Below, in pieces: positions 1 to 64,000 of a stretch of 64,000 nt of DNA. The stretch lies in the NCBI RefSeq assembly GCF_900188485.1, contig NZ_FZPH01000001.1:372001-436000 (forward strand), given 5' to 3'. The number at the start of each line of letters is the position of its first letter. The stretch's first letter is position 1. This DNA is from Asanoa hainanensis. GTDB taxonomy: Bacteria > Actinomycetota > Actinomycetes > Mycobacteriales > Micromonosporaceae. The translations under genes and the position numbers were made by a program. Under the pieces are notes generated by a model that made no database searches, was not told the DNA's origin, and worked only from the letters and a program-made list of their open reading frames with translations.

Positions 1-316
1 CAGCGGTCGCGGCCTGGTCGATCCGCAGCCCCGCCACGGGTGCGGGAAGCGCCGGGCGCTGCCCCCAGCCGACCGGGAGGCAAGGTGGGCCGGGATGCTC
101 GGGCGCACTGGGCGACGGCGGGGCCGAGGTGACGACGGGGCTCGGGCTCGGGCGGGACGCCACCGGTGGCGTCCCGGGCTCGTCGCCGAGGGCAAGGACG
201 GCGATCGCGCCCAGGGCGACGGCGACCAGGCCGGCCCCGACGATGACGACCCGGCGGGTGGGCCGCCGGGGCCGGTCGTCAGAACCGAAGCTGATGACGT
301 CGGGCACGGCGTCCAT
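1..316 (-). CDS. Partial membrane-anchored protein of unknown function
   Basis: The gene runs off the left edge; 105 codons from ATG at 316 are visible. Residues 1-22 are charged and Arg-rich (cytoplasmic). Residues 23-43 form one hydrophobic membrane segment rich in Val, Ala, Gly and Leu. After it comes a Pro/Ser-rich linker and then an apparent extracellular domain with one Cys. This is the topology of an actinobacterial single-pass anchored exoprotein. It starts 17 bp after the NIPSNAP gene on the same strand, so it is probably the last gene of the PadR operon. No domain is recognised, no good ribosome-binding site precedes the ATG, and the C-terminus is missing. Confidence 0.6.
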   Translation of the reverse strand, partial: MDAVPDVISFGSDDRPRRPTRRVVIVGAGLVAVALGAIAVLALGDEPGTPPVASRPSPSPVVTSAPPSPSAPEHPGPPCLPVGWGQRPALPAPVAGLRIDQAATA

Positions 317-333
317 TGTCGGCGCGCACGCCG

Positions 334-984
334 TCAGTGCAACGCGGACCGGGTGGTGGGCGCGAGCCGCAGCAGCTCGACCGGCCCCGCCAGGCCGGAC
401 GTGTCGAGCCCGGCCACCCGCTCGGCGAACGCGTCGACGTCGTCACCAGGATCGAGCCGGGCGAACCACACGAACACGTCCTCCCCTTCCCGGACCGGCA
501 GCGCGGGGAAGGTGTTGGTCTCGTGGATCGTCTGGCTGGTGCCGAGCAGGGTGGCCCCGAGCCCCGGCCGAACGACGCGGTCGAAGTGTGCGGCGTAGTC
601 GGTGCTGGCCAGTGGGCACAGCCCCGCCACGACGACCCGCCCCGGCGGGACCGGGGTGTCGCGGGGCTCGTACCCGCTGAAGGGCTCGATCGCCCGCATC
701 AGCAACACGTTGTCGGAGTCGAGCATCGTCGCGTTGGCGGCGTCGCGGTGCTCCTTCCAGACGGGTCCGGAGTAGAACCCGGTCAGCGCCGCCTGCCGCA
801 CGGCCATCGACGGGAACTCGCGCACCCAGACGAACCGGTCGGGCCGGTCGAGGTCGCGGAACTGGCCGACCACCCGCATGCCCTCGGCCTCCTGCGACTC
901 CACGAAGTTCGCGTCGAACAGCGTGACGAGGGTGTCCCGCTCACCGGGCACGAGGGTGTACTGCCGAAGCTCTACGATGGTCAC
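334..984 (-). CDS. NIPSNAP family protein
   Basis: A 216-aa soluble protein starting at GTG 984. The N-terminus begins VELRQYTL, the opening strand typical of the NIPSNAP (ferredoxin-like, dimeric alpha/beta barrel) family. A second, weaker repeat of the fold begins near residue 115, and FVWVREF and VFVWFARL are the matching core strands of the two halves. The biochemical role of the bacterial family is not established; related small barrels include antibiotic monooxygenases. It lies 19 bp after the PadR-associated membrane gene and 17 bp before a membrane-anchored gene, all on the minus strand, so it is probably co-transcribed and under PadR control. Confidence 0.8.
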   Translation of the reverse strand: MTIVELRQYTLVPGERDTLVTLFDANFVESQEAEGMRVVGQFRDLDRPDRFVWVREFPSMAVRQAALTGFYSGPVWKEHRDAANATMLDSDNVLLMRAIEPFSGYEPRDTPVPPGRVVVAGLCPLASTDYAAHFDRVVRPGLGATLLGTSQTIHETNTFPALPVREGEDVFVWFARLDPGDDVDAFAERVAGLDTSGLAGPVELLRLAPTTRSALH

Positions 985-1003
985 GCCACCGATCCTGCCA
1001 TGA

Positions 1004-1942
1004 TCATCCGATCGACCGCTGCCCGCAGGCGGCGCAGCGGGTGCGTCGGCGGCGGCCCGACAGCCACACGCTCGCCGGGACCGCGGCGGCCGCGACCACC
1101 GTCGACACGACCGCGGTCAGGACCGCGCCCGAGAACTCCGGCCAGCGTTGCTGGCCGGGCTCGGCCAGCCGGGTCAGGGCCAACAACAGGATCGGACCGA
1201 GCAACACCTGGGCCGGCAACCAGCCCCGGGCGTCGCCGCGGGAGGTGAACACGGCACCGGAAACGGCGATGACCAGCGCGAGGCCCACCGCGGCGAAGGC
1301 CAGCACGTCCAACAGGTTGTAGTAGAAGAAGTCCCCACGGATCAGCACGGCGGCCCCGGTCGCGGCGACCGCGACCACGATCGGCTCGTAACTCACCCGC
1401 CGGGCCGGCAGGAACAGCGCGAACAGGCCGAGCGCGACCTGCGGAACGAGCACGAACAACGGCGGCCGGGCGTACGACGTCAGCCAGGAGACCGGGATCG
1501 TGGCGACGGTGACCAGGAGGGCGACCAGCACGACCGGGCGGCTCCACCCGGCCAGCGCCGCGACCGCCGCCAGCAGCCAGGCGATCCACGCCACCGCGCC
1601 GAGGGTGGCGAACGGGCCGACCGACGTCCAGAACACGCCCATCGGAATGGTGACCGTCTCCGCGGCGACGAGCCACACGGCGGCCAGCGCCGTCGCGGTC
1701 GACAGCGCCAGGATCGCGGCGAACGGCAGCGCGTCGGCCAGGCCGTGGGCATGGCGAGCCCGCAGGTGTTGGCGGAGGCCGCCGCGGGCCAGGTCGGCGA
1801 CATCGGCTGGGCGGGGCCGGCGCTGCCCCGGTTCGGCCAGGTCGAGATAGGTGTCGACGAGCTCGTCGCCGCGCTCGGCGCGGTAGTCGGCCGGGTAGAA
1901 GCGCAGCAGCGACCGGTAGCGGTCGGCCAGTGAGCGCGTCAT
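1004..1942 (-). CDS. Multi-pass membrane protein co-transcribed with PadR
   Basis: A 312-aa protein. The first 60 residues are cytoplasmic, with an LLRFYPADYRAERGDEL motif common at the start of actinobacterial proteins encoded next to PadR regulators. About seven hydrophobic segments follow between residues 70 and 295. The C-terminus is Arg-rich with a CAAC pair. The start overlaps the stop of the PadR gene by 4 bp (1939-1942), so the two are translationally coupled. No transport or enzyme motif is visible. By family precedent it may be the effector whose level PadR controls, but its biochemical function is unknown. Confidence 0.75.
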   Translation of the reverse strand: MTRSLADRYRSLLRFYPADYRAERGDELVDTYLDLAEPGQRRPRPADVADLARGGLRQHLRARHAHGLADALPFAAILALSTATALAAVWLVAAETVTIPMGVFWTSVGPFATLGAVAWIAWLLAAVAALAGWSRPVVLVALLVTVATIPVSWLTSYARPPLFVLVPQVALGLFALFLPARRVSYEPIVVAVAATGAAVLIRGDFFYYNLLDVLAFAAVGLALVIAVSGAVFTSRGDARGWLPAQVLLGPILLLALTRLAEPGQQRWPEFSGAVLTAVVSTVVAAAAVPASVWLSGRRRRTRCAACGQRSIG

Positions 1943-2268
1943 GCGACGGCCGGTCGCTGGGTCGCGCGGGCGGACAGCCGCGCCTGGGCGGCGCGCACCG
2001 TGTGGCTCAGGCGCTCGACCTCGGCGCCGAGCGCGGTCTCGCCCCGGTCGGTCAGCCGGTAGTAGCGGCGCGCCCGACCGTCGACGATCTCCTCGCGGTC
2101 GCGCTCGACCAGGCCGTCGTCGGCAAGCCGGTCCAGCGCGCCGTAGAGGGTGCCCGGCCGCAGGTCGACCCGCCCGCCGGACAGCTCCGCGACCTCGGTG
2201 ATCAGCCCGTAGCCGTGCATCGGCGCGCGGGCAAGCGCGGTGAGAATCAGAAACGTGGGTTCACGCAT
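1939..2268 (-). CDS. PadR family transcriptional regulator
   Basis: A 109-aa winged-helix regulator. It opens MREPTFLILTAL, followed by MHGYGL and the GTLYGALDRL recognition-helix region, which are hallmarks of PadR proteins, and ends in a short helical dimerisation tail. ATG 2268 is preferred because PadR proteins usually begin exactly at MREPTF; a GTG at 2289 would add seven residues. A perfect inverted repeat at 2294-2314 lies just upstream, between this gene and the end of the next minus-strand gene, and is the likely auto-operator. The following membrane gene overlaps by 4 bp. PadR proteins are usually repressors relieved by small molecules; the ligand here is unknown. Confidence 0.9.
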   Translation of the reverse strand: MREPTFLILTALARAPMHGYGLITEVAELSGGRVDLRPGTLYGALDRLADDGLVERDREEIVDGRARRYYRLTDRGETALGAEVERLSHTVRAAQARLSARATQRPAVA

Positions 2269-2293
2269 GCCCGCCAACGTATCGGACACGACG

Positions 2294-2314
2294 ATATCTT
2301 CGCAACGAAGATAT
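2294..2314. promoter_or_regulatory. Probable PadR operator
   Basis: ATATCTTCG, spacer CAA, CGAAGATAT: a perfect inverted repeat with 9-bp arms. It is AT-rich in a very GC-rich setting and lies 25 bp upstream of the preferred PadR start. The position and form match autoregulatory PadR operators, so it probably represses the PadR-membrane-NIPSNAP operon. Confidence 0.7.
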
Positions 2315-2319
2315 TCGAG

Positions 2320-3042
2320 TCAGTGCAAAGCGATGTCTGCCAGGTCGAGGGTGATCGGAGTCCACGACAGGTCGGGCGTACGGTCGTCGTTCCGCAGCTG
2401 GATGTGCCGCCGCGACGGCACCGGGACGCCGTCCACGACCTGATGATCACGGACGTAGTGGGCAACCGGCGTGCTCCCGTTGACCTCGGGCGCGTAGTCC
2501 ATCCGCCTTAGCCGCGCGGCGTCGTCGTAGTAGTAGAGCTGGGTCGCGTTGTGCGTGTGGATCGTCTCCGGGAAGGTGACCCGCAGGACCCGCCACGTCT
2601 CGTCGCCCTCGGTCCACGGCTCGACCTCGCGCGCCTCGACGCCCGGCCAGGTGAACAGGTATGGCTCGACCAGGTAGTGCCAGGTGGCGTACGCGCGGAA
2701 GTAACCGATCTGAGCCAGGCTCCACGGGGTCTCCGGGGTGTAGCCGGCGAAGGTCAAGCGGGGATTCTCGAGCTTGTCGAGCACGGCGCCGTCGACATCG
2801 GTGACCGTGAGGCGGTCTGCCGCGCGGTCGAACACGAACTCCCGACCGGTGGCGGCGTCACGGTGGCGGATCCACTGGTCCTGGAGGCGCGCCTCGACGA
2901 GGCTCTCCCCCACGAAGCCCGGATGGCCCTTGAACTCCCAGAACGGGCCGCCATAGGTGATGCGGGAGGTGAGTGTGGTGCGGGTGCGCCAGCGGTCGAG
3001 CCCACCGTGGGCGTCGAGCACGCGGCCGAGCTGTGCGTCCAT
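2320..3042 (-). CDS. Conserved hypothetical protein (LolA-like fold possible)
   Basis: A 240-aa protein with no signal peptide or membrane segment. It opens with an amphipathic helix (LGRVLDAHGGLDRWR) followed by many alternating strands rich in Trp, Tyr and Arg. The late motif QLYYYDDAARLRRMDY resembles edge strands of half-barrel lipoprotein-like folds. No catalytic motif is recognisable. It is divergent from the HxlR regulator at 3114, with short palindromes in the 71-bp gap between them, so it is a likely target of that regulator. The start ATG at 3042 is followed by a uniformly coding-like reading frame. Function unknown. Confidence 0.7.
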   Translation of the reverse strand: MDAQLGRVLDAHGGLDRWRTRTTLTSRITYGGPFWEFKGHPGFVGESLVEARLQDQWIRHRDAATGREFVFDRAADRLTVTDVDGAVLDKLENPRLTFAGYTPETPWSLAQIGYFRAYATWHYLVEPYLFTWPGVEAREVEPWTEGDETWRVLRVTFPETIHTHNATQLYYYDDAARLRRMDYAPEVNGSTPVAHYVRDHQVVDGVPVPSRRHIQLRNDDRTPDLSWTPITLDLADIALH

Positions 3043-3050
3043 GTCTCACT

Positions 3051-3094
3051 CCTAAATTAGGACCGACGAGTGCGACACTAGCACCGAGCGGTGC
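3051..3094. promoter_or_regulatory. Divergent regulatory region with two palindromes
   Basis: CCTAA-A-TTAGG (3051-3061) and GCACCG-AG-CGGTGC (3081-3094) are perfect inverted repeats between the divergent starts at 3042 and 3114. TACACT at 3102-3107, seven bases before the ATG at 3114, suggests a leaderless HxlR transcript. The palindromes are candidate HxlR operators; this is inferred from position. Confidence 0.45.
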
Positions 3095-3113
3095 GGGTTC
3101 GTACACTTGATCC

Positions 3114-3752
3114 ATGTCACAGCGCAGCTACGAGGACGACTGCGGTACCGCCCTGGCTCTCGACGCGGTCGGTGAGCGGTGGGCGTTGCTGGTGGTCCGC
3201 GAGCTGGTCTTCGGCCCCAAGCGGTTCCGCGACCTGCGCGCCGGCCTGCCCAAGGCCAGCCAAAACGTGCTGAGCCAGCGGCTCCGCGAGCTCGAGGACA
3301 GTGGCGTGGTCCGCAAGGTCGAGCTCGGCCCGCCGGTCAGTGCGTCGGCCTACGAGCTGACCGACCGGGGGCACGCGCTGGAGCCGGTGCTGGTCGAGCT
3401 GAGCCGATGGGGTGCCAACGCGCCCGGGGCGCACGGGCCGGAGATGAGCACCGACGCGTTCATGCTGCTGCTCAAGGCGCTGCGCCGGCCGGCGCCCCGA
3501 CCGACGGCGGTCCGGCTGCTGGTGGGCGCCGACGCGTTCGACGTCACGCTGGCAGCCGATTCGGTCGGCGTGACCCGCGGCGCGCACGCCGAGGTGGACG
3601 CAACCGTCCGGGCCGACGTACCCACGCTGTGGCGCTTGATCTTCACCGACCTGACCGTGCCGGCGGCGATCGCCGCCGACGACCTGGACCTGACCGGCGA
3701 CCGGGCCGCCGCCGAGCGCTTCTTCGGGAGCTTCGGGGTCAGTGGCCCGTAG
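3114..3752 (+). CDS. HxlR family regulator with C-terminal SCP2-like domain
   Basis: A 212-aa protein. Residues 1-105 are an HxlR winged helix: YEDDCGTALALDAVGERWALLVVREL, then FRDLRAGLP, NVLSQRLREL and YELTDRG follow the family pattern, including the Cys near the N-terminus that some HxlR proteins use as a redox sensor. Residues 115-212 form a second alpha/beta domain (LLVGADAFDVTLAADSVGV onward) resembling SCP2 sterol-carrier-like domains, which could bind a hydrophobic ligand. It is divergent from the hypothetical gene ending at 2320. Its 3' end overlaps the convergent peptidase gene by 14 bp. TACACT seven bases upstream suggests leaderless expression. Confidence 0.85.
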   Translation: MSQRSYEDDCGTALALDAVGERWALLVVRELVFGPKRFRDLRAGLPKASQNVLSQRLRELEDSGVVRKVELGPPVSASAYELTDRGHALEPVLVELSRWGANAPGAHGPEMSTDAFMLLLKALRRPAPRPTAVRLLVGADAFDVTLAADSVGVTRGAHAEVDATVRADVPTLWRLIFTDLTVPAAIAADDLDLTGDRAAAERFFGSFGVSGP

Positions 3753-4458
3753 TGCTGAAGTGCTGGTAGTCCGGGTTCGCGCCGCCCACGTTCCACTTCC
3801 AGCCGACCGACGCGAATGCCTTGACCAGCACGCCGCCCTTGACAGCCATGCCCGGGCGGTACGGCGAGCGGTCCACGAACTCCCGGCCCGACGGTGGCAG
3901 GACCTCGTCGCCGAACAGGTACGGGTTCTCCACCGGGTTGACGTCGATCGCCTTCCCGTACGCGTGCACCGACCAGGACGGCTTCCCCGACGACACCGCG
4001 TTGCGGCAGTTGAACGCCGACGTGTTGTCGGCCGCCATGGACTTGTCGTCGCTGCCGCCGTACTCGCTGACGGGTTTCAGGCTTCTGATCGGGAAGCGCT
4101 TGGCGAACAGCGTGCGGAACACCGCGGTCACGTCGGCGGCCACGTCCTTGTGCACGACGATCCCGCCCGTGTGCGGCTCGTCGTCGAAGCCCCAGTAGCT
4201 CAGCCGCAGCAGCCGCAGGCTGGCCGGGCCGACCGGGCAGCCGGACTTCCAGCTCGCGCCGAGGTCGGCGGCGGTGACCTTCTCGGTGGCGGCGGAGAAG
4301 GCCGGTGCCTCGGCTGGCGCGGACGGCGACGTGGAGGGCGGCGGCGGTGAGTCGGACGGCGGTGACCACGCGGCGGATTCGGCCGGTTGCCCAGCGCAGC
4401 CCGCGATCACGAGGGCCACCGCCAGGACCGCCAACCGGTAGGGTTTCGACCGCACCAT
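3739..4458 (-). CDS. Secreted M15 family D,D-/L,D-peptidase lipoprotein
   Basis: A 239-aa protein starting at ATG 4458. The N-terminus is a lipoprotein signal ending in a VIAGC lipobox near residue 21, then a Pro/Ser-rich spacer. The catalytic domain carries the M15 zinc motif SVHAYGKAID (His165, Asp172) and the third ligand in DYQHF (His233), the pattern of VanY-type carboxypeptidases and endolysin-like L-Ala-D-Glu peptidases. It should act on peptidoglycan stem peptides outside the membrane. It is divergent, with only 28 bp between starts, from an L,D-transpeptidase gene, so the two wall-remodelling enzymes probably share control. An in-frame extension upstream to 4914 would overlap that gene and is rejected. 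Confidence 0.88.
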   Translation of the reverse strand: MVRSKPYRLAVLAVALVIAGCAGQPAESAAWSPPSDSPPPPSTSPSAPAEAPAFSAATEKVTAADLGASWKSGCPVGPASLRLLRLSYWGFDDEPHTGGIVVHKDVAADVTAVFRTLFAKRFPIRSLKPVSEYGGSDDKSMAADNTSAFNCRNAVSSGKPSWSVHAYGKAIDVNPVENPYLFGDEVLPPSGREFVDRSPYRPGMAVKGGVLVKAFASVGWKWNVGGANPDYQHFSTTGH

Positions 4459-4486
4459 CGTCCATACGATACGGATCGGGGTTCGC
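4459..4486. promoter_or_regulatory. Overlapping divergent -10 elements
   Basis: The 28 bp between the divergent starts hold TACGAT on the plus strand (4465-4470) and TATCGT on the minus strand (4471-4466). The two candidate -10 boxes therefore overlap almost completely. The minus-strand gene would be leaderless and the plus-strand gene would have a leader of about 10 nt. RNA polymerase could not occupy both at once. Confidence 0.4.
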
Positions 4487-5326
4487 GTGCGTGCACTGCG
4501 GCGGTCGGCGCTGGCAGTCCTGACCGTGCTGGCCCTCGCGGCCTGCGGCACCGTGACCGGCGAGCAGGGCGCGGTCGCGGGCACGCCGGGTGCGGCCGAC
4601 CTGATGGAGGCCCGCGACGGGCTCGCCCGCCGCGCGGACGTGCCGACCCCGAGCGCCAAGCCCACCCCGAGCCGGTTGCCCAGCCCGAAGCCGGCCGGCA
4701 CCAAGACGACGAACGACGCGTCGCGGCTGCGGACGCTGCCGGCCGACACCACCCAGGTCATCGTGGTCAAGGCCAACGGCTTCGGCACGAGCACCGGCAC
4801 GCTGCAGGCGTTCGGCAAGCGCGGCGGCAACTGGACACCGGCGTTCGACTCGATGCCGGCCCGCCTCGGCACCAAGGGCTTCAAGGACAGCAAGGTCGAG
4901 GGCGACCTGACCACCCCGACCGGCGTCTACAGCTTCGGCGGCACCATGTACGGCATCGCCGGCAACCCGGGTGTCCGCTACGGCTACCACAAGCTGGTCG
5001 CCAACGACTGGTGGAACGAAAACCCGGCCACCGACGGTTACAACTCGTTCTTCCACGGCCCCGACCCGGGCGGCGCGAGCGAGGCGCTCTGGGAGACCAA
5101 CCCGCAGTACCGGTACTTCGCGGTCATCAACTACAACATTCCGGTGCGCGAGGCCAACCCGCCGCGCGGCAGCGGCATCTTCCTGCACGTCTCGGTGCCC
5201 GGGCGCTCGACCGCCGGTTGCGTCGCGCTGGTCGAGTCCGATCTGGTCAAGGTGCTGCGCTGGCTCGACCCGGCGGCCAAGCCGCGGATCGTGATGGCGC
5301 CGGCGAGCGAGCTCGACCGCTACTAA
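4487..5326 (+). CDS. L,D-transpeptidase family (YkuD) lipoprotein
   Basis: A 279-aa protein starting at GTG 4487. The signal peptide ends in the lipobox LALAAC, followed by a low-complexity Pro/Ser/Lys spacer to about residue 75. The C-terminal half is a YkuD catalytic domain: GDLTTPTGVYSFG and the active-site motif FLHVSVPGRSTAGCVAL, with His234, Ser241 and the nucleophile Cys245 before a short C-terminal helix. Such enzymes make 3-3 peptidoglycan cross-links or attach proteins to the wall; some members are hydrolases, so the exact reaction is not certain. It is divergent from the M15 peptidase lipoprotein, consistent with a wall-remodelling pair. Confidence 0.85.
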   Translation: MRALRRSALAVLTVLALAACGTVTGEQGAVAGTPGAADLMEARDGLARRADVPTPSAKPTPSRLPSPKPAGTKTTNDASRLRTLPADTTQVIVVKANGFGTSTGTLQAFGKRGGNWTPAFDSMPARLGTKGFKDSKVEGDLTTPTGVYSFGGTMYGIAGNPGVRYGYHKLVANDWWNENPATDGYNSFFHGPDPGGASEALWETNPQYRYFAVINYNIPVREANPPRGSGIFLHVSVPGRSTAGCVALVESDLVKVLRWLDPAAKPRIVMAPASELDRY

Positions 5327-5402
5327 GACTACTCTCAGCGAACTGTCAGATTCGCCTGGTACGGTCCCCCGCACGGTCGCATCCTCCGATGTGGAGTGCC
5401 GC

Positions 5403-5418
5403 GCGCAACGTGTTGCGC
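5403..5418. promoter_or_regulatory. Inverted repeat in the leader of the Spo0M gene
   Basis: GCGCAAC-GT-GTTGCGC has 7-bp perfect arms and lies 43 bp before the GTG start at 5461. The 134-bp gap between 5326 and 5461 also contains the ribosome-binding site AGGAG at 5451-5455. The repeat may be an operator or a short leader hairpin; no regulator is adjacent. Confidence 0.3.
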
Positions 5419-5460
5419 TGCACCGGATCGCGGCCCTGACTGACGACTCAGGAGAACAAC

Positions 5461-6438
5461 GTGGTCTTCAAGAAGATGCTGGGCGCCCTCGGTGTCGGCG
5501 GCCCCAGCGTCGACACGGTGCTGTCCAATTCCAACACCCGCCCGGGCCTGCCGCTCACCGGCCAGGTCAACCTGACCGGCGGCAACAGCGACGTGGAGCT
5601 CGCGCACATCACCCTCGGCCTGGTTACCCGCATCGAGGTCGACAGCGACCACGGCGACCACAGCACGGTCGGCGAGTTCCACCGCACCGCCGTGGCCGGG
5701 CGCACCAAGCTGGCGGCGGGCCAGCAGCTGTCCATCCCGTTCCAGGTCGACATGCCGTGGGAGACGCCGGTCACCGACGTCTACGGGCAGCGCCTGCACG
5801 GCATGACGATGGGCCTGCGCACCGAGGTGGCGATCGACCGCGCGGTCGACAAGGGCGACCTCGACCACGTCGCGGTGCACCCGCTGCCGGTGCAGGAGCG
5901 CATCCTGGAGGCGTTCGGCCGGCTCGGCTTCCGGTTCAAGGGCGCCGACCTCGAATACGGCCGGCTGCACGGCGTGCACCAGAGCCTGCCGTTCTACCAG
6001 GAGATCGAGTTCTACCCGGGCCCGCAGTACGCGCACGGCATCAGCGAGGTCGAGCTCACGTTCGTCGCCAACCCGCAGACCGTCGAGGTGGTGCTCGAGT
6101 TCGACAAGCGCGGCGGCATGTTCGTCGGCGGCCACGACGCCTACGGGCGCTACACCGTGCCGCACTCGCACGCCGACACCGCCGACTGGGCGCAGGTCGT
6201 CGACGGCTGGGTGCGCCAGGCGGTCGAGGCCCGGCAGGCGTTCTTCGCCAGCCGCGGCGGCTTCGCCGGGATGGGCGGGCACGGCAAGAGCCATGGCCAC
6301 GGCGGTCACCACGGCAGCGGGATGGGCGGCATGGTCGCGGGCGCGGCGCTCGGCGTCGCGGGCGGCATGATCGCCGGCGAGCTGATCGAAGAGGCATTCG
6401 AAGACGACGGGGGCGACTTCGGCGACTTCGGCGAGTAA
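5461..6438 (+). CDS. Spo0M-like sporulation control protein with His-rich C-terminus
   Basis: A 325-aa protein from GTG 5461 with an AGGAG site 5-9 bases upstream. Residues 1-245 match the arrestin-like Spo0M (SpoOM) family: MVFKKMLGALG, the first beta-sandwich (LPLTGQVNLTGG, ITLGLVTRIE) and the second (GLRTEVAID, HPLPVQERILEAF, LPFYQEIEFYP). The tail is unusual: residues 260-290 alternate Gly and His, then a Gly-zipper-like hydrophobic stretch (MVAGAALGVAGGMIAGE) is followed by an acidic end. Bacillus Spo0M is about 258 aa, so this is a C-terminal extension that could bind metal or contact membrane. It is monocistronic, ending in a strong hairpin. Confidence 0.88.
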   Translation: MVFKKMLGALGVGGPSVDTVLSNSNTRPGLPLTGQVNLTGGNSDVELAHITLGLVTRIEVDSDHGDHSTVGEFHRTAVAGRTKLAAGQQLSIPFQVDMPWETPVTDVYGQRLHGMTMGLRTEVAIDRAVDKGDLDHVAVHPLPVQERILEAFGRLGFRFKGADLEYGRLHGVHQSLPFYQEIEFYPGPQYAHGISEVELTFVANPQTVEVVLEFDKRGGMFVGGHDAYGRYTVPHSHADTADWAQVVDGWVRQAVEARQAFFASRGGFAGMGGHGKSHGHGGHHGSGMGGMVAGAALGVAGGMIAGELIEEAFEDDGGDFGDFGE

Positions 6439-6446
6439 CCGGATCA

Positions 6447-6477
6447 GTGGGGGCGGCCCGGTTCGGGCCGCCCCCAC
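6447..6477. terminator. Bidirectional terminator hairpin
   Basis: GTGGGGGCGGCCCG (6447-6460), loop GTT, CGGGCCGCCCCCAC (6464-6477): a perfect 14-bp GC stem between the convergent Spo0M gene and the minus-strand gene ending at 6484. There is no T-run, as is usual in high-GC actinobacteria. Confidence 0.75.
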
Positions 6478-6483
6478 GTCCGT

Positions 6484-6906
6484 CTACTCCGAGGGGAACG
6501 CGACGTACTCGCCGAACGGCTCGAGCGCGCCGTCGTACCCGTTCCAGCCGGTCTGGGTCAGCCGCCCGTCCACGTACGCGTAGGACCAGGTGGCGCCGTC
6601 CTCACCCTCGAACGAGACGGTCCCCCAGCGCACGAAGGGCGCGATGGCGACGAAGAACGCGGTCGCCTCGTCCTTCCACTTCGGATCGCCGTCCTCGTCG
6701 TGGGCGAACTCGATCCAGTCGCCGTCCCTGGTGAGCGCGGCCGCCGCGATCCAGGCGATGTCGCACAGCGTGTCGTGCGGAGGCCAGCCGGCCGCGTCGA
6801 ACGGGCGCTCGAGCCCGGCCCAGGCGGCCTTGACGGCCTTGACGGCGGCGGCGTCGTCCGACGCCGCCAGGTGAAGTCGCCCCGAAGGCGCCACGTGGTA
6901 TCCCAC
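6484..6906 (-). CDS. Hypothetical protein, possibly last gene of the rph-acsA-like unit
   Basis: A 140-aa acidic soluble protein starting at GTG 6906, only 6 bp after the acyl-CoA synthetase stop, so almost certainly co-transcribed. It is rich in Trp and Asp (WAGLERPFDAAGWPPHD, AWIAAAALTRDGDWIEF) and looks like a small immunity- or SMI1-like alpha/beta fold, but no family was recognised with confidence. No signal peptide or catalytic motif is visible. If the unit extends from the RAE-controlled rph promoter, this gene would also be rifamycin-inducible. Function unknown. Confidence 0.65.
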   Translation of the reverse strand: MGYHVAPSGRLHLAASDDAAAVKAVKAAWAGLERPFDAAGWPPHDTLCDIAWIAAAALTRDGDWIEFAHDEDGDPKWKDEATAFFVAIAPFVRWGTVSFEGEDGATWSYAYVDGRLTQTGWNGYDGALEPFGEYVAFPSE

Positions 6907-6912
6907 GGGGCG

Positions 6913-8544
<1,632 letters not shown>

Positions 8545-8571
8545 GTCGCCTCCTCCTACCGGCAACCTACG

Positions 8572-11145
8572 TCACTCCAGCAGCTCGATGTAGCCGTCCG
8601 TTCCGTGCACGCGGATCCGCTGCCCGTCGGCGATCAGCCGGGTCGCGCCGGGCACGCCGACGACCGCAGGCAGGCCGTACTCGCGGGCGATCACCGCGCC
8701 GTGGGTCATCTGCCCGCCGACCTCGGTGACCAGTCCGGTGATCGCGACGAACAGGGGCGACCAGCTCGGGTCCGTGTACGCCGTGACGAGGATGTCGCCG
8801 GGTTGGAGGTCGGCCCTGGCCAGGTCGAGGATGACGCGGGCGCGGCCCTCGACGGTGCCGGCGGAGACCGGGACGCCGACCAGCGCACCGGCCGGCACGT
8901 CGTCGCGCCGGTACGCACCGTTGAGCGCCTCGCCGTCCGAGGTGAGCACCCGGGGCGGGATGAGCGTCTCGTAGGACCGGAATGCCTCCCGGCGCCGGCC
9001 GACTTGGTCGTTCGCCTGGTTGGTCCGCGCGACCTCGTGGAACTCCTGGAAGGTCAGGTAGAAGGCGTCCTCCCGGGCCGCGAGCACACCGGCCCGCACG
9101 AGCCGGTCGGCCTCCGCCACGAGGGCCTGCTTGTAGGCGAAGTAGCGGGCGATGATGCCGTACTTCGGGTACTCCCGGTAGCCGGTGAAGATCCGTACCC
9201 GATCGATCATCCGCTCCGTCTCGTCGGCCTTGCCTGCACCGTCCGGCAGGGCGCGCACGCGGGCCAGCACCTCCGCCCGCTTCTCCTCCGCCGTCCGCCG
9301 GCCCGCCTCGAAGCGGCGCTCACCCGCGCCCGGCTCGAAGAACGTGACGTTGTCGAGGATCAGCGGCACGAGGGCGCTGGGCTGTTCGCTCCACCGTGGC
9401 CTGGTGATGTCGATCTCGCCGACGCAGCGCATGCCGTACCGGTCCAGGTAGGCCTCGATGGCGTCGCGCGCCTCGACTCCGCCCGCGAGCTTGGGCAGCT
9501 CGTCCAGGAAACCGTCGTCCACGCCGGCCCGCAGGAATGACACCACCTCCGGGTACGGGCGGACGACGTCCGCGACGTCGAGCAGCGCCAGCCCCATCTC
9601 GGCCGTGATGTTGCCCGGCGCGGAGAGCGTGAGCTGGTCGGCCGCGTTGCGCTCACCCAGCCACTCCAGCAGGTGGTCGTTGAGCCACCAGGTGGCCTCC
9701 ATCCCGGCCATGATCGCCTGAATGCTCAACGGGTCGGCGAGCACCCGCTTGTGCTCGCCGAAGGCCTCCAGCAGGAACTCGAACAGAGCTGGTCCGGTCT
9801 TCGTGGCGATGTCGCGTTTCAGCGCCGCTAGCGAGGCCTCGCTGCGGTCGACGAGCTCGGTGACGATGGCCGGGTCGTTCGCGATCGGCTCTCTTTGGCC
9901 CGGTCCTTGGGGCGGGGCGGCGTCCGGCAGCGTCGGGACGAAGTCGCCCCGGTCCAGCACCGTCTCCAGGGCGTCCCTGGTCAGCGGATCGGTCCGGCCC
10001 GCCATCGCCAGGAAGCCCGCGCGGCCAGCCGGCGTGGACAGCACCCGGGTCGCGTCGACCCACAGGCGCCCGCCGGACTCGATCATCGGCGCCATGGCCG
10101 TGAGCTGCCACATCGACCAGCCCAGCGGCTTCATGGCGTCGGTCATCATCTGCTGGTGCGCCACGGACAGGTAGACGTGGTTGGTGCCGTCGGCGGCGTG
10201 CGCGGGCACGGGGAACAGCGTGGTGATCGGCCGGCTCTGCACGATCTGGAAGTCGTCGTCGACCAGGCACCACTCGATGTCCTGCGGGCGGCCGAAGTGC
10301 GCCTCGATCCGCCGGCCGAGCGCGGCGAGCCGCACGACCTGCTCGTCGGTCAGCGCCGGCTGCTCGCGCTCGCTCGGGTCGACCTCCCGGACCTGGGTGC
10401 CGCCTTCCTTTAGCGCGTACATGGCGAGTTGTTTGGCGGAGATCTCCCGTCCGACGACGTCCCCGTCTTTCACCTTGAAGACGTCCGGGTTCACGATGCC
10501 CGAGACCAGGGCCTCGCCCAGGCCGAAGCCGGCGTCGATGGCCGAGACGGTGCGGTCGCCCGTGACGGGGTCGGCGGTGAAGAGGATGCCGGACGCCCGC
10601 GGCACGACCATCCGCTGCACCACCACGGCCATGTGGACCTTCCGGTGGTCGAAACCGTTCCGGATGCGGTAGGTGACCGCGCGCTCGGTGAACAGCGACG
10701 CCCAGCACCGGCTGATGTGGCGCAGGATCGACTCCGGCCCGACGACGTTGAGGTACGTGTCCTGCTGGCCCGCGAACGACGCTGTGGGCATGTCCTCGGC
10801 GGTCGCGCTGGACCGCACGGCGTAGGGCGTGCCGTCTTCGATCGCGGCGCGGACCGTCGCCGCCACCTCCGCGGGAAGGTCGACCGCTTCGATGGTCCGG
10901 CGGATCTCCGCGCTGAGTGCGGCGATCTCCTGGCGGGCGTCCGGGTGCAGGCGCGCCAACCGGTCCAGCTGGTCGTGGATCGGCGGCGCGGCGGCGACGA
11001 AGGCCTCCGTCGTCACGCAGAAGCCGGCGGGCACCGCGACGCCGTCGATTCTCGACAGCTCACCCAGGTGTGCACCCTTGCTGCCGACCACCGCGACCTG
11101 GGTCTCGCCGACCTCGGTCAGATCCACAACGTACCGTTCGCGCAT
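8572..11145 (-). CDS. rph: Rifampicin phosphotransferase
   Basis: An 857-aa enzyme that inactivates rifamycins by transferring the beta-phosphate of ATP to the ansa C21 hydroxyl. The N-terminal part is the ATP-grasp domain (VGSKGAHLGEL, YAVRSSATAEDMPTASFAGQQDTYLN, GILFTADPVTG, QDIEWCL). A large central rifampicin-binding domain follows (WWLNDHLLEWLGERNAADQL and neighbours). The C-terminal swivelling domain carries the phosphohistidine in GGQMTHGAVIAREYG, His815. Length matches known Rph proteins (about 860 aa). ATG 11145 is preferred to GTG 11154 because GGAGG sits 8 bases before it. The RAE inverted repeat at 11185-11203 strongly supports the rifamycin-specific assignment over PEP synthase or pyruvate phosphate dikinase. 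Confidence 0.93.
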   Translation of the reverse strand: MRERYVVDLTEVGETQVAVVGSKGAHLGELSRIDGVAVPAGFCVTTEAFVAAAPPIHDQLDRLARLHPDARQEIAALSAEIRRTIEAVDLPAEVAATVRAAIEDGTPYAVRSSATAEDMPTASFAGQQDTYLNVVGPESILRHISRCWASLFTERAVTYRIRNGFDHRKVHMAVVVQRMVVPRASGILFTADPVTGDRTVSAIDAGFGLGEALVSGIVNPDVFKVKDGDVVGREISAKQLAMYALKEGGTQVREVDPSEREQPALTDEQVVRLAALGRRIEAHFGRPQDIEWCLVDDDFQIVQSRPITTLFPVPAHAADGTNHVYLSVAHQQMMTDAMKPLGWSMWQLTAMAPMIESGGRLWVDATRVLSTPAGRAGFLAMAGRTDPLTRDALETVLDRGDFVPTLPDAAPPQGPGQREPIANDPAIVTELVDRSEASLAALKRDIATKTGPALFEFLLEAFGEHKRVLADPLSIQAIMAGMEATWWLNDHLLEWLGERNAADQLTLSAPGNITAEMGLALLDVADVVRPYPEVVSFLRAGVDDGFLDELPKLAGGVEARDAIEAYLDRYGMRCVGEIDITRPRWSEQPSALVPLILDNVTFFEPGAGERRFEAGRRTAEEKRAEVLARVRALPDGAGKADETERMIDRVRIFTGYREYPKYGIIARYFAYKQALVAEADRLVRAGVLAAREDAFYLTFQEFHEVARTNQANDQVGRRREAFRSYETLIPPRVLTSDGEALNGAYRRDDVPAGALVGVPVSAGTVEGRARVILDLARADLQPGDILVTAYTDPSWSPLFVAITGLVTEVGGQMTHGAVIAREYGLPAVVGVPGATRLIADGQRIRVHGTDGYIELLE

Positions 11146-11184
11146 TTGCGACACCTCCGAGCCGGCGATTCTGCGGTACGACCC

Positions 11185-11203
11185 GGGTCTTGCCGCAAGA
11201 CCC
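11185..11203 (-). promoter_or_regulatory. Rifamycin-associated element (RAE) upstream of rph
   Basis: On the minus strand this reads GGGTCTTGCGGCAAGACCC, a perfect 9+1+9 inverted repeat 40 bp before the rph ATG. It matches 17 of 19 positions of the RAE consensus as I remember it (GGGGCTTGCGGCAAGGCCC), the conserved element found before rifamycin-inactivating genes in actinobacteria. The two differences are complementary, so symmetry is kept. Confidence 0.85.
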
Positions 11204-11223
11204 CCAATGCGTTATACGTTAAG

Positions 11224-11253
11224 AAGGGCAAGGAGATCTCTCTCCTCGCCCTT
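11224..11253 (-). terminator. Terminator of the Asp23 operon
   Basis: AAGGGC/GCCCTT outer stem (11224-11229 with 11248-11253), one A-C mismatch, then AGGAG/CTCCT around the loop ATCTCT. It lies 19 bp past the last stop of the minus-strand Asp23 operon and separates it from rph. Confidence 0.65.
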
Positions 11254-11271
11254 CGTCGTTTCCGTGGCTCG

Positions 11272-11844
11272 CTACTCGACGCGCGGCCCGCTCTTCTTGC
11301 TGACGCCCAGGTCCAAGGTGACCGGCATCTGCGGCGCGTCCAGGGCCTCCCGGGCATGTGCCAGGGCCTGTTGCTCGATCCGGTTGCGCACCTCTGCGAC
11401 GCGGGCGTCCGCGGTGAGGTTGACCTTGACGCCGAGCCGAGGCTGGATCGGGTCGCCGTAGACCCGCACCTTGGCCGCGTCGACGCCGCGGTAGCTCTGG
11501 ATCTCGTTGGTCAGCGCGTCGCGCAGCGCGGTCGCGCCTACGGTGGTCCGCGCGCTGCCGTCGATCGAGATGTCGTGGGCCTTCGGCGGCCCGCGCAGAA
11601 TCTTGATCAACCAGATCAGCGACAGCACGCCGAGCAACGTGGCCGCCGCGGCGGCGATCGGCCAGAACCAGGTGCTGTGGCCACCGATCCAGCTCACGGC
11701 CGGATTCTCCAGCAGCGTCCGCTGCGGAAACCCGCTCGCGAACAGCCCGGTGTTGGCCGCGATGATCGCGCCACCGATAGCGGCGAAGATCGCCCCGAGC
11801 ACGATCATGATCGTCCGGTTGGTCCGGTCAGCGTGTCCGCGCAT
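11272..11844 (-). CDS. amaP: AmaP-like alkaline-shock membrane anchor protein
   Basis: A 190-aa protein from ATG 11844, overlapping the preceding stop by one base (TGATG). It has two membrane segments (about residues 12-34 and 58-82) with a short extracytoplasmic loop between. The cytoplasmic C-terminal domain (TTVGATALRDALTNEIQSYRGVDAAKVRVYG) resembles the Asp23-like fold of AmaP. In Staphylococcus AmaP anchors Asp23 at the membrane; that role here is inferred from topology and operon context. It is the final gene of a six-gene envelope-stress operon and is followed by a hairpin terminator. Confidence 0.75.
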   Translation of the reverse strand: MRGHADRTNRTIMIVLGAIFAAIGGAIIAANTGLFASGFPQRTLLENPAVSWIGGHSTWFWPIAAAAATLLGVLSLIWLIKILRGPPKAHDISIDGSARTTVGATALRDALTNEIQSYRGVDAAKVRVYGDPIQPRLGVKVNLTADARVAEVRNRIEQQALAHAREALDAPQMPVTLDLGVSKKSGPRVE

Positions 11845-12377
11845 CACCGCTCCCTTGCCGTGGCCAGTTTGACGGTGATCTTGGGTGGTCGGCGCAGGTG
11901 TAGCTCGTCGACCGCCCGGTGGGTGGCGTCGGCGACCGTCTCGGTGGTGATCCCCTCGGCCGCCTCCGCCCGCCTCCGGGCGTCGACCGTGACCTTGTTG
12001 CCGTGCAGCGCCACCCGGGCCTGGCTGATGCCGTCCAGGTCGCCGACCGCCTGTTGCACGGTGCGCACCACGCTGCGCCGGTCGATCGCCGCGTCGATCT
12101 CGTCGCGGCCGCCGCTCACCTTCAGCCGCTCCTTCTTGCGCGGGATGAGCTGCAGGCCGAGCAGCACCAGACCGCCGAGGGCGCACAGCCCGCCGATGAT
12201 CCGTACGCTGCGGGAGTTCCAGGTGTGGGTGGCCATCCAGTCGTACAGGCTGTGCCAGTTGACGATCGCCGGACCGGCACCGGCCCGCTCGAAGATCAGC
12301 TCCACGACGATCAGGATCGCCAGGAAGATGAAGCCGAGCGAGAAGAGGATCGCGAGGATCCGGTTGAGCTTCTTCAT
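11844..12377 (-). CDS. DUF6286-type two-helix membrane protein of the Asp23 operon
   Basis: A 177-aa protein. It has an N-terminal membrane segment (ILAILFSLGFIFLAILIVVELIF), an extracytoplasmic loop containing DWMATHTWNSRSV, a second membrane segment (GGLCALGGLVLLGLQLI) and a basic cytoplasmic domain with ARVALHGNKVTVDARRR. This is the arrangement of the DUF6286 proteins that accompany Asp23/Gls24 genes in actinobacteria. It probably forms an AmaP-like scaffold. It follows the Asp23 gene at 12388 by 10 bp and overlaps the next gene by one base. Biochemical activity is unknown. Confidence 0.7.
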   Translation of the reverse strand: MKKLNRILAILFSLGFIFLAILIVVELIFERAGAGPAIVNWHSLYDWMATHTWNSRSVRIIGGLCALGGLVLLGLQLIPRKKERLKVSGGRDEIDAAIDRRSVVRTVQQAVGDLDGISQARVALHGNKVTVDARRRAEAAEGITTETVADATHRAVDELHLRRPPKITVKLATARER

Positions 12378-12387
12378 CGGAACTCCG

Positions 12388-12807
12388 TCAGGCGACGAGG
12401 TCGGTCACGGAAATGCGCACCCGTGCCACGGTCAACCCGGTCCACGCCTTGATCCGGTCTTCGACCGTGTCCCGGATGCGCTCGGTCACGTCGGCGAGCG
12501 ACTCGGGCCAGCGGACGCTGATCGCCATGTCGACGTAGACCACCGACGAGTCGATCTGCGCGCTGGTCTTCGGCCGGGCCGCGAGGTCGGACGAGCGGAT
12601 GCCCATGTGCCCGGCGCCCGGCGCCACGCTGCCGAACAGCCGCGGGGCGGCCGCACCGGCGCTCGGCGTCTCGTACACCGCCTGCGACGCGATCTTGGCC
12701 ACCACCCGCTCGGAGATGATCACGTCGCCGAGGTAGTCCGGGTCGGGCAGCACCCGCACCGGACTCTCCAGCCGCGACCCGGTCACCACCGGCCGATCCT
12801 GGGTCAC
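12388..12807 (-). CDS. Asp23/Gls24 family envelope stress protein (second copy)
   Basis: A 139-aa cytoplasmic protein. YLGDVIISERVVAKIASQAVYETP opens the Asp23 domain, VYVDMAISVRWPESLADVTERIRDTVEDRIKAWTGL is its core, and VARVRISVTDLV closes it, all in the usual order. Asp23 proteins form filaments or sheets bound to the membrane through AmaP and respond to envelope or alkaline stress. It overlaps the small membrane gene upstream by 4 bp. A second Asp23 protein is encoded at 13324-13821 in the same operon, so hetero-assemblies are possible. Confidence 0.85.
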   Translation of the reverse strand: MTQDRPVVTGSRLESPVRVLPDPDYLGDVIISERVVAKIASQAVYETPSAGAAAPRLFGSVAPGAGHMGIRSSDLAARPKTSAQIDSSVVYVDMAISVRWPESLADVTERIRDTVEDRIKAWTGLTVARVRISVTDLVA

Positions 12808-13016
12808 TGGTTGCTCCGCGACAGGTTGCTCCGCTGGAAGCGGCGCTGGATCGGCTGCATCGTGGCGCCCACGTCGATCTTGCCGGTGACCACCTTCGTG
12901 ACGCCGTATCCGACCAGCGCGAACAGGCCGACGAGGGCCAGGTCCCCGAAGTTCCCGAACGCCACGGCGAACCCGAGCGCGATGCCGATCGCCGTACCGA
13001 AAATCGTCTTGGTCAT
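12804..13016 (-). CDS. Small DUF2273-like integral membrane protein
   Basis: A 70-aa protein from ATG 13016, overlapping both neighbours by 4 bp. Residues 3-40 hold two closely spaced hydrophobic stretches (IFGTAIGIALGFAVAFG and LALVGLFALVGYGVTKVV), followed by a basic Arg/Gln/Ser tail. DUF2273 proteins of this size and topology are standard members of Asp23-AmaP operons and are thought to help anchor the complex. The basic tail, ending RSNLSRSNQ, is probably cytoplasmic. Confidence 0.7.
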   Translation of the reverse strand: MTKTIFGTAIGIALGFAVAFGNFGDLALVGLFALVGYGVTKVVTGKIDVGATMQPIQRRFQRSNLSRSNQ

Positions 13017-13327
13017 CTCTCCGTACCCCCCGTGATGTCGGCCACCACGATGTCGACCCGGTGCCCGCCGGCCAGCGGTCGCACCGCCGCCCAGACCTGC
13101 TGGGCCAGTTGCCCGACCGTCGACCCCCATCGGAGCCGCACCTGGATGGTCACCACGTCATCTTCGATCCGGATCCCCGTGACCCGGCGCCGGGGAAGAT
13201 ACGTGGCGGCCATCGCCGGCGGACCCTCGACGAGCGCGTCGACGGCCGGGCAGTCCTGTGCGGCGGCCGCGATCTTGTCGACGTCGACACCGTCGACCGT
13301 GGCGTCGGTGGTCGCCTGGACGCTCAT
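13013..13327 (-). CDS. Asp23-related small protein
   Basis: A 104-aa protein overlapping both neighbours by 4 bp. DVDKIAAAAQDCPAV and VEDDVV-like strands, then VTIQVRLRWGSTVGQLAQQVWAAVRPL, follow the helix-strand order of a degenerate Asp23 domain, shorter than the two full copies in the operon. It has no membrane segment. It may be a regulatory or capping subunit of the Asp23 assembly; that role is inferred only from context and fold resemblance. Confidence 0.65.
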   Translation of the reverse strand: MSVQATTDATVDGVDVDKIAAAAQDCPAVDALVEGPPAMAATYLPRRRVTGIRIEDDVVTIQVRLRWGSTVGQLAQQVWAAVRPLAGGHRVDIVVADITGGTER

Positions 13328-13821
13328 GACACCCGGGTCTGGCCGCCGCTGCTGTTGGCGTTGGTGCTGAAGCTCCCGCTCCCGCTGCCGCTGCCGCTCG
13401 TGAGGCCCTCGCTGTCGTCGGGCAGGTGCACGTCGTTGATGTTGACGTTCACCTCGACGACGTCGAGCCCGGTCATCTTTTCGATCGACGACTTCACGTT
13501 GCGCTGGATACCCCGGCCGATCTCGCTGGCGGAGACGCCGTAGTCCACCACGATGTCGAGATCGACGGCGGCCTCGTTCTCGCCCACTTCCACCCCGACG
13601 CCCTGGGCCGGGCTCGAGGTCGTGCCGGGCAGCGCTTCCTTCACCGCGCCCATGGTCCGGGCGGTGCCGGTGCCCATGGCATACACCCCGGACACCTCGC
13701 GTGCGGCCATTCCGGCGATCTTCTGGACCACGCCGTCGGCCACGGTGATCTTGCCGTCACCGTTCTGGCCACCGCCCCTGAGGTGCTGCTGCGTGTCCGT
13801 CCTGCTGGCAGTCTGCGTCAT
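13324..13821 (-). CDS. Asp23/Gls24 family envelope stress protein (first gene of operon)
   Basis: A 165-aa protein from ATG 13821. The Asp23 core is clear: GKITVADGVVQKIAGMAAREVSGVYAMG, VGVEVGENEAAVDLDIVVDYG, IGRGIQRNVKSSIEKMTGLDVVEVNVNINDV. A Ser/Gly-rich tail of about 30 residues follows, probably flexible. It leads a six-gene operon in which successive genes overlap by 1-4 bp except for one 10-bp gap. The 148-bp upstream gap contains a possible stress-sigma-factor promoter. An in-frame extension to 14007 would cross that promoter and the divergent gene and is rejected. Confidence 0.88.
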   Translation of the reverse strand: MTQTASRTDTQQHLRGGGQNGDGKITVADGVVQKIAGMAAREVSGVYAMGTGTARTMGAVKEALPGTTSSPAQGVGVEVGENEAAVDLDIVVDYGVSASEIGRGIQRNVKSSIEKMTGLDVVEVNVNINDVHLPDDSEGLTSGSGSGSGSFSTNANSSGGQTRVS

Positions 13822-13872
13822 CGCTACGTCCTGTTCATGAGGATTGACGGCAGGTAGTGCAACGACACTTGT

Positions 13873-13897
13873 CTTACCGTAATCATTGCTGCTAAAC
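13873..13897 (-). promoter_or_regulatory. Possible SigB/SigF-type stress promoter of the Asp23 operon
   Basis: On the minus strand: GTTT, 15 bp, CGGTAAG, with the -10 end about 50 bp before the ATG at 13821. This resembles the GTTT-N14-16-GGGTAA pattern of SigB/SigF promoters apart from one G. It fits an envelope-stress operon but is only a motif match. Confidence 0.35.
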
Positions 13898-13969
13898 CCC
13901 CATAGAAAGGGTTTCATCGCCCCGGCGTGGGTAGGGCATGGCACCGGTCGGTTCGGGGAACATGGCCGC

Positions 13970-14320
13970 ATGGCCAGGTATGCGCTCAACAAGGACGCCG
14001 TGCGCAAGGCGCGCCAACTGATCGACGCGAAGCAGTACGTGCTCGACAGCGACTGGGGTGTCGCGCAGCCCCGGGCCGACGACGAGAACTCCTACCTCGA
14101 ACGGCACAGCTGGGCCGACCTCGCCGAGTGGCACCTCGGGCTGACCGAGGGCGCCGCCGACGAGACCAAGGCCCGCTACGCGTTCGTGTACGGCGACCTG
14201 CGCCGGCTGCACCGCAGCGGGCTGATCGCCGTGGTCTACCGGGCCTCCTCGTGGAAGCACAAGGAGGTCGAGCTCGCCGCGCACGACCTGCTGCAATATC
14301 TGGACAAGGTCACCGGCTGA
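13970..14320 (+). CDS. Conserved hypothetical actinobacterial protein
   Basis: A 116-aa soluble protein from ATG 13970. It is helical and charged, with ALNKDAVRKARQLIDAKQYVLDSDWG, ENSYLERHSWADLAEWHLGL, then AFVYGDLRRLHRSGLIAVVYRASSWKHKEVELAAHDLL. No enzyme motif or membrane segment is seen, and the last helix looks like a small-molecule or nucleic-acid binding surface. The stop overlaps the malQ start by one base (TGATG), so the two are translationally coupled, although a metabolic link is not evident. The function of this small family is unknown to me. Confidence 0.7.
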   Translation: MARYALNKDAVRKARQLIDAKQYVLDSDWGVAQPRADDENSYLERHSWADLAEWHLGLTEGAADETKARYAFVYGDLRRLHRSGLIAVVYRASSWKHKEVELAAHDLLQYLDKVTG

Positions 14321-16212
14321 TGGAACGCGACCTGCGCCGGCTGGCCGCAGCCCACGGGGTGGTCACCGCCTACGACGCGGCCGACGGGCGGCGCACCCAG
14401 GTCGACCGGGACATCGTCGTACGCGTGCTCGGGCTGCTCGACGTCGACGCGACGAGCCCGGCGGCGATCCGCACCGCGCTGGCCGCGGCGACCACCGACC
14501 GCGGGCTGCCCCCGACGATCGTGGTCCGCGAGGGCGACCGGCGCGACCTGCGGGGCACCGTGACCCTCGAGGACGGCACGACCCGGGAGGTCACCGAGCT
14601 GGCCGGGCTGCCGCTGGGCTGGCACCGGCTGACCGTCGACCACCAGCAGGCCACGCTGGTGGTCGCGCCACGGCGGTTGCCGCCGCCACCCGCGGCCTGG
14701 GGCTGGATGGTGCAGCTCTATGCGCTGCGCTCGCGGACCTCGTGGGGCATGGGCGACCTCGGCGACCTGCGCGAGTTCGCCGGCTGGGCCGCCGGCACCG
14801 GTGCCGGACTGGTGCTGCTCAACCCGCTGCACGCGATCGGCCCCAACCACCCCGTGCAGGCCTCCCCCTACTCCCCCTCCAGCCGCCGGTTCGCCAACCC
14901 GCTCTACATCCGGGTCACCGACACCGTCGAATACCTCCAGGCGGACCCGGGTCTCCAGGCCAAGGTCGACGCGCTGCGGCCCGACGACGGCGAGCTGATC
15001 GACTACGACGCGGTCTGGACGGCCAAGCGGACCGCCCTGGAGCTGCTGTATCCGGGGCCGCAGCCGGCGGACGACCCGGGGCTGACCGCCTTCGCGACCT
15101 ACTGCGTCCTCGCCGAGGAGCACGGCACCGACTGGAGGCAGTGGCCCGCAGGGCTGCGCTCTCCGGGGAACGCGACAGCCGATCCCCGCCGGGTCGGCTT
15201 CTACGTCTGGCTGCAGCGGCTCTGCGACCAGCAGCTCGCGACGGCCGCCGAGGCCGCGCGCGACATGCCGGTCGGGATCGTGCACGACCTCGCGGTCGGG
15301 GTCGACCCCGGCGGCGCCGACGGGTGGCAGCTCGGCGACGTGCTCGCGCAGGGCGTGCGGGTCGGCGCGCCGCCGGACGCCTTCAACCAGCTCGGCCAGG
15401 ACTGGGGCCTGGCCGCCTGGCGGCCCGACCGGCTCGCGGCGACCGGCTACGCCGCGTACCGGGACATGCTCCGCGCCCTGCTCCGGCACGGCGGCGGCCT
15501 GCGGGTCGACCACGTGGCGGGCCTGTCCCGGTTGTGGTGGATCCCGCCGGGCGCCGGCGCGGCCGAGGGCACCTACGTCCGGTACGACGCCGACGCGATG
15601 TTCGGCATCCTCGCCCTGGAGGCGCACCGGGCCGGCGCGGTCGTGGTCGGCGAGGACCTCGGCACCGTGCAACCGTCGGTGACCAGGGCGCTGCGCGGGC
15701 GCAACATGCTCGGCTCGACCGTGCTGTGGTTCACCCGCGACGGCGAGGCGTTCGTGCCACCGCGCGCCTGGCCGCGTACCGCGCTCGCGACGATCTCGAC
15801 CCATGACCTGCCGACCGCGAAGGGCTTCCTGACCGAGGAGCACGTGCGGGTCCGGTCCCGGCTCGGGCTGCTGGCCACCGGTGAGGACGCCGAACGGTCG
15901 CGGGCCCGGGCCGACCGGCAGGCACTCATCGCGATGTTGCGTGACGCCGGGTTACTGTCCGAAGAGGACGATGACTCGATCGTCACTGCGATGCACGCCG
16001 CACTGGCGGCCAGCCCAGCCCGCTTGATCACCGCTTCGCTCTACGATGTCCTCGGCGAGACCCGCCAGCCCAACCTGCCGGGCACGACCGACCAGTATCC
16101 GAACTGGCGGCTGCCGCTACCGCTGTCTCGGGAGGAGATCCAGGAGCATCCGGGAGCACGCGCCACCGCGCGTCTGCTGGCCGCGGCGCGGCCACCGCGG
16201 AGGCGGGATTAA
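14320..16212 (+). CDS. malQ: 4-alpha-glucanotransferase (amylomaltase)
   Basis: A 630-aa GH77 enzyme that transfers alpha-1,4-glucan segments, in maltodextrin and glycogen metabolism. The catalytic motifs are present in order: LRVDHVAGLSRLWWIP (nucleophile Asp in RVDH), VVVGEDLGTVQ (acid/base Glu) and ISTHDLPTAKGF (third Asp). The N-terminal 110 residues are the extra domain found in longer bacterial MalQ. NPLHAIGPN and the 250s-type loop YSPSSRRFANPLYI are also typical. The ATG at 14320 overlaps the stop of the upstream gene. A 13-bp GC palindrome at 16237-16249 follows the stop. Confidence 0.93.
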   Translation: MERDLRRLAAAHGVVTAYDAADGRRTQVDRDIVVRVLGLLDVDATSPAAIRTALAAATTDRGLPPTIVVREGDRRDLRGTVTLEDGTTREVTELAGLPLGWHRLTVDHQQATLVVAPRRLPPPPAAWGWMVQLYALRSRTSWGMGDLGDLREFAGWAAGTGAGLVLLNPLHAIGPNHPVQASPYSPSSRRFANPLYIRVTDTVEYLQADPGLQAKVDALRPDDGELIDYDAVWTAKRTALELLYPGPQPADDPGLTAFATYCVLAEEHGTDWRQWPAGLRSPGNATADPRRVGFYVWLQRLCDQQLATAAEAARDMPVGIVHDLAVGVDPGGADGWQLGDVLAQGVRVGAPPDAFNQLGQDWGLAAWRPDRLAATGYAAYRDMLRALLRHGGGLRVDHVAGLSRLWWIPPGAGAAEGTYVRYDADAMFGILALEAHRAGAVVVGEDLGTVQPSVTRALRGRNMLGSTVLWFTRDGEAFVPPRAWPRTALATISTHDLPTAKGFLTEEHVRVRSRLGLLATGEDAERSRARADRQALIAMLRDAGLLSEEDDDSIVTAMHAALAASPARLITASLYDVLGETRQPNLPGTTDQYPNWRLPLPLSREEIQEHPGARATARLLAAARPPRRRD

Positions 16213-16235
16213 ATCGGGCAGACAGGGTTTGCTAT

Positions 16236-16250
16236 TGCCCCAGAGGGGCA
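16236..16250 (+). terminator. Short hairpin after malQ
   Basis: TGCCCC-AGA-GGGGCA forms a 6-bp stem with a 3-nt loop, 24 bp after the malQ stop. It is weak as a terminator and lies in the 119-bp gap before gnd, which otherwise shows only the ribosome-binding region ACGGAGGGG before ATG 16332. Confidence 0.35.
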
Positions 16251-16331
16251 CCCGCGTCAACACGGACGGCGGCTCACCGGTCAGCGTCGACGAACCGGCC
16301 GCCCGCGTGACAGAAGAGCACGGAGGGGTAG

Positions 16332-17786
16332 ATGAGCACGGAAGCTCGCGCCGAGATCGGCGTGACCGGCCTGTCGGTGATGGGTCGCAACCTCGCCCGC
16401 AACCTGGCCCGCAACGGGTTCAGCGTGGCGTTGCACAACCGGACCGTCGCGCGCACCAACAGCCTGGTCGCGGACCACGGTGACGAGGGCGACTTCATCC
16501 CGAGCGAGTCGATGGCCGACTTCGTCGCGTCGCTGAAGCGCCCGCGCGCCGTCATCGTCATGGTCAAGGCCGGCAAGGCGACCGACGCCGTGATCGACGA
16601 GCTCGTGCCGCTGCTGGAGAAGGACGACATCGTCATCGACGCGGGCAACGCCCACTTCGTCGACACGGCCCGCCGCGAGCGTGACCTGGCGGCCAAGGGC
16701 CTGCACTTCGTCGGCACCGGTGTCTCCGGTGGCGAGGAGGGCGCCCTGCTCGGCCCGAGCATCATGCCCGGCGGCTCCGCGGAGTCGTACCGCAAGCTCG
16801 GCCCGATCTTCGAGAAGATCGCCGCCCAGGTCGACGGCACGCCGTGCTGCGTCCACGTGGGCCCCGGCGCGGCCGGCCACTTCGTCAAGATGGTGCACAA
16901 CGGCATCGAGTATGCCGACATGCAGCTCATCGCCGAGGCGTACGACCTGCTCCGCGCGGGTCTGGGTGCCTCGCCGGCGGAGATCGCCGAGATCTTCCGC
17001 GAGTGGAACAGCGGCGACCTCGACTCGTTCCTGATCCAGATCACCGCCGAGGTGCTCGCGCACACCGACGGCAAGACCGGCCAGCCGTTCATCGACGTGG
17101 TCCAGGACCGCGCCGAGCAGAAGGGCACCGGCCGCTGGACCGTGCAGAGCGCGCTCGACCTGGGTGTGCCGATCACCGGCATCGCCGAGGCGACGTTCGC
17201 GCGGTCGCTGTCGGGTCACGTGGCTCAGCGCGCTGCCGCTCTCTCGACCTATGAGGGGCGCGCCGCCGACACCGACATCGCGGGCCTCGTCGAGGACCGC
17301 AAGCAGTTCGTCGAGGACGTGCGCAACGCGCTGTACGCCTCCAAGATCGTCGCGTACGCGCAGGGCTTCGACCACATCCGCGCCGGCAGCAAGGACAACG
17401 ACTGGGGCATCGACCCGGGCGCGATGGCGACGATCTGGCGCGGCGGCTGCATCATCCGGGCCAAGTTCCTCGACCGGATCCGCGAGGTGTACGCCGAGAA
17501 CCCGCACCTGGAGAGCCTGCTCGTGGCGCCGTACTTCGCCGAGGCTGTTGCCAACGGCTTCGAGAGCTGGCGCCGCGTGCTGGTCACCGCGATCCGCGGC
17601 GGCGTGCCGACCCCGGTCTTCTCCTCCTCGCTGGCCTACGTCGACGCGCTGCGCCGCCCCCGGCTGCCCGCCGCACTGATCCAGGGCCTACGAGACAACT
17701 TCGGCGCGCACACGTACCAGCGCGTCGACCGCGACGGCTCCTTCCACACGATGTGGGCCGACGACAAGCGGGAGGTCGACGCCTAA
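16332..17786 (+). CDS. gnd: 6-phosphogluconate dehydrogenase, decarboxylating
   Basis: A 484-aa NADP-dependent enzyme of the pentose phosphate pathway converting 6-phosphogluconate to ribulose-5-phosphate and CO2. IGVTGLSVMGRNLARNLARNG is the Rossmann nucleotide-binding start. VIDAGNAHF, the GVSGGEEGALLGPSIMPGG substrate motif, and GHFVKMVHNGIEYADMQLIAEAYDLL with the catalytic Lys follow. The C-terminal dimerisation tail is complete (DNFGAHTYQRVDRDG.FHTMWADD). The length of about 480 aa is that of the long, E. coli/sheep-type enzyme. It ends before a strong 11-bp stem terminator. Confidence 0.95.
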   Translation: MSTEARAEIGVTGLSVMGRNLARNLARNGFSVALHNRTVARTNSLVADHGDEGDFIPSESMADFVASLKRPRAVIVMVKAGKATDAVIDELVPLLEKDDIVIDAGNAHFVDTARRERDLAAKGLHFVGTGVSGGEEGALLGPSIMPGGSAESYRKLGPIFEKIAAQVDGTPCCVHVGPGAAGHFVKMVHNGIEYADMQLIAEAYDLLRAGLGASPAEIAEIFREWNSGDLDSFLIQITAEVLAHTDGKTGQPFIDVVQDRAEQKGTGRWTVQSALDLGVPITGIAEATFARSLSGHVAQRAAALSTYEGRAADTDIAGLVEDRKQFVEDVRNALYASKIVAYAQGFDHIRAGSKDNDWGIDPGAMATIWRGGCIIRAKFLDRIREVYAENPHLESLLVAPYFAEAVANGFESWRRVLVTAIRGGVPTPVFSSSLAYVDALRRPRLPAALIQGLRDNFGAHTYQRVDRDGSFHTMWADDKREVDA

Positions 17787-17803
17787 CGGGGTGTCGCCTC
17801 CGG

Positions 17804-17832
17804 CCGCGGCCCCAACCATCCTGGGGCCGCGG
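17804..17832 (+). terminator. Terminator after gnd
   Basis: CCGCGGCCCCA (17804-17814), loop ACCATCC, TGGGGCCGCGG (17822-17832): a perfect 11-bp stem between gnd and the DUF302-like gene. It lacks a T-run. It lies only 23 bp before the next ATG, so it may also act as a leader hairpin of that gene. Confidence 0.6.
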
Positions 17833-17854
17833 CGACGGGGAAGAGGCGAGGACG

Positions 17855-18385
17855 ATGAGCGAGCAGGATGTATCGGTGCTGAGCCGGCCGGTCCGGCGCT
17901 TCGTGTTCCACACGGGGCGGTCGTACGACCAGTTCCGCAAGCAATGGGAACGTGCCGTGCCGTCCTGGTCCTGGGGCACGGCGGTAGCGGAGGCCAAGGG
18001 CGGCGGAGGCTGGCCGGCCCTGGAAAACCTGTCGAACCGCAGCGCGGGCGACGGCCTGGTCAACATCTCGACGTTCGACCCGAGCGCGGTCATGCGGCTG
18101 GCAGGCCACGAACTGCGCGCGGTCACGTACCTGGCCGACAACCTGGTGATCGAAGAGGGCCTCTACAAACACGACCCGGCGATCATCGAATATCTGCCGG
18201 TGCGGCTGACCATCTCAGAGCAGCCCGGCGATGACTCGACGCTGACCTTCGACAAACCGTGCGACCTGTTCGCGGGCTACGCGATCGCGGACCTGACCGA
18301 CCACGCGACCCAGGTCGAAGAGGCCATCGCCACGGTCCTGCAGAAGGTCGACCTGCCGGTCCCACCGGAGCTGACGAGGCCTTAA
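17855..18385 (+). CDS. DUF302-like domain protein
   Basis: A 176-aa soluble protein from ATG 17855. LRAVTYLADNLVIEEGLYKHDPAIIEYLPVRLTI, then LTFDKPCDLFAGYAIADL, follows the DUF302 layout (helix, short linker, P-x-R/N-V strand, late 'DKP' loop). The family's function is unknown. It is monocistronic behind the gnd terminator. The stop overlaps the stop of the convergent NACHT gene (shared TTAA at 18382-18385). A truncated second copy of the last 22 codons lies in inverted orientation at 26400-26465; the shared tail contains KVDLPVPPE. Confidence 0.7.
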   Translation: MSEQDVSVLSRPVRRFVFHTGRSYDQFRKQWERAVPSWSWGTAVAEAKGGGGWPALENLSNRSAGDGLVNISTFDPSAVMRLAGHELRAVTYLADNLVIEEGLYKHDPAIIEYLPVRLTISEQPGDDSTLTFDKPCDLFAGYAIADLTDHATQVEEAIATVLQKVDLPVPPELTRP

Positions 18386-21300
18386 AGCTGGACGACGTCG
18401 CCGTCGACCGTGACCTTCAGGCCCGGCCGCCGCAACGCGGTCACGTCCGCGAGTGGGACGTCCGAGAGGACCAGCTCGACCAGGCTTGTCATCCGCAGCA
18501 GCACGCCGAGATCGGCCAAGGCCTCGCAGCCCTGAAAGAAGACCCACTCGAGTTTCTCGAGCGAGCCCAGGGCGATGATGTCCTCGAGCTCGGGGAGGCC
18601 CGCCAGCGTGAGGTGCGTGAGCTCGGTGCACCTTTCCACCCCACCCAGGCTCCTGAGCCGAGCGTGGCTCCGTCCGTTGACCACGAGCGAACGCAGCGTC
18701 GCCGGCAGGAACGCCAGGTCGGCCCGATCGTCGGGGACCGTGACGGTGAGATCCTGCAGCGACCCACTCTCAGCCAGCACGTCGTGGTCGGCGGCCGGGA
18801 TCATCTGTGCGTGCAACTGCCGCAGCGCGGGCAGCGCCGCGAGCACGGCGAACGTGTCCACGTCGGAGAAGGCAACATCCACGTAGGTCAGCGCGGGCGC
18901 CTCTGTGAGATGGCTCAGATCGCTGACGGGGGTAAAGGCGAGCACGAGCCGGGCAAGCCTCGTCGGTGAGACGGCCGTGATGTCCGTCAACGACCCACAG
19001 TTCCTGACGTCGAGCGACGCGAGCGGCGCGCTCTCGAGCCCGGCGAGCGAGCGCAACGCACCGCACGTGTCGAGCCGCACACTCGCGAGCTCGGTCAGCC
19101 CGGTGAGCGGCTCCAACGACTCCAGGTCGGGCTCGAAGCCCAGGCTCAGCTCGGTGAGCGTCGGCACCCGCCCGATGATCTCCAGGTTCGCGCGGCCGGC
19201 CGGCACGCTGAGCCTGACCGCGCGGAGCATCCGTAGCTCGGAGAGGTACGGAAGGTGATCCAGGTCCGTCAACGACAGTGTCCCGTCCTCCAGCGGGGAG
19301 TCGGCAAGGACGGTCCGAACGTATGCCTCTGGCGGGAAGCTCCGCCACGCCCGCAGCAGCTCGCGTACGACCGATCGGCGGCGGTCCGTGCTGTACACAG
19401 CCAGAGCGATGAGCGCCGGGTCTCCGCCGATCTGGGCCAGCGCCCGGACCGTGGCGGCGGCCTCGTTCGCGCGTAGGCGGCCCAGCCCGGCCAGGTGCGG
19501 CACGGCCGCCACGCCGGCCGCCGCTAGCGCCTGCGCGTCGCGGATGGATTTCGGCGGAACGAGGTTTTCCAGAGCGACAGCAACCTGCTCGCGTGTCTCG
19601 GGCTTCAGCTGTGGTGAGGTTTCCAGGCAGGCGACCGCCAACAGGTGGAGCCGGTGGCGGAGCCGCGGTCGTTCACGACCGGCGGCCAGGAGCCCGTTGA
19701 CAAGTTCTTCCCGCTGGTTCAGCGACGCGTGGCCCGCGGCCATGATGACGACCTCGCGCCAAGAGTCCTCGCGCGCACGTTCGATCAGCATCGACACCAG
19801 GTTCTCGTCGACAGCGGCCTTGGCTGCCAGGTATTCCTGGAACGTCTTGTGCACGAAGTCGACCCGGCCGGACGAGGGTTGCCTCAGGACGCCACTGCGC
19901 AGCAGGAGATAGTCGAGGACCTCCTCGGCGGAGTGGCTGATCTCCGTGAGTCGCAGGCGCTTGGCCACCTGCGGCTCGATGTCGGAGCGATCGGCTTCAC
20001 TTCGTTCGGCGAGCTGGAACCACCAGGCGATGTTCTGGAGAATGTCGAGCTTCTCGCGCAGCGATAGGCGTATCTCGGCGTTCGGGACATTCCGCTCGTC
20101 GTCCCGGCGTTCGACCAACATCTCCAGCGCGACGCGGTACAGGTGCATCCGGTCTTGAGGAATCGAGCTGCGCATTCCACGGTTGAGCGCGCAGAGCAGA
20201 GCACAGAGCAACGGGGTTGTCGCCAACTGACGCAAGGCGGGCTGGTTGAGGATGCGGGCGGCCAGAGGCACGGCCAGCGCGAGGATTTCCCGCTTCTCGC
20301 TGCCGTCCTCCACGCCGGACACGGCAGACTCGTGCCAGTGTCTGATGAACTGCACGACGTCGGCGAGGCTCATCGGCTCCAGCCGGTAGGTACCCAGCCC
20401 GACCTCGTCGAGCCAACCTTCTTTCACGGCGGCAGGACGCGAGGTCAGGATCACCCTGACGTTGAACTCGTCAACGAGTCGCTGCAGCCACGGCTTGACC
20501 GCAGAACGCTCAGCCGGTGGCAACTCGTCGAGCCCGTCGACCAGCAGTAGGCAGCGACCGCTGTCCAGCTGCCTGCTCATCCAGCCCTTGGGCATGCGGT
20601 CGGCCAGGTTCGGCGCGGCGGTTTCCAGGAACTGGCCAGGGGTCGGGAGTTTCGCGCCTCGGTAGTGCCGGAGCTGGATAAAGACCGGAACCACCGCGTT
20701 CCATAGTTCCAACGGACCCACGAAGGATTGTTTGGCGGCGTTCACCGCGAGCCATTGGAGCAACGTCGTCTTGCCGGAGCCCGCATCACCGACAACGAGC
20801 GCGCTATCTGCGAAGGCGAGTAACTCGTCGATCCGACGACTACCAAACTCGCCGAACAAGCTATGTTTGACGTCGTAGCTCACCAACGTCGAGAGATGCG
20901 TCGTCTTAGCGGCTGTCCGCGAACCCTTCAACGGGGACCAATGGGCGCGCAAGACTCGATCTTGGATGCGAAAGGCGCTCGGCGCCGCAACCGTCACGAC
21001 GGTCGGCGGCGACAAGAACCGAACGTTAGTGGATTCTCTTAACCACTGTGCCCCAGCCCACAAGGCATCAAGCTTGTCAGCCGCGAAAGCACCATGAATG
21101 CGTTTGTCGGCGCGGTCCGCGTTCTCAGCCGTCAGCGTGATGTAAGCGACGCTCAGTGCGTAGCGACTCTGGGTGCCACTGGCATCCAGGCCGAAGAGCT
21201 GGAGCCAGTCGAGGTGTCGGGCAAGGTGCATCCGGTAGCGCCCGAGAAACTCGTCATCCGAGCCCTCCGGGCTGAGCTTGGCGGCCGTCGGCATCTCGTC

Positions 21301-21849
21301 GAGGATGCGGCGCACCAGCGTCAGCAGTTCGCTGTCGCGGGTCATCAGGTCGCGGGCCGCGGCGCTCTGGAAGTCCGGCAGGCTCATCACCATGTCGATG
21401 ACGTAGTTGCTTAGGTCGCGGACCAGCTGGTCCACGAAGACCCGGCCCGCGTCGTTCAACAGCGCGACCTCACGGACGAAAGTCGGGTCGTTTTTCAGCT
21501 GCTGCTCCAGGGCGGCCGGGTCGAGATCCATCTCCAGGAAATCGGCGGCTGACAGGTCGCTGCGGTCCAGCGTGCCGGCGACGGCCAGGCTCGCCGCCTC
21601 ACGCTCGTTGTCCAGCAGCGACGGGTACTCCACCGCGAGGATGGGCTCCAGCTTTCGCGCGACCTCGTCCGCGATCTCCCCGAGCCGGCGCGTCGCCCGG
21701 CTGCGCTGGAACGGCTCGGTGAACCGGCCCGCCAGCAGCGCGTCTGGTGTCGCGTTCTTCAGCGTCAGCCGGTGCTTCCGCGCCCAGGCCCGGTAGGTCA
21801 TCGTGGCCGCCGACGTCGCCAGCCGGAACAGGGTCGCTTCGGTGACCAT
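18382..21849 (-). CDS. NACHT-LRR STAND NTPase, candidate anti-phage protein
   Basis: An 1155-aa protein from ATG 21849 (GGAGG 8 bases upstream). Residues 1-245 are an all-helical N-terminal domain resembling the NACHT N-terminal helical (NNH) domains of actinobacterial NTPases. The NACHT domain follows: Walker A GDAGSGKTTLLQ (354-365), Walker B LLLVDGLDEL (434-443) and sensor-like VRVILTSRP (465-472). A helical region to about residue 840 leads into at least ten irregular leucine-rich repeats (LTELSLGFEPDLESLEPL, LASLDVRNCGSLTDI and similar) up to the C-terminus. Bacterial NACHT proteins of this architecture (bNACHT) can defend against phage; the LRRs would sense and the N-terminus act. No adjacent effector gene is present. 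The middle of the gene is visibly less GC-rich than its neighbours. Confidence 0.88.
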   Translation of the reverse strand: MVTEATLFRLATSAATMTYRAWARKHRLTLKNATPDALLAGRFTEPFQRSRATRRLGEIADEVARKLEPILAVEYPSLLDNEREAASLAVAGTLDRSDLSAADFLEMDLDPAALEQQLKNDPTFVREVALLNDAGRVFVDQLVRDLSNYVIDMVMSLPDFQSAAARDLMTRDSELLTLVRRILDEMPTAAKLSPEGSDDEFLGRYRMHLARHLDWLQLFGLDASGTQSRYALSVAYITLTAENADRADKRIHGAFAADKLDALWAGAQWLRESTNVRFLSPPTVVTVAAPSAFRIQDRVLRAHWSPLKGSRTAAKTTHLSTLVSYDVKHSLFGEFGSRRIDELLAFADSALVVGDAGSGKTTLLQWLAVNAAKQSFVGPLELWNAVVPVFIQLRHYRGAKLPTPGQFLETAAPNLADRMPKGWMSRQLDSGRCLLLVDGLDELPPAERSAVKPWLQRLVDEFNVRVILTSRPAAVKEGWLDEVGLGTYRLEPMSLADVVQFIRHWHESAVSGVEDGSEKREILALAVPLAARILNQPALRQLATTPLLCALLCALNRGMRSSIPQDRMHLYRVALEMLVERRDDERNVPNAEIRLSLREKLDILQNIAWWFQLAERSEADRSDIEPQVAKRLRLTEISHSAEEVLDYLLLRSGVLRQPSSGRVDFVHKTFQEYLAAKAAVDENLVSMLIERAREDSWREVVIMAAGHASLNQREELVNGLLAAGRERPRLRHRLHLLAVACLETSPQLKPETREQVAVALENLVPPKSIRDAQALAAAGVAAVPHLAGLGRLRANEAAATVRALAQIGGDPALIALAVYSTDRRRSVVRELLRAWRSFPPEAYVRTVLADSPLEDGTLSLTDLDHLPYLSELRMLRAVRLSVPAGRANLEIIGRVPTLTELSLGFEPDLESLEPLTGLTELASVRLDTCGALRSLAGLESAPLASLDVRNCGSLTDITAVSPTRLARLVLAFTPVSDLSHLTEAPALTYVDVAFSDVDTFAVLAALPALRQLHAQMIPAADHDVLAESGSLQDLTVTVPDDRADLAFLPATLRSLVVNGRSHARLRSLGGVERCTELTHLTLAGLPELEDIIALGSLEKLEWVFFQGCEALADLGVLLRMTSLVELVLSDVPLADVTALRRPGLKVTVDGDVVQL

Positions 21850-21933
21850 CGACACGCCTCCGACGTGAAGGGATGCCCAGCCTAGTGCGGCGGCCTTGCC
21901 TTGACATCGGGGGAAAGGTTTAGCGTCGGGTGC

Positions 21934-22317
21934 ATGCTGATCGGGGAGTTGGCCGAGCGGGCCGGCACGAGCACCCGGGCCTTGCGCTACTACGAGACGC
22001 ACGGGCTGTTGTCGGCCGCGCGGTCGGCCAACGGGTACCGGGTCTACGACGACGCGGACCTGCGGGTGGTGCGGGAGATCCGGACTCTGCTCGGGATCGG
22101 GTTCGGGCTCGACGACATACGTCCGTTCGTCGACTGCCTGCGGGCCGGCCATTCGTCCGGGGACGTCTGTCCGGACTCGGTCGCCGTGCTGCGGCGCAAG
22201 ATCGCTGAGGTGGACGCCGGGATCGAGCGGATGCGTCAGGTGCGCGAGCGGCTCCACGGCCAGCTGACCGTCGCCATCGAGAGTCGGGAGAGCACATGCT
22301 CCAGCAGGACCTGCTAG
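21934..22317 (+). CDS. MerR family regulator
   Basis: A 127-aa regulator. LIGELAERAGTSTRALRYYETHGLLSAARSANGYRVYDDADLRVVREI is a typical MerR winged helix (residues 1-50). A dimerisation helix follows, with Cys residues in FVDCL and DVCPDS and two more at the extreme C-terminus, which could sense thiol stress or metal. Its 3' end overlaps the thioredoxin gene by 22 bp, so the two form an operon and redox sensing is a reasonable inference. TTGACA at 21901-21906 with CCTT/AAGG half-sites at 21899-21918 is a possible promoter-operator. It is divergent from the NACHT gene. Confidence 0.88.
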   Translation: MLIGELAERAGTSTRALRYYETHGLLSAARSANGYRVYDDADLRVVREIRTLLGIGFGLDDIRPFVDCLRAGHSSGDVCPDSVAVLRRKIAEVDAGIERMRQVRERLHGQLTVAIESRESTCSSRTC

Positions 22318-22637
22318 TCACCGTTACCGACGAGACCTTCGCCGATCTCGTCCTCGCGTCGCCTCGGCCTATCGTCGTCGACGTCTGGGCCGACTGGTGC
22401 CCGCCCTGCCACGCGATCTCGCGTAGCCTCGCCGAGCTCGCCGTCGAACTCGACGGGCGGATGACCGTGGCCACCCTCGACGCCGATGAGAACCCGGCGA
22501 CCTGTCGGGCGTACCAGGTCAGGTCCTTGCCCACGCTTCTGATCTTCCGTGGCGGCGAGCTGGTCAGCGCCACCGTCGGCGCCCGCCCCAAGTCGGCCCT
22601 GCGCACCCTGCTCGTGGAAAACGGGTTGCCGGCCTGA
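22296..22637 (+). CDS. trxA: Thioredoxin
   Basis: A 113-aa thioredoxin. VVDVWADWCPPCHAIS carries the redox pair Cys35-Cys38; the dipeptide is PP rather than the classical GP, which usually makes the protein more reducing-specific or alters partner choice. The later SLPTLLIFRGGELV contains the conserved cis-Pro. There is no signal peptide, so it acts in the cytoplasm as a disulfide reductase. The start overlaps the end of the MerR gene by 22 bp. MerR-thioredoxin pairs are common in actinobacteria, and this thioredoxin is probably induced by the MerR protein under oxidative stress. Confidence 0.92.
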   Translation: MLQQDLLVTVTDETFADLVLASPRPIVVDVWADWCPPCHAISRSLAELAVELDGRMTVATLDADENPATCRAYQVRSLPTLLIFRGGELVSATVGARPKSALRTLLVENGLPA

Positions 22638-22685
22638 CCGGTGTCTGATGAGCTGAAAAACCACGACACAGAGAGGATTCCCGAG

Positions 22686-22805
22686 ATGCGTCCAGCTAGC
22701 GAGTTCGTTCCGTCGGCCAGTTCGGTTCACTCAGCCGCCCACGCGAAGGACAGCTCGCTTGCGCACGCTCAATCTCGGAATTCTCGCCCATGTCGACGCC
22801 GGTAA
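22686..22805 (+). CDS. Possible 39-codon leader ORF upstream of the tet gene
   Basis: ATG 22686 is preceded by AGAGGA and opens a 39-codon frame rich in Ser, Ala and His (MRPASEFVPSASSVHS at the start, CRRR at the end). It stops at TAA 22803-22805, overlapping the first 47 bp of the ribosomal-protection gene in another frame. A GTGTC/GACAC stem (22641-22645 with 22665-22669) lies upstream. Leader peptides control other tetracycline resistance genes by ribosome stalling; that role here is an inference. Confidence 0.45.
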   Translation: MRPASEFVPSASSVHSAAHAKDSSLAHAQSRNSRPCRRR

Positions 22806-24699
22806 GACCAGCCTGACCGAGCGGCTTTTGCACGCCGCCGGTGTGATCGACGAGCTCGGCTCTGTCGACGACGGCAGCACCCGCACCGACACGCTCGCCC
22901 TCGAACGGCAACGCGGCATCACGATCAAGGCCGCCGTCGTGTCGTTCCCGATCGGCGACGTGACCGTCAACCTGATCGACACGCCCGGCCACCCGGACTT
23001 CATCGCCGAGGTGGAGCGGGTCCTCGCCGTGCTCGACGGCGCCGTCCTCGTGGTCTCCGCCGTCGAGGGCGTCCAACCACAGACCCGGGTGCTGACCCGG
23101 GCGTTGCGCCGCCTGGGCATCCCGCTGCTGGTCTTCCTCAACAAGGTCGACCGCGGCGGTGCCCGGCCGGAAGCGCTGCTCGCCGACCTCTCGCGACGGC
23201 TCGGCCTGTGCCCGCAGCCGATGGGCGCCGTCCGGGACGCTGGGACGCGCGCGGCCACCTTCGTACCCGGTGAATCCGGTCTGGCCGACCTGCTCGCCAC
23301 ACGCTCCGACAGCGTCCTGGCCGCCTTCGTCGAAGACGGCGGCGTCCCGGCGGGCACGCTCCGCGCCGAGCTCGCCGTCCAGACCGCCAAATCCTGGATC
23401 CATCCCGTGTACGCCGGTTCGGCGATCACCGGCACCGGCGTACCCGAGCTGATGACCGGGATCCACGACCTGCTCCCGGCCACGCACGGTGACGAGAGCG
23501 CCGCGCCGTCCGGCACGGTGTTCAAAGTGGACCGTGGCGCGGCCGGCGAGCGGCTGGCGTACGTGCGGATGTTCGACGGCATCCTGGCAGTGCGCGACCG
23601 GGTCGGCGCCGGCACGAAGGTCACCGGGATCGGCGTCTTCGAGAACGGTGCCCTCACCGCGCGCTCGACGGTGTCAGCCGGGCGGATCGCGGTCGTGCGC
23701 GGCCTTTCGGAGGTCCGGATCGGCGACACCCTCGGCCGGCCACGGCCCGGCGCCCAACAGCATTTCGCGCCGCCGTCGCTGGAGACCGTCGTGGTGCCAG
23801 ACCGTCCCGCCGACGCCGGCGCGCTGCACGCGGCCCTGACCGAGCTGGCCGAGCAGGACCCGCTGATCAATCTGCGCCGCGACGACGTGCGTGACGAGAC
23901 GTCCGTGTCGCTCTACGGCGAGGTCCAGAAGGAGGTGATCCAGGCGACCCTGGCCGACGAGTACGGCCTGGCGGTCACCTTCCGCGAGTCGACCACGATC
24001 TGCGTGGAGCGGGTGGTCGGCACGGGCGCGGCGTACGAGCTCAAGCACGAAGCGCCGTTCCTGGCCACCGTCGGCCTGCGGGTCGAGCCCGGCCCGGTCG
24101 ACTCGGGGACCACGTTCCGGCTCGGCGTCGAGCTCGGGTCGATGCCGCCGGCGTTCTTCGTGGCCGTCGAGGAGACCGTCCACGAAGTTCTGAGCGCCGG
24201 GCCGCACGGCTGGCGGGTGCTCGACTGCGTGGTGACGATGACGCACTCGGGCTACTACGCGCGGCAGAGTCACGCGCACGGCACGTTCGACAAGAGCATG
24301 TCGAGTACGGCCGGCGACTTCCGCAACCTGACGCCCCTGGTGTTGATGGCCGCGCTGCGTCGGGCCCGCACCGCCGTGCACGAGCCGGTGCACCACTTCC
24401 GCCTGGAAGTGCCGGCCGACCTGCTCGGCGCGGTGCTGCCGGTGCTGGCCAAGCACCGCGCGCTGCCCACCGACACCAGCACGGCGGGCCCGGTCGCGGT
24501 CGTCGAGGGCGACATCCCGGCCGCCCGGGTGCACGCCCTGGAGACCCGGCTGCCGTCACTGACCCGCGGCGAGGGCGTGCTGGAGAGCGCGTTCGACCAC
24601 TACGCCCCGGCACCGTGCCCGTGGCCGGAACGCCCGCGCACCGACCACAACCCGCTGGACCGCCGCGAGTACCTGCTGCACGTACAACGTCGGGTCTAA
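22759..24699 (+). CDS. Tetracycline resistance ribosomal protection protein (OtrA/Tet group)
   Basis: A 646-aa GTPase related to EF-G that releases tetracycline from the ribosome. It starts at TTG 22759 (GAAGGA 8-13 bases upstream). G-domain motifs are AHVDAGKTS (G1), QRGITI (G2), DTPGHPDF (G3) and LNKVD (G4). The C-terminal half has the domain IV signature MTHSGYYARQ and STAGDFRNLTPLVLMAAL, typical of TetM/OtrA proteins rather than EF-G, and length also fits. It has its own leader ORF and lies 121 bp after trxA. Its stop overlaps the convergent TetR gene by 4 bp. It could be a self-protection or intrinsic resistance gene; no tetracycline biosynthesis genes are in the window. Confidence 0.9.
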   Translation: MRTLNLGILAHVDAGKTSLTERLLHAAGVIDELGSVDDGSTRTDTLALERQRGITIKAAVVSFPIGDVTVNLIDTPGHPDFIAEVERVLAVLDGAVLVVSAVEGVQPQTRVLTRALRRLGIPLLVFLNKVDRGGARPEALLADLSRRLGLCPQPMGAVRDAGTRAATFVPGESGLADLLATRSDSVLAAFVEDGGVPAGTLRAELAVQTAKSWIHPVYAGSAITGTGVPELMTGIHDLLPATHGDESAAPSGTVFKVDRGAAGERLAYVRMFDGILAVRDRVGAGTKVTGIGVFENGALTARSTVSAGRIAVVRGLSEVRIGDTLGRPRPGAQQHFAPPSLETVVVPDRPADAGALHAALTELAEQDPLINLRRDDVRDETSVSLYGEVQKEVIQATLADEYGLAVTFRESTTICVERVVGTGAAYELKHEAPFLATVGLRVEPGPVDSGTTFRLGVELGSMPPAFFVAVEETVHEVLSAGPHGWRVLDCVVTMTHSGYYARQSHAHGTFDKSMSSTAGDFRNLTPLVLMAALRRARTAVHEPVHHFRLEVPADLLGAVLPVLAKHRALPTDTSTAGPVAVVEGDIPAARVHALETRLPSLTRGEGVLESAFDHYAPAPCPWPERPRTDHNPLDRREYLLHVQRRV

Positions 24700-25289
24700 G
24701 AACGCGACCCGTGGGCCTCGACCAGGCCGTCGACACCGCGTAGGAAGGTCGCGCAGATCGCGGCCGGGTCGAACAGGCACCCGGCCGCCATGGCGCCGTC
24801 GCGCAGCATGACGAAGTGCTGCGCGGCGCCTTCGGCCCCGGTCTCGTCGATGCGTGCCATCAGGGTGTTGATCGTGTCGAGGAACCACGAGCGGTGGGCG
24901 AGGACGGCCTGGTGCACGGGATGGGCGAGATCGGGATACTCGGCCACCGCGTTCAGGAAGGCGCATCCGCGGAACCCGGGCGACTGGATGCCCTCGGCGA
25001 TCGCCGCCGCGACCGCGCGGACGGCGTCGCTCGCCGAGATGCCCGCGCCGGTGATGGCCGTTTCCACCTGGTCGCGAATGGCCTGGTCGGCGCTCTGGAG
25101 GTAGGCGAGAACCAGGTCTTCCTTGCCCGGGAAGTGCCGGTAGAAGGTGGCCCGGGTCACCTTGGCCTCGGCGACGATCCGGTCGACACCCACCGAATGG
25201 ATGCCTTCCGTGTAGAAGACGCGGGTTGCCGTGGTCAGGAGCCGAAGGCGTGCCTCGGACGGCTGGGTCCCGGGTTCGCTGCGAGCCAT
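24696..25289 (-). CDS. TetR/AcrR family regulator
   Basis: A 197-aa repressor-type regulator. LLTTATRVFYTEGIHSVGVDRIVAEAKVTRATFYRHFPGKEDLV is the TetR helix-turn-helix (residues 18-62), followed by an all-helical ligand-binding domain with SPGFRGCAFLNAVAEYPD, a motif common in the YxaF/LmrA-like branch. It is divergent from a small membrane-protein operon. Two related inverted repeats in the 107-bp gap (25308-25317 and 25359-25374) are likely operators, one covering its own promoter and one the divergent promoter. The 3' end overlaps the tet gene by 4 bp convergently, so it is not necessarily the tet regulator. Confidence 0.9.
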   Translation of the reverse strand: MARSEPGTQPSEARLRLLTTATRVFYTEGIHSVGVDRIVAEAKVTRATFYRHFPGKEDLVLAYLQSADQAIRDQVETAITGAGISASDAVRAVAAAIAEGIQSPGFRGCAFLNAVAEYPDLAHPVHQAVLAHRSWFLDTINTLMARIDETGAEGAAQHFVMLRDGAMAAGCLFDPAAICATFLRGVDGLVEAHGSRS

Positions 25290-25307
25290 GCGCCCAGCGT
25301 AGCGGAT

Positions 25308-25374
25308 AGAACGTTCTGTCTTGACAAACCCGAGCCGCGATTGTCATCGTGAGCGAGACAGAACGTTCGTTCTG
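25308..25374. promoter_or_regulatory. Paired TetR operators and divergent promoter
   Basis: AGAACGTTCT (25308-25317) and CAGAACG-TT-CGTTCTG (25359-25374) share the AGAACGTTC core. They flank a TTGACA -35 box at 25321-25326 that faces the plus-strand gene. The arrangement suggests TetR represses both its own gene and the divergent membrane-protein operon. Confidence 0.6.
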
Positions 25375-25396
25375 CCCCGCCATCGAAAGGCTGACC

Positions 25397-25945
25397 ATGA
25401 CCACCGTCACCGCACCCGGGGTCTCGACGACGGCGACCGCACTCCGGCGCCTCTACTTCGCCCGCTTCGGGTTCGCAGTCGTCTGGGCCGTCGTGACGTT
25501 CGCGATCGCCGACGAGCTCAGCGCGCTGACTGCCACCCTCCTCGTGATCTACCCGTTGGTCGACGCGGCCGCCGCGGTCGTCGACCTGCGCTCGTCGCGC
25601 ACCACCACCCTGCTGTCCGTCAACATCGTGGTCAGCCTCCTCGCGGCCGTCGGCCTGGCCGTCGCCAGCACGTCCGGCATCCCGGCCGTGCTGCGCGTGT
25701 GGGGTGCCTGGGCGGTGGTGGCCGGGCTGGTGCAGCTCATCGTCGGCGTCACGCGCCGCGGGATGGGCGGCCAGTGGCCGATGATCATCAGCGGCGGCCT
25801 CTCGGTGCTCGCCGGTGGGGCGTTCGTGGCGGCCGCCTCCGCCGAGGACCCGGCGCTGACCAACGCGATCGGCTACGCCATCCCCGGCGCGATTCTCTTC
25901 CTCATCGCGGCCATCCGGCTGCGCCGCACGGCTAAGACCAACTGA
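25397..25945 (+). CDS. DUF308/HdeD-like membrane protein
   Basis: A 182-aa protein from ATG 25397 with about six predicted membrane helices in three hairpins. This repeat layout and the small charged loops (DLRSSRTT, GVTRRGMGGQW) resemble the HdeD/DUF308 acid-resistance membrane family. No transport residues stand out. It is the first gene of a two-gene operon divergent from, and probably repressed by, the TetR protein. An in-frame GTG at 25349 would add 16 residues but would start inside the second operator, so the ATG is preferred. Confidence 0.75.
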   Translation: MTTVTAPGVSTTATALRRLYFARFGFAVVWAVVTFAIADELSALTATLLVIYPLVDAAAAVVDLRSSRTTTLLSVNIVVSLLAAVGLAVASTSGIPAVLRVWGAWAVVAGLVQLIVGVTRRGMGGQWPMIISGGLSVLAGGAFVAAASAEDPALTNAIGYAIPGAILFLIAAIRLRRTAKTN

Positions 25946-25972
25946 GCCACCCCGATCGAGAAGGAAAGCGAT

Positions 25973-26278
25973 TTGCCAACCAAGATCACGTTGATCGTCG
26001 ACAACCCGGCGAACCCGGACGAGTTCGAGAACGCGTACGCGGAGGTCCGCCAGGCCGCGGAATCGCTGCCGAAGCTCCGGCGGCTCGAATCGGCCAAGGT
26101 GTGGCCGAAGGAGGACGGCACACCCACACCCGCCTATCGAACGCTCGACCTGTACTTCGACAGCTACGAGGACGCTTCGACCGCGGTCAAGACACCCGCC
26201 GCCGCTGCCCTGTTCGGTGGGCTCGCGGGAACGCAGGTGACGTTCATGGGCCTGTTCTCGGACATCGAGCAGCCGTAG
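25973..26278 (+). CDS. EthD-like small alpha/beta barrel protein
   Basis: A 101-aa protein starting at TTG 25973 with AAGGAAAG 5-12 bases upstream. ITLIVDNPANPDEFENAYAEVRQAAESLPKLRRLESAKVWPKEDG and YRTLDLYFDSYEDASTAVKTPAAAALF follow the ferredoxin-like dimeric barrel of EthD-type proteins (strand, long helix, paired strands, helix). Members often assist degradative oxidations or act as small monooxygenases; no catalytic residue can be assigned here. It is 27 bp after the DUF308-like gene and belongs to the TetR-controlled unit. GC-rich imperfect stems follow the stop. Confidence 0.72.
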   Translation: MPTKITLIVDNPANPDEFENAYAEVRQAAESLPKLRRLESAKVWPKEDGTPTPAYRTLDLYFDSYEDASTAVKTPAAAALFGGLAGTQVTFMGLFSDIEQP

Positions 26279-26319
26279 CGCGGCGGCTGGCGGGGCCGCG
26301 TGCTGAGTACATGTTCTGT

Positions 26320-26365
26320 CACGTACGTACGTGCCAGACCACGTAGGCCCAGACCACGTAGGCCG
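26320..26365. repeat. Palindrome and 15-bp tandem repeat
   Basis: CACGTACGTACGTG (26320-26333) is a perfect 14-bp palindrome. It is followed by two tandem copies of AGACCACGTAGGCC plus one base (26336-26350 and 26351-26365). Both carry an ACGTA core. No gene starts nearby, so this may be an operator left from a lost gene. Confidence 0.5.
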
Positions 26366-26373
26366 CGCGAGAA

Positions 26374-26398
26374 CCCCTGCCCGCCGCCGTGGGCGGGG
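26374..26398 (-). terminator. Hairpin after the DUF302 remnant
   Basis: CCCC-T-GCCC, loop GCCGCCGT, GGGC-GGGG. It sits immediately past the stop codon of the truncated DUF302 tail on the minus strand, as expected for the terminator of the original gene. Confidence 0.5.
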
Positions 26399-26399
26399 G

Positions 26400-26465
26400 C
26401 TAAGGGCTCGTCGGCTCCGGTGGCACCGGCAGGTCCACCTTGAGCAGCACGCAGGCGATGGCCTG
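26400..26465 (-). pseudogene. Remnant of a DUF302-like gene (last 22 codons)
   Basis: The minus strand encodes a tail containing AIACVLLKVDLPVPPEP and then a stop. Sixteen of its last 21 residues match the C-terminus of the intact protein encoded at 17855-18385, and the DNA matches at about 54 of 66 positions. No upstream part of the gene remains; instead a 61-bp tandem repeat begins 21 bp further up. At about 82% DNA identity it is not a recent duplicate. It is inverted relative to the intact gene and its 3' end points towards it. Confidence 0.65.
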
Positions 26466-26485
26466 TCGGCTGTCCGAGCGTGGCC

Positions 26486-26643
26486 AAGGGCACCTCCGCG
26501 ATAGCAGCTCGACCACAAAGGCGCGGTCACGGCGGGAGCCTGCCTCAAAGGCACTCCCGCGACAGCAACTCGACCACGAAGGCGCGGTCACGGCGGGAGC
26601 CTTCCTCAAAGGCACTCCCGCGACAGCAACTCGACCACGAAGG
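26486..26643. repeat. 61-bp direct tandem repeat, 2.6 copies
   Basis: Copies begin at 26486, 26547 and 26608 (the last is partial, 36 bp). The second and third copies are nearly identical; the first differs at several bases. Each junction can fold: CGGGAG and CTCCCG pair around an inner CCTT/AAGG stem. The 61-bp unit does not keep a reading frame. Apart from the DUF302 remnant, the 370-bp gap 26279-26648 contains no gene. Confidence 0.8.
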
Positions 26644-26648
26644 GCTGG

Positions 26649-27554
26649 TTACGACAACAGTGCGACGCGGCCCGGGTTGGCGCGGTTTGCCAGCAGGGCC
26701 ACGGCGTCCGCGGCCGCGTCGAACGGTAGGTCGACGTGCCGCGGGTCGAGGTGACCCGCGGCGAGCAGTGCCCACAGTTCCGCCCGCAGGTCCTCGACCA
26801 CGGACGGCCGGGTGCGGTGGAGGGTGCCGATCGTCAGGGCCGTGACGGTCTTCATCCCCGGCAGCAGCGCTCCCGCGTCCACCGATCCGCCGCCCGCGCT
26901 GAACGCGACCAACCGCCCGAACGGCGACAGCGCCTCGATGCCGCGGGCGACCAGCGGGCCTCCGGCCCCGTCCAGCACCAGGTCGACCGGGTCGCCCCAC
27001 GCCGGTTCGTCGTAGGTGACGACCGCGTCCGCGCCGCACGAGCGCACGAAGTCCGACTTGTCGGGCGAGCTCATCGCTCCGACCACCCGGCCCGCGCCGA
27101 GTGCCCGCGCCAACTGCACCGCCAGGTGCCCGACCCCGCTCGCGGCCGCCGTGACGAGCACCGACTCGCCGGCCGAGAAGCGGCCGGTGCGCGACGCGGC
27201 CAGCTCCACCAGCCCGCCGCGGACCACCGCCACGGCAACGCCCGGCGCCACCTCCGGCGGGATCGCGCTGATCAACCGCGGATCGGCGACGACGAACTCC
27301 GCGTACGCGTCCGCGAACACGACCCCGCCGACCCTGTCGCCCACGGCGAAACGGTCGACGCCGGAGCCGACCACGACGACCGTGCCGACGATCTCGCCGC
27401 CGGGTGAGCCAGGTGTGTCGGCGGCCAACGCCCGGAGCAACCCGACGCCCGCGCCCACGGCCTCGGTCCGGACCAACACCCGCCCGGCCGCCGGCTCCGG
27501 CCGGGAAACCGTCACGACCGACGCCGCGCCATCCGCGAAACTGAGCATCCGCAC
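26649..27554 (-). CDS. Zinc-less quinone oxidoreductase / MDR family dehydrogenase
   Basis: A 301-aa medium-chain reductase from GTG 27554. VLVRTEAVGAG, the GGEIVGTVVVVGSGVDRFAVGDRV core and the NADPH-binding VLVTAAASGVGHLAVQLARALGAGRVVG (AASGVG) are visible. Zinc-ligand Cys and His residues are absent, so it is the quinone oxidoreductase type using NADPH. ATG 27548 is an alternative start, but family N-termini align better with the GTG. It is preceded on the same strand by the NTF2-like gene 67 bp away and ends beside the tandem-repeat patch. Substrate unknown. Confidence 0.85.
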   Translation of the reverse strand: MRMLSFADGAASVVTVSRPEPAAGRVLVRTEAVGAGVGLLRALAADTPGSPGGEIVGTVVVVGSGVDRFAVGDRVGGVVFADAYAEFVVADPRLISAIPPEVAPGVAVAVVRGGLVELAASRTGRFSAGESVLVTAAASGVGHLAVQLARALGAGRVVGAMSSPDKSDFVRSCGADAVVTYDEPAWGDPVDLVLDGAGGPLVARGIEALSPFGRLVAFSAGGGSVDAGALLPGMKTVTALTIGTLHRTRPSVVEDLRAELWALLAAGHLDPRHVDLPFDAAADAVALLANRANPGRVALLS

Positions 27555-27621
27555 AACAGTGATCTTGGTCGCGCCAGCGGACTGCGGCAAACCGATTTCG
27601 CGTACGGACAGGACAGGCGGT

Positions 27622-28068
27622 TCAGGCCGTCGTGGGGCGGCGGTCGACCCAGTCCACGATCAGTTGGCGTTCGGCGAAGAGCCAGCGACCTTCGTCGCGG
27701 ACGAAGCGGTCGTGGTAACGGATCGACATGACCATCAGGACGCGCTGGCCGTTCTCGGTCCACAGGTGGTGGGCCAGGCAGTAGGTCTCGCCTGTCGCGT
27801 CGTCGCCCTCGATCGTGACCGTGCTCTGGCCGTTGAAGTGGGTCGTCTGCTCGTAGTTTCGCAACGCGCCGAACTCATCGGCGAGCCTCGTGCGGCCCTC
27901 GATGACCGGCGCCGGGTCTCCGCCGTCCGCTCCGCCCATGAAGACCGAGACCCGGGCGTCCGAGGTGAACAGCGCGGCCTGACCGGTCGCGTCGCGGCGG
28001 TCCGCGAGGCGGGCGTATGCGTCGACCAGGTCGCGCAGCGCCGCCCGGTCCGATTCGTGGTTGCTCAT
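27622..28068 (-). CDS. SnoaL-like / NTF2-like domain protein
   Basis: A 148-aa protein from ATG 28068. ALRDLVDAYARLADRRDATGQAALFTSDARVSVF is the long helical cone start of the NTF2 fold. QTTHFNGQSTVTIEGDDATGETYCLAHHLW and MSIRYHDRFVRDEGRWLFAERQLIVDWVDRR are the curved sheet. This is the polar-pocket subfamily (SnoaL_4) that includes dehydratases and isomerases; the YHDRF and AHH positions line the pocket. It lies between the MDR reductase and the frameshifted LysR gene, all on the minus strand. Substrate unknown. Confidence 0.82.
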   Translation of the reverse strand: MSNHESDRAALRDLVDAYARLADRRDATGQAALFTSDARVSVFMGGADGGDPAPVIEGRTRLADEFGALRNYEQTTHFNGQSTVTIEGDDATGETYCLAHHLWTENGQRVLMVMSIRYHDRFVRDEGRWLFAERQLIVDWVDRRPTTA

Positions 28069-28145
28069 GGGACCGATCTTGCGGCGGACCGGGCCGGGCC
28101 GGCCAACACCGGTTGCCTGACACGCCGCCAGGTAGAGCCCGTGGC

Positions 28146-29047
28146 TCAGCCCGCCTCGGTGAGGTCCGTGCTGGTGGCCAGGTCGGTGACCACCTCGCGG
28201 AGCCGGCGCAGCGCCGGCGCGGTGTTGTCCGGGCGCCACACCATGTCGGTCGGCATGAGCTCGCCGGTCAGCGGCACGAAGACGACTCCCGTGCGGCGTA
28301 GGTGGTGGGCCGACCGGCCCAGGCGGGTCACCCCGACCCCGGCCGCGACCAGGCCCAGAACCCCTGGACGCTGGCGTCGCGGGCGACGACCTGAGGGCTG
28401 AAGCCCGCCGCCCGGAAGCTCTCGTCGAACGCCCGGTGCCACGGCTCCCACGAGCTGCGTGGCGTCATCACCCAGCGCTCCCCCGCCAGGTCCGCCAGGG
28501 ACAGCGCGGCGCGGTCGGCGAGTGGGTGGCCGGCGGGCAGGACCGCGCAGACCTGTTCGGTGGCGATCGTGTGCGACGCCAGGCCCGGTACCTGCGGCGG
28601 GCGGGTGAAGGCCAGGTCGAAAGATCCGTCGAGCACCCCGTCCACCAGCGACCCGATGGCGGTCTCGGTCGTCAGGACCGAGACCGATGGAAGCCGCGAC
28701 CGGGCGGCCCGGACGATCGGCGGCAGCAGGTGGTTCGCGGTGGTCGCCAGGAACGCCAGGCTCAGTTCGCCGGCCTCCCCGCGCCGCGCCCGTGCGACGA
28801 CGGCCACCGCCTCGTCCGCGCGGGCCAGCGCCGCCCGCGCCTCGGGGAGGAACAACGCCCCGGTATCGGTCAGTCTGGTGCCCCGGCTGTCACGTTCGAA
28901 CAGTTTGACCCCGAGGTTCCGCTCCAGCGCGGTGATCTGCTGCGACAGTGACTGTTGCGCGATCATCAGGCGGGTCGCGGCGCGGGTGAACGACAGCTCC
29001 TCGGCGACGGCCACGAAGTACCGGAACTGCCGAAGATCTGGGGTCAC
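28146..29047 (-). pseudogene. LysR family regulator, frameshifted
   Basis: GTG 29047 opens a LysR protein: LRQFRYFVAVAEELSFTRAATRLMIAQQSLSQQITALERNLGVKLFERDSRG is the helix-turn-helix (residues 5-58) and an effector domain follows. Near 28359 the frame breaks. In the first frame the text after DASVQGF becomes non-homologous and stops at 28328. In another frame the expected continuation GLVAAGVGVTRLG and the remaining 60 residues run to a stop at 28146. One base is missing relative to the family pattern VQGxLGLVAAGVGV. This is either a true loss of function or a sequencing error. The protein would be about 300 aa, divergent from the SDR gene. Confidence 0.8.
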
Positions 29048-29119
29048 AGCCCGAACCTACCGCTGCGCCAGGCAGCCGGTGTTGGCCGCGGCCGACTACG
29101 CCGCCGCAGCATCGACCGC

Positions 29120-29938
29120 ATGCAGAACAGAGTTTGGTTGATCACCGGGTGTTCGTCGGGTTTCGGCCGGGAGATCGCGCTCGCCGCGGCGGCCGCCGGC
29201 GATCGGGTGATGGCCACGGCGCGTCGACCAGCGGCGCTGAGCGACCTGGCCGAGCACGAACACATCAGAACCACCACGATGGACGTCACCGACCCCGACT
29301 CGATAGCAAGAGCGGTCAAGGCAACCCTCGACGCGTACGGCCGGGTCGACGTTCTGGTCAACAACGCCGGCTCGCTGGTGCTCGGCGCCGTCGAGGAGAT
29401 CACGATGGCCGAGCTGCGCGAGCAGTTGGAGGTCGTGTTCTTCGGCGCGGCCGAGGTCACCAAGGCCGTCGTGCCGCTGATGCGGGCCCAGGGCAGCGGG
29501 ACGATCGTGCAGATGAGCTCGCTCGGCGGACGGAAGACATACCCGGCGTTCGGTGCCTACCACGCGGCCAAGTGGGCCCTGGAGGGCTTCTCCGAGACCC
29601 TGGCGACGGAGCTCGCGCCGCTCGGGGTGCGGGTGCTGATCGTGGAGCCCGGCGCGTTCCGCACCGAGTTCAACAACAACAAGTACGTGACCCGGGAGCT
29701 GCCGGCGTACGACGCGACGGCGGGTGCGACCCGACGGTTCACCCGGGAGCTGGAAGGCGCCGAGCCGAACGACCCGGTCAAGGGCGTGGCGGCGATCCTG
29801 GCAGCGCTCGACAGTGCCAAGCCCCCGCTGCGGCTGCTGCTCGGCGACGACGCGGTCGACGGCCTGCGCGAGCACCACGCGGCCCTGCTGGCCGAGGTGG
29901 CGGAGTGGGAGCACCTCAGCCGATCGACGGCGATCTGA
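29120..29938 (+). CDS. Short-chain dehydrogenase/reductase
   Basis: A 272-aa classical SDR from ATG 29120. TGCSSGFG (residues 9-16) binds the cofactor, NNAG is at 81-84, the catalytic Ser lies in MSSLGG (133-134) and the YHAAK pair is Tyr147/Lys151. Arg35-Arg36 after the second strand favours NADPH. The C-terminal part (PGAFRTEF, KYVTRELPAYDA) resembles retinol/oxidoreductase-like SDRs with broad specificity. It is divergent from the frameshifted LysR gene with a 72-bp gap, so it would be the natural LysR target. It ends in a strong terminator. Confidence 0.9.
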   Translation: MQNRVWLITGCSSGFGREIALAAAAAGDRVMATARRPAALSDLAEHEHIRTTTMDVTDPDSIARAVKATLDAYGRVDVLVNNAGSLVLGAVEEITMAELREQLEVVFFGAAEVTKAVVPLMRAQGSGTIVQMSSLGGRKTYPAFGAYHAAKWALEGFSETLATELAPLGVRVLIVEPGAFRTEFNNNKYVTRELPAYDATAGATRRFTRELEGAEPNDPVKGVAAILAALDSAKPPLRLLLGDDAVDGLREHHAALLAEVAEWEHLSRSTAI

Positions 29939-29944
29939 GCGAAA

Positions 29945-29971
29945 GGGGGCGCGGCACCGGGCCGCGCCCCC
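29945..29971. terminator. Bidirectional rho-independent terminator
   Basis: GGGGGCGCGGC (29945-29955), loop ACCGG, GCCGCGCCCCC (29961-29971), then AAAAAA (29972-29977). The A-run gives a U-run for the minus-strand araA transcript, and the same stem ends the plus-strand SDR transcript. Confidence 0.88.
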
Positions 29972-29978
29972 AAAAAAC

Positions 29979-31490
29979 TCAGATGCCTTGCGCCAGCCGG
30001 TGGTACGCGGCGCTCCAGCGCAGCTCCTTGGCCAGGCCGCGCCGGGTCGTGCCGGCCTCGATGTGTACGAGCTCGATGCCCAGGTGGTCGGCCAGGGTGC
30101 CGATCTCCTCGGCGGTCACCGCGGTCGACAGCACCGTGTGGTGCGGCCCGCCGGCGGTGAGCCAGCCCTCGGTCGCGGTCGAGAAGTCCGGGCGCGGCTC
30201 CCACACGGCGTGGGCCACCGGCAGCTTCGGCAGCGGCTCGTTCGGCTCGACCAGGTCGACGTCGTTGGCCACCCAGCGGAACCGGTCGCCGAGGTCGGCC
30301 CAGCCGACGGTCACGCCCGGACCGGTCGCCGCCGTGAAGACCAGCCGGGCCGGGTCCTCGCGGCCGCCGATGCCCAGCGGGTGCACCTCGACGCGCGGGC
30401 GGTCGCCGGCGATCGTCGGGCAGACTTCCAGCATGTGCGCGCCGAGGATCTTCGGGGTGCCAGGGCCGAGGTGGTACGTGTAGTCCTCCATGAAGGACGT
30501 GCCGCCCGGCCGGCCGGCGCCGACGACCTTCAGGATGCGCAGCAGGGCCGAGGTCTTCCAGTCGCCCTCTCCCCCGAAGCCGTAGCCGTCGGCCATCAGC
30601 CGCTGCACCGCGAGCCCGGGAAGCTGACGGAGGCCGCCCAGGTCCTCGAAGTTCGTGGTGAAGGCCCGGAAGCCGCCGGAGGTCAGGAACGACCGCAGCC
30701 CGGCCTCGACCCGCGCCTGGTAGCGCACGCTCTCGTGCCGCTCACCGCCCGGACGGAGATCGGGAGCGACGTCATACAGCTCCAAATAGGACGATACCAC
30801 GTCGTCAACCGCTTCGGACGACACGGAGTCCACAACGGACACCAGGTCGTTGACGCCGTAGCCGTTGACGGACACGCCGACCCGCAGCTCCGCCTCGACC
30901 TTGTCGCCCTCGGTCACCGCGACGTCGCGCATGTTGTCACCGAACCGGGCCAGCCGCAGCGAGCGGGCCTCGGCCACGCCGGTCGCGGCCCGCGCCCACG
31001 AGCCGATCCGGGCCGCCACCACCGGGTCGCTGACGTGCCCGGCGACCGTGGTCCGCGGGACCCGCAGCCGGGTCAGGGCGAAGCCGAACTCCCGGTCGCC
31101 GTGCGCGGCCTGGTTGAGGTTCATGAAGTCCATGTCGATCGTCGCCCACGGCAGGGCGGCGTCGGCCTGGGTGTGCAGGTGCAGCAGCGGGCGGCGCAGC
31201 GCGTCGAGACCGGCGATCCACATCTTGGCCGGCGAGAACGTGTGCATCCAGGTGATCACGCCGACGCAGGCCGGGTGCTCGTTGGCCCGCCCGATGATCT
31301 GGCGGATCGCGTCGGAGCTGGTCAGCACCGGCTGCCAGACGACGCGCACCGGCAGGTCGGCGGAAGCGTCGAGCGCGGCCGCCACCCGCTGCGACTGCGA
31401 GGCGACCTGCGCGAGGGTGTCCTCGCCGTACAGGCCCTGGCTGCCGGTCAGGAACCACACTTCCTTGCCGGCGAAGGGGTCGTCGATCAC
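29979..31490 (-). CDS. araA: L-arabinose isomerase
   Basis: A 503-aa enzyme that interconverts L-arabinose and L-ribulose. [16 protein letters not shown] at the N-terminus, [16 protein letters not shown], the metal/substrate region [20 protein letters not shown], and [16 protein letters not shown] are strongly conserved in AraA. GTG 31490 is chosen because AAAGGA lies 7-12 bases upstream; longer extensions would run into araD. It is the last gene of the seven-gene arabinose operon, 11 bp after araD, and is followed by a rho-independent terminator. The length matches the family (about 500 aa). Confidence 0.96.
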
Positions 31491-31501
31491 GATGTTTCCT
31501 T

Positions 31502-32188
31502 TCAACGCTGCCCGTAGACGTTCTGGTACCGCTCGTAGAGGGAGTCGATGTCGGCCTGGGCGATCGGCAGGGGCGCACCGAGCTGCCGCGACAGGTGCAC
31601 CGTGCGGGCCACGTCCTCGCACATCACCGCCGCCTTGACCGCCGACCGGGCGCTGTCGCCGATCGTGAAGACGCCGTGGTTGCGCATCAGCACGGCCGGC
31701 GAGCGCTGGCCGGCCAGCGTGGCGACGATGCCCTGGCCGATCGAGTCGTCGCCGATCAGGGCGAACGGGCCGACCGGGATCGGGCCGCCGAACTCGTCGG
31801 CCATCGCGGTCAGCACGCACGGGATCGCCTCGCCACGGGCGGACCAGGCGGTCGCGTACGGGCTGTGCATGTGCACGACGCCGTTGACCTCCGGCAGGTG
31901 CCGGTAGACGTAGGCGTGCGCGGCGGTGTCGCTGGACGGGGCGCGCACCCCGTCGACAACCTCACCGTCCAGGTCACAGACGGTGATGCCTTCCCAGGAC
32001 AAGCCGTCGTACGAGACGCCGCTGCCCTTGATCACGAAGAGGTCCGCGCCCGGGACCCGCTCGGACACGTTGCCGGCGGTCCAGGTGACCAGGCCGTAGC
32101 GGACCAGTTCCTGGTGCAACGCGGCCACGGCACCCCGCTGCTCCTGGTGCGAGCCGTTCTCAGAACGCTGAACGGGGACGGTCGTCAC
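31502..32188 (-). CDS. araD: L-ribulose-5-phosphate 4-epimerase
   Basis: A 228-aa class II aldolase-like enzyme that converts L-ribulose-5-phosphate to D-xylulose-5-phosphate. [15 protein letters not shown] and SGVSYDGL are the substrate loop. The zinc ligands lie in [12 protein letters not shown] and in [13 protein letters not shown], in family positions. GTG 32188 has AAGGAG 7-12 bases upstream and overlaps the araB stop by 4 bp. The C-terminus ends YQNVYGQR, like other AraD proteins. It works with AraA and AraB to feed L-arabinose carbon into the pentose phosphate pathway. Confidence 0.95.
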
Positions 32189-33837
32189 GCTGACTCCTTG
32201 GCGGTGCGGCGGATGTCGCGCAGCCGGTGCAGGACGTCGTTGCCGCCCCGGCCGAAGTGGTCGTGCAGGAGCTGGTACTCCGCGTAGAGCGCGTCGTAGG
32301 CGGTCGCCCGCTGGTCGTCCGGCACGTACACGGCCCGCCGGACCTTGCCCATCGCCTCGGCCGCGGCATGCACGTCCGGGTAGGCGCCCGCCGCGACGGC
32401 CGCGTGGATCGCCGAGCCCAGCGCGGGACCCTGCTCGGAGTCGATCACCGACAGCGGGCGCCGGCAGACGTCCGAGTAGAGCTGCATGAGGAACGCGTTG
32501 CGCAGCAGCCCGCCGGCCACCACGAGCTCTGCCACCTCGACGCCGTTGCTCTCGAAGGCCTCGACGATGGTCCGGGTGCCGAACGCCGTGGCCTCCAGCA
32601 GCGCGCGGTAGACGTCCTCGGCGCGGGTGGCCAGGGTGGTGCCGACCAGCACGCCGGACAGCTCGTGGTCGACCAGCACCGAGCGGTTGCCGCCGTGCCA
32701 GTCGAGCGCGACCACGCCGTGCTCGCCGACCTCCTGCGCGGCGGCCAGGGCGGTGAGGTGGTCGTGCACGCTGATGCCCGCGGCGGTCGCGGATTCCACA
32801 TAGGACGCGGGTACGAAGTTGTCGACGTGCCAGGCGAAGATGTCGCCGACGCCGCTCTGCCCGGCCTCGTATCCGTACAGCCCCGGCACGATGCCGCCGT
32901 CGACGACGCCGCACATGCCCGGCACCTCGCCGAGCCGGTCGCTGTTCATCACGTGGCACGTGGAGGTGCCCATCACCATCAACATCTGGCCGGGCTCGGT
33001 GGCCTTAGCGGCCGGCGCGGTGACGTGTGCGTCCACATTGCCCACGCAGACCGCGATGCCCTCAGGTAGACCCGTCCATTCTGCGGCCGAGGCAGTCAGC
33101 CCACCCGCCAGCGCGCCGAGCTGGCCGATCTCGTGCTCAAGCTTGTCGGTGACGAACGACGCGAACCCCGGGTTCAACGCCGCCAGATAGTCAGCCGACG
33201 GGTACGCGCCGTCCTGGTAGATCCCCTTGTAACCGGCCGTGCACGCGTTGCGCAAATAGCTGCCGCAGAGCTGCCACACGATCCAGTCGGCGGCCTCGAC
33301 CCAGCGGTCCATGGCCGCGTACACGGACGGATCCTCCTCGAGCACCTGGAGCGCCTTGGCGAACTCCCACTCGCTGGAGATCTTGCCGCCGTAGCGGGCC
33401 AGCCAGGTCTCGCCGCGCGCGGCGGCCAGCGCGTTGATCCGGTCGGCGTGCGGCTGGGCGGAGTGGTGCTTCCACAGCTTCGGGTACGCGTGCGGCCGGT
33501 CCCGGAAGGCGTCGAGCTCGCACAGCGGCGTGCCGTCCGTGGTCGTCGGCAGCACGGTGCAGGCGGTGAAGTCGGTGCCGATGCCGATCACCTCGGCGGG
33601 GTCGATGCCGCTGGCGCGCACGGCGGCCGGGACCGCGTCGCGCAGCACCGCCAGCCAGTCCCCCGGCATCTGCAGGGCCCAGTCCGGCGGCAGCTGCTCA
33701 CCGGTGGCCGGCAGCCGGCTCTCGACCACGGCGTGGTCGTACACCGAGACGGCGCTGCCCAGCTCGGCCCCGTCCGCGACCCGGACCACGACCGCCCTCC
33801 CGGACAGCGTGCCGAAGTCCACCCCGACGACGTACAT
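32185..33837 (-). CDS. araB: L-ribulokinase
   Basis: A 550-aa FGGY-family kinase phosphorylating L-ribulose. VVGVDFGTLSGRAVVVRVADG is the N-terminal ATP-binding motif of AraB (GTLSGRA is ribulokinase-specific). GIGTDFTACTVLP, GNVDAHVTAPA, MGTSTCHVM and VVAGGLLRNAFLMQLYSDVCRRP complete both FGGY domains, and the length is normal. It begins 3 bp after the LacI-type regulator stop and overlaps araD by 4 bp, so regulator and enzymes are on one transcript. Confidence 0.96.
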   Translation of the reverse strand: MYVVGVDFGTLSGRAVVVRVADGAELGSAVSVYDHAVVESRLPATGEQLPPDWALQMPGDWLAVLRDAVPAAVRASGIDPAEVIGIGTDFTACTVLPTTTDGTPLCELDAFRDRPHAYPKLWKHHSAQPHADRINALAAARGETWLARYGGKISSEWEFAKALQVLEEDPSVYAAMDRWVEAADWIVWQLCGSYLRNACTAGYKGIYQDGAYPSADYLAALNPGFASFVTDKLEHEIGQLGALAGGLTASAAEWTGLPEGIAVCVGNVDAHVTAPAAKATEPGQMLMVMGTSTCHVMNSDRLGEVPGMCGVVDGGIVPGLYGYEAGQSGVGDIFAWHVDNFVPASYVESATAAGISVHDHLTALAAAQEVGEHGVVALDWHGGNRSVLVDHELSGVLVGTTLATRAEDVYRALLEATAFGTRTIVEAFESNGVEVAELVVAGGLLRNAFLMQLYSDVCRRPLSVIDSEQGPALGSAIHAAVAAGAYPDVHAAAEAMGKVRRAVYVPDDQRATAYDALYAEYQLLHDHFGRGGNDVLHRLRDIRRTAKESA

Positions 33838-33840
33838 GAG

Positions 33841-34887
33841 TCACCCTTTCCCCCGGGCCGGTGGCGCGGTGGTCGCGCGCACCAACAACTGCGGCACGAC
33901 CGGTCGCGGCCGAGCCTGTTCGCCGCCGAGCAGCCCGAGCACGAGCTGCACCCCGCGCCGCCCCAACTCGGCGAAGTCCTGCCGGACCGTGGTCAGCGGC
34001 GGGATGTAGTAGGGCGCCTCCGGCACGTTGTCGAAGCCGACGACGCTGACGTCGTCCGGCACCCGCAGGCCGGCCTCGTGGAAGGCGTTGAGCAGCCCGA
34101 AGGCCATCTGGTCGTTGGCGACGAACACGGCGGTCACCGACTCGCCCCCGCGCCGGCGGGCGACCAGCTCCCGGCCGGCGGCGTGCCCGGAGGCCGGCCA
34201 CCAGTCGCCGCGCAACACGGACGGCAGTGGCGCGCCGGCGGCCTCGAGGACCGCCCGCCAGCTCGACGCGCGGGCGGCCGCCTCGATCGACCCGGCCGGC
34301 CCGCTGACGTGGTGGACGGTGCGGTGGCCGAGGTCGAGCAGGTGCCGGGTGGCCAGCGCGGCGCCCGCCTCCTGGTCGACCCAGACCGCCGGGCCGTCGC
34401 CCTCGCCGCTGGCCTGCACCGCGATCAGCGGGACGGCGGCGTGCACCTGGCGCAGGGCCAGCACGGCCTCGTCGTAGGTGCTCAGCGCGACGATCGCGTC
34501 CACCGACTGGGTCGCCAGCCGGTCGACCGCCTCGGTCATCGTGCGGGCGCCGGCGTCGTCGAGCACCGAGACGGTCAGGAAGTAGCCGGCCGCGCGGGCC
34601 GCGTGCTCCAGCCCGAGCATCGTCTGTGCCGGCCCGTACTGGCTGATGTTCGACGTGACCAGGCCGATCGTGCGGGTCGAACCGGTGGCGAGGGCCCGGG
34701 CCGCCCCGTTGGGGCGGTACCCGAGCTCCGCGATCGCCGCCAGGACCCGTGCCCGGGTGGCCACCGCCACGTTGGGGTGGCGATTGATCACCCGCGACAC
34801 GGTCTGGTGCGACACGCCCGCGCGGGCGGCCACGTCCGACATGGCCAGTGGCCGGGTCGGGGCGGAGTCCGCGGTCGGTGCGTCCAT
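33841..34887 (-). CDS. LacI family regulator of the arabinose operon
   Basis: A 348-aa LacI/GalR repressor. MSDVAARAGVSHQTVSRVINRHPNVAVATRARVLAAIAELGYRPNGAARAL is the DNA-binding domain with hinge (residues 16-66). The periplasmic-binding-like sugar domain follows, with AVFVANDQMAFGLLNAFHEAGLRVPDDVSVVGFDN. ATG 34887 lies 17 bp after the permease stop. It is encoded inside the operon it is predicted to control. The operators TGTTAGCGCTAACA (38971-38984) and a variant at 39082-39095 near the operon head are its likely sites. It is analogous in role, not in domain structure, to Bacillus AraR. Confidence 0.9.
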   Translation of the reverse strand: MDAPTADSAPTRPLAMSDVAARAGVSHQTVSRVINRHPNVAVATRARVLAAIAELGYRPNGAARALATGSTRTIGLVTSNISQYGPAQTMLGLEHAARAAGYFLTVSVLDDAGARTMTEAVDRLATQSVDAIVALSTYDEAVLALRQVHAAVPLIAVQASGEGDGPAVWVDQEAGAALATRHLLDLGHRTVHHVSGPAGSIEAAARASSWRAVLEAAGAPLPSVLRGDWWPASGHAAGRELVARRRGGESVTAVFVANDQMAFGLLNAFHEAGLRVPDDVSVVGFDNVPEAPYYIPPLTTVRQDFAELGRRGVQLVLGLLGGEQARPRPVVPQLLVRATTAPPARGKG

Positions 34888-34904
34888 CGGTGCGATCAGC
34901 GACG

Positions 34905-36146
34905 TCAGCGGTTGGCGCCGACGCGACGCTTGTTGTAGATGTCGAACGCCACGGCGAGCAGCAGCACGAGGCCCTTGACGACGGACTGGACCGACTGGTC
35001 GATGCCCATCAGCTGCATGCCGTTGCTCATCACAGCCATGATCAGACCACCGACCATGGCGCCGACCACGGTGCCCACGCCGCCGGCCACGGCCGCACCA
35101 CCGATGAAGGCGGCGGCGATGGCGTCGAGCTCGAACATGTTGCCGGCCGCCGGCTGCGCGCCGTTGGACCGCGACGAGTAGATGACACCCGCCACGCCGG
35201 CCAGGAAGCCCATGTTGACGAACATCCAGAAGTTGACCGACTTGACCTTGACGCCGGAGAGCTGCGCGGCCGACAGGTTGCCGCCGATCGCGTACACCTG
35301 GCGCCCGAAGACCGTGCGGCGGGTGACCATGCCGTAGGCGATGACCAGGACGGCCAGGATGATCAGCACGATCGGCAGGCCGCGGGCGTGGGCGAGCTGC
35401 CAGGCGAAGTACATGATCACCGCGCCGACCAGCAGGATCCGCAGCACGAAGAGCGGGAACGACTCGACCGACTGCTCGTAGCGGACGCGGGCCGCCCGGG
35501 TGCGCCAGCCGCTGACCGCGATGCCGGCCACCGCGACCGCGCCGATGATCAGCGTGAAGGCGTCGTAGCCGTTGCCACCGAGCAGGCCGTTGAGGAAGCC
35601 GTTGGCGATCTTCTGGTATTCCGCCGGGAACGGCGACAGCGAGATGTTGTCGAGCACCTGGAGCGTGAGTCCGCGGAAGAGCAGCATGCCGGCCAGCGTC
35701 ACGATGAACGCGGGCATGCCGACGTACGCGACCCAGAAGCCGTGCCAGACACCCACCGCCAGGCCGACGGTGATCGCCGCGACCACACCGACCCACCAGG
35801 GCATGCCCTGCTGGATGACGAGCACGGCGGACACCGCGCCGGTCAGCGCCACCACCGAGCCGACCGACAGGTCGATGTGGCCACCGATGATCAGGATGAC
35901 CATGCCGATCGCGAGGACCAGGATGTACGAGTACTGCAGCAGGATGTTCGTGATGTTGCCCGGGCTCAGCGAGACGCCGTCGGTCAGGATCGCGAACAGC
36001 CCGACGATCACCACGAACGCGACGTAGATGCCGCTCTGCCGCAGGTTACGCATGATCAGCGTACGCGGGTCGCTGGTGCCGGTGTGCAGCGCGACCGCCG
36101 GAGCGGTGCCGGACTCCCGCGTCTCGGGGGGCTTGGTGTCGGTCAT
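34905..36146 (-). CDS. mmsB: Sugar ABC transporter permease (xylose/arabinose type)
   Basis: A 413-aa permease of the BPD_transp_2 (RbsC/XylH) family with about ten to twelve membrane helices. [25 protein letters not shown] is the conserved region, and [46 protein letters not shown] is the EAA-like loop that contacts the ATPase. Its length is that of the multiple-monosaccharide permeases (XylH/GguB) rather than the shorter RbsC. It overlaps the ATPase gene by 4 bp and lies 17 bp before the LacI gene. With the adjacent ATPase and ChvE-like protein it should import L-arabinose and possibly related pentoses. Confidence 0.93.
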
Positions 36147-37708
36147 CCGGCGAGCTCCTTCTCCTTGGTCATGAGCGCCATGAGGTTTTCCTGGGTGGCC
36201 TCGCGCACCGGGAGCTCCCCGGTGATGCGGCCGGCCGAGAGCGTGTAGATGCGGTCGCAGATCCCGAGCAGCTCAGGGAGCTCGGACGAGATGACGATGA
36301 CCGCCTTGCCCTGCGCCACCAGCTTGTTGATGATCGTGTAGATCTCGTACTTGGCACCGACGTCGATGCCGCGCGTCGGCTCGTCCAGGATCAGCACGTC
36401 CGGGTCGGTGAACAACCACTTGGACAGCACGACCTTCTGCTGGTTGCCGCCCGAGAGCGTGCCGACGGTCGCCATCACGTTGGACGTCTTGATGTTCATG
36501 TCACGCCGGCTCTGCTCGGCGATCTTGATTTCCTCGTTGCCGTTGACCCAGCCACCGCGGGCCAGCTTGCCCAGGGCGGCGGCGGAGATGTTGCGGCACA
36601 CGTCGGCGATCAGGTTGAGCCCGTAGCGCTTGCGGTCCTCGGTGGCGTACGCGATGCCGTTGCGGATCGCCTCCGCCACCGAGCGCGCCCGGACCTCCTT
36701 GCCGTGCATGAAGATCCGGCCACTGACGTCGCGCCCGTAGGAGCGGCCGAACACGCTCATCGCGAGCTCGGTGCGCCCGGCGCCCATCAGCCCGGCGATG
36801 CCGACGACCTCGCCGGCGCGCACGTTCAGGTTGGCCCCATCGACGACCTTGCGGTCCTGGGTCGGGTGCCAGGCGGTCCAGTCCTCGATGCGGAAGACCT
36901 CGTCGCCCGCGTGCGACTCGCGGTCGGGGTAGAAGCTGTCGATGTCGCGGCCGACCATGCCGCGGATGATCCGCGCCTGTGTCGCGTTCTGCGACGGAGC
37001 ATCGAGGGCGCTGTCGGACGATTTCATCTCGAGCGTCTCGACGGTGCGGCCGTCGCGGATCACCGTGGTCGAGTCGGCGATCGCGGTGATCTCGTTGAGC
37101 TTGTGGGAGATCATGATGCAGGTGATGCCCCGGTCGCGCAGGCGGCGGAGCAGGTCGAGCAGGTGCGCCGAGTCGATGTCGTTGAGCGCGGCCGTGGGCT
37201 CGTCCAGGATCAGCAGCTTGACCTCTTTGGACAGTGCCTTGGCGATCTCGACGAGCTGCTGCTTGCCGACGCCGAGCTGGATCACCGGCGAGGTGGGGTT
37301 CTCGTCGAGGCCGACGGACTTGAGCAGCGACGCCGCCTCGGCGTTGGCCCGGTTCCAGTCGATCAGGCCACCCGTGCCGCGCCGCTCGTTGCCGAGGAAG
37401 ATGTTCTCGGCGATCGAGAGGTAGGGCACCAGCGCGAGCTCCTGGTGGATGATGACGATGCCCTGGGACTCGCTGTCGCGGATGCCGTTGAAATGCACCG
37501 GCTTTCCGTCGAACACGATCTCGCCCGTGTACGAGCCGGTCGGGTAGACCCCGGAGAGCACCTTCATCAGCGTGGACTTGCCCGCGCCGTTCTCACCGCA
37601 GATCGCGTGGATCGCCCCGCGTCGGACGGCGATCGACACGTCCTCGAGCGCCTTCACACCGGGGAAAGTCTTGGTGATGTCGCGCATCTCCAGCAGCACG
37701 TCGGTCAT
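36143..37708 (-). CDS. mmsA: Sugar ABC transporter ATP-binding protein (double NBD)
   Basis: A 521-aa tandem ATPase. The first domain has Walker [15 protein letters not shown], signature [15 protein letters not shown] and Walker [13 protein letters not shown]. The second has a degenerate P-loop [16 protein letters not shown], the signature [15 protein letters not shown] and [13 protein letters not shown]. This is the RbsA/XylG/GguA pattern. ATG 37708 has AAGGAGGA 5-12 bases upstream; a longer frame reaches back into the intercistronic hairpin and is rejected. It energises the permease encoded directly downstream. It lies 73 bp after the binding-protein gene, across a strong stem-loop. Confidence 0.95.
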
Positions 37709-37736
37709 CCGTCCTCCTTCTGCGTGCGTGCGGGGC

Positions 37737-37775
37737 GGCAGGCCCGGTGACCCACGCGGGGTCACCGGGCCTGCC
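37737..37775 (-). terminator. Intercistronic 17-bp stem-loop after the sugar-binding gene
   Basis: GGCAGGCCCGGTGACCC (37737-37753), loop ACGCG, GGGTCACCGGGCCTGCC (37759-37775): a perfect 17-bp stem that begins six bases after the binding-protein stop. The other six operon genes lie downstream. It probably acts as a partial terminator or 3'-end stabiliser, giving more binding protein than membrane components. Confidence 0.8.
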
Positions 37776-37781
37776 GGTTGG

Positions 37782-38912
37782 TCACTTGGCCTGGCCGGCC
37801 GCGACCTCGTCAGCCGTCCAGTAGCCCGAGTCGATCAGGCTCTTCTGGATGTCATCCTTGTAGACCGTCTCGACCGGCAACAGGTACGAAGGAACGACCT
37901 TGACGCCGTTGTCGTACGTCTTGGTGTCGTTGGCCTCCGGCGTCGCCTTCTTCAGGAACGCCTCGGCGGCGATGACGGCCTGCTCGGCCAGCAGTCGGGT
38001 GTCCTTGAAGATGGTCGAGCTCTGCACGCCGTCGTTGATGAGCTTGACGGACGCGATCTCGGCGTCCTGGCCCGTCACGACCGGCATCTTGCCCTTGTAG
38101 CCGGCGTTCTGCAGCGCGGTGATGATGCCGCGGGAGAGGCCGTCGTACGGGGAGAGCACACCGGCGACCTTGGCGCCGTCGTTGTAGCTCGAGGTCAGCA
38201 GGTCTTCCATCCGCTTCTGCGCGGTCTCCTGCTGCCACCGCAGGGTCGCCGCCTGCTCGATGGAGGTCTGCTTCGACTTGACGACGAGGGTGCCCTTGTC
38301 GATGAACGGCTTGAGCGTGTCCATCGCGCCGTCGAAGAAGAAGTGCGCGTTGTTGTCGTCGAGCGAGCCGGCGAACAGCTCGACGTTGAGCGGGCCCTTG
38401 GCCGTGCCCTCCGAGCCGTCCTTGTTGAGCACGCCGAGACCCACGAGGAGCGCCGTCGCCTGCGCGACGCCGACCTTGTAGTTGTCGAAGCTGACGTAGA
38501 AGTCGACGTTCTTGCTGTCGCGGATCAGCCGGTCGTACGAGATGACCGGGATCTTCTTGTCGGCGGCGGCCTGGAGCTGGCTGCTGAGCGCCGTGCCGTC
38601 GATGGCCGCGATGATCAGGACGTCGGCGCCCTGGGTGATCATCTGGTCGACCTGCTGCGACTGGGTCGGGATGTCGTCACCCGCGTACTGCAGGTCCACC
38701 TTGTAGCCCTTGGCCGTCAGCTTCTCCTTGACGGAGTTGCCGTCGGCGATCCAGCGCTCGGACGTCTGCGTCGGCATCGAAACGCCGATCGTCAGCTCGG
38801 TCGGGGCCTGGTTCGCGGTGTCGGTGCCACTGCCGGCGCCCTCACCGCTGCAAGCCGCCATGCTCAACGCCACTGCCGCGGCGCCCAGAGCGGCCAGAAG
38901 TCGCTTCTTCAA
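37782..38912 (-). CDS. chvE: ChvE-like sugar substrate-binding lipoprotein
   Basis: A 376-aa lipoprotein of periplasmic binding protein family type I. The signal [21 protein letters not shown] ends in a lipobox. [52 protein letters not shown] and [36 protein letters not shown] are typical of ChvE/xylose-binding proteins. TTG 38912 is chosen because GGGGGG lies 6-11 bases upstream and the Lys-Arg start follows at once; the in-frame ATGs further up would put an Arg-rich stretch before the signal. It heads the arabinose operon behind a LacI operator and is the first component of the importer. Confidence 0.92.
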
Positions 38913-38970
38913 GCTGTCCCCCCTTCGGGGTTCGTATGCCATCAACGTTCCGGGTTACAACGAGCCACAG

Positions 38971-38997
38971 TGTTAGCGCTAACAACAATGTCGTCAA
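38971..38997 (-). promoter_or_regulatory. LacI operator and promoter of the arabinose operon
   Basis: TGTTAGCGCTAACA (38971-38984) is a perfect palindrome of LacI/GalR type. On the minus strand TTGACG (38997-38992) is a good -35 and TAACAC (38975-38970), 16 bp on, a plausible -10. The operator therefore covers the spacer and -10, as expected for repression of the whole seven-gene operon. Confidence 0.75.
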
Positions 38998-39081
38998 GAC
39001 CTCGCACCGACATCTTGCGGTCACGGTCTCGTAACAAGGCAAACGCTGGTGACGCGCTCCCAGGGCAGACAACAGCGCAGG

Positions 39082-39095
39082 TGTGAGCGTTAACA
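39082..39095. promoter_or_regulatory. Second, imperfect LacI-type operator
   Basis: TGTGAGCGTTAACA differs from the perfect operator at 38971-38984 in two positions (the G at position 4 and the T at position 9). The centres are 111 bp apart, about ten and a half helical turns, so DNA looping is possible but not on a perfectly phased face. It could also affect the divergent peroxidase gene. Confidence 0.5.
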
Positions 39096-39225
39096 GCAAT
39101 TGCGACTCGACGGACACCGAGCGTGACAATGCGCTCTACCCAACATGGACGGACATGTCCGAATCGGCAGCCTGTACGGATCGCGGGACAGCGTGACGAG
39201 GGTCGATGCGACTAGCCTCTGGCGG

Positions 39226-40953
39226 ATGGGCTGGTTCTCGCGGGCCTACGGCCGGTTCACCGGCTGGGTCGACCGCCTCGTCGGCTGGCAACGGCTGCCG
39301 CGACCGCTCGGCCTGGCCGTGCTGGTCGGCCTGCGCGACACGTTGCGCCGCTCCAACCTGCACGACGCCGGCGGCACCCCGACGGCCGCGCCGTTCGTCG
39401 CCGCCTGGACCACCCAGCGCACCGCCGACGGCTCGTGGAACGACCTCGACCAACCGGCGATGGGCATGGCCGGCGCCCGGTTCGGCCGCAACATCCCGCT
39501 GCGGTCGGTGCTGACCGGCGATGCCCGCGAGGTCCTGACACCCAACCCGCGCACGGTGAGCCGCGCACTGCTCACCCGCCGGTCGTTCAAGCCGGCGCCG
39601 AGTCTCAACGTGCTGGCCGCGTCCTGGATCCAGTTCATGGTCCGCGACTGGTTCACCCACGGCCACGGCCCGGCCGCCGACGCGTGGTCGATCCCGCTCG
39701 CACCCGACGACCCCTGGCCGGGCGGGTCGCTGACCATCCCCCGCGTCGCCGGCACCGACAACCTGCACACGCACTGGTGGGACGGCTCGGTGCTCTACGG
39801 CAACAGCGTCGCCGAGCAGCGGGCCGCCCGCACGGGGTCCGAGGGCAAGCTGCGCGTCGGCGCCGTGCGGCCCGTGCTCGCCGACGGCGGACGCGACCCT
39901 TCCCAGGAGCCCGGCTTCTGGCTCGGCCTGGTGATGCTGCACGACCTGTTCGCCCGGGAGCACAACGCGATCTGCGACCGGCTGCGGTCCGACCACCCGT
40001 CGTGGGGCGACGAGGAGCTCTTCCAACGCGCCCGGCTGGTGCTGGCGGCGCTGCTGGCGAAGATCCACACGGTCGAGTGGACGCCCGCGATGATCAGCCA
40101 TCCGACCACGGTGACCGCGATGCGGGCCAACTGGTGGGGGCTGGCCGGGGAGCGGGTCCGGCGCGGGTTCGGTCGGATCAGCGCGAACGAGGCGATCAGC
40201 GGGATCATCGGCTCGGCGACCAACCATTTCGGCGTGCCGTTCACGCTCACCGAGGAGTTCGTCGCCGTCTACCGGATGCACCCGCTGATCCCCGACGACT
40301 ACGAGGTCCGTGCGGCGTTCGACGACGCGCTGATCCGGCGCTGGAACCTGCGCGAGCTGTCCGGGCCGGCGGCCCTCAAGGTCGCCGCGGGCAGCCGGAT
40401 GGCCGACCTGTTCTACTCGTTCGGCATCGCCCACCCGGGCGCGCTGGTGCTCGACAACTTCCCGCGCCTCCTCCAGGAGTTCGAGCGGCCCGACGGCCGC
40501 CTGGTCGACCTGGCGGCGACGGACCTGCTGCGGATCCGGGAGTTGGGTGTGCCGCGCTACAACGAGTTCCGGCGGCTCATGCACCTGCGTCCGGCGACGA
40601 GCTTCTCTTCTTTGACGGGCGATCCGCTGGTGGCGGCCCGGCTGCGCACCGTCTACGGCGACGACATCGAGAGCCTCGACCTGATGGTCGGCATGTTCGC
40701 CGAACGGCCGCCGCGCGGGTTCGCCTTCAGCGACACGGCGTTCCGGGTCTTCGTGCTGATCGCGTCGCGCCGGCTCAACAGCGACCGGTTCTTCACGCGC
40801 GACTACACGCCGGCCGTCTACACCCAGGCGGGGTTGGACTGGGTCGCCGACAACACGATGGTCTCGGTGCTGTTGCGGCACCATCCGGAGCTGCGGCCGG
40901 CGCTGCGCGAGGTCGCCAACGGGTTCGCGCCGTGGCATCGGGTGGGCCGCTGA
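39226..40953 (+). CDS. Animal-type heme peroxidase / alpha-dioxygenase-like protein, distal His replaced
   Basis: A 575-aa protein from ATG 39226 (TAGCCT 7 bases before it suggests a leaderless start; ATG 39145 would add 27 residues). NLHTHWWDGSVLYG, FWLGLVMLHDLFAREHNAICD, LLAKIHTVEWTPAMISH (proximal heme His) and EEFVAVYRMHPLIPDDY (catalytic Tyr region) match the fatty-acid alpha-dioxygenase branch of the peroxidase-cyclooxygenase superfamily. In that branch the distal His lies in QFM-x-HDW; here the text is QFMVRDWF, Arg140 (codon CGC at 39643-39645). Activity may be altered or lost. The gene stands alone, divergent from the arabinose operon. There is no signal peptide. Confidence 0.82.
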   Translation: MGWFSRAYGRFTGWVDRLVGWQRLPRPLGLAVLVGLRDTLRRSNLHDAGGTPTAAPFVAAWTTQRTADGSWNDLDQPAMGMAGARFGRNIPLRSVLTGDAREVLTPNPRTVSRALLTRRSFKPAPSLNVLAASWIQFMVRDWFTHGHGPAADAWSIPLAPDDPWPGGSLTIPRVAGTDNLHTHWWDGSVLYGNSVAEQRAARTGSEGKLRVGAVRPVLADGGRDPSQEPGFWLGLVMLHDLFAREHNAICDRLRSDHPSWGDEELFQRARLVLAALLAKIHTVEWTPAMISHPTTVTAMRANWWGLAGERVRRGFGRISANEAISGIIGSATNHFGVPFTLTEEFVAVYRMHPLIPDDYEVRAAFDDALIRRWNLRELSGPAALKVAAGSRMADLFYSFGIAHPGALVLDNFPRLLQEFERPDGRLVDLAATDLLRIRELGVPRYNEFRRLMHLRPATSFSSLTGDPLVAARLRTVYGDDIESLDLMVGMFAERPPRGFAFSDTAFRVFVLIASRRLNSDRFFTRDYTPAVYTQAGLDWVADNTMVSVLLRHHPELRPALREVANGFAPWHRVGR

Positions 40954-41002
40954 ATACAATCCAAAACATTTGTCGAAACCAATCAGACTTCTATTCGTAC
41001 GA

Positions 41003-41032
41003 TTGAAAGTTCCGAATAGGTACGCCTATCTT
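41003..41032 (+). promoter_or_regulatory. Leaderless promoter of the secreted hydrolase gene
   Basis: TTGAAA (41003-41008), 18-bp spacer, TATCTT (41027-41032), then 6 bases to the ATG at 41039. The whole 40954-41038 gap is AT-rich relative to its surroundings. Confidence 0.6.
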
Positions 41033-41038
41033 TTGGTC

Positions 41039-42661
41039 ATGCGAACCCGTCTCCTCGCAGTCCTCGCGTTACTAGTCGGAATTGTCGCCCCTATCGCCCC
41101 CGTCGCCGCGCCGGCTTGGGCTGCCGGCTCCGTGCCCGTCCCGGCGGTCAGCGGCCCGATCGCGGCCACCACCGCGGTCGGCGACCCCGGCCACGGCTAT
41201 CCGTTCCTGGCCACCGACGTCGACCTCCCCGCCGCGGGCTACGTCGAGCAGGAGTTCTTCGTCAGCGGCACGGCCGCCCGCTACGCCACGAGCGGCACCG
41301 CCACCGCGACCGCCGTCAGCACCGGGCACCCGTACGCCACCCGGATCGTGGTCCGTCGCCCGGTCTCCCCTGGCGCGTTCAACGGCGTCGTCGTGGCCGA
41401 GTGGTACAACGTCAGCAACCAGTGGGACCAGGAGGTCGACTGGTTCCAGTCGCACGAGCACTTCCTGCGGTCGGGCTACGCGTGGGTGGGCATCTCCGCG
41501 CAGCGGGCGGGCGTGCACTCGGCGACGGGGCTCAAGGCGTGGAGCCCCAGCCGGTACGGCACGCTCGACGTCACCGCCGGCGGCACGATCAACGACGACT
41601 CGCTGTCGTACGACATCTTCAGCCAGGCGGTCCAGGCGGTGCGCTCATCGGTCTTGGGCGGGCTTCCTCGGCCGAAGCTGGTGATCGCCACCGGCCACTC
41701 GCAGTCGGCGGGCCGGCTCGCCACCTACTACAACGGCGTGCAGCCGCTGGCCGGCGTCGTCGACGCGGTGGTCCTGCACGGTGGCGGCGGCGTGCTGCGC
41801 ACCGACCTGACCACCAAGGTCTTCCGCATCAACTCCGAGGGCGACGTGGCCAGCGGCATCCTCTCGGCGGCGGCCCGTGCCCAGGCCGACTCGCCGGTGC
41901 TTCGCGCCTGGGAGGTGGCCGGCGCCTCACACGGCGACTGGAAACTGATCACCGACTACGGCCCGCTACGCAAGCGCGACATCGGCACGTACCCGGGTGG
42001 TTTCCCGGGCGAACCCCAGACCTGCGCGCTGCCGTCGCTGTCCCGGGTGCCGCAACACATGGTCCAGAACGCGGTGTACGACCACACGGTCGCGTGGGCT
42101 CTGCGCGGGGTAGAGCCACCGACGGCGCCTCGCATCTCCATGAACGGCACCGCGGTCGCCCGCGACGAGCTCGGCCTGTCACTCGGCGGCATCCGGCTCG
42201 CGCAGCAGGAGGTGCCGGTGCGGGTCAACAGCGGCAGCAACTCGGGGCCGGGCTTCTGCTTCCTGGACGGCAGCTCGCTGCCGCTGACGGACACCCAGCT
42301 CGCGGCGCTGTACCCGACGGTGCTGTCCTACGCCTCGCCGTCGGTGACCGCGACCGCTTCGGCCGTGCGCGCGGGCTACGTGCCGCGCTCGGTGAGCCGG
42401 GACCCGGCCTGGTACTCGGACCTGCGCTACCTGATCGACGACCACGCGGCCGCCGGCCGCATCCCCGCCCGGGTCGCCACCGACCTCCGCGCGAGCCTGG
42501 CGCGAGCGGAGCGGGAAGGCACCGCGGGCCACGACCTGACGGCGATCGTCCACTTGGCCCTGGTCTCCCTGCAAGCCACCCTCCGGGTGCCGGACCCAGC
42601 CACGCGCGCAGCAATCCTCCGCGAAACCTCGGCGCTAACGGGAGTGCTGGCCCTGACGTAG
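41039..42661 (+). CDS. Secreted alpha/beta hydrolase domain protein
   Basis: A 540-aa protein from ATG 41039. The signal peptide MRTRLLAVLALLVG to about residue 29 ends in an AWA cleavage motif. The large domain has the nucleophile motif ATGHSQSAGRL (GxSxSxG type), the INSEGDVAS strand and the late AWEVAGASHGDW containing the catalytic His. This matches the actinobacterial secreted 'alpha/beta hydrolase domain-containing' family. The role, ester or amide hydrolysis of an extracellular substrate, is not defined. It has an evident TTGAAA/TATCTT leaderless promoter and is not in an operon with the peroxidase gene. Confidence 0.82.
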   Translation: MRTRLLAVLALLVGIVAPIAPVAAPAWAAGSVPVPAVSGPIAATTAVGDPGHGYPFLATDVDLPAAGYVEQEFFVSGTAARYATSGTATATAVSTGHPYATRIVVRRPVSPGAFNGVVVAEWYNVSNQWDQEVDWFQSHEHFLRSGYAWVGISAQRAGVHSATGLKAWSPSRYGTLDVTAGGTINDDSLSYDIFSQAVQAVRSSVLGGLPRPKLVIATGHSQSAGRLATYYNGVQPLAGVVDAVVLHGGGGVLRTDLTTKVFRINSEGDVASGILSAAARAQADSPVLRAWEVAGASHGDWKLITDYGPLRKRDIGTYPGGFPGEPQTCALPSLSRVPQHMVQNAVYDHTVAWALRGVEPPTAPRISMNGTAVARDELGLSLGGIRLAQQEVPVRVNSGSNSGPGFCFLDGSSLPLTDTQLAALYPTVLSYASPSVTATASAVRAGYVPRSVSRDPAWYSDLRYLIDDHAAAGRIPARVATDLRASLARAEREGTAGHDLTAIVHLALVSLQATLRVPDPATRAAILRETSALTGVLALT

Positions 42662-42710
42662 GCGCGGTTGTGGATACTTGGAATCCGAAATTGGCGTAAA
42701 ATCGGTCGAT

Positions 42711-44051
42711 ATGGTGATGCAGTCGACGGCCCCGCCACACGCGGGGTCGTCGCTGCTGCATCGGTGGTTGGCCCGAGCGGCGTTCCTGGCCGTGTTGGCC
42801 GCGTTCGCGGTTCCGGTGGTGGTAGCCGGGGCCAAGGGCAGCGTCGCGATGGTGCTCATCGCGGCCGGTTGCCTCGTCGTCACCGTCGCCGCCGTCTGGT
42901 GGTTCCTGGCCCACTCGGGGGTGCTGCGCTGGCTCGCCGCCGCGCTGCTGGTGGCCGCGCCGCTCGCCGTGTTGTTCGTCTTCGCTCTGCACCACCTCGT
43001 CTGGGTCGCCGCGGTGTCCGCCGGGCTGCTCGTCCTCGGCGGCGTTTCTGGGCGCCGCGCGCTCACCCAGGCCGCGCGGGCGCCGCACGAGACCGCCACT
43101 CCCCCGCCCCGCCAGCCCTTCCTGATCATGAATCCGCGCTCCGGTGGCGGCAAGGTCGGGCGGTTCGACCTCGCGGAGAAGGCCCGCGCGCTGGGCGCCG
43201 AGGTGGTCCTGCTCGACACCAACGGCACCACCGACGTCGCGGCGCTCGCCCAGGACGCCGTGCGGCGCGGTGCTGACCTGCTCGGTGTCGCGGGCGGTGA
43301 CGGCACCCAGGCCATCGTCGCCGGGGTGGCCGCCGAGCACGACCTGCCGTTCCTGGTCATCTCGGCCGGCACCCGCAACCACTTCGCGCTCGATCTCGGC
43401 CTCGACCGGGACGATCCGGCCGCCTGCCTCGACGCCTTGACCGACGGCGTCGAGATCAGGGTGGACCTGGGCGACCTCGGCGGCCGGACGTTCGTCAACA
43501 ACGCCTCGTTCGGCGTGTACGCGGCCATCGTCCAGAGCGACGCCTACCGCGCCGACAAGGCCGGCACCGCGCTCGCCCTGCTCCCCGACCTGCTCACCCA
43601 GGAGGTCGGGCCGCGGCTCAGCTTGCGGGTCGGCGGCACCGTGTGCGCGGGACCGCAGGCGGTCCTGGTCAGCAACAACCCGTACACGGTGGACGATGTC
43701 GCGGGTCTCGGCCACCGACCGCGGCTCGATCGCGGCCGGCTGGGCGTCATCGCCGTCACGGTCGAGTCCACGGCCGACGCCGTCCGGTTGCTGCGCGGTC
43801 GCAACGCCGCGCCGGTCACCCTGCGCGTCGCGCACGAGGCGGTCGTCGAGGCCGGCGGCGCGCCGGTGCCGGTGGGCGTCGACGGCGAGTCACTGCTGCT
43901 CGACACGCCGCTGGTCGCCCGGATCCGGCCCGGCGCGCTGCGGGTCAGGGTGCCGCGGGACCGGCCGGGCGTACGCGAGGCCCGCGCCGCCCTCGACTGG
44001 GCCCACCTGGGACGGCTGGCCCTCTCGGGGCCTACACGCAGACGTTCTTGA
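42711..44051 (+). CDS. Diacylglycerol/lipid kinase family membrane protein
   Basis: A 446-aa protein from ATG 42711, with TAAAAT 8 bases before it (leaderless). Residues 12-110 hold about three membrane helices. The kinase domain begins with LIMNPRSGGGKVGRFDL, has the nucleotide motif GVAGGDGTQAIVAG (GGDGT), then LPFLVISAGTRNHFALDLGL and VNNASFGVYA. This is the DAGK_cat/YegS-like fold, phosphorylating a lipid such as diacylglycerol or a related alcohol at the membrane. N-terminal membrane helices are common in actinobacterial members. Its 3' end overlaps the convergent lipoprotein gene by 20 bp. Confidence 0.88.
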   Translation: MVMQSTAPPHAGSSLLHRWLARAAFLAVLAAFAVPVVVAGAKGSVAMVLIAAGCLVVTVAAVWWFLAHSGVLRWLAAALLVAAPLAVLFVFALHHLVWVAAVSAGLLVLGGVSGRRALTQAARAPHETATPPPRQPFLIMNPRSGGGKVGRFDLAEKARALGAEVVLLDTNGTTDVAALAQDAVRRGADLLGVAGGDGTQAIVAGVAAEHDLPFLVISAGTRNHFALDLGLDRDDPAACLDALTDGVEIRVDLGDLGGRTFVNNASFGVYAAIVQSDAYRADKAGTALALLPDLLTQEVGPRLSLRVGGTVCAGPQAVLVSNNPYTVDDVAGLGHRPRLDRGRLGVIAVTVESTADAVRLLRGRNAAPVTLRVAHEAVVEAGGAPVPVGVDGESLLLDTPLVARIRPGALRVRVPRDRPGVREARAALDWAHLGRLALSGPTRRRS

Positions 44052-44487
44052 GGGATGTCGGGATGCCCTCCAAAGTGGGCATGCTCTCCGCGAGCGGGCG
44101 CTTGCTCAGCGACGAGATTGTCTTGGCCGCATCCGTGATCGCCGTCTTGACGTCGGCGTTGATGTCCTGTTTCGACAGCAGGTCGAGCTGGTAGCCCCAC
44201 CACTGCATGGTGTCGTCGACGGTCTTCTCGGCGGGAGCAGCGGCCTCGCCCTCGCTGCCGCCGTCACCCAGCTTGTCGAGGGCGGCGGCGAGGTCCTGGA
44301 GTCTGGCCTCGCTGTCGGCGATCGCCTCGTCGCAGGCCGAAGCGGTCACGACCGCCTTGTCCTCGGCCTTCACCTCGCCGGACCCGGACCCGGACCCGGC
44401 CGAGGCCGCGTCACCGTCCGAACCGCACGCGGCGGCCCCGAGTCCAACGAGCCCGACAACGAACACCGTCGCGATACCGCGCCGCAT
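44032..44487 (-). CDS. Small lipoprotein of unknown function
   Basis: A 151-aa protein with signal FVVGLVGLGAAAC ending in a lipobox (Cys21). A Ser/Gly linker follows, then a helical domain with a Cys near residue 52 and another second from the C-terminus (LKNVCV), which could form a disulfide. ADSEARLQDLAAALDKLG suggests a coiled segment. No family is recognised. It overlaps the lipid kinase gene convergently by 20 bp. GGAG lies about 10 bases before the ATG at 44487. The 163-bp gap upstream (44488-44650) shows no other gene. Confidence 0.7.
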   Translation of the reverse strand: MRRGIATVFVVGLVGLGAAACGSDGDAASAGSGSGSGEVKAEDKAVVTASACDEAIADSEARLQDLAAALDKLGDGGSEGEAAAPAEKTVDDTMQWWGYQLDLLSKQDINADVKTAITDAAKTISSLSKRPLAESMPTLEGIPTSLKNVCV

Positions 44488-44650
44488 ACCAGCCGCTCCT
44501 AGATACTGGGATTCCGAGCGGCCAGGCTAGCTGATCATGACGGTCCGACACCTTCGAGCGTGAACAATCCCACGGCCCCTGACCTGCTGTAACTGCGACG
44601 ACACACGCACCGACGGGGTCGCTGGACCAGCGCGCACGGCAGTCGCGTCG

Positions 44651-44986
44651 TTACACCGGCGTAACCTGAGCGGCGGTACCGTACGCCACGATCTCGGACA
44701 GTCCATTGCCGATGTCGGACGAGTCGAAGCGCACCCCGATCACCGCGTTGCCGCCGAGCTCGTGCGCGTGCCCGACCAGCCGTTCGAACGCGGTGTGCCG
44801 CGCGGCGTCGACCACCTGCGTGTACTCCGGGACCTCGCCCTGCCGCAACGCCTTGAGCCCGCCGGTCACCCCGCGAACCACGCCGACGCTGCGCACGATG
44901 ATCCCCCAGGCGATGCCGTACGTCCGTTCGACCCGATAGCCGGGCACCTCGAACGTCGTGGACGCCAGGAACTCCGTCGTCGTCAT
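44651..44986 (-). CDS. YbjQ family (UPF0145) protein
   Basis: A 111-aa protein from ATG 44986. VPGYRVERTYGIAWGIIVRS, then VVDAARHTAFERLVGHAHELGGNAVIGVRFDSSDIGNGLSEIVAYGTA, reproduces the complete YbjQ/UPF0145 pattern. The fold forms pentameric beta assemblies and is annotated as heavy-metal-binding by fold only; the physiological role is unknown. It is a single-domain gene lying between the lipoprotein and the amidase, all on the minus strand but with gaps suggesting separate transcription. Confidence 0.88.
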   Translation of the reverse strand: MTTTEFLASTTFEVPGYRVERTYGIAWGIIVRSVGVVRGVTGGLKALRQGEVPEYTQVVDAARHTAFERLVGHAHELGGNAVIGVRFDSSDIGNGLSEIVAYGTAAQVTPV

Positions 44987-45037
44987 GCCTACCATCCTGA
45001 CCCGCACCGCCCGGCCGGGTAGGCGGTTTGGCCCAGC

Positions 45038-46345
45038 TCAGCAGCGCGGCACGCCGGGGATGAATCCGTTGTGGCCGGTCAGCACGAACGTGTCGGAGAC
45101 CCAGCGGCCCGTGCCGATCCGGTTCCACACGTTGCTCGTGCCGAACGTGCCCGTGACGGTCGTGCCGGTCGCCTGGCACCAGACGGTCACCCCCGCGCCG
45201 TCGGCCACCGAGCCCACCACGGCGTAGCCCGTTCCCGGTCCACTTCGGACATTAAGGTTCGTGGACGCGGTGTCGACGGTGCCGCTGCCAGTGCCCGTGA
45301 CGCCGTTGACGAGCTGCAGATAGTACGTCCAGTTCCAGTGCGGGCCCGGATCCGTGTGCGTCGCGCCCGGCACCTCGCGGTGGCCGATGATGTGGGAACG
45401 GTCGCGCGGGATGCCGTACTTCGCGGTCAGGTTGCGGGTCAACGCGGCCGACGCCCGGTACATCGCGTCGGTGAACCAGGCCGGGTTGTCGACGAACCCC
45501 TCGTGCTCGATGCCGATCGAACGCGTGTTGTAGTCCCAGTTGCCCGCGTGGTAGCCGATGTCCTTCTCCCGCACCGACTGCGTCACGGCGCCGTCCGACG
45601 AGCGGAACGTGTAGTGCGCGCTGACGTTGGACGCCGGGTTCTGGAACCAGGCGATGCTCCCCGCGTACGAGCCCTGCGTCACGTGGATGACCACGTAGTC
45701 GATCGGGTAGCTGCTCTCCCGGCTGGACACGGTGTAGTTGCCCGGGTCCGCGGGCGCCCAGACCGCCGGCGCGTAGTCGGCACTCAGGACGCGGGCGTCG
45801 CCGGTGCCCCAGGCGGGCACGTCGGCGAGCTTGCCGCGATCGGGCGTGACCGGTCGGGGCGCGACGCCCACCGCCAGCCGGTCGTACACCGTGTCGGCGA
45901 ACAGCCGCGCCACCTGGTCGTCGACGGCCCCGGCGAACCTCGCGACCGGGAGATACCAGCGGTCGAGGTCGGCGCGGCCGATGGCGTCGAGCCCCGCCGC
46001 GTCGGCGTAGGAGCGCAGCACCGCGGCGGCGCCGGCCACGTTGGCGGCCTCGCTGGTGCGCAGCTCGGCCCGGGACCGGCCGGTCAGCGCCGCCGCCTCG
46101 GACAGCGTGTGCACCACGGCGTTGTCGGCGAGCTGCATGATGCCGTGCGCGCCCGCGCGCCCCGCGGCCCGATGGTCAAGCCTGGACTGAACGAAACCCA
46201 GTGCGATCAAAAGCTCCGGGGGTACGCCGTAACGCGCGGCCGCGGCGGCGAAGGAGCGCTCGACGGTGGTGGCGGCGGACGGGGCGGCCGGCACGGCGAC
46301 GAGGCCGACCACCAGCGCGGCGGAGAGCAGCAGACGGCGAACCAT
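45038..46345 (-). CDS. Secreted N-acetylmuramoyl-L-alanine amidase with SLT-like and SH3b domains
   Basis: A 435-aa secreted protein. The signal peptide is residues 1-25. Residues 28-165 resemble a lytic-transglycosylase domain (YGVPPELLIALG, GAHGIMQL), but the position of the catalytic Glu is Gln53 (FVQSRLD). Residues 205-350 are an Amidase_2 domain: zinc-type VIHVTQGSYAGSIAWFQN, RSIGIEHEGF and IIGHREVPG..HTDPGPHWNW. Residues 362-435 are an SH3b-like binding domain (TSTNLNVRSGPGTGYAVVGSV). It should cleave the amide between MurNAc and L-Ala in the wall. A TTTACA/TACGGT promoter gives a leaderless ATG at 46345. Confidence 0.9.
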   Translation of the reverse strand: MVRRLLLSAALVVGLVAVPAAPSAATTVERSFAAAAARYGVPPELLIALGFVQSRLDHRAAGRAGAHGIMQLADNAVVHTLSEAAALTGRSRAELRTSEAANVAGAAAVLRSYADAAGLDAIGRADLDRWYLPVARFAGAVDDQVARLFADTVYDRLAVGVAPRPVTPDRGKLADVPAWGTGDARVLSADYAPAVWAPADPGNYTVSSRESSYPIDYVVIHVTQGSYAGSIAWFQNPASNVSAHYTFRSSDGAVTQSVREKDIGYHAGNWDYNTRSIGIEHEGFVDNPAWFTDAMYRASAALTRNLTAKYGIPRDRSHIIGHREVPGATHTDPGPHWNWTYYLQLVNGVTGTGSGTVDTASTNLNVRSGPGTGYAVVGSVADGAGVTVWCQATGTTVTGTFGTSNVWNRIGTGRWVSDTFVLTGHNGFIPGVPRC

Positions 46346-46351
46346 GGCGGC

Positions 46352-46381
46352 ACCGTATACGGTGATGCCTATCTATGTAAA
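46352..46381 (-). promoter_or_regulatory. Leaderless promoter of the amidase gene
   Basis: On the minus strand TTTACA (46381-46376), 18 bp, TACGGT (46357-46352), then GCCGCC and the ATG at 46345. CCGTATACGG (46353-46362) makes a palindrome over the -10. The rest of the gap to 46452 is AT-rich and holds no gene; no cyclic-di-AMP riboswitch pattern was found. Confidence 0.55.
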
Positions 46382-46452
46382 GGATGTCCAGCCTAAGGGG
46401 TGGCTACGTATATTTCCTTCAAAAAAATCGCTACAATCTACGCGGTCGAACG

Positions 46453-46752
46453 TCAGTCGGCCTTCCCCGCGCGGCCGGGCCGGCGGGGCATCGGCGCGAA
46501 CAGGCCGCCCGCACCCGTCTGCAGCGACCAGGTGATCAGGTGCCGCACCGCCAGCACGATCCCCGCCGACAGCGCCCGCAGGTAGGTCGGGTCCGCGGCC
46601 AGATGCAGCAGCCCGGCGACGGTAAGGAAGTCCAGCAGCACCGCGAGCGCGGCCATCGGCTTCCGGGTCGCCGCCAGGCTCGCCGCGGCGACGACGATGC
46701 CCATCGCCACGGCGACCGCGCTGGCGGCCTCTGTGACCTCGCCCAGGCTCAC
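46453..46752 (-). CDS. Small membrane protein co-encoded with DUF1622
   Basis: A 99-aa protein from GTG 46752, overlapping the DUF1622 gene stop by 4 bp (GTGA). Two or three hydrophobic helices are visible (AASAVAVAMGIVVAAASLA, MAALAVLLDFLTVAGLLHLA, LSAGIVLAVRHLITWSL) and a basic Pro/Arg tail. The tight overlap implies translational coupling and perhaps a heteromeric membrane complex. No family could be assigned, and function is unknown. Confidence 0.65.
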   Translation of the reverse strand: MSLGEVTEAASAVAVAMGIVVAAASLAATRKPMAALAVLLDFLTVAGLLHLAADPTYLRALSAGIVLAVRHLITWSLQTGAGGLFAPMPRRPGRAGKAD

Positions 46753-47126
46753 GTCCGCGACACCCGGTCGTCGCCGCGGCCGGCCGCCAGTTGGCGGCGC
46801 TCCTCGTCGATCTCGCGGCGCAGTGTCCAGTTGAGTGCCGTGCGGATGGCCGCGATCGCCGCGAGTTGGCCGATGTCGCTGAACGATGGTGAGATCGCGG
46901 TGCGCAGGATGTCGCCGGCCAGCTGGAACTCGAGGCCGAGCGTGAGAATGCGGCCCAGGTCCAGGCGGACCTGCACGAAGGAGGTCGTGTCGCGGTCGCG
47001 CAGCGTGAGCCACAGCAGCCGGCCGAAGGCATAGGCCGCCCCTACGCCGATGATGATCGCGCCGCCCGCCTCGACGATCGTGACGAGCACGTTGACGGCG
47101 TCGCTGACCCGCTCCTCGACGCTCAC
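46749..47126 (-). CDS. DUF1622 family membrane protein
   Basis: A 125-aa protein. VIVEAGGAIIIGVGAAYAFGRLLW-like helix one is followed by VRLDLGRILTLGLEFQLAGDILRTAISPSFSDIGQLAAIAAIRTALNWTLRREIDEE, which is the whole conserved DUF1622 segment (two to three membrane helices with charged LGLEFQLA and IRTxLN motifs). The role is unknown; the conserved charged residues within helices suggest transport or sensing. It is co-transcribed with a small membrane gene overlapping by 4 bp. Confidence 0.85.
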   Translation of the reverse strand: MSVEERVSDAVNVLVTIVEAGGAIIIGVGAAYAFGRLLWLTLRDRDTTSFVQVRLDLGRILTLGLEFQLAGDILRTAISPSFSDIGQLAAIAAIRTALNWTLRREIDEERRQLAAGRGDDRVSRT

Positions 47127-47217
47127 CCGTCAACCTACTCATCGCCGCGCCGGCTCCCGCCGGCATCCACGACGCCAGTCACCCGGACGGGTGATCTTCG
47201 CGAGGAAGGACCGCGAC

Positions 47218-47253
47218 GGTCACCGGGCGAACCCCTGCCGCTCGCCGGTGACC
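47218..47253 (-). terminator. Terminator of the two-component operon
   Basis: GGTCACCGG (47218-47226) pairs with CCGGTGACC (47245-47253), with GCGA/TCGC pairing continuing inside past a bulge. It starts 12 bp past the sensor kinase stop. A second palindrome, TCACCCG-GA-CGGGTGA, is at 47179-47194. The 138-bp gap 47127-47264 contains no gene. Confidence 0.65.
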
Positions 47254-47264
47254 GCCGCGGCCGA

Positions 47265-48763
47265 CTAGGGCGGGTTCCGGCCGTCCTCGGGGAGCAGCAC
47301 CCGGAACGTGGCTCCGCCGCCTGGGGTGGGGTGCAGCTCCACCCGGCCGCCGTGGCTGGTGACGATCGCGGACACGATGGACAGCCCGAGTCCGGAGCCG
47401 CCGCTGCGCCGGTTGCGGCTCGGGTCCGCGCGGTAGAGGCGTTCGAAGACCCGCTCGGCGTGCTCCACGGGCACGCCCGGCCCGCCGTCGGACACCTCCA
47501 GCACGGCCAGCGGGCGGTCGGCGGGCACCTCCCCGACCGCGGCGGCGGGCGGGACGCCGCCCGCACCCGGCAGCCGACGACCGACCCGGACCACCACCGC
47601 CGCCGGGGCCACGCTGTGCTGCAACGCGTTGGCGACCAGGTTGGTGGCGACCTGCCGCAGCCCGTGCTCGTCGCCGAGCACCGTCACCGCCTCGAACGGG
47701 GCGTCGTCGCCCGCGCCACCCACGGCCGCCAGTGTGACCGGGCGGTCCGGCTGCCGGGCGTGCGCGTCGCGGATGGTGTCGGCGGCGATGGCGAGCAGGT
47801 CGACGGGCTGCCGCTCGGGGCGGCGTTGCAGGTCGAGCCGGGCAAGCTGGAGCAGGTCCTCGACCAGGAGGCCCATTCGGGCCGCCTCGGCCTCGATCCG
47901 GCCCATCATCTCGTCGAGCCGCGGCCCGGGCACCGCTCCCCCGCGCCGGTAGAGCTCGGCGAAGCCGCGGATCGAGGTGAGCGGCGTACGCAGCTCGTGC
48001 GAGGCGTCCGCCACGAACTGGCGCAGCCGGCGCTCGGACGTGGTCCGGGCGGACACCTCGGCCTCGATCCGGTCGAGCATCGAGTTGAGCGCGATGCCGA
48101 GCCGGCCGGGCTCGGTGTGCGGGTCGGCGTCCCGGACCCGCCGCGACAGGTCGCCGCCGGTGATCTCGGCCGAGGTGCGCTCCATCCGGGTCAGCGGCCG
48201 CAGGCCCATCCGGACGACCAACGCCGCCACGACCGCCAGCAGGGCCAGGACCACCAGCATCACCACGACGTCGATGGCCAGCAGCAGGTCCGCGGTGGCG
48301 TCCACCGCCTGCAGCGAGGCGCCCGAGACAATCAGGGTGCCGTCCCGGTTGGCCACCACGAGCAGCCGCCACGTCATCGTGCCGTCCACGGCGTTCACCG
48401 TGAACGGCTCGCCGCCGGCCCGCTCCAGCAGGGCCGCGTACGTCGGCAGATCCGGTGAAGGCACTCCCGCGGCGACGGCCAGCAACGGCGCCTCACCGTT
48501 GGGCGGGACCAGCGCCATGGCACGGTCCACGTCGAACCGCCCGCGCGGGAACGGGTTCGGTGGCGGCGGGGTCTCCCAGGTCCGGCGCTGGCTGGCGCCC
48601 TGGCCCATCGCGTGGAGCTGCTCGTCGATCCGGTCGGTGAGGTTGCGGCGCAGCAGCGCGAGCCCGATCGCATTGGCGATCAGCAGCGCGAACGCGGTCA
48701 GGGTGGCCACCGCGACCACCAGCCGGGCGCGCAGCGTCCAGTGCCGCCAGCGCCGCGCCCGGA

Positions 48764-48767
<4 letters not shown>
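47265..48767 (-). CDS. Two-component sensor histidine kinase
   Basis: A 500-aa membrane kinase. A first membrane helix (residues 14-38) and a second (162-185) bracket an extracytoplasmic sensor domain of about 120 residues with a Pro-rich loop. The HAMP domain follows (190-245). The dimerisation helix FVADASHELRTPLTSIRGF carries the phosphorylated His257, and the ATPase part has the N-box NLVANALQHS and G boxes DGGPGVP and GGSGLGLSIV. Gly-Pro-rich loops lengthen the ATPase domain slightly. It overlaps the response regulator stop by 4 bp. This is the TrcS/CseC-like class in actinobacteria; the stimulus is unknown. Confidence 0.93.
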
Positions 48768-49468
<701 letters not shown>

Positions 49469-49513
49469 ACCGTATCTCTTACGGGTCGAGGATCGGAACT
49501 GCCTGGGAGCGCG

Positions 49514-49738
49514 CTAGGAAGAGGCTGTGACAACGTCCCGGCCGTCGATGTGTGCCACGGTGGCCAGCGTGTCCGGTTCGTCGCGCGCACCGGCCGCTAC
49601 CTGCGCGGGAAGGGCGCCGGGCACACCGCCACCCACGGACACCGGCACCGCGGGGTAGGTACGCGATCGTGACCCACAGCAGACTCTCAGCGGACCGCCA
49701 CACCGGCCGCGCCAGCCGTCTCGGGCACCGCCGGTCAC
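49514..49738 (-). CDS. Weak candidate small ORF or gene remnant
   Basis: In the 630-bp gap between the response regulator and glpF, the minus strand has a frame with strongly GC-ending codons, most clearly over 49514-49672 (TYPAVPVSVGGGVPG ... HIDGRDVVTASS). A possible GTG start lies at 49738, giving 74 aa, but the first part looks non-coding and no ribosome-binding site is evident. It resembles the C-terminal end of a larger lost protein as much as a real small gene. The rest of the gap (49739-50099) is AT-richer and probably holds the glp promoter. Confidence 0.25.
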   Translation of the reverse strand: MTGGARDGWRGRCGGPLRVCCGSRSRTYPAVPVSVGGGVPGALPAQVAAGARDEPDTLATVAHIDGRDVVTASS

Positions 49739-50099
49739 CAACCATTGTGGATGAAACTGATCCGGACTCCCGGCACTGGCCGGCCGGTTAGCCTGACATA
49801 GGTGATCCGTTGCGGCCGTCATTCGCGCCGCCGGAATTCGGGCGAGACCTCGCATCTGCCCCACTATGCCGTAAAAAAAGAGCAATTCTCGTGTTTAAAG
49901 CCGTTGGCCGTGGCCCTATCGGAGGTCCCGTGCTTGACTGACGTTGAGAGAGGGCGAATCCGAATATTCAGACATAGCCGTTAGTTACGTGTCTATTCCC
50001 CGGTTGGGGCCTTCATCCTTTTTGTTGGCCTTGAGGCGCGCTCCTGGCGGTGACTGCCACCAACGATTCGCCAGTTCGCACTGTTGGGGGGCTAAAGCT

Positions 50100-51125
50100 G
50101 TGGCTGGAATTCGAGGAATTCTCAGCAGACAGAACATCGCGGTCCAGATGATCGCAGAGTTCCTGGGCACGATGATTCTGATTCTGTTCGGTGTCGGCGT
50201 GGTCGCACAGGTAGTGGCCGGTGGTTCCGGCCTAGGTGACCACGACAGCATCGCGTGGGCGTGGGGCCTCGGTGTTGTGCTCGGTGTCTACACCGCGGCA
50301 CGCATCTCCGGCGCCCACATCAACCCGGCCGTCACGATCGCGTTGGCGGCGTTCCGCAAGTTCCCGTGGAAGAGCGTGGTGCCGTACATCATCGCGCAGG
50401 TGGCGGGCGCGTTCGTGGGCGCGCTGCTCGTGCGGTGGGCGTACAACTCGGTGCTGCACAACTTCGACCCGGGCCTGACCGCCAAGTCCCAGGGCGTCTT
50501 CTCCACCCTGCCCGGTAACGGAACGTTGCCGGTCAGCCTGTGGGGCGGCTTCCTGGACCAGGTCATCGGCACGGCGATCCTGGTGTTCCTGGTCTTCGTG
50601 CTGACCGACCGTCTCAACGACCCGCCGCTCTCGAACCTGACACCCTTCATCGTGGGTCTGGTCGTTGTGGCGATCGGTATGGCGTGGGGTACGAACGCCG
50701 GTTACGCCATCAACCCGGCTCGTGACTTCGGGCCCCGATTGGCGTCCTACATCACCGGATACGGAACGGCGTGGCGAGATCAGTACAACCAGCTCTATTG
50801 GTGGGTGCCGATTGTCGCTCCGATCATCGGTGGCCTCATCGGTGGTCTGATCTACGTGACGCTCATCGGTCGGGTTCTGCCGTACCTGCAGGGCACCGAG
50901 GCGCCTGCCGGCCGCGGCGGCGAGATCGAGACGCCGGTGGACGCGAGCGGCGAGGCGCAGACGAACACACCGCGCGGCGAGCGGGGCTACATCGAGCCCA
51001 CTCGAGGCGAGCCGGGCCGACCCGACCGAGGCTTCGATCCCGGCACAGGGCGCATCGATCCGGGAGATCCACGAGATCCCGGTTCCGGCCCAGTGGATCC
51101 GGGGCCCGGCCCCAACACGAGGTAG
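50100..51125 (+). CDS. glpF: Glycerol facilitator (aquaglyceroporin)
   Basis: A 341-aa membrane channel of the MIP family. The first half has MIAEFLGTMILILFGVGVVAQVV and the pore loop SGAHINPAVTIA; the second has AGYAINPARDFGPRL. The Asp after the second NPAR is diagnostic for glycerol-transporting members. Six membrane helices are evident. GTG 50100 is preferred, with a GGGGGG run 8-13 bases upstream. The last 75 residues form a Pro/Gly/Asp/Arg-rich cytoplasmic tail (GFDPGTGRIDPGDPRDPG) not found in E. coli GlpF. It is followed after 36 bp by glpK, forming the glycerol uptake operon. Confidence 0.94.
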   Translation: MAGIRGILSRQNIAVQMIAEFLGTMILILFGVGVVAQVVAGGSGLGDHDSIAWAWGLGVVLGVYTAARISGAHINPAVTIALAAFRKFPWKSVVPYIIAQVAGAFVGALLVRWAYNSVLHNFDPGLTAKSQGVFSTLPGNGTLPVSLWGGFLDQVIGTAILVFLVFVLTDRLNDPPLSNLTPFIVGLVVVAIGMAWGTNAGYAINPARDFGPRLASYITGYGTAWRDQYNQLYWWVPIVAPIIGGLIGGLIYVTLIGRVLPYLQGTEAPAGRGGEIETPVDASGEAQTNTPRGERGYIEPTRGEPGRPDRGFDPGTGRIDPGDPRDPGSGPVDPGPGPNTR

Positions 51126-51161
51126 GCGACCGGACCCACAGACCCGGAAGGAACGACTGAG

Positions 51162-52679
51162 ATGGCGGATTACGTAGGCGCTATCGACCAAGGCACGACA
51201 AGCACGAGGTTCATGATTTTCGACCACGAGGGGCGCGAAGTCGGTCGCCACCAGGTCGAGCACGAGCAGATCCTGCCGCAGGCCGGGTGGGTCGAGCACG
51301 ACCCGCTCGAGATCTGGCAGCGCACGCAGGAGGTGATCACCACGGCGATGTCCCGGCAGAACCTCTCGGCCAGCGACCTCGCCGCGGTGGGCATCACCAA
51401 CCAGCGCGAGACGACCGTGGTCTGGAACCGCCGCACCGGGCGGCCCTACTACAACGCGATCGTCTGGCAGGACACCCGGACGGACCGGATCGCGGCCGCG
51501 CTCGATCGCGACGGCCGGGGCGACGTCATCCGGCGCAAGGCCGGTCTCCCGCCGGCGACGTACTTCTCCGGCGGGAAGATCCAGTGGATCCTCGAGAACG
51601 TCGACGGGGTCCGCGAGGCAGCGGAGAACGGTGATGCGCTCTTCGGCAACACCGATGCCTGGGTGCTGTGGAACCTCACCGGCGGACGGGACGGCGGACT
51701 GCACATCACCGACGTCACGAACGCCAGTCGGACCATGCTGATGAACCTGGAGACGCTCGACTGGGACGACGAGCTCCTCTCGTTCTTCAACATTCCGAGG
51801 CAGATGCTGCCCGAGATCCGGCCGTCGTCGGACCCGAACCTGTACGGGATGACGAAGGCGGACGGCCCGTTCCGTGGCGAGGTGGCGCTTCCCGCGTCGC
51901 TCGGCGACCAGCAGGCGGCCACGGTCGGCCAGGTCTGCTTCGCCGTCGGCGAGGCGAAGAACACCTACGGCACGGGTAACTTCCTGCTGCTCAACACCGG
52001 CAACGAGGTGGTCCGGTCGAAGGCCGGCCTGATCACCACGGTCTGCTACAAGTTCGGCGACCAGGACCCGGTGTACGCACTGGAGGGCTCGATCGCGGTG
52101 ACCGGCTCGGCCGTGCAGTGGCTGCGCGACCAGCTCGGCATCATCAAGAACGCATCGGAGAGCGAGACCCTGGCGCGCAGCGTCAAGGACAACGGGGGCG
52201 TCTACTTCGTACCCGCGTTCTCCGGTCTGTTCGCACCCTATTGGCAGTCCGACGCGCGGGGCGCGATCGTCGGCCTGTCGCGGTTCAACACGGCCGCACA
52301 CCTGGCCCGGGCGACTCTGGAGTCCATCTGCTACCAGTCCAAGGACGTGGTGGAGGCGGCCCAGAAGGACTCCGGTGTCACGCTCGACATCCTCAAGGTG
52401 GACGGCGGAATCACCGCCAACGACCTGACGATGCAGATGCAGGCCGACGTCCTGGGTGTGCCGGTGAGCCGGCCGGTGGTCGCGGAGACTACCGCGCTGG
52501 GCGCCGCGTACGCCGCCGGCCTGGCCGTGAAGTACTGGAACTCGGTGGAGGAGCTGCGGGCGCACTGGCACGAGGATCGCCGCTGGACGCCCGAATGGAA
52601 CGACAACCAGCGCGCCGAGGGTTACAAGATGTGGAAGAAGGCCGTCGAGCGAACCATGGGTTGGCTCGAGGTCGACTGA
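51162..52679 (+). CDS. glpK: Glycerol kinase
   Basis: A 505-aa FGGY kinase that traps glycerol as glycerol-3-phosphate. [25 protein letters not shown] is the N-terminal ATP motif and [10 protein letters not shown] the glycerol-binding region. [45 protein letters not shown] and [19 protein letters not shown] complete the family pattern at normal length. GGAA and a purine-rich stretch precede ATG 51162. It lies between glpF and glpD, with a 10-bp stem hairpin after the stop that may reduce glpD expression relative to glpK. Confidence 0.97.
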
Positions 52680-52689
52680 TGTTCCAACC

Positions 52690-52723
52690 GGGGCGCCGCC
52701 TGCGTACGCGCACGCGGCGCCCC
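52690..52723 (+). terminator. Intercistronic hairpin between glpK and glpD
   Basis: GGGGCGCCGC (52690-52699) and GCGGCGCCCC (52714-52723) form a perfect 10-bp stem with a 14-nt loop containing the palindrome GCGTACGC. It lies 11 bp past the glpK stop and 24 bp before the glpD start, so it is probably a partial terminator or mRNA stabiliser. Confidence 0.6.
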
Positions 52724-52747
52724 ACCGCATGACAGCAGGAGGTTGAC

Positions 52748-54451
52748 GTGGAGGCCGTGGCCCTTTCCGCAGCACAACGCAGCCGGGCCCTCGCCGGTAT
52801 GGCCGAGCGCGAACTCGACGTCCTGGTCGTGGGTGGAGGTGTGGTCGGCGCCGGCTGCGCCCTCGACGCGGTCACGCGTGGCCTGTCGACCGGGTTGGTC
52901 GAGGCGCGCGACTGGGCGTCCGGCACGTCGAGCCGCTCCAGCAAGCTGATGCACGGCGGCCTGCGCTATCTGGAGCAGTTCGAGTTCGGGTTGGTTGCCG
53001 AGTCCTTGCGGGAGCGCGGTCTGCTCCTGCAACGGATCGCGCCGCACCTGGTGCACCCCGTGCAGTTCCTTTACCCACTCAAACACCGGATCTGGGAGCG
53101 CCCGTACGTGGGCAGCGGCCTGATCCTCTACGACACGATGGGGCTGACGTCCGGCACCGCCCGCGGCGTGCCGCACCACAAGCACCTGACCCGCCGGGGC
53201 GCGCTCAAGGTGGCGCCCGGGCTGAAGCGGTCGTCGCTGATCGGCGCCGTGCAGTACTACGACGGCCAGGTCGACGACGCCCGGCACACCATGAGCGTGG
53301 TCCGCACGGCGGCCAGCTACGGCGCGCTGGTGGCCAACCGCGCGCGGGTGGTCGACTACCTGCGCGAGGGCGAGCAGGTCGTCGGCGCGCTGGTCGAGGA
53401 CCTGATGACCGGCGCGACACGCGAGGTGCGGGCCAAGGTGGTGATCAACTCGACCGGCGTCTGGACCGACGACACGCAGCAGCTCGCGGACACCCGTGGT
53501 GAGTTCCACGTGCGCACCTCGAAGGGCGTGCACTTCACGGTGCCGCGGGACCGGATCCCGATCGACACCGGGCTGATCCTGCGTACGGAGAAGAGCGTCC
53601 TGTTCGTCATCCCGTGGGGCCGGCACTGGCTGATCGGCACCACGGACACCGACTGGGAGCTCGACAAGGCCCGGCCGGCGGCCACCGCGACGGACATCGA
53701 GTATCTGCTGGAGCACGTCAACCGGGTGCTGGTCAGCCCGTTGACCGAGGCCGACATCGAGGGTGTCTACGTCGGACTGCGCCCGCTGGTGGCCGGCGCC
53801 GCCGAGTCGACCAGCAAGCTGTCCCGTGACCACTCGGTGGCCAGCCCGGTGCCGGGCATGGTCGTGGTGGCGGGCGGCAAGTACACCACCTACCGCAAGA
53901 TGGCCGAGGACACCGTCGACCTGGCGGTGCGGCAGCTCGAGCAGGAGAACGTGCCCGAGTCGCCGACCAAGGACATCCCGCTGGTCGGTGCCGACGGCTA
54001 CAAGGCCCTGTGGAACCAGCGGCACGAGCTCGCCGAGGCCTGGGGGCTACACGTGCACCGGATCGAGCACCTGCTCAACCGGTACGGGTCGCTGATCTTC
54101 GAGCTGCTGAGGCTGGTCGCGCAGGACCGCGGCCTGGCCGAGCCGCTGCCGGGCGCCGACGACTACCTGCGGGTGGAGGCGATGTACGCGGCCAGCCACG
54201 AGGGCGCGCTGCACCTCGACGACGTGCTGGCCCGGCGCACGCGGGCGTACTTCGAGACGTTCTCGCGTGGTGTCCAGGCGGCACCGGACGCGGCCCGGCT
54301 GATGGGCGAGGTGCTCGGCTGGACCGACGTCGACGTGGACCGCGAGGTGGCCGCGTACGAGCAGGCCATCGAGGCGGACCGCAAGGCACAGGAGGCACCC
54401 GACGACGCGGCCGCCGACGCGGCCCGGCTCGTCGCGGTCGACCTGGGCTGA
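52748..54451 (+). CDS. glpD: Glycerol-3-phosphate dehydrogenase (FAD-dependent)
   Basis: A 567-aa membrane-associated flavoprotein that oxidises glycerol-3-phosphate to dihydroxyacetone phosphate and passes electrons to quinone. LDVLVVGGGVVGAGCALDAVTRGLSTGLVEARDWASGTSSRSSKLMHGGLRYLEQ is the FAD-binding start with the GlpD signature. HFTVPRDRIPIDTG, LFVIPWGRHWLIGTTDTDW and MVVVAGGKYTTYRKMAEDTVD follow, then the C-terminal DAO_C domain. GTG 52748 has AGGAGG 7-12 bases upstream. It ends the glpFKD operon before a clear terminator. Confidence 0.96.
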   Translation: MEAVALSAAQRSRALAGMAERELDVLVVGGGVVGAGCALDAVTRGLSTGLVEARDWASGTSSRSSKLMHGGLRYLEQFEFGLVAESLRERGLLLQRIAPHLVHPVQFLYPLKHRIWERPYVGSGLILYDTMGLTSGTARGVPHHKHLTRRGALKVAPGLKRSSLIGAVQYYDGQVDDARHTMSVVRTAASYGALVANRARVVDYLREGEQVVGALVEDLMTGATREVRAKVVINSTGVWTDDTQQLADTRGEFHVRTSKGVHFTVPRDRIPIDTGLILRTEKSVLFVIPWGRHWLIGTTDTDWELDKARPAATATDIEYLLEHVNRVLVSPLTEADIEGVYVGLRPLVAGAAESTSKLSRDHSVASPVPGMVVVAGGKYTTYRKMAEDTVDLAVRQLEQENVPESPTKDIPLVGADGYKALWNQRHELAEAWGLHVHRIEHLLNRYGSLIFELLRLVAQDRGLAEPLPGADDYLRVEAMYAASHEGALHLDDVLARRTRAYFETFSRGVQAAPDAARLMGEVLGWTDVDVDREVAAYEQAIEADRKAQEAPDDAAADAARLVAVDLG

Positions 54452-54463
54452 GCACCGGAGTCA

Positions 54464-54487
54464 GGGCCCCTCCTCGACGAGGGGCCC
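54464..54487 (+). terminator. Terminator of the glpFKD operon
   Basis: GGGCCCCTC (54464-54472), loop CTCGAC, GAGGGGCCC (54479-54487), then TTT. An outer CCGGAG/CTCCGG pair (54456-54461 with 54491-54496) extends the structure. Confidence 0.85.
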
Positions 54488-54504
54488 TTTCTCCGGCTTC
54501 AACA

Positions 54505-54521
54505 AGCTGTATAGTACAGCT
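54505..54521 (+). promoter_or_regulatory. Operator overlapping the -10 of a leaderless MFS gene
   Basis: AGCTGTA-TAG-TACAGCT is a perfect inverted repeat ending one base before the ATG at 54522. TATAGT (54510-54515) inside it is a good -10, six bases from the start codon. A TetR- or MarR-type repressor bound here would block transcription, but no regulator gene is adjacent. Confidence 0.7.
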
Positions 54522-55757
54522 ATGTCATCGGCACCGACCACCAACCCGTTCAAGCAGCCCCGCGCCGTCTGGGCCGTGGCGTTCGCCTGCGTCGTGTCTT
54601 TCATGGGCATCGGCCTCGTCGACCCGATCCTGCCGGCGCTCGCCGACGACCTGCACGCCACGCCGAGCCAGGTGTCCCTGCTGTTCACCAGCTACCTGGT
54701 GGTTACCGCCGTGGCCATGCTGATCGTCGGCGCCGTATCCAGCCGGATCGGGGCCAAGCGCACGCTCGTGGTCGGCCTGGTGATCATCGTGGTGTTCGCC
54801 GCGCTCGCCGGCGCCTCCGACTCGATCGGCGGGATCGTCGGCTTCCGCGCCGGCTGGGGCCTGGGCAACGCGCTGTTCATCGCGACCAGCCTCGCGGTCA
54901 TCGTCGCGTCGGCCAGCGGCGGCTTCGCCGGAGCCATCATCCTGTACGAGACGGCGCTCGGCCTGGGCATCGCGGTCGGCCCGCTGCTCGGCGGTGAGCT
55001 CGGCAGCATCAGTTGGAAGGGCCCGTTCTTCGGCGTCTCGGCGCTGATGTTCATCGCCCTGGTCGCGACCGTCGCGTTCGTGCCCGCGCTGCCCAAGCCC
55101 GCGCGGCCGACCAGCATCGCCGCGCCGCTGCAGGCCCTGCGCCACCGTGGGCTGCTCATCATGGGCCTGACCGCGCTGCTCTACAACTGGGGCTTCTTCA
55201 CGATGCTCGGCTACGCGCCGTACCCGATGGAGCTCGAGGCCCACGAGCTCGGCCTGGTGTTCACCGGCTGGGGCCTGTTGGTCGCGCTGTTCAGCGTGTT
55301 CTTCGCCCCGCGCCTGCAGGCGCGGTTCGGCACCGCCAAGGTGTTGTACGTCAACCTGGCCGCGCTCGGCATCGTGATGACGGTGATCGGCGCGGGGGTG
55401 GACAACCCGACCACGGTGATCGTCGCGGTCATCGTCAGCGGCGCCTTCATCGGCATCAACAACACCCTGACCACCCAGGCGGTCATGCTGGTCTCACCGG
55501 TCGAGCGCCCGACGGCATCGTCCGCGTACGGCTTCGTCCGGTTCATCGGCGGCGGCCTGGCCCCGTTCGTCGCGGGCAAGCTGGCCGACGCGTTCAACCT
55601 GTCGGTCCCGTTCTACCTGGGCGGCGTGGCCTTCGTGCTGGCGATCGCCGTGCTGGCCACCGGCCACTCGCTGATCGGCCGGGCCGAACGGGAGCTGGCC
55701 GCGCCCGTGGACGCCGAGGAGGTCGAGGCGGTCGGCGCGGCCGAGGTGCCGGCCTAG
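54522..55757 (+). CDS. MFS transporter (probable drug exporter)
   Basis: A 411-aa major facilitator protein with 12 predicted helices. FMGIGLVDPILPALADDLHATPSQVSLLFTSY is the first helix pair with motif D1-like residues, VSSRIGAKRTLVVG is motif A, and the fifth helix ILYETALGLGIAVGPLLGGELGS is motif C, the antiporter motif. This is the DHA1-type drug:H+ antiporter pattern. The C-terminal tail is acidic. It appears leaderless and tightly controlled by the palindrome over its -10. It is a single gene followed after 9 bp by the Gfo/Idh/MocA gene, which has its own -10. Confidence 0.92.
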   Translation: MSSAPTTNPFKQPRAVWAVAFACVVSFMGIGLVDPILPALADDLHATPSQVSLLFTSYLVVTAVAMLIVGAVSSRIGAKRTLVVGLVIIVVFAALAGASDSIGGIVGFRAGWGLGNALFIATSLAVIVASASGGFAGAIILYETALGLGIAVGPLLGGELGSISWKGPFFGVSALMFIALVATVAFVPALPKPARPTSIAAPLQALRHRGLLIMGLTALLYNWGFFTMLGYAPYPMELEAHELGLVFTGWGLLVALFSVFFAPRLQARFGTAKVLYVNLAALGIVMTVIGAGVDNPTTVIVAVIVSGAFIGINNTLTTQAVMLVSPVERPTASSAYGFVRFIGGGLAPFVAGKLADAFNLSVPFYLGGVAFVLAIAVLATGHSLIGRAERELAAPVDAEEVEAVGAAEVPA

Positions 55758-55766
55758 ACTGCGGCC

Positions 55767-56744
55767 GTGCGCATCGGAGTGCTGGGCGCCGCGCGGATCG
55801 CGCCGGCGGCATTGGTCAGGGCGGCGGAGGCCGTCGACGGGGTCGAGGTCGCGGCGGTCGCGGCGCGGGATCGCGAGCGGGCGGCGACGTTCGCCCGGCG
55901 GCACGGCATCGCCACCGTGCACGGGTCGTACGAGGACCTCGTGGCGGATCCGAGCCTGGACGCGGTCTACGTGCCGCTGCCCAACGGCCTCCACGCACGG
56001 TGGACGCTCGCCGCGATCGCGGCCGGCAAGCACGTGCTCTGCGAGAAACCGTTCACCAGCAACGCCGCACAGGCGATCGAGGTGCGGGACGCGGCCGCCG
56101 GCACCGGGCTCGTGGTGATGGAGGCGTTCCACTACCGTTACCACCCGCTCGCCCGGCGGATGGCCGGCGCCGTCCGGGAGGGTGAGCTCGGCGCGATCGA
56201 GCGGGTGGAGACCTCGATGTGCTTCCCGCTCCCCCGCTTCCGCGACATCCGCTACCAGTACGACCTGGCCGGCGGCGCCCTGATGGACGCCGGCTGCTAC
56301 GCCGTGCACTGCCTGCGGATACTCAGCCCGGGCGAGCCCACGGTGACGTCCGCCCAAGCATTGACGCTGCGCCGGGACCCGCGGGTCGACCGGGCCATGA
56401 CGGCCGAGTTCGTGCTTCCCGGCGGCGGCACCGGGCGGATCCAGGCCTCCATGTGGTCGTCGACTCTGCTGCGGATCCGCGCCCGGGTGGTCGGCACCCG
56501 CGGCACGATGTCGGTGTTCAACTACGCGACACCGCAGCTGCCCTCGCGGTTCTCGTTGACCGTCGACGGGCGGCGGCGCCAGGAGCGGTTCGGCGGCGAG
56601 CCGACGTACGTGCACCAGCTCCGCGCGTTCGTGGCCGCCGTCGACGGCAAGCACACCAACCTGACCCCGCCCAACGACGCGGTCGCGACGATGTCGCTGA
56701 TCGACGCGATCTACGGAGCCGCCGGGCTGCCACTGCGGCCCTGA
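55767..56744 (+). CDS. Gfo/Idh/MocA family oxidoreductase
   Basis: A 325-aa NAD(P)-dependent oxidoreductase from GTG 55767; TAGACT six bases before it suggests leaderless initiation. RIGVLGAARIAPAAL is the Rossmann motif, and VLCEKPFTSNAAQA carries the conserved EKP Lys. The C-terminal substrate domain has EAFHYRYHPLARRM and GGALMDAGCYAVHCLR with the catalytic Asp/His pair. EAFHYRYHP and the spacing resemble dihydrodiol dehydrogenase-like and xylose dehydrogenase members. Substrate unknown. The 3' end overlaps the convergent CGNR gene by 34 bp. Confidence 0.9.
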   Translation: MRIGVLGAARIAPAALVRAAEAVDGVEVAAVAARDRERAATFARRHGIATVHGSYEDLVADPSLDAVYVPLPNGLHARWTLAAIAAGKHVLCEKPFTSNAAQAIEVRDAAAGTGLVVMEAFHYRYHPLARRMAGAVREGELGAIERVETSMCFPLPRFRDIRYQYDLAGGALMDAGCYAVHCLRILSPGEPTVTSAQALTLRRDPRVDRAMTAEFVLPGGGTGRIQASMWSSTLLRIRARVVGTRGTMSVFNYATPQLPSRFSLTVDGRRRQERFGGEPTYVHQLRAFVAAVDGKHTNLTPPNDAVATMSLIDAIYGAAGLPLRP

Positions 56745-57268
56745 GCCGCGGCCCGGTGTGCGGCGACGCGGACCCGGCTGGCGCAGGTCGCCCCGCAGAA
56801 CCGGCGGGCCGGGCCCGGGCCGACGCGGAGCAGCGCGTCCCGGCAGTCGCCGGCGGCGCACCGGCCGAGCACCCCCACGCCGTGCTCGGCGACCAGCAGC
56901 GCGAGCCCCATCGCCCCCGACGCGGCGAGCCACCCACCCCACGACGAACCCGGCGCGTCGACGTGCAGGTGCAACGGCACGCCGGCGTGGGCGGCCAGCC
57001 GCGGGCGGGCGCTGCTGGCCAGCATGGCGTTGAGCCGCTCGGCCAGCGCCTCCTCGGAAGCCGCCTCGAAGACGCCGTTGAACGCCTCCCGTGCGGCCAG
57101 TGCGTCACGCAGGTCGGCGGCGTCGACCTCGACCGGCTCCGGCTCGTCGTGCGCGCGCAACAACGCCGCCAGCTCGGTGGGCGTCGTCAGCAGGTCGGGA
57201 TGGCGCTGACCCGGCGCCGTGTTGGCGAGCGCCGTCGCCAGGGCCGCCCAGCGCGAGAATCCGAACAC
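56711..57268 (-). CDS. CGNR zinc finger / ABATE domain transcription factor
   Basis: A 185-aa protein from GTG 57268. The N-terminal part is an ABATE-like stress-sensing domain (LATALANTAPGQRHPDLLTTPTELAALLRAHD, AREAFNGVFEAASEEALAERLNAML). The C-terminal part is the CGNR zinc finger: RCAAGDCRDALLRVGPGPARRFCGATCASRVRVAAHR, with the usual C-x4-C and C-x3-C spacing; the family motif CGNR reads CASR here. It is divergent from an MFS gene with only 19 bp between starts, and the intervening -10 boxes overlap. It is therefore the likely regulator of that transporter and of itself. Confidence 0.88.
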   Translation of the reverse strand: MFGFSRWAALATALANTAPGQRHPDLLTTPTELAALLRAHDEPEPVEVDAADLRDALAAREAFNGVFEAASEEALAERLNAMLASSARPRLAAHAGVPLHLHVDAPGSSWGGWLAASGAMGLALLVAEHGVGVLGRCAAGDCRDALLRVGPGPARRFCGATCASRVRVAAHRAAAQGRSGSPAAP

Positions 57269-57305
57269 GGCTGTTACGGTACTCCTCGTGCAACCCGTTA
57301 CAGCC
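57269..57305. promoter_or_regulatory. Shared divergent leaderless promoter with inverted repeat
   Basis: GGCTGTTACGG (57269-57279) and CCGTTACAGCC (57295-57305) are an 11-bp inverted repeat with one mismatch that spans both start codons. TACGGT on the plus strand (57275-57280) and TACCGT on the minus strand (57281-57276) are overlapping -10 boxes, each seven bases from its GTG. This is a probable CGNR operator. Confidence 0.6.
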
Positions 57306-58481
57306 GCGACCCGCCGCCTGCTGGTGGCCGCGACCGGATCGAGGCTCGCCGACGAGGCGGCCGCCGTCGCGGTCGCGCTGCACGTGGTCGCCCGCACCGG
57401 GGACGCCGGGCTCGCCGGCCTGGTCGTCGCCGCCTTCGCCCTGCCGACGCTGGTCACCGGCCCGGTGCTGGGCGCCCTGCTGGACCGGCTGTGCGCGCCC
57501 CGCGCCCTCTTCCTGGCCAACCAGGTCGCGCTGGCCACCGGCCTGGCCGGCATCCTCGTGCTCGCCGGCCGGGCACCCGCCGTGGTGCTGATCGGCCTCG
57601 GCCTGCTCGCGGGCCTGACCGCACCGGTCCTCACCGGCGGCTACAGCGCCCTGGTGCCGCGCACCGGCGAGCGCGGGCTCGCCCGGGCGAACGCCCTCGA
57701 CGCGGCCAGCTACGACGTCGCCGGACTGGGCGGCCCCGCGCTGGTCGCGGTGGTCGCCAGCCTCGCCGGCGCCGGCCCCGCGCTCGCCGCCACGGCGGCC
57801 GTGGCCTTCGTCGGGCTGGCACTGGTGGCCGGTGCGCCGATGCCCGGGCCCACCACGAACCCCGGCAAGCCGGCCGCGCCGCACGAGGGGCTGGTGCTGC
57901 TGTGGCGGGTGCCGGAGCTCCGAGCGACCACCGCCGCGACCACGATCGGCTTCGCCGCGCAGGGCCTGCTGCCGGTGACCTTCCCGCTGCTGGCCCTCCA
58001 CTTCGGACACCCGGCCGGACACGGCGCCTGGTTCCTCACCGCGCTCAGCGCCGGCTCGCTGGCCGGTGCGCTCGCGTCGGCCCGGCTGCTGAGCCGCTTC
58101 GACCCCGTGCCGGTGCTGGCCGTCGCGCTCGCCGTGCTCGGGCTGGCGCTGGCCGGCATCGCGGCGACGCCGACCCTGCCGCTCGCGCTGGCGGTGGCCC
58201 TCGTGGGCGGCGTCGCGACCGGCCCGATGCTCGCCGCCACCCTCGCGGTGCGGCAGCGGTCCGTCCCCTCTGGACGCTACGGCCAGGTGGTCGCGACGGC
58301 TGCCAGCATCAAGGTCGGCGCGTACGCCCTCGGCGCCGCCGCCACCGGCCCGGTCACCGCCTGGCTGCCGCCGCGCGGCGTGCTGCTCCTGGTCGGCGCC
58401 GCCCAGCTCGTCGCCCTGCTTCCCCTGCGCGTCGCCGCGCGTTCCGCGATTCCCCGGACAGCCGGCCGCGCGGCGGCCTAA
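57288..58481 (+). CDS. MFS transporter, probable CGNR-regulated exporter
   Basis: A 397-aa membrane protein from GTG 57288 with about 12 very Ala/Leu/Val/Gly-rich helices. GALLDRLCAPRALFLANQ stands in for motif A and GGYSALVPRTGERGLARANALDAASYDVAGLGGPAL is the central loop region typical of MFS_1/MFS_3 exporters of actinobacteria. Its role as an efflux pump is inferred from its divergent arrangement with a CGNR regulator. A longer in-frame start at 57219 would lie inside the regulator gene and is rejected. The GMC oxidoreductase gene follows after 38 bp. Confidence 0.88.
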   Translation: MQPVTAATRRLLVAATGSRLADEAAAVAVALHVVARTGDAGLAGLVVAAFALPTLVTGPVLGALLDRLCAPRALFLANQVALATGLAGILVLAGRAPAVVLIGLGLLAGLTAPVLTGGYSALVPRTGERGLARANALDAASYDVAGLGGPALVAVVASLAGAGPALAATAAVAFVGLALVAGAPMPGPTTNPGKPAAPHEGLVLLWRVPELRATTAATTIGFAAQGLLPVTFPLLALHFGHPAGHGAWFLTALSAGSLAGALASARLLSRFDPVPVLAVALAVLGLALAGIAATPTLPLALAVALVGGVATGPMLAATLAVRQRSVPSGRYGQVVATAASIKVGAYALGAAATGPVTAWLPPRGVLLLVGAAQLVALLPLRVAARSAIPRTAGRAAA

Positions 58482-58519
58482 CCTTGGACCCGACGGGCCG
58501 ATCCCTTGGGAGGATCGCC

Positions 58520-60016
58520 ATGCGCTCCTTCGACTACATCGTGGTGGGCGCCGGCACCGCCGGTTGTGTGCTGGCCACCCGCCTGTCCGAGGATCCCGAC
58601 GCCAGCGTCCTGTTGCTGGAGGCCGGCACCGCCTTCCCACCAGCGCTCGCCCGTGACCCACTGGCCTGGCCCGCGCTGGCCGGCACCGAGGTGGACTGGC
58701 GCTACACCACCGTCCCGCAGGAGGGTGCCGACCGGCAGCCACTGCCGTATCCGCAGGGCCGGGTGCTCGGCGGCTCCGGGGAGATCAACGGGCTGACCCA
58801 CGTGCGCGGCGACCCCGCGAGCTACGACGCGTGGGACGAGGCGGGCGCGATGGGCTGGACGTACGAGTCGATGCTGCCGTTCTTCATGCGCAGCGAGACC
58901 ACTCTCGGCGGCGACCCGGCCTATCGGGGCCAGGCCGGGCCGGTGCCGGTCGACCAGCCGGCCCACACCGACCCGCTGTGGGAGGCGTTCTTCACCGCCG
59001 CGGTCGAGGCCGGGCACCATCCGAACCCCGACAGCAACGGCCCGAACGCCGAGGGCACCTCGTGGAACGAGGTGACGGTGCGGGACGGCGTGCGGCTCGG
59101 CGCCGCCGAGGCCTACCTCGCTCCGGCGGCGGCGCGGCCCAACCTGACCGTGCTGGCCGACGCGGCGGCGGTGCGCCTGGTGGTCGAGCACGGTGCCTGC
59201 CGGGGCGTCGCGTACCGGGTCGACGGGCACACCGGCGTCACGTACGCGGACCGCGAGGTGGTGCTGGCCGCCGGCACGATCGGCTCGCCACGGCTGCTGC
59301 TGCTCTCCGGCATCGGGCCCGGCGACCACCTGCGCGAGGTCGGCCTGCCGGTGGTCGCGGACCTGCCCGGCGTCGGAGGCAACCTGCAGGACCATCCGCG
59401 GTCGCAGGTCGCGTACGCCGCCAGCCGGCCCGTGGGTGACGGGACGCTGGCCCGCCGACCGCACGTGCTGGCCCGCTCCGGCGCCGGTCCGCCGGACCTC
59501 CAGCTCGCCTTCGTGGCGGAGCCCATCCATCCACGGTGGACGCCCGGCGACGAGCCCGGCTACTCGGTGGTCTTCGCCCTGATGTCCCCGGACAGCCGCG
59601 GCACGGTCCGGCTCGCCGGTCCGGACCCGTTCGAGCCACCGCTGATCGACCCCGCGTTCCTCACCGACGACGGCGACGTCGACCGGATGGTGGCGGGGCT
59701 GCGGGCGGCGCGGGACGTCGGCGACGCGCCGGCGCTGGCCGACCTGCGGGCCGCCGAGGAGTACCCGGGCGCCGGGGTGACGAGCACGGCCGTGCTCGCG
59801 CAGTACGTCCGGGACACGGCGACGAGCTCGTTCGACCCGGTCGGCACCTGTCGGATGGGCATCGACGGCGCGGCGGTGGTCGACCCGACGCTGCGGGTGC
59901 ACGGGATCGCGGGCCTGCGGGTCGCCGACGCCTCGGTGATGCCGACGATCGTGTCAGGCAACGTGAACGCGCCGACCCTGGCCATCGCGGAGCGCGCCGC
60001 GAGCCTGATCGGCTAA
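58520..60016 (+). CDS. GMC family oxidoreductase, catalytic His replaced by Asp
   Basis: A 498-aa flavoprotein from ATG 58520 (GGGAGGA 6-12 bases upstream). FDYIVVGAGTAGCVLATRLSEDPDASVLLLEAG binds FAD; GRVLGGSGEINGLTHVRG is the first GMC signature and LAAGTIGSPRLLLLSGIG the second. The C-terminal Asn lies in MPTIVSGNVNAPTLAIAE. The usual catalytic-base motif HPVGTCRMG reads FDPVGTCRMG: Asp439, codon GAC at 59834-59836. The choline-dehydrogenase-like branch is suggested. Activity as an alcohol oxidoreductase is uncertain because of this change. Frames extending upstream to 56219 cross two other genes and are rejected. Confidence 0.88.
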   Translation: MRSFDYIVVGAGTAGCVLATRLSEDPDASVLLLEAGTAFPPALARDPLAWPALAGTEVDWRYTTVPQEGADRQPLPYPQGRVLGGSGEINGLTHVRGDPASYDAWDEAGAMGWTYESMLPFFMRSETTLGGDPAYRGQAGPVPVDQPAHTDPLWEAFFTAAVEAGHHPNPDSNGPNAEGTSWNEVTVRDGVRLGAAEAYLAPAAARPNLTVLADAAAVRLVVEHGACRGVAYRVDGHTGVTYADREVVLAAGTIGSPRLLLLSGIGPGDHLREVGLPVVADLPGVGGNLQDHPRSQVAYAASRPVGDGTLARRPHVLARSGAGPPDLQLAFVAEPIHPRWTPGDEPGYSVVFALMSPDSRGTVRLAGPDPFEPPLIDPAFLTDDGDVDRMVAGLRAARDVGDAPALADLRAAEEYPGAGVTSTAVLAQYVRDTATSSFDPVGTCRMGIDGAAVVDPTLRVHGIAGLRVADASVMPTIVSGNVNAPTLAIAERAASLIG

Positions 60017-60037
60017 CCTCCGGTTTGTGGTGGTCTG

Positions 60038-62272
60038 GTGCGGTTGACGACCGGCGCCGTCAAGCGCCTCTGGACCGATGTCGCCGTGCGCCGGGCCGCC
60101 CGCGCGGCGGTCGTGGCCCCCAGCGTCTTCGCGATCGGCCTCGAGGTCATCGACAACGTCGCGATCGGCACGTTCGCCGCGATCGGCGTGTTCTGCCTGC
60201 TGCTGCTCGTCGAGTTCGGCGGGCCGATGCACGAGCGGATCGAGGCGGAGGTCGGGCTGATCGTCGCCGGCGGCGCGCTGATCGCCGTCGGCACGCTGAT
60301 CTCCCGGCACGTCTGGCTGGCGGCCCCGCTCACCTTGCTGATCGCCTTCCTGATCCTGTTCTCCGGCGTGGTGAGCTCCGTTCTCGCCGGCGCCAGCATC
60401 TCCCTGCTGCTCGCGGTGATCCTCGCCGTGTCCCTGCCCGCTGGCCCCGACCAGGTCGTGCCGCGGCTGGCCGGCTGGGGCCTGGCGGCGGGCGCCTCGC
60501 TGCTCGCGGTCCGCTTCCTCTGGCCCGCGCCGGCCCGGGACCCGCTGCGCGCGCCCACGGTGGCCGCCTGCCGCGAGCTGGCCGGCACCCTGCACGCGGG
60601 CGCCGCGATCTGGCGCGGTGCCGGGCCGTCCGACGAGGGGTACACGGCGCTGCTCGACCGGGCCGACCAGGCCGTCACGGGGCTGCACCGCAGCTTCCTC
60701 GCGACGCCCGTGCGCCCGACCGGCCTGTCCACCTCGGCCCGCACCCGGGTGCGGCTGATCGACGAGCTGACCTGGATCCGCGACGTCGTCCGGCATCCGA
60801 CGGCACGCACGGTGAGCACCGAGGCGGCCGCAGCCGGGAAGGACGCCGCCGGCGACGTGCTCGACGCGGCGGCCACGCTCCTGGAACGGCCGGAGACCTC
60901 ACCCGACACACTGCACGCGGCCCATCGGCGGCTCGACGCGGCACTGAGCCAGTTGGGCCAGGAGACGACCACGACGCCGCCGGCCGGCCGGATGGCGACG
61001 TTCGTCAGCGCGCTCGCGCCGAGCTTCCGGGTGCAGGAGGTCGCGTACGCGATCCGCCTCGTGGCCCGCGACGTCGAGGTGAGCGTGGCAGCCGAGCGGC
61101 GCACCTGGGTCCAGCGGTTCCTCGGGCAGCAACCCGGCGGGCTGGCCGGGCCGCTGGCCACCGCGCGCGACCGGGCGGTGGCGCACCTGGAACGGCACTC
61201 CACCTGGCTGCACAACAGCCTGCGCGGGGCCCTCGGCGTGGCGGCGGCGGTCGTCGTCGTGCACTACACGGACGTGCAGCACGCGTTCTGGGTCATCTTC
61301 GGCACGCTCGCCGTCCTGCGCTCGAACGCCCTCGCCACCGGGCAGAACGCGGTGCGGGCCATCCTCGGCACGGTCGTCGGCTTCGTGATCGGCTCCATGA
61401 TCCTGATCGGCTTCGACACCCACCTCACCGTGCTCTGGGCCCTGCTGCCGTTCGCGATCCTGACGGCCGGCGTCGCACCGGCGTTGATCTCGTTCGCGGC
61501 CGGGCAGGCGGCGTTCACCGTCACCCTGCTGATCCTGTTCAACATCATCAAACCGGCGGGCTGGCAGCTCGGCTTGATCCGGGTCGAGGACGTCGCGATC
61601 GGGGTCGGCATCAGCCTGTTGGTCGGGCTGCTGCTCTGGCCGCGCGGCGCGCGCAAGGAGCTGCGCAACGCGCTCGCCGCCGCGTACACCGACTGCTCCC
61701 GCTACCTGCACGCGGCGATCGCGTACGCGGCGTTGTGCTGCGACGGCACCGCGCGCCCGCCGGTGCCGACCGCCGAGGCGCAGCGGGCCCTGGCGGCGTC
61801 CCGCCGGCTCGACGACACGTTCCGCACCTACCTGTCGGAGCGCGGCGCCAAGCCGATGCCCCTCGCCCAGATCACCGGCCTGGTCAACGGGGTGGCCGGG
61901 CTGCGCATCGCCGCCGACGCGGTGCTCGACCTCTGGCAACGCGGGCGGCCCGCGGCCGGCGACCGCGCTGCCGCCCGGTCGCTGCTGCTGCGCACGAGCC
62001 GGGACGTCGGACGCTGGTACGCGGAGCTGGCCGACAGCATCGCCGGAGAGCGCCCCACGCCGGCCCCGGCACCGCCGGACCTGGTCGCCGACGGTCAGCT
62101 CGTCGACGCTGTGCAGCACGACCTGCGCAGCGGCGACGACGGAGCGACCTCGACCGCGGTGCGGGTCATCTGGACCGCCGACCACATCGACGCCGCCCGC
62201 CGGCTGGAGGTGAGCCTGGTCGAGCCGGCCCGGCTGGCCGAGGAGACCAAGCCGCACGCCGTCACGGGTTGA
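60038..62272 (+). CDS. FUSC family membrane protein
   Basis: A 744-aa protein from GTG 60038. It has two membrane blocks of about five to six helices each: residues 20-165, starting AAVVAPSVFAIGLEVIDNVAIGTFAAIGVFCLLLLVEFGG, and residues 405-545, with YTDVQHAFWVIFGTLAVLRSNALATGQNAVRAILGTVVGFVIGSM. Each is followed by a cytoplasmic helical domain. RSNALATG..AVRAILGT is the FUSC (fusaric acid resistance-like, aromatic acid exporter) signature. It lies 21 bp after the GMC gene and may be co-transcribed. Convergent overlap with the alditol oxidase gene is 11 bp. Confidence 0.85.
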   Translation: MRLTTGAVKRLWTDVAVRRAARAAVVAPSVFAIGLEVIDNVAIGTFAAIGVFCLLLLVEFGGPMHERIEAEVGLIVAGGALIAVGTLISRHVWLAAPLTLLIAFLILFSGVVSSVLAGASISLLLAVILAVSLPAGPDQVVPRLAGWGLAAGASLLAVRFLWPAPARDPLRAPTVAACRELAGTLHAGAAIWRGAGPSDEGYTALLDRADQAVTGLHRSFLATPVRPTGLSTSARTRVRLIDELTWIRDVVRHPTARTVSTEAAAAGKDAAGDVLDAAATLLERPETSPDTLHAAHRRLDAALSQLGQETTTTPPAGRMATFVSALAPSFRVQEVAYAIRLVARDVEVSVAAERRTWVQRFLGQQPGGLAGPLATARDRAVAHLERHSTWLHNSLRGALGVAAAVVVVHYTDVQHAFWVIFGTLAVLRSNALATGQNAVRAILGTVVGFVIGSMILIGFDTHLTVLWALLPFAILTAGVAPALISFAAGQAAFTVTLLILFNIIKPAGWQLGLIRVEDVAIGVGISLLVGLLLWPRGARKELRNALAAAYTDCSRYLHAAIAYAALCCDGTARPPVPTAEAQRALAASRRLDDTFRTYLSERGAKPMPLAQITGLVNGVAGLRIAADAVLDLWQRGRPAAGDRAAARSLLLRTSRDVGRWYAELADSIAGERPTPAPAPPDLVADGQLVDAVQHDLRSGDDGATSTAVRVIWTADHIDAARRLEVSLVEPARLAEETKPHAVTG

Positions 62273-63488
62273 GCAGCTCGTCGACCATCGCGTTGCCGAA
62301 CTTGCCGGTCGGGTCGGCCCGGGCCCGCAGCGCGCGGAAGTCGGCCATCCGGGGGTAGCTGCCGGCGACGTCGGTGGTGGCGAAGCACTTGCCCCAGTGG
62401 GGCCGCGCCCCGAGCGGCAGCAACGCGGCCTCGAGGTCGGGCAGCAGCGCGTACACCCGGTCGGCGTCCTTGACCCAGGTGAAGTGGATGCCGACCACGT
62501 CGGTGCCGTAGGCGGGACTCAACCAGAGGTCGTCGGCGGCGACGGTCCGGATCTCCGAGATCTGGAGCACGGACGCGATCCGCGGGCCGAGGGGCCGCAG
62601 CGCCGCGAACGCGTCCTGGACGGCCGCGCGTGGCACGAGGTATTCGGTCTGCAGCTCCTCGCCCCGGCTCGGGGTGAAGGCCAGCCGGAAGTGCGGCAGC
62701 CGCTCGTGCCACGGGCCGGGCGCCCCCTGCTGGCCGGTGACCGCCTCGGTGCTCCCGCCGGCCAGCATGTGCACGGGCTCGCCGGCCGCCGCGACGCCGA
62801 ACAGCTCGGCCGGCAGCGTGCCACGGCTCTTCAGCCAGACCTGGGCGATCCGGTCGGTGTCCCAGTCGACGAACAGGCTCACGCTGTAGGCGGCGCCGGT
62901 CAGGGCGTCGAAGTCGGTCTCGACCAGCGACCAGGGCAGGTCCCGGTAGACCGCCTGCCGGACCACATAGGACGGCTCGACGTCGAGGGTGACCCGGGTC
63001 ACCACGCCGAGGGCGCCGAGCGCGACGACGCTGCCGGCGAAGTCGGGCTCACCACGGGAGACCCGGCGCAGCGCGCCGTCCGGGCCGATGATCTCGACCG
63101 CGCGTACGCCGGCCGCCAGCGATCCCGTGCGGTCGCCGGAGCCGTGCGTGCCCGTCCCCACCGCCCCCGCGACCGAGATGTGTGGCAGCGACGCCATGGT
63201 CGCCAGGGCCCAGCCCCGCGCGTCGAGCTCGACCGCGACCTCGCCGTAGCGGGCACCGCCGCCCACCGTCACGGTCCTGGCGGCCTGGTCGAGCACCAGG
63301 TCCATCGGCAGGGCGGCGGTCGACAGCAGCAGGCCGGTGGTGTCGGCGATGCCGGTGAACGAGTGCCGGGTGCCCAGCGCCCGCACCCGGTCGGTGCCGG
63401 CGACCAGTTCCCGTGCCTCGTCGACGGTCACGGGACTGGCCACCCTGGCGGCACCGTACGCGTGGCTGCGTGCCCAGTTGAACTCCAT
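62262..63488 (-). CDS. aldO: Alditol oxidase (FAD-linked, VAO family)
   Basis: A 408-aa flavoenzyme from ATG 63488. RALGTRHSFTGIADT, NMASLPHISVAGAV-like TMASLPHISVAGAVGTGTHGSGDRTGSLA (with the His that carries covalent FAD), ALGALGVVTRVTLDVEPSY, PGPWHERLPHFRLAFTPS, SEIRTVAADDLWLSPAYGTD and ARPHWGKCF align throughout with Streptomyces coelicolor AldO (about 418 aa), which oxidises xylitol and sorbitol to the aldose with H2O2 release. TAGTTT seven bases before the ATG suggests leaderless expression. The 18-bp gap to the MHYT gene upstream also allows co-transcription. Confidence 0.92.
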   Translation of the reverse strand: MEFNWARSHAYGAARVASPVTVDEARELVAGTDRVRALGTRHSFTGIADTTGLLLSTAALPMDLVLDQAARTVTVGGGARYGEVAVELDARGWALATMASLPHISVAGAVGTGTHGSGDRTGSLAAGVRAVEIIGPDGALRRVSRGEPDFAGSVVALGALGVVTRVTLDVEPSYVVRQAVYRDLPWSLVETDFDALTGAAYSVSLFVDWDTDRIAQVWLKSRGTLPAELFGVAAAGEPVHMLAGGSTEAVTGQQGAPGPWHERLPHFRLAFTPSRGEELQTEYLVPRAAVQDAFAALRPLGPRIASVLQISEIRTVAADDLWLSPAYGTDVVGIHFTWVKDADRVYALLPDLEAALLPLGARPHWGKCFATTDVAGSYPRMADFRALRARADPTGKFGNAMVDELLNP

Positions 63489-63506
63489 GGGCACCAAACT
63501 ATTGGG

Positions 63507-64000
63507 TCAGCGGCGGCTCTGGAAACGCGAGGCCAGACCCTGGGGGTCGGGGCCCGACGTCGGCCGGGCGGGCTCGTTGCGGGCGGCCAGGCCGTGCGGG
63601 TCCGGAGCGGGGGCCGTGCTCTGCGGGCTGTCGGTCCGCCCGGCCATCCGGTTCTGGAGATACTCGGCGCCCGCGCGGTCGTCGGCGGTCGGTGCGGCGA
63701 GCACCGCGTAGACCAGGCCGATGACGACCAGGATCACGGCGAGCACGATCGGGACCAGCAGGTTGGAGGCGGTCGCGCCGGACTGGGTGCCCTGTTCCTC
63801 GTGCAGCTGGGCCGACATCGAGTACATGCCGGTGAAGTGCATGCCGTTGACCGCCACGCCCATCACCAGTGCCGAGCCGATCACGGCGAGGGTGCCCTTG
63901 ACGTTGGTCGCCAGCCAGAGCGCGACGGCGGCCGCGACGACGGCAATGGCGATCGAGAGAACGACCTTGGTGGTGTCGTAGTGGACTTCGGCGTTGAGCC
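63507..64000 (-). CDS. Partial MHYT-domain integral membrane protein
   Basis: The gene enters from the right edge; 164 codons including the C-terminus are visible. Two or three membrane helices are present, and the motif VNGMHFTGMYSMSAQLH is an MHYT repeat (M-H-F-T-G-M), whose Met and His are proposed to bind copper or another ligand. The cytoplasmic tail (about 70 residues, with TAPAPDPHGLAARNEPARP) is low-complexity with a repeated DPxGLA motif and no GGDEF or EAL domain. It is probably a stand-alone MHYT sensor. The N-terminal repeats are outside the window. Confidence 0.82.
   Translation of the reverse strand, partial: LNAEVHYDTTKVVLSIAIAVVAAAVALWLATNVKGTLAVIGSALVMGVAVNGMHFTGMYSMSAQLHEEQGTQSGATASNLLVPIVLAVILVVIGLVYAVLAAPTADDRAGAEYLQNRMAGRTDSPQSTAPAPDPHGLAARNEPARPTSGPDPQGLASRFQSRR

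Follow-up and report, generated by a model that had tools for sequence, protein, structure and literature searches.

The gene described here lies in a 64,000-nucleotide stretch of the Asanoa hainanensis genome (positions 372,001 to 436,000 of contig NZ_FZPH01000001.1, hereafter called the window), in which an open reading frame of 1155 aa on the minus strand (18382..21849) encodes an NNH1-NACHT-LRR protein. This is a real gene: the frame has no internal stops, and its ATG at 21849 is preceded by a GGAGG sequence at 21857-21861, with a spacing of seven bases. At its 3' end it overlaps by 4 bp a convergent, unclassified ORF on the plus strand (17855..18385, 176 aa, no Pfam match), and at its 5' end a gap of 84 bp separates it from facing merR, thioredoxin and EF-G/TetM-like genes on the plus strand (block at 21888..24700), the divergent MerR regulator gene itself lying at 21934..22317. 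Both flanking genes are present in 6/6 genomes of the genus, and the merR-thioredoxin-EF-G/TetM-like block is inverted relative to the sister genomes. At 26399..26464 on the minus strand, the left neighbour's 3' end recurs as a diverged copy in inverted orientation (54/64 bases identical). With a convergent ORF on one side and a divergent block on the other, the gene forms a solitary unit, as the original prediction had proposed.

The N-terminus of the protein had been described as a large all-helical domain without recognisable nuclease or protease motifs. Residues 8-184 (21298..21828, minus strand) in fact correspond to the helical domain NNH1 (Pfam PF22733, E 2.5e-35), with a score of 122.6 bits, well above the curated cut-off of 27, and 74/77 relatives match this family too. 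The Pfam line gives NNH1 no assigned activity, and its name says nothing on function. No other Pfam family was matched in the N-termini of 52 aligned relatives, and not a single position of residues 1-184 is invariant among them, the near-invariant polar residues being E167 and R171. For these reasons, and with no conserved catalytic pattern, NNH1 appears unlikely to be an enzyme. A transmembrane segment was also considered and rejected: a mean Kyte-Doolittle value of 1.6 over 19 residues was reached by 4/52 N-termini, the window protein attaining 0.82. When a profile of the 52 N-termini was compared with PDB sequences in search of a solved relative, six weak matches were obtained (best E 0.039), none of them convincing. 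No developmental family, which would have spoken against the original prediction, appeared among the NNH1 matches. Nor did any HTH family match the window protein at E values up to 1, so that it does not qualify as an HTH-type STAND transcription regulator. The N-terminal slot is exchangeable: NNH1 precedes NACHT in most relatives, HTH does so in some, and DUF4062 occupies this place in a further NACHT protein encoded by this genome.

Downstream of NNH1, and likewise on the minus strand, residues 246-338 (20836..21114) form a linker which, at 93 residues, exceeds that of every other sequence in the 53-sequence alignment (median 26). It is followed by the NACHT NTPase domain (residues 351-508, 20326..20799; Pfam PF05729, E 2.7e-21), in which Walker A (GDAGSGKT, residues 354-361, 20767..20790) and Walker B (LLLVDGLDE, residues 434-442, 20524..20550) are intact, as predicted. 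Of 13 positions checked in the alignment, 11 are identical in 53/53 sequences, the two others being T361 (replaced by S in 15 sequences and kept in 38) and T469 (T in 52/53), the first residue of the TSRP motif at 469-472. Both Walker motifs and the profile match identify the protein as a NACHT STAND NTPase. Past the NACHT domain lies the motif FVHKTFQEYL (residues 665-674, 19828..19857, minus strand), whose H667 is invariant in 53/53. The C-terminal leucine-rich repeats start at residue 872 (18415..19236, minus strand, the end of the last repeat being estimated). A pattern script chained 13 strand cores, the first of them doubtful, and we therefore count about 12 repeats where about ten had been proposed. 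Against a cut-off of 27, the LRR_4 family scored 25.7 bits on the full-length protein, rising to 34.8 bits in a scan of the C-terminus by itself, which together with the NACHT match bears out the predicted NACHT-LRR architecture and places the protein among bacterial NLRs, in the sense of NACHT plus LRR.

Such proteins are already in print. In the available part of PMC12169576, bacterial NACHT proteins with LRRs are described, bNACHT proteins are presented as tripartite proteins of phage defence, and the 'bona fide bacterial NLRs' of Kibby et al. 2023 are introduced. These share with the window protein a central NACHT, a C-terminal LRR (NLR subset), an N-terminal effector position and a single gene. 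Since bacterial NACHT-LRR proteins are in print and NNH1 is a Pfam family, the gene belongs to a known kind, and it can no longer be called undescribed. Anti-phage activity is shown in that part of the source for bNACHT25 and others, and not for the NNH1-NACHT-LRR family. Also known are NACHT sensors diversified by retroelements (DGR) in multicellular bacteria, which, as far as the accessible part of PMC10907252 goes, likewise combine NACHT with a diversified C-terminal sensor; there a C-type lectin is varied, whereas the window protein carries LRRs.

Among curated families, the part from NACHT to the winged helix aligns with EruA (NCBIfam NF058535, E 2.8e-9) and DS8 (NF053861, E 0.0013), but with 35.7 bits against an equivalog cut-off of 1000 and 16.5 bits against a cut-off of 790, respectively, the window protein is a member of neither. 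No PADLOC model matched it better than E 0.0074. Residues 345-676 weakly match NLRC4 (E 0.011-0.015), which has the same NACHT-LRR order. NLRC4 bears an N-terminal CARD, at the place where the window protein has NNH1. In its build the NNH1-NACHT-LRR protein resembles animal and plant immune receptors. Phage-borne copies were looked for in 50,697 phage records, of which four matched, all from Listeria phages and in the LRR part only. In a literature search from which subscription papers were mostly absent, so that absence from print is not implied, the sole paper naming both NNH1 and NACHT was unrelated, and EruA was named in none of the papers listed (15 of 17).

The gene is foreign in composition. 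Its GC content is 66.8%, compared with a mean of 71.3% over 62 called window genes, and falls in the middle of the gene, as had been noted, to 61% in residues 191-338 and 64% in both the NACHT and the winged-helix parts. In codon usage it deviates more strongly than any other of the 45 window genes over 150 aa, with a GC3 of 0.845 against 0.932 (SD 0.030). It is also accessory: although the flanking genes are there, the junction carries the gene in 0/5 same-genus genomes, and the conservation at one locus in all relatives that would have spoken against the original prediction was not seen. Three of these five genomes have no NNH1 match, and two have NNH1 elsewhere, at 27-28% identity. In one sister species (G003) the same junction is occupied by Trypco1 and Trypsin_2 genes, a pairing reported within predicted conflict systems in the consulted part of PMC7159879. 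The nearest neighbour in the tree is a MAG labelled Thermomicrobiales, whose contig carries a resolvase piece. The gene was thus probably acquired from outside.

Neighbouring defence genes had also been sought. When the ten window neighbours were compared with PADLOC, the single match was that of merR to mad1 (E 4.8e-10), which we read as a generic MerR match, and no known defence gene or defence island was found among them. Around the relatives, eight PADLOC families were matched at 1e-10 among 144 proteins, mostly by single matches; this is a raw count without a control set, and no enrichment is clear from it. A conserved partner gene was searched for by clustering at 66/77 loci (the 11 others were skipped, the NACHT gene having escaped the simple caller used), and neighbours were common to subsets only, the largest being a broad dehydrogenase-like cluster at 24 of the 66 loci.

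Shared-site copies are kept in two Streptomyces lineages of the family: all four flank markers accompany 12/17 members of clade A, and both downstream markers 16/20 members of clade B. In the two lineages with common flanks the LRR changes fast, its identity being 0.354 and 0.362 against 0.805 and 0.743 for NACHT. This evidence comes from relatives and not from the window gene. Among five regions dN/dS was highest in the LRR in 12/13 close pairs. At the strand-x positions, predicted to face the ligand, 215/395 residues differ, compared with 447/1197 at other positions, and change there was below that at other positions in 2/11 pairs. Positive selection on these positions was considered and rejected, the strand-x codon dN/dS being 0.65 overall and above 1 in 2/7 pairs.

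The explanation to which we give somewhat better than even chances, judging from sequence comparison, is that of a self-contained intracellular receptor of the NLR type, gained horizontally and directed most likely against phages or other invading genetic elements; sensing such invaders is the likely job of the window protein. The C-terminal LRR solenoid would bind either a molecule of the invader or a host protein that has been perturbed, and this binding would release the nucleotide-locked NACHT module, which would then oligomerise and cluster the all-helical NNH1 domains that give the output. We favour NNH1 as a putative oligomerising, possibly membrane-acting effector or adaptor. In its simplest form the output would be cell arrest or death caused by NNH1, for example by a helical bundle with a hydrophobic first helix acting on the membrane; alternatively, it may pass through a partner encoded elsewhere. 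The original prediction is supported in part: the NACHT-LRR architecture, the single gene, the patchy presence, the foreign composition and the variable N-terminal slot are borne out, the evidence for a putative immune role is indirect, and the label undescribed does not hold.

A STAND-type switch for host development or metabolism, in which the NACHT receptor mode would control host genes or a partner through NNH1, is a rather unlikely alternative. Some HTH-NACHT-LRR relatives look like regulators, an N-terminal HTH being present on close NACHT-LRR relatives (4/5 plasmid proteins scanned and 2/77 chromosomal ones), and in the two Streptomyces lineages the gene stays at a common site, as a resident housekeeping regulator might. 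However, the window protein lacks the HTH match, the locus is without the gene in five sister species, and it is just in those site-keeping lineages that the LRR shows poor conservation, which would be unusual for a conserved host signal.

LRR divergence at common sites would also agree with an allorecognition receptor, which, in the manner of fungal NLRs, would distinguish self hyphae from foreign ones and arrest mixed cells. The family is concentrated, judging from record titles, in groups that we take to be mycelial in habit, and fungal NLRs act in heterokaryon incompatibility, according to the accessible part of PMC12222747. We nevertheless hold this reading to be improbable, as neither a partner nor a polymorphic ligand gene was found beside the window gene. 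Little weight is given, too, to a service gene of a mobile element, acting in rival exclusion or its own upkeep and left behind in the chromosome: no integrase was seen adjoining the window gene, and the two plasmid copies linked to recombinases have HTH in place of NNH1, even if the NACHT part occurs in 14 plasmid records, NNH1 in 1/5 plasmid proteins scanned, and two adjoining tyrosine recombinases in 2/6 regions inspected (the other four being without). To return to the NLR-type receptor, a further version appears clearly unlikely, namely a resistosome-like class of filamentous actinomycetes, kept at a shared chromosomal site by some lineages and transferred in others, in which ligand-facing LRR positions would be diversified as in plant NLRs and a hydrophobic N-terminal helix of NNH1 would act on the membrane.

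The kind of protein is thus known, yet for NNH1 neither an assigned activity nor a solved relative was found. The same-site orthologues, with their conserved NACHT and variable LRR, mean that LRR swaps would directly test recognition by bacterial NLRs. If NNH1 does act on membranes, it would be a bacterial counterpart of the resistosome of plants.

The gene at 18382-21849 on the (-) strand is an intact ORF of 1155 aa, starting with an ATG at 21849 and preceded by GGAGG at 21857-21861. It carries the Walker A and Walker B motifs reported in the original prediction as well as the motifs TSRP and FVHKTFQEYL, and 11 of the 13 positions checked were invariant in 53/53 sequences. Pfam searches identified a NACHT domain at residues 351-508 (E 2.7e-21) and, in the N-terminal part that had been thought to lack any recognisable match, an NNH1 domain at residues 8-184 (E 2.5e-35), a curated family with no stated function. 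The linker between the two, 93 residues in the compared stretch, is the longest of 53 (median 26). The C-terminal LRR array was confirmed; a pattern script chained 13 strand cores, of which about 12 are credible. LRR_4 fell slightly below the cut-off on the whole protein and above it when the C-terminal 397 residues were scanned alone. The top PDB sequence matches were internalin-type LRRs (residues 845-1138), and NLRC4 was matched weakly at residues 345-676 (E 0.011-0.015). The earlier account of the gene was largely right, but its N-terminal domain had already been named. Bacterial proteins with NACHT and LRR are termed bona fide bacterial NLRs in the introduction of PMC12169576, and bNACHT proteins are described there as tripartite, the C-terminus serving as sensor and the N-terminus as effector. 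With its NACHT, C-terminal LRR and N-terminal domain the gene fits this kind, and is a further example of a bacterial protein type already described.

The locus was compared in six genomes of the genus, the own genome comprising 8.64 Mb in 44 contigs. The genes gnd, merR and the left neighbour (17855-18385) were found in 6/6. In G002, G003 and G004 the EF-G/TetM-like gene comes immediately after the left neighbour, and thioredoxin and merR come next, in the orientation opposite to that of the window; in G003 and G004 additional genes separate the EF-G-like gene from thioredoxin. In G001 approximately 14 kb separate the left neighbour from this block, and in G005 the two sides fall on separate contigs. 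The window genome is therefore set apart by the inversion of this block and by the NACHT gene that lies between merR and the left neighbour. No NNH1-NACHT gene was found at this junction in the five sister genomes; the presence/absence comparison proposed earlier thus shows that the gene is not conserved there (0/5). Such genes occur elsewhere in two of the five, G001 and G003 (28% and 27% identical), and no NNH1 match was obtained in the other three, with at most 16 candidates scored per genome. Beyond the inverted block, at 26399-26464, the 3' end of the left neighbour recurs in inverted, diverged form (54/64 bases identical). The inverted block itself spans 21888-24700. Its EF-G/TetM-like GTPase gene (22759-24699), found near merR in 6/6 genus genomes, looks like a putative ribosomal-protection type protein. 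A tandem repeat of 61-bp units (26485-26643; 2.6 copies, 92% matches) is located upstream of a dehydrogenase gene.

In G003 (L120:1575-6575) the position upstream of merR that the NACHT gene takes up in the window genome is occupied by Trypco1 and Trypsin_2 genes and by a gene of 935 aa whose TPR match is sub-threshold. Upstream of merR, G002 has DUF1540 and DUF2470 genes, and G001, G004 and G005 have genes found further right in the window. Trypco1 and trypsin genes are reported together in predicted conflict systems in a section of PMC7159879. Because conflict-type genes sit at this one junction in 2/6 species, a small number, there is a hint of a possible conflict-system hotspot.

The composition of the gene is also unusual. 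Its GC3 is 0.845 versus a mean of 0.932 (SD 0.030) over the 62 called window genes, itself included, the second lowest among them, and among 45 genes longer than 150 aa, called by a simple purpose-written gene caller, none has a more atypical codon usage (-1.098; mean -0.741, SD 0.109). A quick tree built from 86 sequences pairs the protein with one from a Thermomicrobiales-labelled MAG (SH-aLRT 95, 43% identity); the branches of both are long. The MAG contig, of 7.3 kb and bearing a resolvase piece, may be misbinned.

NNH1 scored above the cut-off in 39/200 genomes of the own family (42/200 at E 1e-3) and in 9/396 genomes of the phylum sample (15/396 at E 1e-3), own genome included in both, and in 0/14 control genomes. 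Matches 2.3-3.5 kb apart on one contig in G554, G392 and G084 suggest tandem gene copies. Relatives were collected by a contig scan with a single peptide pattern, and the best 80 of 543 confirmed ones were taken, 79 with actinomycete record titles and one being the MAG. Among 72,556 plasmid records 14 matched the protein, none over 80% of its length. Five proteins scanned from six fetched plasmid regions contained HTH in four cases and NNH1 in one, and two tyrosine recombinases adjoin the NACHT gene in two of the six regions (L126, L129). The HTH-NACHT proteins are encoded on Streptomyces plasmids (L124:4165-7460, L126:4170-7418, L127:1946-5182, L129:4182-7415), and upstream of each gene lies a divergent 69-70-aa gene with no Pfam match.

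Proteins were definable for 77 of the best 80 of 543 relatives, in two sets. NNH1 was matched in 51/51 of the first (A3) and in 23/26 of the second (A6), where HTH took its place in 2/26. Residues 1-184 hold zero invariant positions in A3, E167 and R171 being the near-invariant polar residues, and sequence profiles found no solved relative. The most hydrophobic stretch of NNH1 family-wide is the first 20 residues (mean Kyte-Doolittle 0.95); we therefore advance only as a hypothesis that the first helix might act on the membrane. In the window protein these residues are less hydrophobic than in many relatives. The second NACHT protein of the genome (L002, contig 20) has DUF4062 at its N-terminus and HEAT repeats at its C-terminus; a 2026 preprint (PMC13174449) describes DUF4062 as a TIR-like NADase that acts in phage defence. 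What occupies the N-terminal slot (NNH1, HTH or DUF4062) thus differs between proteins, as expected for an output domain.

All results on LRR divergence come from relatives of the window gene. Among 52 relatives (A2) NNH1, NACHT and the LRR part had mean pairwise identities of 0.36, 0.52 and 0.25, respectively. Four flanking genes are common to 12/17 members of Streptomyces clade A and not to the other five, one of which has an upstream stretch of just 1.5 kb; two downstream genes are common to 16/20 members of clade B, and 4/20 have none of the markers. Within the flank-sharing members, identities for NNH1, NACHT and LRR were 0.698, 0.805 and 0.354 in clade A and 0.594, 0.743 and 0.362 in clade B. 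Over 13 close pairs dN/dS was 0.33-0.79 for LRR and 0.05-0.36 for NACHT, and in 12 pairs the LRR value exceeded those of the other four regions (in L094/L098 NNH1 was higher). LRR dS was raised as well in several of the pairs, a hint of recombination. In 11 pairs, 215/395 strand-x positions (predicted ligand-facing) differed, compared with 447/1197 other non-core and 37/238 core positions, so that the changes cluster on the predicted binding face. The Fisher p of 3e-9 for strand-x versus other non-core is too small, because one sequence occurs in two of the pairs, structural positions fall into the 'other' class, and two of the 11 pairs show the reverse. Strand-x dN/dS was 0.65 over seven pairs and above 1 in two, which does not establish positive selection.

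Part of PMC8195603 presents STAND NTPases joined to LRR, WD or TPR repeats as conflict-system switches. Judging by its architecture and accessory status, by its foreign origin and by how the sensor of its relatives has evolved, we lean towards reading the protein as a probable receptor sensing invaders. The defence-gene neighbours sought in the original prediction were not found among ten window neighbours, and PADLOC gave no match in the protein. That it is a host regulator, a reading in line with the HTH-bearing relatives and with the Streptomyces relatives kept at shared sites, seems unlikely; that it is an allorecognition receptor, or that the gene serves an element, we consider improbable in either case. 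The worth of the gene is as a way into a family open to testing.
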